Part shown: positions 1-22,706 of the stretch, in pieces
Layout of the letters: every line of letters starts with the position of its first letter
How positions within the stretch are numbered: position 1 is the stretch's first letter
DNA from: a virus
IMG/VR virus record: IMGVR_UViG_3300044527_000785
Coordinates: 1-22,706 of that record
DNA: 22,706 nucleotides
Reading direction: 5' to 3' (one strand)
Notes under the pieces: model-generated
The model's input: only the letters and a program-made list of their open reading frames with translations
Told to the model about the DNA's origin: nothing
Databases searched by the model: none
Position numbers and translations under genes: made by a program

Positions 1-292
1 CTATCAGCCAGTCCATGTCTGTTTTTTCAGACACATTTCTTATCAGATCTAATTCCTGTTTTACTTTTTTGTACTGTCCCTCATTGAAGTTTTGGTTCTC
101 TATCTCGATGGATAGAACGTTGAAATCGATTGTATTTGGTTTGTACTTGTCGACATAATTGTCAATAATTTTAAGAATTGTTTTTTGTTCGTAACTATCA
201 AAGTAATCTTGGCTTAGATATGGCAAAACCTTCTGTCTAAATTTTACATTAGAAAGAAGGTTTGCGAATACAATATGTTCAATTGTCTGCAT
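1..292 (-). CDS. 41: Replicative DNA helicase gp41, N-terminal part (runs off the window)
   Basis: An open frame begins at an ATG at 292 and continues to the left edge, giving 97 residues of N-terminal sequence. It starts MQTIEHIVFANLLSN and includes VLPYLSQDYFDSYE. This fits the N-terminal domain of T4 gp41, which has an equivalent segment of the form WPYMDSEYFES followed by a helical stretch. Gp41 is the hexameric DnaB-like helicase that unwinds the lagging strand and works with the gp61 primase. The Walker motifs lie beyond the window, so the call rests on the N-terminal pattern and on position: 41 lies just downstream of uvsX in T4. The start overlaps the end of the uvsX C-terminal gene by 14 bases, suggesting coupled translation. 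The Shine-Dalgarno candidate is distant (AGGA about 13 bases upstream). Confidence 0.8.
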   Translation of the reverse strand, partial: MQTIEHIVFANLLSNVKFRQKVLPYLSQDYFDSYEQKTILKIIDNYVDKYKPNTIDFNVLSIEIENQNFNEGQYKKVKQELDLIRNVSEKTDMDWLI

Positions 293-776
293 TTTCGTTT
301 ATCAATCCTACTTGACCTTGAGAATATTGTTGTTTTACAGCCCGAAGGAAATCTGTGTTTTTAATAATTGGTAGCCAAAAACTATCTTGATTGGTTTGAT
401 CTTTTCTGCAGTTTTGTCCTGTAACTTTGTTCAAGTACCAACCCTTCTTTTCAGAAGTTACAAAACCATGTTGCAGAGCAATTTCTAACATTCCTGACCA
501 CATGTTGATACCACCTTCGTGTGTTACGTTAATTGGTATCTTAGATTTCTCCTTGACTTTTCTGGACTTTTCAATATTGATAATAAAGTTATATCCTACA
601 ACTTCAGTACCATCCTTCTCTTGTTGTCGTCCAATAAACCAAATATCATTAGAACTGTAATAGATTCCTGTGTTATGTGTTACAGTACCATCTTCAAGAA
701 TATAATGTTCTGCTTGATCAACAGAAATATCATATACAGGAATCTTGCCAATAGCCTTTATTGATTTAATTTTCAT
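279..776 (-). CDS. uvsX: UvsX recombinase, C-terminal piece preceded by a C-intein
   Basis: This 165-residue product has two parts. Residues 1-35 are a C-terminal intein half: the VYDISVDQAEHYILEDGTV segment has the usual block F pattern and it ends in the splice motif THN, followed by Thr36 as the +1 residue. Residues 36-165 are the C-terminal part of UvsX, starting TGIYYSSNDIWFIGRQQ and continuing through GYNF.INIEKSRKVKEKSK, which matches T4 UvsX after its SGG|TG position. The upstream gene at 943-1866 supplies the N-extein and N-intein, so a full recombinase requires trans-splicing. The start ATG has AAGGA about nine bases upstream. Splicing would join SGG to TGIYY without loss of any UvsX residue. 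The extein ends without the long acidic tail of T4 UvsX. Confidence 0.92.
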   Translation of the reverse strand: MKIKSIKAIGKIPVYDISVDQAEHYILEDGTVTHNTGIYYSSNDIWFIGRQQEKDGTEVVGYNFIINIEKSRKVKEKSKIPINVTHEGGINMWSGMLEIALQHGFVTSEKKGWYLNKVTGQNCRKDQTNQDSFWLPIIKNTDFLRAVKQQYSQGQVGLINENADN

Positions 777-924
777 TTAATATTTTCCTTATCTTTGAAT
801 AATGCATCCATTCGTTTGGATCATACAGGTTCTTGTGCTCTTTTTTAATTCGAATAGATTTTAATGTCTGAATAGATTTTAAAACTATAAAACCTTTTCG
901 TCCTATTTTTGCTCGATGCTCAGG
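766..924 (-). pseudogene. Open remnant frame between the two uvsX pieces, possibly the 3' end of a lost endonuclease gene
   Basis: The gap between the uvsX genes contains a frame of 52 codons with no stop and no ATG until codon 40. It is preceded in frame by TAA TAA and ends in a TAA that overlaps the start of the downstream uvsX piece. The translation is basic and protein-like (for example RIKKEHKNLYDPNEWMHYSK) and carries a six-residue repeat, LKSIQT/LKSIRI. I do not recognise the family. Split-intein genes in phage metagenomes are known to have free-standing homing endonuclease genes between their halves, so a decayed 3' end of such a gene is the simplest idea. That is inference; the stretch could also be non-functional spacer that happens to be open. 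Confidence 0.4.
852..882. repeat. Direct repeat, 13 bp twice, unit 18 bp
   Basis: The 13-base sequence GAATAGATTTTAA occurs at 852-864 and again at 870-882, an exact copy offset by 18 bases (six codons in the remnant frame on the minus strand). It probably reflects local slippage duplication. No role is evident. Confidence 0.8.
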
Positions 925-942
925 TTATTATAATAAACATGT

Positions 943-1866
943 TTAGTCGTAAATATTATACACATTATCGCCAATTTTTAAATCTTTCGCACAAACCCAT
1001 TGGCCATCAATTAAAAATTTGTGTTGTTTAGAGCAAACTACTGTATATCCGTTCTCAAGTTCTATTTCGAAACATTGAGGTTCTCCTTCTAATAAAGTAT
1101 CGGGATTCCACGTGTGTGTAACATTTCTAGGACCTTGAAGAGTCATTACTTTTTCATTCTCTCTAACGAGCTCTATATTTCTCAAAGACCCGTCTGCCAT
1201 AACAATTTTAGTACCCTCTACTAAACATCCACCAGACATGATTTGTTTAGGATATAAAGCCAATTCTTCATACGTGTGATTGATAACAATCATAGGAATA
1301 TTCTTCAAAGACAGGTGAGGCGTAACGATTCTGCCAAATGATTTCAAGGCTTTGGCTCTCGTCATGTCTGCAGCTTGATTTCCAGATTCAGCATCAGCAA
1401 CTTCTTTATTTGAAGCAAGATTACCAATAGAATCAATAACGACAATTACTTTGTCGCCTCTAGTAAGTTCTTTCAATTGATTGACACAATCATGTCGTAG
1501 CTCTTCAACTGTAGTCACTGGTGTGTGAACTACTCTTTTCGTATCGATACCAATAGAGTTAAAGTAATGCAACGGTGCACCAAACTCTGAATCATACAAA
1601 AGCATAATTCCATCGCTATACTTTTCTAGATATGATCTAGCAATCAATAAAGCAAACAACGATTTAAAGTGTTTAGAAGGACCTGCTATAGCTAGCATAC
1701 CAGGGTTGAATTCACCATCTATCTCTCCTGTTAATGCAACATTTAAAGCCGGAATCGTTGTTGACCACCCTTCTCTATTATTAAACAATTCTGAGTTTTC
1801 TATAGTATCTGTATATTTGATTGTTGAGTTCTTCAACATTTTATCTAAAAGTGTCATATTTACCAT
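943..1866 (-). CDS. uvsX: UvsX recombinase, N-terminal piece followed by an N-intein
   Basis: Residues 1-213 are the N-terminal part of the T4-type RecA homologue UvsX. They include the P-loop GPSKHFKS at about 62-69 (T4 has GPSKSFKS), the Walker B-type VIVVIDSIGNL at about 140-150, and end at MSGG near the DNA-binding L2 loop. Residues 214-307 are an N-terminal intein half: Cys214 starts block A (CLVEGTKIVMADGSLRNIELV region) and GYTVVCSKQHKFL at about 273-285 is block B, with the Cys-Ser-x-x-His form also seen in the gp41-1 split intein. The frame then stops at a TAA, and the rest of the protein is encoded at 279-776. GGAG lies seven bases before the ATG. The gene starts four bases after the end of gene 43. 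UvsX catalyses strand exchange in recombination-dependent replication. Confidence 0.93.
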   Translation of the reverse strand: MVNMTLLDKMLKNSTIKYTDTIENSELFNNREGWSTTIPALNVALTGEIDGEFNPGMLAIAGPSKHFKSLFALLIARSYLEKYSDGIMLLYDSEFGAPLHYFNSIGIDTKRVVHTPVTTVEELRHDCVNQLKELTRGDKVIVVIDSIGNLASNKEVADAESGNQAADMTRAKALKSFGRIVTPHLSLKNIPMIVINHTYEELALYPKQIMSGGCLVEGTKIVMADGSLRNIELVRENEKVMTLQGPRNVTHTWNPDTLLEGEPQCFEIELENGYTVVCSKQHKFLIDGQWVCAKDLKIGDNVYNIYD

Positions 1867-1870
1867 ATTG

Positions 1871-4369
1871 TTACTCCCAAAAATCGTCTACTGTAAATGT
1901 GGATGGTTCTTCAAAACTCCATTCAATAACATCAACAATTGATTTTAAAGGTCCAATGAATGTCTTCTCAAACTGGAGATCAAAATCAATGTACTGTCTA
2001 TAATTGTCATAATCGTTGAGCTTCGATAGGTTTGCAATTGAGTGACTGTTGAAAGGATTAGGTTCCTTCAAATAACAAAACTTTATCTTTTCACCATCTT
2101 CTATTGGTGGTATTATATCACTAAGCTGATTCTTGTACAACCAGTAATTAAACATGATCGAAGCTCTAACATGAACTGGAGTATGCTTTGCAAAAATTGT
2201 TTGACTGTTAGCGTATTTTGTAATACCGTTACAAGACCTTGGAAAAGCAATCTGATCAAATTCCATGTTATTGAATTGATGTCTGAATTGTTTTACATAT
2301 GCTATCAACTGTGGCTCAGTTCCGTTAAGAATAATATCGATACAGTCCTTAACAGCATTTCTACACACCAAAGGAGTCGAACTTTTAATAGCGTCGATAC
2401 CCATCATCTTTGGTTTTGGTTTGTCGTACCTTACACCCTCTTTATCAAATACGTTAAGGATGTAGTGTTTTTTAGATGTCCAGATTCCTGTGTCACCAAG
2501 ACATTCTCTCTTCATATTTAAAATAGTTTTGTTTACATTCGTAAAAACATTCAATCTTTTCAATGCTTTATTGATAGCTGGTTGCATTTTGTCTCTACAA
2601 AATTCATCCATCATATCAATAGCTTCAACCTTTGTTTTTGGATTGAGAGGAGCTATCACATCATTAAGTACAAAATAACATGAATCTGTGTCAGCAGCAA
2701 TCACATAATCTTTTTGTGTTTGGTTTAGTTGATTCAACCATTTGTTTAAGTGCTTTTCAACCCACATTGTTGTCATCTGTCCAGACAGCGTAATAGACTC
2801 AGCAAGTTCTGGTTGAAACCACCTGTTGTAAGGGTTTGCTAGAGAACCATAAAGTGAGTTTAGCTGGATCTTAATAGCATGTTGCAATGCATTGTACCTT
2901 GCATAGTCATACTCTGCCTTTTGGTCTCCATTACCAATTCTCTTTTCGGCCTCAAACATTTTATTTTTAAACTGCTTGCGTTTCGCTTTCAGCTTCGTCA
3001 TAAGCTCAGGTAAAAATCCTTGACGCTCATTGGTAAAGTAGCAACCGGACCCGGTCAGGTTCCAGTTATTTTGTTTTGCTTTTACAGTTTTATCAATAGC
3101 TGTTTCTTCTAATATCTCATAAATTGAAAGCTTTGTTTTTTCCACCAGTGTTTCTGGTGATATATTATGCTGTTCAATAAGAGTAGGGTATAGAGATTCA
3201 AAGTCGAATGAAGCACAATAACGATGCATTCCAACAAGCGGATCTTTAACATATGCTCCTTGAATTGGTCTTTCTTTTTCAACGTTTGGATTTTGAGGTG
3301 GTATCACGATTCCTTTTGGAAGAAGGTGGTTGTGAATAATAGTGTCCCAAAGTCGCACAGTAGTTAGTGCGTCTACAAAATTAGTCTTTGCATCATACGC
3401 GATAGCAAGTACAAGCTCAATAAATTTTAGCTTGTCATTCATTTTTTCAACAAGGGCACAGTCCTGTACGTTATATTCTAGGTACAGTTGAGGATTTCTA
3501 GTACACAAATCGTGTAGTGATTCGTACCCTTGTTTACGAAAGTCGACCTTTTTCTCCCCTAGTTCTTGCTCTGAAATAAAATCTAGAGTATAACTTTCTT
3601 GAGGTGTATTAGAAAACTTCCTATACAGCTGGAGATAGTCGAGTACGCTAATACCAACTATATCGTAACAATTATATTGCTTTGTTCCAATCTCGATTAC
3701 TTTTGGTCGTAAGTACTTCCAAGGGGACAATCGTTTGGCATAGTTCATACCGAGAATATTTTTAATTCTATTGACAATATAAGGAATGTCGAATAGTTCA
3801 CAGTTCCAACCAGTAACAATATCAGGAAACCATTCGGGTTTGCACCAATTCTCAACAAACTGAATTAGTAGTTCTCGTTCAGATCTACACTTAATATGTT
3901 TGATGCTTTGTGACGGAGGAACGAAATCATACAAAGAAAATACAATGCTTTTCCCTTTTTTTCGTAGGGTGATTGCATTGATTTCTTTATTTGCTTGTTC
4001 AATGTTGGGAAAGCCTCCAGACGAGTCTGTTTCAATGTCTATCGTTACAATTGATAGTACGTCAACATCATACTTTATTTCTTTGGGATACTTCTCGTTT
4101 AAATAGCAATAGTTAAATTGACTGAGACCATATACTTTGATTCCTTGATATTCAGTATATGTTTTCAAAAAGTCTTTTGCTTCTTGAATACTATCAAAGT
4201 CAACACGAGAAACTGGCTGACCAAACACTGTTTTATAATTTGATTCTGTCTCAGATTCTATAAACAGGTACGGTTTGTAATCTGATATTCTGTTGAATAC
4301 ACGCTTTTGATTAACATATTCAACAACCAACAGATCATTACCAGCCATAACACAGTTAGTATAAAACAT
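1871..4369 (-). CDS. 43: DNA polymerase gp43 (family B, with 3'-5' exonuclease)
   Basis: This 832-residue protein is a complete T4-type replicative polymerase. The exonuclease domain has VTIDIETDSSGG (Asp111, Glu113), VTGWNCELFDIPYI at about 186-198 and the Exo III region YNVQDC at about 299-304. The polymerase domain has motif A SFDFESLYPT at about 387-396, motif B KIQLNSLYGS at about 500-509 and motif C ADTDS at about 559-563. The C-terminus TVDDFWE has the hydrophobic-acidic character of a sliding-clamp-binding tail, comparable to the LDFLFG end of T4 gp43. It is somewhat shorter than T4 gp43 (about 900 residues). It is preceded by regA and its own consensus promoter (4392-4420). The ribosome-binding site is weak (GGA 11 bases upstream), which would fit translational control by RegA as in T4. 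Confidence 0.98.
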   Translation of the reverse strand: MFYTNCVMAGNDLLVVEYVNQKRVFNRISDYKPYLFIESETESNYKTVFGQPVSRVDFDSIQEAKDFLKTYTEYQGIKVYGLSQFNYCYLNEKYPKEIKYDVDVLSIVTIDIETDSSGGFPNIEQANKEINAITLRKKGKSIVFSLYDFVPPSQSIKHIKCRSERELLIQFVENWCKPEWFPDIVTGWNCELFDIPYIVNRIKNILGMNYAKRLSPWKYLRPKVIEIGTKQYNCYDIVGISVLDYLQLYRKFSNTPQESYTLDFISEQELGEKKVDFRKQGYESLHDLCTRNPQLYLEYNVQDCALVEKMNDKLKFIELVLAIAYDAKTNFVDALTTVRLWDTIIHNHLLPKGIVIPPQNPNVEKERPIQGAYVKDPLVGMHRYCASFDFESLYPTLIEQHNISPETLVEKTKLSIYEILEETAIDKTVKAKQNNWNLTGSGCYFTNERQGFLPELMTKLKAKRKQFKNKMFEAEKRIGNGDQKAEYDYARYNALQHAIKIQLNSLYGSLANPYNRWFQPELAESITLSGQMTTMWVEKHLNKWLNQLNQTQKDYVIAADTDSCYFVLNDVIAPLNPKTKVEAIDMMDEFCRDKMQPAINKALKRLNVFTNVNKTILNMKRECLGDTGIWTSKKHYILNVFDKEGVRYDKPKPKMMGIDAIKSSTPLVCRNAVKDCIDIILNGTEPQLIAYVKQFRHQFNNMEFDQIAFPRSCNGITKYANSQTIFAKHTPVHVRASIMFNYWLYKNQLSDIIPPIEDGEKIKFCYLKEPNPFNSHSIANLSKLNDYDNYRQYIDFDLQFEKTFIGPLKSIVDVIEWSFEEPSTFTVDDFWE

Positions 4370-4391
4370 AGTTTATCATATCCAAAATTAC

Positions 4392-4420
4392 ATTATAATT
4401 GACTAGATCGTGAATGTCAA
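4392..4420 (-). promoter_or_regulatory. Consensus sigma-70 promoter upstream of the polymerase gene
   Basis: On the minus strand TTGACA (4420-4415) is followed by exactly 17 bases and then TATAAT (4397-4392), a perfect match to the bacterial vegetative promoter. Initiation would fall about 15 bases before the gene 43 start. The -35 box overlaps the regA stop codon. The heptamer ACTAGAT occurs at 4402-4408 and 4420-4426, and TTGAC/GTCAA form an inverted repeat around the spacer, so a regulator site is possible. It would allow host RNA polymerase to transcribe 43 independently of the upstream clamp genes. Confidence 0.75.
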
Positions 4421-4842
4421 CTAGATTTTTGTTTGAATTTACCAATTTTATATTTTGGCTGTAGCTCCCACTTTAATTTTTCTGAAAACGGGAGTATCTT
4501 CAACTTTTCGATAGGCAGTTTTGGTTCTACTACTTTACTTGGATCAACTAGAGTTACTAGACCCCATTGTTCAAGTAAGCTAACAATTGTATTACGTCTT
4601 GCGATATCCTCTTGACTGATATCTGTATTCCTACCGTCTAGCTTAAACAGTTCCTTGAAGTGAACAACATAATACCTATCTTGTTTATGGAGAATATGAC
4701 AAGATTGATATAGTATTTTTTGATTCTTAGAAGCTACACCCATACGAGTAAGAGTTTCTCTGATTTTGAGAAAGCCATCTTCATCGTTTAGTCTAATTTC
4801 AACAAAGTCACTTAGAACTTTTTGTACTTGTTCTGGTTGCAT
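4417..4842 (-). CDS. regA: RegA translational repressor
   Basis: The 141-residue product aligns clearly with T4 RegA. It contains FLKIRETLTRMGVAS, ILYQSCHILHKQDRYYVVHFKE, a DGR segment and LLEQWGLV, each with an obvious counterpart in T4 (KVKETLTRMGIA, LYQSCHILQKKGLYYIVHFKE, LLEDWGLI), and it ends KYKIGK like T4 KYTIG. RegA binds the initiation regions of early phage mRNAs, including those of its clamp and polymerase neighbours, and blocks translation. I chose the ATG at 4842, which has TGAGGAAA upstream; a longer frame begins only with TTG at 4869. This start gives about 20 residues before the point where T4 RegA begins, and overlaps the end of gene 62 by 35 bases. Confidence 0.95.
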   Translation of the reverse strand: MQPEQVQKVLSDFVEIRLNDEDGFLKIRETLTRMGVASKNQKILYQSCHILHKQDRYYVVHFKELFKLDGRNTDISQEDIARRNTIVSLLEQWGLVTLVDPSKVVEPKLPIEKLKILPFSEKLKWELQPKYKIGKFKQKSS

Positions 4843-5209
4843 TCTCAAACGTTTCCTCAATATTATCAAGTATGGCCAATTGTTCTTCTGTTAATATCTT
4901 TTGAATCTCCAGAGCCTTTTTTTCACTGCACTGATAAACTCTCATGATAATATTTAGGTTTTTCAGATTCTTTTGAGGCCATTTCTGAAACCGTTTTGGT
5001 CGCTTTTTGAGGGTGTACCAATACATGTCATGTTGTAGTTCCAGATCGAGGTGACTATTCGTATTAATAAAGTTAGCCAATAGAATTGTATCTGGACTGA
5101 ACGACATAGCTTTGTTTACAACAAATGGAACATACTGCTTTCGCGTTTCATCGTCAAACAAATATCTCTTGTTTGTCAAAATGTCATTAACAAAATCAAA
5201 AACGTTCAT
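4808..5209 (-). CDS. 62: Clamp loader small subunit gp62
   Basis: The 133-residue product starts MNVFDFVNDIL and carries PFVVNKAMSFSPDTILLANFIN, a YTLKKRPKRFQKW segment and a C-terminal EEQLAILDNIEE helix. This is the pattern of gp62 from marine T4-like phages; T4 gp62 has the matching MVENALSQFPE and RGKRYGKW segments. Gp62 combines with four gp44 subunits to open the gp45 clamp and load it on DNA. The ATG at 5209 overlaps the gene 44 stop codon as ATGA, the usual arrangement for translational coupling of these two subunits. A longer frame upstream starts only with TTG inside gene 44 and is unlikely. Confidence 0.92.
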   Translation of the reverse strand: MNVFDFVNDILTNKRYLFDDETRKQYVPFVVNKAMSFSPDTILLANFINTNSHLDLELQHDMYWYTLKKRPKRFQKWPQKNLKNLNIIMRVYQCSEKKALEIQKILTEEQLAILDNIEETFENATRTSTKSSK

Positions 5210-6150
5210 CGATATTCTACCGTTGTCATGATTGCACAAATACATGCACAAGCATTGATTTCTTTATCAACGCAAAACGCGTGTTTGTATTGATAGTCTG
5301 CAATTGCCATAATCAGTAACGGTATCGAGCTATCTGTTACAGCTTCTTTGAGGTTATTGTACAATAAGGTGTAGAAGCTGGTATCAGTTACAACATCAAC
5401 GTTTTCTCCGCACCACTTTCTCATTTGAGAGAATTGGTTTGAACGAATATATTCAATCAATTGTGATAAACGATTATTATCAATTTGTGCTAGCAGACCT
5501 GTATCAATCTGTCCAAAGGCTACAGAGTACCTCTGTAACTCATTGATAATTTTACGAAAATCTGGAAAGTGCTTTTTTAGAATAACAATTACGACATTCC
5601 AATCGACTGTAATGTCAGGGTTATCGTTAAATATTTTCTTAATTACCTTGAGCATATCGACCATCATTTGTTTTCTTTCCTCAAGGGAGAACTTGAAGTC
5701 AACAATTGATGTTCTTGATTGCAATGGCTCAATAATCTTATTAAGGTAGTTGCATGTAAAAATAAACAGTACGTTATGGAATTGCTCCATAAAGTTTCTT
5801 AGAGCTGGTTGTGTTGAATTAGGATTAAGATAGTCTGCTTCATCCAATATCACAACCTTTCGATCGTGCATGATCGAAATAGTAGAAGAGAACTGTTGAA
5901 TATCGGTTCTTAGTGTATCAATGTTGCCATACATTGAGGCATTAATCTCTAATACCTCAGCATTCATCTCATTAGCTAATGCTCTTGCAACTGTTGTCTT
6001 TCCAATACCAGGTGGACCATTTAAGATTAAGTTAGGTACTGTGTCAGATTTAACTATGTTTGTAAACTCAGTCTTCAACCTTTCCGGTAACACACAACTG
6101 TTAATGTTTTGAGGCCTATAACGTTCCGTCCAAACCCAATTTTTCATCAT
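5206..6150 (-). CDS. 44: Clamp loader large subunit gp44 (AAA+ ATPase)
   Basis: This 314-residue AAA+ ATPase begins WVWTERYRPQNINSCVLPE, typical of replication-factor-C-like loaders. It has the Walker A motif GPPGIGKTT at about 45-53, Walker B with DEAD at 103-106, and the conserved Ser-Arg of the SRC-type arginine finger at 145-146 within EPLQSRTSIVDF. The length matches T4 gp44 (319). It hydrolyses ATP to load the gp45 clamp together with gp62. The start could be either of two adjacent ATG codons (6150 or 6147); a GAG lies six bases before the first. It follows gene 45 by six bases and overlaps gene 62 by four. Confidence 0.98.
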   Translation of the reverse strand: MMKNWVWTERYRPQNINSCVLPERLKTEFTNIVKSDTVPNLILNGPPGIGKTTVARALANEMNAEVLEINASMYGNIDTLRTDIQQFSSTISIMHDRKVVILDEADYLNPNSTQPALRNFMEQFHNVLFIFTCNYLNKIIEPLQSRTSIVDFKFSLEERKQMMVDMLKVIKKIFNDNPDITVDWNVVIVILKKHFPDFRKIINELQRYSVAFGQIDTGLLAQIDNNRLSQLIEYIRSNQFSQMRKWCGENVDVVTDTSFYTLLYNNLKEAVTDSSIPLLIMAIADYQYKHAFCVDKEINACACICAIMTTVEYR

Positions 6151-6156
6151 ATATCT

Positions 6157-6831
6157 CTACTGCTTCTCTTTGCCAATCCAGTACTTTACTTTACCATCAA
6201 CGCTTTCAAGATACAAACATCTTTCAGCCAAACAAACCTTGTATTCGTTCTTCAGTAGATTGAAATATTCAATCTTGAATAGACTTTGTTCTTGAGCTTT
6301 TAATGGATCAATCAACTCAACGATTGGTATATCAATTGAAAATTGATTAGTTGCTGGATTATTGGCTGTTGTTGACATAAGCGTTGCTGAATTGTTGTAC
6401 TGATTAACAGAAATCGTTACGTGTGTGTTTCTCAACAACATGGCTGCCTTAAACAGCTGCTGAAGCTCTTCCCATTTCAAATAACCGTTGAAAACCGGAC
6501 CTTTAACAGCACCAGTTTTGTTTTGTATTGTTTTGATTAGGGATGGTTCTGTAAACTTGTACTTCAATGCTGTTCTTGCGTGTTTAAAAACAACATGATC
6601 AGAAAAACACTCAGCTGTTGCAGCTTTATCCATTACTTTAATGGAGCTCAATAGCTGAGGTACATCATAGATACTCCATTTGTATGGATAACGTTCAGGT
6701 ACCTCAGCTATTGCAATAACGTTACCTTGTTGTGCCACAACTCCAACAGTACCCGACCATTCGAGTACCATAGACGGATTAATAGCAGAGAAGTTCTGTA
6801 GAACTTCAATAGTCGCATCACTTAAAATCAT
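6157..6831 (-). CDS. 45: Sliding clamp gp45
   Basis: The 224-residue product is close to the length of T4 gp45 (228). It lies immediately upstream of 44 and 62, as in T4. Its sequence has the clamp-like pattern, beginning with an LSDATIEVLQNFSAINPSMV segment, followed by SSIKVMDKAATAECFSDHVV and a beta-rich C-terminal half ending VKYWIGKEKQ. T4 gp45 starts similarly with a helix and a phrase equivalent to NFATINPGI. The trimeric ring tethers polymerase gp43 to DNA and in T4 also activates late transcription through gp55. AAGGCGG lies nine bases before the ATG. Confidence 0.93.
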   Translation of the reverse strand: MILSDATIEVLQNFSAINPSMVLEWSGTVGVVAQQGNVIAIAEVPERYPYKWSIYDVPQLLSSIKVMDKAATAECFSDHVVFKHARTALKYKFTEPSLIKTIQNKTGAVKGPVFNGYLKWEELQQLFKAAMLLRNTHVTISVNQYNNSATLMSTTANNPATNQFSIDIPIVELIDPLKAQEQSLFKIEYFNLLKNEYKVCLAERCLYLESVDGKVKYWIGKEKQ

Positions 6832-6845
6832 TATAAATTACCGCC

Positions 6846-7160
6846 TTATCGGCTATGGTTTTTAGAAACAATCATTAGGATGTAATGAATCGCTTTTAGC
6901 AAGTCATTAACATTTTTACCATCTTTCTTGCCGTATCTCATTAAATACTTTATAGCTGTATCTCTAGCTGTTGTTTCAATGGACCCTAAGCTATCCCACA
7001 CATCTACTGTTTGAATATTGTGTGCTGTGTAGTGATGCTTAGATCCTGTAGCCTGTTCAAGAAAAGCATTCAAGTTCTGCAAAAGTTTAGGATAGTTTTC
7101 TCTAAATGTGTCAGAAAACAGTTCCTGATCTTCTTGTTGTTGAATCCCTTTTGTAGTCAT
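6846..7160 (-). CDS. DUF3310 family protein
   Basis: The 104-residue product has a C-terminal segment KYLMRYGKKDGKNVNDLLKA followed by IHYI, which is the conserved pattern of DUF3310 (SaV-like) proteins common in phages. The function of the family is not established; members often lie among nucleotide-metabolism or replication genes. I chose the ATG at 7160 because GGAGAA lies upstream of it. An ATG at 7181 would add seven residues but has no ribosome-binding site. It lies between the glycosyltransferase gene and the clamp gene 45. Confidence 0.7.
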   Translation of the reverse strand: MTTKGIQQQEDQELFSDTFRENYPKLLQNLNAFLEQATGSKHHYTAHNIQTVDVWDSLGSIETTARDTAIKYLMRYGKKDGKNVNDLLKAIHYILMIVSKNHSR

Positions 7161-7190
7161 AATAAAATTTCTCCAATACATATTGAGACA

Positions 7191-8174
7191 TTATCGCTTT
7201 GTGATTTTAGAAGGGTCAACGGTCAAGGCTGCACCTAGCTGTGCTAGATCTGCTATCGAACCTCCAAAGATGTACGTGCCAGCATGCTGTAGCTTCATCC
7301 AAGGACACATCCATACTTTCCCTAGTCTTGTTTCTGTGATTGGAGTTTTTTGTACTGTATAACAAAACTGATAGTCTTCGCTGAGATATCGTTTTGAATA
7401 GTTTTCATTTCCTAGAACTGGATCGCTAATGTAATTAACAAAGTCCACTAGTTTTGCAGATGGATTTTTGTCGACATACTGTTTAGCTTCCTCAATAATG
7501 TTGTTCCATTTGTTCTCAACGTAGCAATCGAAGTAAGCCATGATTTCACGTGAACCATCAAAATGTTGTGTTCTCGCATGATCTGGTTTATACAAAAGGT
7601 CTGGAAATTTTTCATTAATCTTAAGAAACGTATTTCTTTTGATCATCATGAAACCGGTTCCAAGTTCCCTCACTTCACAAGGCTCACCAATGTTTATAGA
7701 TGTCATTCCGGACTTTGGATTGAAGACAAAGTCTCCAACAAACCGTTCAAGTTCATTGGGATTGGTGTCTGCATATCCTGCATTTACAGCCTGAGAAATT
7801 TTTTCCCAAGAAATAGATTTTTTAGGATATGCAGCACCAATAACATCATATTCATTTTGTTCATCAAAAGGGTCTGACAAAGCTAGAAGGGTGAATACAT
7901 CTTTTGGATCGAACGTAATGTCAGAGTCGATAAACAGCATGTGGGTTTTGCCACTGCGAACAAACTCATCAGCACAATAATTTCTACCTCTAGTAATCAA
8001 TGATTCATTGTGTAGAGTATAAAACTGAAGCTCAATTCCAGCTCGAGCACACTCAACGGCAAGTGTAATCATTGCGCTCGCAAAAGAACCATGGCAAACA
8101 CCACCATACATTGGTGTTGCCACAAACAAGCTTCTTTTTCGCATTTCTTCCCATGGGACTTCAATATTCATCAT
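7191..8174 (-). CDS. Glycosyltransferase-like protein (GT-A type)
   Basis: The 327-residue product starts with a Rossmann-like strand (SLFVATPMYGG), then a helix, SLITRGRNYCADEF and the DxD-type metal/sugar-nucleotide motif FIDSDITF at about 81-88. Later YPKKSI and GTGFMMIKRNTF match the acceptor-side pattern of GT-A transferases in marine T4-like phages. The substrate cannot be read from the sequence. Its place beside a dpdA-like gene makes glycosylation of a modified base one possibility, but virion or host-surface sugar modification is equally plausible. I chose the ATG at 8174, with AAGGA upstream; a second ATG follows directly, and the longer frame begins with TTG inside the preceding gene. 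Confidence 0.75.
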   Translation of the reverse strand: MMNIEVPWEEMRKRSLFVATPMYGGVCHGSFASAMITLAVECARAGIELQFYTLHNESLITRGRNYCADEFVRSGKTHMLFIDSDITFDPKDVFTLLALSDPFDEQNEYDVIGAAYPKKSISWEKISQAVNAGYADTNPNELERFVGDFVFNPKSGMTSINIGEPCEVRELGTGFMMIKRNTFLKINEKFPDLLYKPDHARTQHFDGSREIMAYFDCYVENKWNNIIEEAKQYVDKNPSAKLVDFVNYISDPVLGNENYSKRYLSEDYQFCYTVQKTPITETRLGKVWMCPWMKLQHAGTYIFGGSIADLAQLGAALTVDPSKITKR

Positions 8175-8184
8175 GCTTTCCTTA

Positions 8185-8385
8185 TTAATCAAATTTTAGT
8201 TGCTGAATTTGCATGTATATTCTATTAATGTCATTAATTGTGTACTCGTTTGATTCTACTCGCTCGATCAATGTTTTTAGTGTTTCCAAAATTGCAGTAG
8301 TCCTAATTATTTTTTCTTTATTAACGATGGTTTCAGTACCGTCTTTATAAAACCATCCTGGAGGAGCTGTATCGTCGTTTTCCAT
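8185..8385 (-). CDS. Small hypothetical protein
   Basis: This 66-residue frame fills the space between the dUTPase-like gene and the glycosyltransferase gene with only a few bases on each side, which supports it being real. The N-terminal 25 residues contain DDTAPPGWFYKDGTE; the rest is a predicted helix pair (LETLKTLIERVE and INRIYMQIQQLKF). No known domain is recognised and the ribosome-binding site is poor (AGAAAG). Confidence 0.55.
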   Translation of the reverse strand: MENDDTAPPGWFYKDGTETIVNKEKIIRTTAILETLKTLIERVESNEYTINDINRIYMQIQQLKFD

Positions 8386-8389
8386 TGTG

Positions 8390-8911
8390 CTACTTTCTTT
8401 CTACGTTTTGATATTGACCATTATAGAGACTTAGCATTTCTGCTTGGGCTAAAACAAATTGGCCAATTCTAGCACCTTGTTCAATGAATATTCCGTATGG
8501 ATTAAACACGTATATTGTCGATGCAATTGGACCATAATATCCGCTATCATATAGCGAACCCATAACAACAACGCCATTTCTATTTAGCGACGAACGCTGA
8601 ACAACCCAACCCACTGTATTTTCTGGAATTCTAACCCATAGCTTTGATTCAGTTCTATAGTACCCTTTATCTAGTTTCCAACCCGTAACAGTTTCGCCCG
8701 AAAGGTCATTTGTCATAGAAATAGTGCTAACATCACTAAACTGACGATGGATGGTTTTATCCTTTAGGATTTGAGCCCTCTCCAACCCCCCTTGGAGTAC
8801 GGGTAATTGAACAGCGTCGCAGGTGAAGTCTGTTGCATTTTGTTGTTTACACGATTCTTCAATTTGTCCTGCATTACATTCACTAATCATTGACCATGAA
8901 TGAATAATCAT
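8390..8911 (-). CDS. dUTPase / dCTP deaminase superfamily protein
   Basis: The second half of this 173-residue protein has the trimeric dUTPase-fold motifs in order: WVVQRSSLNRNGVVV (the Arg-Ser-Ser phosphate-binding motif), GSLYDSGYYGPI (motif 3 type) and FIEQGARIGQFVLAQAE. These enzymes remove dUTP or deaminate dCTP and so control the dUTP/dTTP balance during phage replication. The motifs do not decide between dUTPase and dCTP deaminase; the Ser-Ser-Leu and Ile-Gly-Gln patterns occur in both. The C-terminal glycine-rich loop of dUTPases is not visible, which leans towards the deaminase branch. The ATG has GGGAG seven bases upstream and lies inside the end of the dpdA-like gene (29-base overlap). 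Confidence 0.75.
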   Translation of the reverse strand: MIIHSWSMISECNAGQIEESCKQQNATDFTCDAVQLPVLQGGLERAQILKDKTIHRQFSDVSTISMTNDLSGETVTGWKLDKGYYRTESKLWVRIPENTVGWVVQRSSLNRNGVVVMGSLYDSGYYGPIASTIYVFNPYGIFIEQGARIGQFVLAQAEMLSLYNGQYQNVERK

Positions 8912-9821
8912 TTTTTGTCTCCCAATTTTCTTTACAAAGATTATTAATATAAGTCATGTTGGATACACATCTATCAACTATTGAATATGATGAGTTATAA
9001 AAGTTAAAATCTACTGGATTTTCGTATTTACCATCAACATAACCAGTAGGAGACTGATCGAACTCGATACCATTACACCCATACCAAACGGCTGCAGATG
9101 AGTCCCACGACACAACATTATAGTTGTGTTCAGGTAGGGATATTAATTGCTTAATCAATCTGATTTCATTTGGTCCATCAAGTAGGCCAAGCATATGAAT
9201 TGGTGGTCTGTTTGAGTCGTTTGTCAGTTCTTCAAATAGCTGCTTCTGTCTTTTTGGTAAAGTAGACAGATAATGCCATCTTGCAAACGAACGCTGACGC
9301 TTGTTTTTATAGCAATTATATGCATTAGGAACACCAATAATGGAAAAGGCAAGTTCGTCAACTAGTCCACCAAAATAAAGATCAAGACCGTTCCGAACAG
9401 ACCTGTCATAATCTTCAAGATCACCAACTGTACTTTGAGGAACAAATACTGTTTTAAAACCCTCATACTTAAACAGAGAAGCCCACTGTCTTGCGGCATT
9501 GAAGGTTTTTTTAGACTCCTCTCCTGGATAATCAGGAAGAACAATGTGTGTTGCTTGTACGGTTTTCCCTAGTGAGCATAACCGTTCAGGATCCATAGAT
9601 TCCCCTAGTTCGAACGCCCCATTATCCATGATTCTTTTTACCGTATACCAATCATTGTTCATTTTGTTGTAACGAACATTTGTGGTTTCTTTATACCATT
9701 TCCGGTAAGAAAGATTTTCTTCAGCTACATGAGCTAAAACAAGCTCTGCACTATTGTACCTCGTAAAATTTGTTAGATATGCCCATGGCATAATGTGCGC
9801 AAAGTTTATACTATCAACCAT
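8883..9821 (-). CDS. dpdA: DpdA-like DNA 7-deazaguanine transglycosylase
   Basis: The 312-residue product resembles phage DpdA proteins, relatives of tRNA-guanine transglycosylase that exchange guanine in DNA for a 7-deazaguanine. The supporting segments are IMDNGAFELGES (Asp66), HIVLPDYPGE (Asp97), a TVFVPQST strand and FSIIGVPNAYN, which fit a TIM-barrel transglycosylase with catalytic aspartates near the N-terminal half. The Cys-rich zinc motif of bacterial TGT is not present. Genomic context is the strongest support: folE2, queD, queE and a QueD-like gene are all nearby on the same strand. AAGGA lies upstream of the ATG, and the gene overlaps its upstream neighbour by eight bases. Catalytic assignment of the aspartates is inferred. 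Confidence 0.7.
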   Translation of the reverse strand: MVDSINFAHIMPWAYLTNFTRYNSAELVLAHVAEENLSYRKWYKETTNVRYNKMNNDWYTVKRIMDNGAFELGESMDPERLCSLGKTVQATHIVLPDYPGEESKKTFNAARQWASLFKYEGFKTVFVPQSTVGDLEDYDRSVRNGLDLYFGGLVDELAFSIIGVPNAYNCYKNKRQRSFARWHYLSTLPKRQKQLFEELTNDSNRPPIHMLGLLDGPNEIRLIKQLISLPEHNYNVVSWDSSAAVWYGCNGIEFDQSPTGYVDGKYENPVDFNFYNSSYSIVDRCVSNMTYINNLCKENWETKNDYSFMVND

Positions 9822-10281
9822 TTGCTAGTTCCTTACTAAGCATACCATAAACACGTCCTTCATTCTCACCATCTTCAGAAACAGCACACTCAACCAGCCC
9901 TTCATAATCAGGATACAGTTCATTAAAGATATCAATAACTTCCTTTGCTAGCATTTCACAACTTTTGTTTCCAAAATATGAGCAACCATATAAGTCTGGT
10001 ACAATTGGATACTTTGCAAGCATTTGAACTTTGAGTAGCCTGCCGAGTCTTATGAATTCTACGTCTCTATCATCATGATTGACTTCACACGAAAATGTGA
10101 AGTGGAATTTATGTCTATGGGGATGCTTTAGAAATGAAACATCTTCCATCATGTCTCTAACTGTTTCTTGTTTTGTCTTTAGTTGTAGCTGTTCACAAAC
10201 GTTTGAGAATTGATGGATACCCTCAATATCAAAAGAACATGCTACTGATGTACAGAATGGTACGAACACAGTTTTACTCAT
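9814..10281 (-). CDS. QueD / 6-pyruvoyl-tetrahydropterin-synthase-like T-fold protein
   Basis: The 155-residue product has the outline of a QueD-type T-fold enzyme: a strand ending FVPFCTSVACSFD, the histidine cluster KHPHRHKFHFTF at about 52-62 in place of the usual HGH, a KSCEMLAKEVID helix matching the SE.LA helix of QueD, and a C-terminal VECAVSEDGENEGRVY segment matching the final V.V.E...n.Y strand. It does not show a clear catalytic Cys three residues before the His pair or the Asp-His motif, so it may be inactive as a QueD or act on another pterin. It sits between folE2 and dpdA and is probably part of the deazaguanine pathway. CAGGAG precedes the ATG, which overlaps the preceding stop as ATGA. 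Confidence 0.55.
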   Translation of the reverse strand: MSKTVFVPFCTSVACSFDIEGIHQFSNVCEQLQLKTKQETVRDMMEDVSFLKHPHRHKFHFTFSCEVNHDDRDVEFIRLGRLLKVQMLAKYPIVPDLYGCSYFGNKSCEMLAKEVIDIFNELYPDYEGLVECAVSEDGENEGRVYGMLSKELANG

Positions 10282-10556
10282 AAAAACGACTCCTGGTTTA
10301 TTTGTTTTGATGCACGGACTATTTTTGTAATTGACTCTATCAAAGCATAAGGGTCAAACGTCCATGTTATTTGTTTTCTTTCGCCATCTTCCATCACACC
10401 TTCAATTACAAGGTTCAAATGGTTCGGGTTAGTTTCTTTTTCATAAAAAATAGTGAATTCGTTATACGTTTGTGTGTTTATGTAGTGGAGATGTATTGCT
10501 TCATCATTTCCTACAATGGTAGTACATCCTCTTTGTTCTGCAAGCAATTTGCTCAT
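10278..10556 (-). CDS. Hypothetical protein in the deazaguanine cluster
   Basis: This 92-residue protein is not recognised. It alternates strand-like segments (TTIVGNDEAIHLHYI, EFTIFYEKET, LNLVIEGVMEDG, QITWTFDPYA) and ends in a helix (LIESITKIVRASKQ), so a small beta-sandwich with a C-terminal helix is likely. AGGAAA lies five bases before the ATG. It is tightly packed between folE2 and the T-fold gene, overlapping the latter by four bases, so it is probably cotranslated with them. Confidence 0.7.
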   Translation of the reverse strand: MSKLLAEQRGCTTIVGNDEAIHLHYINTQTYNEFTIFYEKETNPNHLNLVIEGVMEDGERKQITWTFDPYALIESITKIVRASKQINQESFL

Positions 10557-10565
10557 TGTATTTTC

Positions 10566-11519
10566 CTACACTAAACAACCCGGTCTTTCCGCTGGATCAA
10601 ACTTAGATGCTACTGCTATGGCTTCCCAGGGGTGAAGTGATTCGCAGTGTTGAATGGAAATCGAAAAGTCAGAGATCCTACCTTGATCATACCATTGATC
10701 CAGTCCTTGGTACAAAATGCGGCACGCATCTTCAGAGAATAAAAGATTACTACCATTCAACTCAGCAAACGCTTGTTCGTCTCTTCTTTTAACAACAATC
10801 TGTACTTCTGTAGGAATCAGTTTTCTGCATAGTTCAACAACATCTTCAATCCATACGATATTGAGTGGATCGTATTCGATTTTTACCTTTGCAATCGATC
10901 TTTGACTGTGAGCATTCGCTGCTGCAGATCTTTTTGAAGTTGCGTCATGCGCAAGCTCAAAACTACATGGGCATGTTGAAGAATAAACATAAGCCACTTC
11001 AAGAAAAAACCTATAGCTTCCATTACAGTATCTACCTTCTAGTTCAACGTCATAAGCTATATGACCTTTCAGCAATTGTTGATATCGATCTCTTGACCTA
11101 AGAGCCTTTTGCTCCCAAGGATATTTAAATTTTAGTTTACAATATGCGTTAGATGAATTTTGTTTATCTGCTAATGTTTTTAGCGCTTGAGCAATTCCAT
11201 CATTCGACAATCGGTTCTCAATTGTATCATGCATAATCAAATAAAGTCGTGAGAGATTCAATCCTTTTGCATAAGGATCATCTAACGAACAGTAAAGAGA
11301 CGCTTTTGATTGCAATAGTTGCGTTGTTCCGTCTCTTCTAGGTACTTGGATTGGTAAATCAACAGGAGCAATACCCACTTTCCTAAGTGGGACTCTTGCT
11401 CCTGGTAGAATTGGATTTATTTGTGGATCTGGTAGTTCTTCATCAGAAGGATAGTAATCTTCATCATACTTGAAGATCAAGTCTGGCATTTTAGAGCTGT
11501 AGTCAATGTTATTAATCAT
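10566..11519 (-). CDS. folE2: GTP cyclohydrolase IB (FolE2)
   Basis: The 317-residue product has the type IB GTP cyclohydrolase signature: KVGIAPVDLPIQVPRRDG at about 47-64, KGLNLSRL at 85-92 (the family usually has KGxHMSR), STCPCSFE at 181-188, AHSQRS at 203-208 and HCESLHPWEA at 291-300. The likely metal ligands, by comparison with bacterial FolE2, are a Cys of the CPC motif, His204, Glu293 and His296, all present. The enzyme converts GTP to 7,8-dihydroneopterin triphosphate, the first step towards 7-deazaguanines. It supplies the substrate for QueD. Phage deazaguanine clusters more often cited carry the type IA enzyme FolE. The start follows a queD 3' fragment whose end holds its AGGA ribosome-binding site. 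Confidence 0.93.
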   Translation of the reverse strand: MINNIDYSSKMPDLIFKYDEDYYPSDEELPDPQINPILPGARVPLRKVGIAPVDLPIQVPRRDGTTQLLQSKASLYCSLDDPYAKGLNLSRLYLIMHDTIENRLSNDGIAQALKTLADKQNSSNAYCKLKFKYPWEQKALRSRDRYQQLLKGHIAYDVELEGRYCNGSYRFFLEVAYVYSSTCPCSFELAHDATSKRSAAANAHSQRSIAKVKIEYDPLNIVWIEDVVELCRKLIPTEVQIVVKRRDEQAFAELNGSNLLFSEDACRILYQGLDQWYDQGRISDFSISIQHCESLHPWEAIAVASKFDPAERPGCLV

Positions 11520-11534
11520 AGTATCCTGCTTGTG

Positions 11535-11672
11535 TTAATCTAAATCTCTATAACCTTGTCTGTACGCCATGTTAGAAGGAGTCTCTCGTACTTCTACTCT
11601 AGTACACCACACGCGTGGAGACCACCCGTAATCTTTTAGAAAATACAGATTGATATGGATATATTTACTATC
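11535..11672 (-). pseudogene. queD: 3' fragment of a second queD
   Basis: Directly after the TAG stop of the intact queD, and in the same frame, 45 more codons are open and end in TAA. They encode a second copy of the QueD C-terminus: INLYFLKDYGWSPRVWCTRV then EVRETPSNMAYR, which aligns with the INPLIVEKTNGRVRICKVE and IWEHEFNTASY segments at the end of the intact gene. The fragment has no start codon of its own until a late ATG. Together with the 5' fragment at 13181-13270 it is best read as the remains of the resident queD into which the endonuclease and a whole second queD were inserted. Confidence 0.8.
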
Positions 11673-12146
11673 CTAAAAGTCAGAAGGTGTATAACTTGCT
11701 GTGTTAAATTCATGCTCCCAAATTTCAACTTTACAGATTCTAACTCTGCCATTAGTTTTTTCTACGATTAATGGATTAATAACATCGTAAACCCATTTAC
11801 AACATCCCTCAATTCCAGGGCCCCAGCCATCTTTTGCCGGAATAATTGTTAGTTGGATAACTTCTTCTCTATCCATCTGTTTTAGAAGATCGAGTTTAGG
11901 GTCATCGGAAGATACAAGTGTTTTATGATCCCAATTTTCTTCTAGCCACTCTTTTACAAATTTAAGATCACCAAAGTCATACACCCAGCCTCTTTCGTCA
12001 GGCTCACCATCAAAAATAAACTGAATGTATCGACTGTAACCATGACACCAAGAGCATTTTCTCGAGTTTCTGTTTGGATTTTCGGCGGCGCGCCAATTTC
12101 TGTGTGATGTAGTAATTGGGCCAAATTTTTTAGTAGATCTAAGCAT
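11673..12146 (-). CDS. queD: 6-carboxy-tetrahydropterin synthase (QueD), intact copy
   Basis: The 157-residue product has the QueD order of motifs: SHRNWRA near 14-20, CSWCHGYS at 31-38, a WVYDFGDLKFVKEWL strand and helix, the Asp-His pair WDHKT at 72-76, and the C-terminal IWEHEFNTASY. Cys31 lies four residues before His35, as the catalytic Cys does in E. coli QueD. His15 and His35 match two of the three zinc ligands, but the third position is Tyr37 (HGY, not HGH). I recall HGY as the form in related T4-like phage proteins. QueD makes 6-carboxy-tetrahydropterin from the FolE2 product. The gene is flanked by fragments of another queD. The ATG has AGGAG 11 bases upstream; a TTG at 12152 is better spaced and is an alternative start. 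Confidence 0.88.
   Translation of the reverse strand: MLRSTKKFGPITTSHRNWRAAENPNRNSRKCSWCHGYSRYIQFIFDGEPDERGWVYDFGDLKFVKEWLEENWDHKTLVSSDDPKLDLLKQMDREEVIQLTIIPAKDGWGPGIEGCCKWVYDVINPLIVEKTNGRVRICKVEIWEHEFNTASYTPSDF
12086..12103. repeat. Copy of the conserved WRA-coding block within intact queD
   Basis: This 18-base block holds the palindrome GGCGCGCC (12087-12094) and codes for the conserved Trp-Arg-Ala of QueD. It matches the block at 13192-13209 in 16 of 18 positions; the two queD copies diverge sharply on the far side of GGCGCGCCG. It is a candidate junction or recognition site for the homing event. Confidence 0.7.
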
Positions 12147-13128
12147 TTTCAATAATACTCCTAATTTGATTAATTTGGTATTGAACTATTTCTTCGTTGT
12201 CATCGCTTCTTATTATAAACAACTTAGCATTAAGTTTATATACAATCGATTTTTTAATGTTGTCAATGTTGTATTGGTATCTTGCAGATTTTCCGCTAGC
12301 CATTTTTTTATTAGGCTCTGTTGCTGCCTCTTCAAGAGTAGGGTGAAACGCTGCTCCATCATATTCCATCACCAATATGGGTGTATCGTTTTTACATACT
12401 ACAAAATCATACATAAATCCTCTTTCATATACTTCTGACCAGATTTTATACTCTGATTTGCCGTTTTTTAAATCTCCATAGTATATTGTCAAAGAATTGG
12501 AGTATTGAAGATTGTTTAAAATTTTTAAAATAATATCTAAACAAGGTTTACTAGCTTGTCCTGGAACTGTAGGAAAAAGTTTTCTTTTGTAATCCTTAAC
12601 TTCTTTACTATCTTCACTATATTTATATCTTAAAATATTGATACTAGAGATCGCACCGTTGTATCTTTCAGCTTTTGTTTTTTTCGATTTATCGCAAATT
12701 GCTGCTTTCTTTTCATCGCTAAAGGTTGACCGTCTTTTAGAGTTTGAAATGGCTACTTTGGTATACCTATCCTTTATAATGTTCTTTGCTTCAGATATAG
12801 TTATATTTGGTTTTACTTTCAATACCGATTCTAGAGAACCAGTATTTTTCTTAGCCATACACTCTTGATATTTTAGTCTTCCTTTTTCCTCACCGTATCT
12901 ACGAATAAAATTTTCTAAAGATTGTTTAGACTTATTAACATGTTTTTCAAATTTAGTTTTACCCTCATTCTCTCCATATCGCCACAAAAACCATTCTTTT
13001 GTTAATCTTTTATACGGCTGACTGTTGTACTTTTCCGCTTTCTTTTTTTCGGTTTTCCATATTATTGTTCCCTTTTCAACACCATGTTTTTCAATATAGT
13101 GTTCAATTGGTTTTACTGTGTAATTCAT
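12139..13128 (-). CDS. Free-standing homing endonuclease, Vsr/EDxHD-like
   Basis: The 329-residue basic protein has three N-terminal repeats, HGVEKGTIIW (15-24), YGENEGKTKF (51-60) and YGEEKGRLKY (78-87), of a kind seen in phage-encoded endonucleases and probably DNA-binding. The C-terminal domain has FMYDFVVCKN with Asp241, then ILVMEYDGAAFHP with Glu255, Asp257 and His262, a pattern like the Vsr-related EDxHD nucleases described as homing endonucleases beside split inteins and introns. A basic helix and RYQYNIDNIKKSIV follow. The gene lies between a 5' queD fragment and a complete queD, and its last bases overlap that queD. It has a weak ribosome-binding site (GGAT) that may be hidden by a hairpin. 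The nuclease family is inferred from motif shape only. Confidence 0.72.
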   Translation of the reverse strand: MNYTVKPIEHYIEKHGVEKGTIIWKTEKKKAEKYNSQPYKRLTKEWFLWRYGENEGKTKFEKHVNKSKQSLENFIRRYGEEKGRLKYQECMAKKNTGSLESVLKVKPNITISEAKNIIKDRYTKVAISNSKRRSTFSDEKKAAICDKSKKTKAERYNGAISSINILRYKYSEDSKEVKDYKRKLFPTVPGQASKPCLDIILKILNNLQYSNSLTIYYGDLKNGKSEYKIWSEVYERGFMYDFVVCKNDTPILVMEYDGAAFHPTLEEAATEPNKKMASGKSARYQYNIDNIKKSIVYKLNAKLFIIRSDDNEEIVQYQINQIRSIIENA

Positions 13129-13137
13129 TTTTAATAT

Positions 13138-13160
13138 CCGTGTTTGTAACTTCTACACGG
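13138..13160 (-). promoter_or_regulatory. Hairpin over the endonuclease ribosome-binding site
   Basis: On the minus strand CCGTGT (13160-13155) and ACACGG (13143-13138) form a perfect 6-bp stem with an 11-base loop, ten bases before the endonuclease ATG. The last GG of the stem is part of the only Shine-Dalgarno-like sequence (GGAT). Folding would hide it, as hairpins do for some T4 homing endonuclease genes. The function is inferred. Confidence 0.4.
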
Positions 13161-13180
13161 TTATGTAGTTAATTAGATTT

Positions 13181-13270
13181 TTAATGAAGAACGGCGCGCC
13201 ACTGTCTGTATGCTACAGGTCCTAGATGAGAATACGTTTTAGTTGATACGTACTTTGGACTATAACTCAT
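13181..13270 (-). pseudogene. queD: 5' fragment of the resident queD
   Basis: A 29-codon frame starts at an ATG with GGAG six bases upstream and encodes MSYSPKYVSTKTYSHLG followed by PVAYRQWRA, then VLH and a stop. The STKTY, GP and RQWRA elements match the N-terminus of QueD (intact copy: RSTKKFGP and HRNWRA) and are closer to the STKTY...FRQWRA form I recall from T4-like phages. Homology ends exactly after the WRA codons. It appears to be the true start region of the original queD, cut off by insertion of the endonuclease plus second queD. A 29-residue peptide is probably still translated. Confidence 0.8.
13192..13209. repeat. Copy of the WRA-coding block in the queD 5' fragment
   Basis: This block carries GGCGCGCC (13193-13200) and matches 12086-12103 at 16 of 18 positions. 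It marks the point where similarity of the 5' fragment to queD ends, and so is the likely left junction of the inserted endonuclease-queD segment. Confidence 0.7.
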
Positions 13271-13296
13271 ACATTTCTCCATTATTATTTTTATTA

Positions 13297-14595
13297 CTAT
13301 ACAACCTCTTCCCAAGAAAGAGAACCAGCACAATTGCATGAGTTTGTACTTGATGTAATTGCAATTGTTAGAGGTGTTGTCGTGTTTGCTAGACGGTTTC
13401 GTTCAAGCTGAAATCTGAATATAGAATCTGCAAATGATACTGTACCTTTTGCTTGGTTTGTCGATGTAATATACGCAGAATGCAAATCGACACCCCCTGA
13501 GATTATAGTTAAAGTGTTTGAATCATATTGTACTGTTGAATCAGAGCTAACGTTTGCCCATGTAGCACCAGTCAAAGTTGCGTTCTGAATAATTTTATAT
13601 CGGTAGTTAGAAGCTGATATTGGCAAAATATCTAGGTGTTTAGGAACAACGATTGAATCCGGATAATCCGGGTTCAACCTAATAGATAAAAGAGGATAAT
13701 ATGTTCCTGCTGTGGCTAGACTAACTCCTGGTGTTGGCTGTAGGCCAACTGTCCTTGGTCTTCCATATAGTTCATAGCCTCCTTCTGAAATAACCGATGA
13801 ACATATTTGTTTTAGTGTCGAAGCGGATTGTGTAACACCTGTATTCTCAATTTCATACCTCAAAGGCAGGCAAGCTGTTGTCATGTATGCTGCCGTGCTA
13901 ACATTATCATTATGAAACGTATGAGCAATAACAAATTTTCCATCAACAACAAACCCACAACGAACATCACCAACACCAAGCCATTCAATATCCATCCAAA
14001 GTATATTTCCTTTGGTTATATTGATTCCATTTTGGTATTCTATACCAGAATTTTGTGCCGAATATCCTGTGCCGTTGAACTTATCGCCGTTCCAGTTTGC
14101 TTGAGCAACTCTTGTGTTCACAACAGATCCACTAACAAATGACCTCAAAACAAAGTAATTTCCAGTTCCATCATTTTCAAAGTAGACACCATTTTGTTCT
14201 GAGAAATAACCAACTCTTTGTCTTAGGTTTGTTTTTTGCTCGTTCATCACAAATGAGTTCAAAACTAATAATGATTTGCCTGGTTGATAAGCAAATACCT
14301 TTGTTGTCTCTCTAATTACTTTATTACCACTACCCGTTCCAACATTTAAATATACTGATGATTCGTTAGTTTTATATTCAGTGTTAGAACTTGCTGTATT
14401 TGAAGTTGCCCATTTGCTATTTTCAAAATGTCTGTTCTGAGAATCAAACAAAGTAAAAGGATTTGAAATTCTAAACCTACTAAATGCATCTCCAGCTGTA
14501 CCAGATGCTGTAATTTTATCAGATAGCATCACCACTTCATGAATTGTTTTGTTGGAAGGTAGTAACTGATCGGTTAGTGTGCTATACTGGGCCAT
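13297..14595 (-). CDS. Putative virion structural protein
   Basis: The 432-residue protein is rich in Ser, Thr, Asn and Gly, with many short strands and no enzyme motifs. The N-terminal part has AFSRFRISNPFTLFDSQNRH, a phrase I associate with structural or tail-fibre-type proteins in marine phages. The middle has concanavalin-like strands (GYFSEQNGVYFENDG, GFVVDGKFVIAHTFH) and the end is beta-rich with TPLTIAITSSTNSC. A role in an appendage or receptor-binding part of the particle is likely but not shown. It is odd to find it between queE/phosphoribosyltransferase genes and queD. The ATG is preceded by a weak AGAGA. No terminator is seen after it. Confidence 0.55.
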   Translation of the reverse strand: MAQYSTLTDQLLPSNKTIHEVVMLSDKITASGTAGDAFSRFRISNPFTLFDSQNRHFENSKWATSNTASSNTEYKTNESSVYLNVGTGSGNKVIRETTKVFAYQPGKSLLVLNSFVMNEQKTNLRQRVGYFSEQNGVYFENDGTGNYFVLRSFVSGSVVNTRVAQANWNGDKFNGTGYSAQNSGIEYQNGINITKGNILWMDIEWLGVGDVRCGFVVDGKFVIAHTFHNDNVSTAAYMTTACLPLRYEIENTGVTQSASTLKQICSSVISEGGYELYGRPRTVGLQPTPGVSLATAGTYYPLLSIRLNPDYPDSIVVPKHLDILPISASNYRYKIIQNATLTGATWANVSSDSTVQYDSNTLTIISGGVDLHSAYITSTNQAKGTVSFADSIFRFQLERNRLANTTTPLTIAITSSTNSCNCAGSLSWEEVV

Positions 14596-14620
14596 ATCGA
14601 ATCTCTAACTATGAAAGAAA

Positions 14621-15157
14621 CTATTTAGCTAGTATGTTGTTTTGTAAGAATGGCAACGAGTCAAATTCCCACCAAAATTGGTACCAACCATTATCTTCAA
14701 TCTTGTTTTTCTTATCTATTTTAGAACCATAGTATTGAACGTCAACATTATATTGATTGGATACATTGTGAATTAACGAACAAAATTTTACATCCTCAGC
14801 ACCCTCAAATGAATCCTTATCAATATTTGAGAACTGAAATCCTGAATCACAGATATCGTCAATAATGATAACCTTACTGTTTGTATAATCAAATGATGAA
14901 AATGGCACATATAATCCTCTGATACCTGGTACAGTATTTGTACCTTTTGGTAAAACATAAAACAAATCTGAACACAGCGATTTCAAATCTGGCACAATTT
15001 CTTGTAAAAGCCTTCTTATCGTCGCTGCAGGTATCACTCCTCCACGATCAAGGGCAAACCAAAAGTCAGGAAAAAATCTTTCCTTGCTCATCTGCGTTGC
15101 AACATTTAAACAATCAGTATAAAACTGCAGTTGATTGTAGTGTATTACATTCATCAT
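14621..15157 (-). CDS. Type I phosphoribosyltransferase-like protein
   Basis: The 178-residue protein has the two marks of the type I phosphoribosyltransferase fold: FALDRGGVIPA at about 34-44 (pyrophosphate loop) and KVIIIDDICDSG at about 95-106 (PRPP-binding loop with the paired Asp). The C-terminal GWYQFWWEFDS is like the tryptophan-rich end of xanthine/hypoxanthine-type enzymes. The family joins PRPP to a nucleobase, or reverses this. The base is unknown. Its position directly after queE, overlapping it by one base, hints that it could act on a deazaguanine base or supply purine nucleotides for the pathway; this is inference. AGGA lies upstream of the ATG, and a second ATG follows directly. 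Confidence 0.75.
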   Translation of the reverse strand: MMNVIHYNQLQFYTDCLNVATQMSKERFFPDFWFALDRGGVIPAATIRRLLQEIVPDLKSLCSDLFYVLPKGTNTVPGIRGLYVPFSSFDYTNSKVIIIDDICDSGFQFSNIDKDSFEGAEDVKFCSLIHNVSNQYNVDVQYYGSKIDKKNKIEDNGWYQFWWEFDSLPFLQNNILAK

Positions 15158-16116
15158 TATGATCCTACTACGTTACCCCAAACATTGATGTGTACTCTTG
15201 GTGAGTAATGGAAGCCTCTTTTCAATACTTCTCCAACAAACTCTTGTTCAGATAATGGATGTCCAGTAATACTTCCTTGCTGACCCTCTAGTGTTCCTCC
15301 AACCTTCATAATATAAACAGGCCATTCTTTCAGCCGTTCATTTGATTGAAGGACTTCAAGTACAGAGTCTAGCTCGTCCCAGCTTTCTTTTGAACCGCTA
15401 ACAACAAATTTAAATTGACCATTAAACTCTGAGTATTGTTGTAGAACGTCTGGACGAATGGCTTTTTCTGGCCGTTCTCCACTAACAGTGAATAATTTAG
15501 GTGATACACTAAGAAACAAATCAACAGTATCCATCCACCATTGACTGATTCTACCGTAAAAGTCTTCTTCTAATAATTGAGTACCGTTTGTTTCAACTGT
15601 TACTAAACTTGGACAGTTATTAATTGCAATAAGATGATTAATGATTTCTTCTATGGTGTGTTGTGAATGTGGTAGTAACGGTTCTCCCCCCGTAAAACAT
15701 AGGTCAACTTGTCGACTACCGTTCACAAACAGTCCATTTGGATTATATTGATTTGTAATCTTTTGTATTAACCGTTCACAGATTTCTTCTGTTGTTCCTG
15801 TTCTCATTAAATGTCTGAAACGCTTTGACCACGAGTAAGATGTATCACAGCCTCGCTCAAAAACAGGAAGTTGTTCTACTTCTGTAATCGTAGATAGATC
15901 TACGTTTAGATAAGGCAGATCCCAACTAGAAGGATCAGTAGGATTTACTTGACCAAAACCACTACAGTTAAGGTTGCATCCAAACAATCGTAGCCATACT
16001 GTATTTCTACCAGTATGCTTTCCCTCTCCTTGAATTGAGTGGAATATTTCACTGTACGTATATACTCCCTCATATGCTTTTGAAACTAGAGAGTTTGTTT
16101 TATTCAATAATTCCAT
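15157..16116 (-). CDS. queE: 7-carboxy-7-deazaguanine synthase (QueE), radical SAM
   Basis: The 319-residue protein has YSEIFHSIQGEGKHTGRNT at the N-terminus, the classic QueE opening, then WLRLFGCNLNC and TGGEPLLPHS (143-151), the SAM-binding GGEP motif. The usual CxxxCxxC iron-sulphur motif is broken up: Cys47 and Cys51 are in place, but the third Cys is probably Cys90 in the sequence GCDTSYSW, where WCDT would normally follow at once. About 36 extra residues lie between, giving C-x3-C-x38-C. The product is longer than typical bacterial QueE (about 210-240). QueE converts 6-carboxy-tetrahydropterin to 7-carboxy-7-deazaguanine. I chose the ATG at 16116; a TTG at 16122 is better placed behind AGAAAG. 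It overlaps the deformylase gene by 17 bases. Confidence 0.92.
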   Translation of the reverse strand: MELLNKTNSLVSKAYEGVYTYSEIFHSIQGEGKHTGRNTVWLRLFGCNLNCSGFGQVNPTDPSSWDLPYLNVDLSTITEVEQLPVFERGCDTSYSWSKRFRHLMRTGTTEEICERLIQKITNQYNPNGLFVNGSRQVDLCFTGGEPLLPHSQHTIEEIINHLIAINNCPSLVTVETNGTQLLEEDFYGRISQWWMDTVDLFLSVSPKLFTVSGERPEKAIRPDVLQQYSEFNGQFKFVVSGSKESWDELDSVLEVLQSNERLKEWPVYIMKVGGTLEGQQGSITGHPLSEQEFVGEVLKRGFHYSPRVHINVWGNVVGS

Positions 16117-16609
16117 TTGCAAATTTTCTTTCTAATTTTTGTTGTTTACGTTTAGCAACATCGAGTTTTAGTCTCGAGACTTTGTCAGTAAAGCAGATAC
16201 CATCTAAATGGTCAAGCTCATGTTGAAATACTCTTGCTGATAGCCCTGAATATTTGTCTGTGATTATTTTACCGTATGGTGTCTGGAATCTTACACGGAT
16301 CGTTTCTGGTCTGCTAACTTTCAGCATTAGTCCAGGGTATGATAAACATCCTTCTTCCATCTCAATAAAATTTTGAGACGTATAAACAATTTTAGGGTTG
16401 AAGCAGACGATTGGTAATTCATTTTCCATACAGAACACTCTATATGGTAAACCAACCTGAGGTGCAGCAAGCCCAATACCTTTATTTACTCTCATACACT
16501 CAACCAACTGGGTTGCTAACTCTATCGGATCAATAGGTGGCTTTTCAAAATCATACTCTGGTGTTCCAGCTTGTAAAATAGAGTTTGTTCTGTCTATGTC
16601 AACCTTCAT
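16100..16609 (-). CDS. def: Peptide deformylase
   Basis: The 169-residue protein has all three deformylase motifs: GIGLAAPQVG, EGCLSYPG (Cys metal ligand) and QHELDHLDG (two His ligands and the catalytic Glu). It removes the formyl group from the N-terminal methionine of new proteins. Deformylases are common in marine T4-like phages, where they have been linked to turnover of photosystem proteins in cyanophages, but that role depends on the host and cannot be read here. The C-terminus is a short basic helix (RLKLDVAKRKQQKLERK), so it is not the strongly truncated phage type. I chose the ATG at 16609 with AAGGTG upstream; an ATG at 16636 would add nine residues. It overlaps the end of gene 46 by 11 bases. 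Confidence 0.95.
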   Translation of the reverse strand: MKVDIDRTNSILQAGTPEYDFEKPPIDPIELATQLVECMRVNKGIGLAAPQVGLPYRVFCMENELPIVCFNPKIVYTSQNFIEMEEGCLSYPGLMLKVSRPETIRVRFQTPYGKIITDKYSGLSARVFQHELDHLDGICFTDKVSRLKLDVAKRKQQKLERKFANGIIE

Positions 16610-18320
16610 ATTGCAACACCTTACTGAAGTTTCCATGTTTTTCAAATTTAATTGTATTGGGTATTTTATCTATGAAAACTTCTCTATGAGAGATGATAAT
16701 AATCGATGATTCTATCTTGGACAACGTGTCAAACAAAAGTTCTATGCCAACAACATCCATCGAACCATCGAGAACTTCGTCCATAATTAGTAGATTAGTT
16801 TTTACAGAGTTTCGAAGTGATGCTACTTCTCTCCAAGCGAACAGCAGTGCTAAATCTATTCTTGCCTTTTCTCCTTGGGAGAATGAACTATAACTGAATT
16901 GTTCCATGTGATGATCAGATATTACTTCTTCGAAGTTTTCATTGAACTCAAATCCAATATAGTAATCAAGAGAGTTCAAGTAATGGCTAACAAAGTTATT
17001 GATGATTGGAACGTATTGTTTAATTATCTCTGCTTTGATTCCATCGTCTCTTAATAATTGTAGAGCTGTTTCGATGATATGTTGCTTCTCCATTAAGTCA
17101 TCTTTAGTTGATATTAATACCGATAGCTCTTGGTTTAATACTTCGAGACGTTCAGTATTATGACTTTTTTGTTGTTTGATTAAAGAAGTTACTTCTTGTT
17201 GAATCTCTTGAATTCTTCTTGAGAAGATTTGAATATCAGATTTAATTTTTGCTTTGTTTTGTTGTAGAGTTTTTATCTGTTCATTTTGTTGCTCGAGATT
17301 ATCTATTTTTTGTTTTATACTTTCATTTGCTTTTTCACTTTTTTGCAACAGCTCATTTTGTTGTTGCTGTTGTTCTATCAGATTTTGTGTTGTTTCTTGT
17401 TTGAATTCTGTAGTTATGTGTTGAGAACATGTAGGACACACATCGTTGTTTTCAAAGAATTTAATTTGATCATTGATCTGACTGATTTTGTATTGTGCTC
17501 GGGCTTGGATTTTGTTAACATCTAATTGTAGCTGTTTTGCTGCGTTTTGTGAGCTATGAATGATGTCAATAGGAAGTTCAGCTAATGACTGTTCAATTTG
17601 CTTTAACTGTAGTTCAAACTCCTTTTTTTGATTTTCAATTTCAACGGCTTGCTCTACTTTTTGCTTTGCTATATCTTTATTGTTTTCAGAAGCTTCTTCG
17701 TTCATAATTTTAATGTTTTCAATCAGTCTTGTATTCAATTCAATGTTGCTCTGATTGTCTCTGATTTGCTCTAATAGCATTGCTGCTTTCTTTTTAGCTA
17801 TCACATTCATAGTTGAAAAATTTCGCAGTTGAAGAATGTCTTCAACAAACTGTCTACGTGAAGCAGCAGGAAGATTCAAAAATGACACATAGTTTGTTGC
17901 TGATAAAACAACAATTTGTGAAAATGTCTTAAAATTCAGACCATTAAGAACGTTCGATTCAAACCACGATTGTTGATCAATATTGTTGACTAGATGCTCC
18001 ATCAATGATTTTCCGTCTTTGACGACGTCGAACACAGACGGTTTAACACCACGTCGAACTAAGTATGATGACTCTCCAACATTGAACTCGAGTTCAACAA
18101 TACAATCTTTTTTGTTGATTGAATTGACAATTTGAGGCTTGTTGATGTTTCTAAAAGCTCTGCCAAACAAGGCAAAAGTGATAGCGTCAAGTATAGTAGT
18201 TTTACCACTACCGTTTTGACCAACGATCAACGTAATTCCTGGTCGATCGAGAGATATTTCTGTAAAGTAATTTCCTGTAGCGAGGAAGTTTTTGAACCTA
18301 ATTTTTGTATAATTAATCAT
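16599..18320 (-). CDS. 46: Recombination endonuclease subunit gp46 (Rad50/SbcC-like)
   Basis: This 573-residue SMC-type ATPase has Walker A GQNGSGKTT at 34-42, followed by ILDAITFALFG. A long glutamine-rich coiled coil follows, with a zinc-hook CPTC at 295-298. The ABC signature SSFSQGEKAR is at about 478-487 and Walker B LLIMDEVLDG at about 510-519. Length and layout match T4 gp46 (560). With gp47 it processes DNA ends for recombination-dependent replication and takes part in host DNA breakdown. The ATG overlaps the gene 47 stop as ATGA, the coupling expected for subunits of one complex. Confidence 0.97.
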   Translation of the reverse strand: MINYTKIRFKNFLATGNYFTEISLDRPGITLIVGQNGSGKTTILDAITFALFGRAFRNINKPQIVNSINKKDCIVELEFNVGESSYLVRRGVKPSVFDVVKDGKSLMEHLVNNIDQQSWFESNVLNGLNFKTFSQIVVLSATNYVSFLNLPAASRRQFVEDILQLRNFSTMNVIAKKKAAMLLEQIRDNQSNIELNTRLIENIKIMNEEASENNKDIAKQKVEQAVEIENQKKEFELQLKQIEQSLAELPIDIIHSSQNAAKQLQLDVNKIQARAQYKISQINDQIKFFENNDVCPTCSQHITTEFKQETTQNLIEQQQQQNELLQKSEKANESIKQKIDNLEQQNEQIKTLQQNKAKIKSDIQIFSRRIQEIQQEVTSLIKQQKSHNTERLEVLNQELSVLISTKDDLMEKQHIIETALQLLRDDGIKAEIIKQYVPIINNFVSHYLNSLDYYIGFEFNENFEEVISDHHMEQFSYSSFSQGEKARIDLALLFAWREVASLRNSVKTNLLIMDEVLDGSMDVVGIELLFDTLSKIESSIIIISHREVFIDKIPNTIKFEKHGNFSKVLQYEG

Positions 18321-19403
18321 GATGTATGGGTTGCCTCATCATAAAGTTCCTTCATTAATTCAACCACTCTATCTTGATTTGGGACGTTGTTTTGTTTGAC
18401 AACAGAAACAATAATGTCAAACATATCAACTTGTTGTATATTTTCTAGTTTTGAGTCCTCTGCTATTTTCATGTTGAGAGGTAATTCAACAATGTGTACC
18501 GACAGAGCCCCTTTCATCTCTATTTTCTCTACAAATTTGTTGAATGTTTTCACATTGTTTCTTTGCTCAACTATAATTTTTACAAATTTGTCTTTTACAT
18601 CTGTAAATGGTTGATTAATCCATTTTTTGAAATCTGGTCTAAGATCATTGTAAAAGATTTTACTGTGGAGTGTGTAGGGGTTTGGAATCATTTCAATGTC
18701 AAGGGTTTCTGTATCAAGAATCCAAAATCCTTTAGGATCATTCCAATCTGACCAAGCCATTTCATACGGCGTTCCCGTATAGAGTATATTACCCTTTCTT
18801 TGTGCTGAATGAAAATGACCGGAGATTACAAGATCAAATTTTGAAAAAATCGATTGATTCAACCCTGTTTCTGCTATAGTTCCTCCATACATGTCAAAGC
18901 CAATAATTTCTAAATGACCAAGACATATTTTTGCTTTTGTCTTCTTTATCTGTTCAAACGCCTTTGCTTGATTTTCTTCACAGATCCATGGCAAAACAAG
19001 AATGTCAATTCCCCCAATCTTAATTGTTTGAGGTTCTTGATACCAAAAAATATGTTGCTGGGAGGGTATACCAGGAACAGAGAATAGTTGATCTAGACTG
19101 TTAATTTTAACAGATTCTTTTTGTGCAATATCATGATTTCCTGGAAAGCCATGAAATTCAATAAACCCATCCTCCGTTTGCAACGGAGAGAATAGGTTTT
19201 GCTTCATATTATGAAGAGTATGGTAGTTAATGTATTTCCTTCTATCTACAAGGTCTCCTAACTGAATAACAGTTTGGATGTTGTTCTTTTTTAGATAAGG
19301 AAAGAACACTTCATTAAAAAATTTAGCTTGGTGTTCCGCTATTATTCGGTTGTCATTTCGACAACCGAAAGTGGGTATCACCCAGAATGGACAGTTTTGC
19401 CAT
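18317..19403 (-). CDS. 47: Recombination nuclease gp47 (Mre11/SbcD-like), needs a +1 frameshift near the start
   Basis: The main frame (to 18317) carries the metallophosphoesterase motifs QLGDLVDRR, GNHD, GHLE and GHFH of the Mre11/SbcD family, and PWICEEN as in T4 gp47 (PWMCEEN). Its only in-frame start is a GTG at 19381, which lacks motif I. A good ATG at 19403, with AAAGGAG nine bases upstream, reads MAKLSILGDTHF, the expected N-terminus with motif I (Asp9, His11), but stops after 16 codons at TGA. Joining the frames by +1 at TTT-C (19370-19367) gives GDTHFGCRNDN and a 361-residue protein. The cause could be a programmed shift, an inactivating insertion or an assembly error. The coordinates given cover the joined product. 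Gp47 forms a complex with gp46. Confidence 0.88.
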
Positions 19404-19435
19404 TTGGTGATTCTCCTTTCTTGAACAAGATGTTA

Positions 19436-19639
19436 TTAACGATGCTTTTTAGACTTAGTATTTTCGGTGAGCATATACTTATCAAGTGCCCAATTGATAC
19501 AGTCTCTTGTGTTAATAAGAGTTTGCTTCGCATTGAATCTAGTTGTTGCCCATGATCCTTCCGACGCAACAGTTTCTACCAACTGCTGTATAATTGGAGG
19601 AACACCAGTGAATTGCTTTGGAAGTTGTATTTGCGACAT
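19436..19639 (-). CDS. Small hypothetical protein between genes 55 and 47
   Basis: The 67-residue product starts at an ATG with GAGG six bases upstream and almost touches the stop of gene 55. It is mostly helical (IIQQLVETVASEG, TLINTRDCINWALDKYM) with a basic C-terminus (KSKKHR). It is not recognised. Packing and the ribosome-binding site support it being a real gene; another frame over the same region (19378-19569) has no such support. Confidence 0.65.
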   Translation of the reverse strand: MSQIQLPKQFTGVPPIIQQLVETVASEGSWATTRFNAKQTLINTRDCINWALDKYMLTENTKSKKHR

Positions 19640-19640
19640 A

Positions 19641-20159
19641 TTAAACCTCAATCTTGTTTTTCTTTGTTGCTAATGTTGGTTTGACAGATTGTAATTCCGA
19701 AGACATACCTTCAAGTTCGAGCTCTAGTATCAATTGATCAAACGCTTTGATTTTAATCGATGTTGCTTTTTGCTCTTTTTTAATTTTTCGTATAAATGCA
19801 AAATAGATTATTTGCGTAAAATACGAAAAAGGATTCTTATATTTATCCGCATTAAAGTTGTCTATGTATTCAATACAGTTTGCAACCCCATCACCGATCA
19901 TATCTTCTCTAAATGGATATCCAGCAAAACTAGGCGTGTAGGAAAGACGTTCTGCAATAGCTAGCAATGATTGTGCAACATACAGTGGGACCACAGGTTT
20001 TGATTGTAGGGCATATTGTTTATCCTCAATATTATCTGTGCTTTCTTTCCACAATTTCACTTTGTCTTTGTAGGCTTTCATTTCCTCAAACAACTGCTGG
20101 TTGTTAACGTAGTGTACCGGTTTTTTTGATTTGTTTCTCTGTAATGTCGATTTACCCAT
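19641..20159 (-). CDS. 55: Late-gene sigma factor gp55
   Basis: The 172-residue protein aligns with T4 gp55. HYVNNQQLFEEMKAYK matches NYVNNKELLQAIIDWK, and GYPFREDMIGDGVANCIEYI followed by NFNADKYKNPFSYFTQI matches the T4 core (EMIADGIEASIKGLHNF, TKYKNPHAYITQ), then KIKKEQK. This is the sigma-2-like region. Gp55 directs host RNA polymerase to late promoters and, in T4, contacts the gp45 clamp through a short hydrophobic C-terminal tail. That tail is not evident here: the protein ends TLATKKNKIEV. The start ATG directly follows the stop of the upstream frame with no spacer. Confidence 0.92.
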   Translation of the reverse strand: MGKSTLQRNKSKKPVHYVNNQQLFEEMKAYKDKVKLWKESTDNIEDKQYALQSKPVVPLYVAQSLLAIAERLSYTPSFAGYPFREDMIGDGVANCIEYIDNFNADKYKNPFSYFTQIIYFAFIRKIKKEQKATSIKIKAFDQLILELELEGMSSELQSVKPTLATKKNKIEV

Positions 20160-20651
20160 TTAGTGAACCGTAGGATTTGTGAAAGTTTTTATAGCCAGAG
20201 CTCTAAAAATAAGTTCTTCTTGTGTTAAAGGAGGAGGTGCCATCATTTCTTTATTGTTTTCCATTACTGCTTGATTTTTAGCATTTAGAATATTGTACGT
20301 AGTAACAATTTGTTGTGCAGGTGTACATCTGTACACAATTTTTGAATTGTTAATTTCTATAGGATGATCTTGTTCAATCGCTGTACTCCAATCTAGCATT
20401 GTAATATGCTCATGTGTTCCAGAAGAGGAAGAAGACAAAAGTTTTGGATTGTTCATGTATAACTTTTCTTTTGTCTCCAAAACAACTTGTCCGATAATTC
20501 CTAGCCCAATACCTTCACTCGTAATAAATACTAATGATACGTTAGATGATGTAGATTGTGAACTAGAAGATATTGTATTCTCGGATTTCGTATTCGAAAC
20601 CAGCTGCTGTATACGTTGCCAGCCTTTGTTGAAAATGTTCCATAGCTGCAT
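20160..20651 (-). CDS. Hypothetical protein, possibly with an Sm-like beta barrel
   Basis: This 163-residue frame starts at an ATG with a strong AAGGA seven bases upstream, although the start lies 89 bases inside the end of uvsW. Residues 1-37 are therefore read from uvsW sequence and are Ser/Thr/Asn-rich. From residue 38 the pattern SLVFITSEGIGLGIIGQVVLE, then YMNNPKLL, DWSTAIE and IEINNSKIVY is like small phage proteins whose first part reads as V.L..GE.IIG.V....I.NP, which I have associated with an Sm-like fold. The C-terminus is PPPLTQEELIFRALAI. The function is unknown. A shorter product from TTG (20480) or ATG (20456) is possible but would cut the barrel. Confidence 0.6.
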   Translation of the reverse strand: MQLWNIFNKGWQRIQQLVSNTKSENTISSSSQSTSSNVSLVFITSEGIGLGIIGQVVLETKEKLYMNNPKLLSSSSSGTHEHITMLDWSTAIEQDHPIEINNSKIVYRCTPAQQIVTTYNILNAKNQAVMENNKEMMAPPPLTQEELIFRALAIKTFTNPTVH

Positions 20652-22023
20652 TGTGTTTTCCTTTTTGTGTCATATCGTCCACTATGTCCCATAAAACAGC
20701 TTGTTTTTTAGATTCATGCAATCTCAACGCTCTACCAATAGATTGAAGCGTTGTTATTTCTGCTTTCAATAGAGTTGCAAAAACTAGGTGATGCAAATTT
20801 TTAATGTTGATTCCTCTACTGAACGTTCCTAATGATGTTACTCCTATGCAGTTTGAAGAATGTTCAAATGCTTCCCTTAGTTTTTCTCTGTCAGCTCTTT
20901 GTGTGTCACCATCAACATAAAATACTTGCTTGGTAGGATTGTCAGCAAGTATTTTTTCATAAAGTGGCACTCCGTGTGCTTCTTTGTATTTAAACATCAC
21001 TAAACAGTTGTTTTGTAATGTTTTTACAAGACCACGTATAAACAAGTTTCGTTGATGGAGATCAAACAAAAAACTAAGTTCATCATTATATGTAATTCTA
21101 TTTAACCAGAACGATGCCTTTATATCATCTGAATATTTTAGCACCATAATAATTATTTTTAGGTCAGATACTCTTTTATTTTCAATCAATTGCTTCGTGG
21201 TGATTGCTTGATAAATCGGCCCAAACAAGCCTTGTAATATCCATTGGTGCATCTTTGCACCTTTTATTGTTCCTGTTGTTCCTATCTTATAGTACGCATT
21301 GATACAAGACTGCACAACAGAAGACACATTCTTAGCCTCGTACTCATGAGCCTCGTCTCCTATACAAACATGAAATTGCTCAAAGAATGATTCTGGTAGT
21401 TTGCATAATGTTTGCCATGTTCCTACTACGCAATCTTCATCTCCAACATCTATATCTCTTTGTTCTCCATAGCATAGTTTGTAGATGGATCCTTTGAAGC
21501 CATATTGTCTAAAGTCCTTTTCCATCTGGTCTGTTAGCTGAATTGTAGGAACAATAATTAGGCTGGGTTTTTTTACATGAGATATAATGTTGTAAATAAT
21601 GAAGGATTTGCCACTTGACGTTGGCGAAACGAGCAAGCAAGTACGATGTTCAATGCAATGTTTAATTGCTCTTTTTTGATCTTCTGCAAAAGACAAGCCA
21701 GCTTCTGTAACTAATTTTGTGTATAATTGTTCATCAAATTTATATTCAGTTTGCTCATCTCTTATAATTTGGTAGGTATAATTTTTATCTGTTAGCCATT
21801 CAAGCGCAAGATCAAGAAGTCCTTGAGGTAGTAGCTTTGATTTGTGTTTAAACAGCCTAACCTTGCCATCCCAATATTTTAGTTTTGGATTCTTCTTTCT
21901 CATGAATTGTATATTGTCAACCTCAAAACAAAAATGGTCCGAAAGCGAGCGAAGGACATCTTCTGTTGCTTCTACCTTATAAAAGCTTTCGTTTACTTTT
22001 TGTAGGATGACGTTATTGTCCAT
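20563..22023 (-). CDS. uvsW: Helicase UvsW (superfamily 2)
   Basis: The 486-residue protein has an N-terminal domain with NPKLKYWDGKVRLF at about 45-58, as in T4 UvsW (RFRYGNWDGRIRLL). The helicase core follows with Walker A PTSSGKS at 134-140, LIIVPTIQLTDQM, GTWQTL, the DEAH box at 223-226, VMFKYKEAHG, and the motif VI region LQSIGRALRLHESK. UvsW unwinds branched DNA, including stalled forks and R-loops, and in T4 shuts off origin-dependent initiation late in infection. The length is close to T4 UvsW (about 500). The ATG overlaps the end of uvsY by 11 bases; the ribosome-binding site is weak. Confidence 0.96.
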   Translation of the reverse strand: MDNNVILQKVNESFYKVEATEDVLRSLSDHFCFEVDNIQFMRKKNPKLKYWDGKVRLFKHKSKLLPQGLLDLALEWLTDKNYTYQIIRDEQTEYKFDEQLYTKLVTEAGLSFAEDQKRAIKHCIEHRTCLLVSPTSSGKSFIIYNIISHVKKPSLIIVPTIQLTDQMEKDFRQYGFKGSIYKLCYGEQRDIDVGDEDCVVGTWQTLCKLPESFFEQFHVCIGDEAHEYEAKNVSSVVQSCINAYYKIGTTGTIKGAKMHQWILQGLFGPIYQAITTKQLIENKRVSDLKIIIMVLKYSDDIKASFWLNRITYNDELSFLFDLHQRNLFIRGLVKTLQNNCLVMFKYKEAHGVPLYEKILADNPTKQVFYVDGDTQRADREKLREAFEHSSNCIGVTSLGTFSRGINIKNLHHLVFATLLKAEITTLQSIGRALRLHESKKQAVLWDIVDDMTQKGKHNAAMEHFQQRLATYTAAGFEYEIREYNIF

Positions 22024-22444
22024 TTGTAAATCTTAACCAATCCAAAGCATTTTTAATTAGATACCCTCTTCCATTTATAGCTTGAATAATCGATTCAAGT
22101 GTCTTGACTGTTTGCTGCATTTGCTCCATTTTTTGTTGTGCAGTAATGACATCAGTGTCTGCTTCTAAATGTTCATCTAGCTCTGTTCGAACAATTCTGA
22201 CAGGACTAGGTTCCCAACCATACGATTTCATCGTTTGGCGATCTAGTCTCCCCAGTAGCAAATCTGTTTTCAACTTTTTGATAATGTTGTACTTAGATTT
22301 GGCTTCTCTATACTGATTTTGTGCATCAATCAAAAATGAAAGATATTTTGAATGGAGTTGATGTGTTTTAATACTTTCAGCGCCAAGTTCAGTCATATCA
22401 ATCACGCTGTCTTTTTTCCAACAGCTGTCAATAGTTTCTGTCAT
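22013..22444 (-). CDS. uvsY: Recombination mediator UvsY
   Basis: The 143-residue protein aligns with T4 UvsY: KKDSVIDMTELGAESIKTHQ and KYLSFLIDAQ correspond to KKDVFIDSTKLQYEAANNV and KWLNKHS. LEADTDVITAQQKMEQMQQ matches LSADKDVLKVDTSLQY, and INGRGYLIKNALDWLRFTNG matches IKSRGFAIKHIQDMRAFEAG. UvsY loads UvsX on gp32-coated single-stranded DNA. It is mostly helical with a coiled-coil-like middle. AAGGA lies six bases before the ATG. It directly precedes uvsW, forming a recombination pair on the same transcript. Confidence 0.93.
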   Translation of the reverse strand: MTETIDSCWKKDSVIDMTELGAESIKTHQLHSKYLSFLIDAQNQYREAKSKYNIIKKLKTDLLLGRLDRQTMKSYGWEPSPVRIVRTELDEHLEADTDVITAQQKMEQMQQTVKTLESIIQAINGRGYLIKNALDWLRFTNGQ

Positions 22445-22453
22445 TGAATATCC

Positions 22454-22706
22454 TTAATACTTCGTTGTGTCTTGACCGTCCACTCTAATTATATCGAAGT
22501 AAGTATATGCGAAGAACGCAGTTGCTGTCAACTGCGATGAATCAATTTGTGTCGTATCAAAGGGAATTTGTGAAATAGCCACAGGCCAAGCATCTCTAAA
22601 CACAAACTCGACTTTAGGATTCTTAATACTGGTTACGACGAAAACAGACAAATCACTATACTTGTCTTTGTATTTGTTTTCAACGAATGGTGCTGTTTCT
22701 GGTTTT
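22454..22706 (-). CDS. Tail-tube-like protein, C-terminal part (starts beyond the window)
   Basis: The frame is open from the right edge to a TAA at 22454, giving at least 83 residues of a C-terminus. It reads ENKYKDKYSDLSVFVVTSIK, then FRDAWPVAISQIPFDTTQID and TATAFFAYTYFDII. The sequence FRDAWPVAISQIPFD followed by alternating strands and a final YTYFD-like strand resembles the end of T4-type tail tube proteins (gp19/gp54 family), whose last strands have a similar Pro-centred turn and aromatic end. No internal ATG is present near the edge, only a TTG at 22651, so the gene certainly begins outside. The family call is from pattern only. Confidence 0.5.
   Translation of the reverse strand, partial: KPETAPFVENKYKDKYSDLSVFVVTSIKNPKVEFVFRDAWPVAISQIPFDTTQIDSSQLTATAFFAYTYFDIIRVDGQDTTKY

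Follow-up and report, generated by a model that had tools for sequence, protein, structure and literature searches.

In the virus record IMGVR_UViG_3300044527_000785, we found a queD gene whose two ends enclose an endonuclease gene and a complete queD of another subfamily; queD encodes an enzyme in a modified-base pathway. The record, analysed over its full 22,706 bases (the window), is a single metagenome contig of an environmental phage with T4-like genes such as UvsX. We consider it probable that a VSR-like endonuclease and a complete type-A queD came as a homing unit into a resident queD of type B and replaced its function. The nesting of the parts, the two subfamilies, the uninterrupted alleles in relatives and the family of the endonuclease are described first, followed by the proposed origin and its rivals.

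Anatomy of the interrupted queD locus

On the minus strand, the order runs from the queD 5' end through the endonuclease gene, the complete queD and the queD 3' end to folE2 (Table 1). The initial annotation had given this same order, with the 3' end in frame, and every part was found at its place. The 5' fragment still has its start codon and a ribosome-binding site, GGAGAAA, upstream of the ATG. At the other side, the reading frame of the 3' fragment continues directly from the TAG of the intact copy, and the ribosome-binding site of folE2 lies directly past the stop of the fragment; both sites had been claimed to be kept. The stop of the endonuclease gene and the ATG of the intact queD overlap (GAAAATGCTTAG). 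For the possible hairpin just before the endonuclease start the signal is weak, with z = -2.25 for the 54-nt spacer vs -0.06 for a 72-nt stretch. Between the phosphoribosyltransferase gene and queD lies a gene for a virion structural protein (phrog_1645; identity with cyanophage proteins about 46%), which no syntenic relative has at this position.

Table 1 Positions of the features in the window.
Feature	Position	Strand	Remarks
uvsX, fractured gene	279..1866	-	
Conserved protein, 312 aa	8883..9821	-	adjoins pathway genes
155-aa protein	9814..10281	-	
folE2	10566..11519	-	next pathway gene, synteny anchor
Resident type-B queD, 3' end	11535..11672	-	45 codons; DSKYIHINLYFLKDYGWSPRVWCTRVEVRETPSNMAYRQGYRDLD, then stop
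Complete type-A queD	11673..12146	-	ATG 12144-12146; TAG 11673-11675
Lengthened loop of intact copy (AENPNRNSR)	12060..12086	-	directly after WRA, at the resident's break position
Matching tract of intact copy, ACAGAAATTGGCGCGCCG	12086..12103	-	16/18 identical
Endonuclease gene	12139..13128	-	ORF, 329 aa
Possible RNA hairpin (CCGTGT...ACACGG)	13138..13160	-	weak; just before endonuclease start
Resident type-B queD, 5' end	13181..13270	-	25-26 codons up to WRA, followed by VLH and a stop; MSYSPKYVSTKTYSHLGPVAYRQWRAVLH, then stop
Breakpoint tract of resident, ACAGACAGTGGCGCGCCG	13192..13209	-	
Virion structural protein gene	13297..14595	-	
queE-like radical SAM gene	15157..16122	-	upstream synteny anchor

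Both fragments derive from a single type-B QueD

The fragments had been described as QueD ends that differ from the intact copy. We define type B as the QueD subfamily with the C-terminal motif R[VLI]WC.[RK]VEVRET..NMA, and searched 611 six-frame segments of the window with a type-B profile from which the window's own sequences had been left out. The 5' fragment matched at profile positions 4-29 (E = 5e-9), the 3' fragment at positions 114-156 (E = 8.7e-12) and the intact queD at E = 8.8e-27; a single further match among the 611 segments had E = 0.92. Since the profile picks out only the intact gene and the two fragments besides that one, the fragment matches are beyond chance. With a type-A profile, neither fragment matched significantly, whereas the intact gene reached 1e-59. 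Matches at both ends of the type-B model also exclude the possibility that the fragments are independent small genes.

Residue identities agree with the profiles. The 5' fragment shares up to 18/26 residues with type B vs at most 9 with type A, and the 3' fragment up to 27/45 with type B (26/45 with the QueD of L159) vs at most 10 with type A. Both signatures occur together in whole proteins: the search for FolE2 relatives led to a contig (L001) whose queD has STKTY...AYRQ and VEVRETPSN in one protein, and a pattern search for the RQWRA codons returned 31 contigs (L106-L136), nearly all with a clearly matching type-B subfamily. Acidovorax phage ACP17 likewise has a type-B queD. In the tree that the initial annotation had called for, the joined fragments fall inside type B (support 98.7/99) and the intact copy falls with type A. 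The fragments are thus QueD ends, aligning to the two ends of type B only; they proved to be neither unrelated small genes nor parts of one contiguous ancestral protein with the intact copy, the two findings named beforehand as contrary to that reading.

Relative to L159, 85 residues are absent between the fragments. The C..HGY region, which does not vary in these proteins, is among them. No intein sequence was present when the fragments were checked for a split intein. With about 85 codons gone, among them this active-site region, the two halves are predicted to be dead.

The intact copy is a type-A QueD

In trees, the intact copy groups with Pseudomonas phage Ettore (49%) and contigs L024-L031. 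It matches Pfam PTPS at 5.9e-19 (68.7 bits vs a gathering cut-off of 22.4), and scores below the cut-off of the QueD equivalog TIGR03367 (39.2 vs 89.25 bits), the phage QueD-like family phrog_2389 fitting it instead. Because the score lies under this bacterial equivalog cut-off, we name the gene QueD by its family and gene neighbourhood.

Where bacterial QueD usually has the zinc motif HGH, the type-A and type-B phage proteins (e.g. L024 and L159) read HGY, and type B additionally has Tyr at the place of the first His. The activity of these HGY-bearing proteins deserves attention. Phage Ettore (L020) itself carries two differing QueD-like genes close to each other, ETTORE_0052 and 0056.

The slot before folE2 holds uninterrupted type-B genes in relatives

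Relatives were found by an alignment-based FolE2 search, and the genes of the window were then mapped onto them. Single-sequence searches with the locus missed relatives that alignment queries found, so empty single-sequence results mean little. The common order in the relatives is gp46, queE, often a phosphoribosyltransferase, queD, folE2, a 155-aa gene and a 312-aa gene. The uninterrupted relatives that had been sought exist: in L158, L159 and L164 (folE2 74% identical) a whole type-B queD stands just before folE2, at the same slot. Type A occupies this slot in L140-L154, L157 and L165 (folE2 72-75% identical), another QueD type in L160-L163 (72-75%) and yet another in L166, L169, L170 and L172 (about 71%), while L155 and L156 (71%) have a type-B gene together with queE upstream of folE2. 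Taken over L140-L218, at least four QueD subfamilies stand before folE2 in closely related contigs, making the slot a gene-replacement hot spot. Fossil queD ends were not seen in the pre-folE2 gaps of the other relatives, where other small ORFs lie.

From the subfamilies of fragments and intact copy, together with the uninterrupted syntenic relatives, it follows that a unit of endonuclease and type-A queD is nested in a type-B queD. The nesting says that the type-B gene was still in one piece at the entry of the unit, and is silent on which type is ancestral. Since type A is native at the same slot in equally close relatives, the direction and the number of steps are not fixed.

Two further proteins accompany the slot. 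The 155-aa protein is conserved, being encoded in almost every relative at the place between folE2 and the gene for the 312-aa protein; it matches phrog_17812 at 2.5e-15 and phrog_2389 at 0.01 (a very weak QueD likeness), and carries an HPHRHKF motif; it is possibly a diverged pterin-synthase-like protein. The conserved 312-aa protein resembles, by eye, the DNA 7-deazaguanine transglycosylase DpdA; library searches of this protein gave no match backing the DpdA name.

The endonuclease belongs to a VSR-like family

The endonuclease has N-terminal RYGE.G repeats and a C-terminal VSR-like nuclease domain (YDF...MEYDG...FH...D..K). In the database libraries it gave only a weak match, to phrog_22677 (6.6e-6), the 'VSR endonuclease' of Aeromonas phages. 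A profile of seven VSR-like phage endonucleases scored 42.8 bits, compared with at most 1.3 in 200 shuffles, and matched in two stretches, the N-terminal repeats and the nuclease domain. In Aes144, the VSR endonuclease separates the two halves of a polymerase gene whose annotation includes parts of a split intein, and the VSR-like members in CP21, PTm1 and F379 are also inside split DNA polymerase genes. A protein of Campylobacter phage WX1 with the same N-terminal repeats lies inside a split ribonucleotide reductase gene. Judged by its sequence, the endonuclease is a member of this VSR-like family, which is found inside fractured phage genes.

As to a VSR/PD-(D/E)XK fold, single-sequence structure models of the endonuclease were poor (pLDDT 35 and 49) and not usable, and there was no significant PDB fold match. 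No close relatives of it were found in viral contigs, phages or bacterial genomes, nor beside any other queD. The idea of a group I or II intron was rejected, as no Rfam intron family was found around the endonuclease.

A short tract is shared at the breakpoint

An 18-bp tract at the break is common to both queD copies at the homologous position, with 16 of the 18 bases identical and an exact match over ten of them. The resident ends directly after TGGCGCGCCG, or three codons further on if VLH is a remnant of DSH. Within the whole window, GGCGCGCC occurs just twice, and the codons of the tract are rare there, with CGC making up 1.9% of the codons for Arg and GCC 8.6% of those for Ala. Among QueDs not chosen for this site, TGGCGCGCC was present in one of 51 with WRA and in none of the 38 from contigs below 40% GC. 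The intact copy has the B-like WRA, whereas the other members of clade A carry D in place of A after WR. The tract forms a direct repeat flanking the endonuclease, and a short tract presumably passed between the two queD genes around a break at this site.

The intact copy has N instead of the usual Q (RNW) and, just past the tract, a longer loop, with a spacing of 12 vs 5-6 in 66 others. The Q-to-N change and the longer loop might shield the intact copy from cutting. The idea of a protective insertion unique to this copy was weakened, since L166, L169 and L172, which carry another QueD type at the same locus, have a similarly long loop; for this reason we do not rely on the loop as protection.

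Proposed origin of the arrangement

We propose that both genes arrived together, the unit entering the resident at the conserved RQWRA codons, which are probably the cut site of the endonuclease. Cleavage would lead to homing, and in the repair of the break the resident would lose about 85 of its internal codons. The complete queD, co-translated behind the endonuclease, would now provide QueD and so rescue the function, and the new copy may be protected. Both resident ends would persist as fossils, and the whole unit would act like a home-and-rescue element. Because the internal codons are missing, the insertion is not clean. In T4, such breaks undergo resection of their ends and are mended with the donor as template, flanking sequence being co-converted (PMC2988022); the loss of 85 codons would be compatible with resection. 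A further, tentative extension, which we regard as rather doubtful, is a natural home-and-rescue drive, in which the endonuclease would cut the conserved RQWRA site in the queD of other phages and so destroy that gene, and the linked queD, with RNW and the longer loop, would escape.

The initial annotation had likewise read the locus as a cassette that entered a resident queD. This reading is supported, with the qualifications that we infer the replacement of function, that the steps and their direction are not fixed, and that about 85 codons were lost. Against a homing unit stand the occurrence of the arrangement on one contig only, the lack of a close endonuclease relative beside other queD genes in the searches, the native type A at the slot of close relatives and the possible protective loop in another QueD type at the locus, and other orders of events are possible.

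Distinctly less likely, in our estimate, are two independent steps, in which illegitimate recombination placed type A into type B, or the endonuclease split type B first, and the other piece came later, so that queD was not cargo. The at least four QueD types at the slot in relatives without a detectable endonuclease favour such a course, since they indicate that queD replacement occurs here without one; however, the overlap of the endonuclease stop with the queD start and the precise ends of the type-A gene inside type B argue for a joint arrival. It is improbable, though conceivable, that an N-terminal version of the fungal case described below took place: a crossover at WRA would have made a B-A hybrid with the type-B C-terminus left downstream, and an endonuclease with a duplicated type-A N-terminus would then have inserted at WRA, leaving the insert flanked by the TGGCGCGCCG repeat. 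This route would account for the tract repeated directly on either side of the endonuclease and for a type-A gene with B-like WRA codons, and fungal endonuclease ORFs do carry replacement gene ends (PMC3630166), but it takes one extra step and the hybrid was seen in none of the relatives. An assembly chimera of two phages is very improbable even for a single metagenome contig, since it would not put both ends of one gene, in order, around a second gene, and the sole shared stretch, 10 exact bases, is short for a misjoin.

Comparison with known systems

VSR-like homing endonucleases inside fractured phage genes were described by Dassa et al. 2009, as cited in PMC10448857. As in the fractured genes of Aes144, CP21, PTm1 and F379, one gene is in two parts with an endonuclease of the same family between its ends, and the endonuclease overlaps or nearly overlaps the downstream part. 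The halves of fractured genes are taken to still make the product, often via a split intein, whereas the queD fragments have no intein and lack about 85 codons, and in place of these halves, predicted to be dead, stands a complete gene from another subfamily.

The nearest parallel, by analogy, is offered by mobile endonuclease ORFs of fungal mitochondria that carry replacement C-termini, known from Allomyces atp6 and from Glomus atp6, atp9, cox2 and nad3 (PMC3630166). There too, a foreign copy of target coding sequence comes with the endonuclease ORF and the native end is a downstream fossil. However, the fungal ORFs replace just the C-terminus, fused in phase to the native start, whereas the phage locus has a whole gene with its own start behind the endonuclease and a resident without its middle. 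Intronless homing by the free-standing endonucleases of T4 (PMC2988022) shares with the queD locus an endonuclease near its presumed target, with break repair and co-conversion; those endonucleases usually stand beside an intact target, whereas this one is inside a broken target with a replacement.

Engineered home-and-rescue and Cleave-and-Rescue drives (PMC7968924, PMC7951863), in which a nuclease is linked to a working copy of the gene that it destroys, follow the same logic, and the arrangement looks like a natural form of them. In the window the nuclease is linked to a complete queD, and from its position we take queD to be the probable target. The engineered drives use Cas9, while cleavage resistance of the replacement is here a conjecture from sequence. 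A literature search of open-licence papers found no phage report of such an arrangement. In the window, a complete replacement gene appears to make up for the broken one, a role that neither complementing halves nor a split intein plays there.

A homing endonuclease that sits in a coding gene has to leave the function of its host alive; this is known to be achieved through introns, inteins or split subunits and, in the mitochondria of fungi, through replacement gene ends. The solution here appears to be the carrying of a complete gene of another subfamily. If so, homing endonucleases would be vehicles of whole-gene displacement in phages, which could help explain the differing QueD types at the pre-folE2 slot of close relatives, and the locus would offer, beside the engineered drives, a natural case in which the evolution of resistance can be studied.

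The same window contains another fractured gene, uvsX, split by a split intein. Its halves are 166 bases apart with no endonuclease between them; an intein N-terminal region closes the N-half and an intein C-terminal region opens the C-half, each scoring higher than its curated cut-off.
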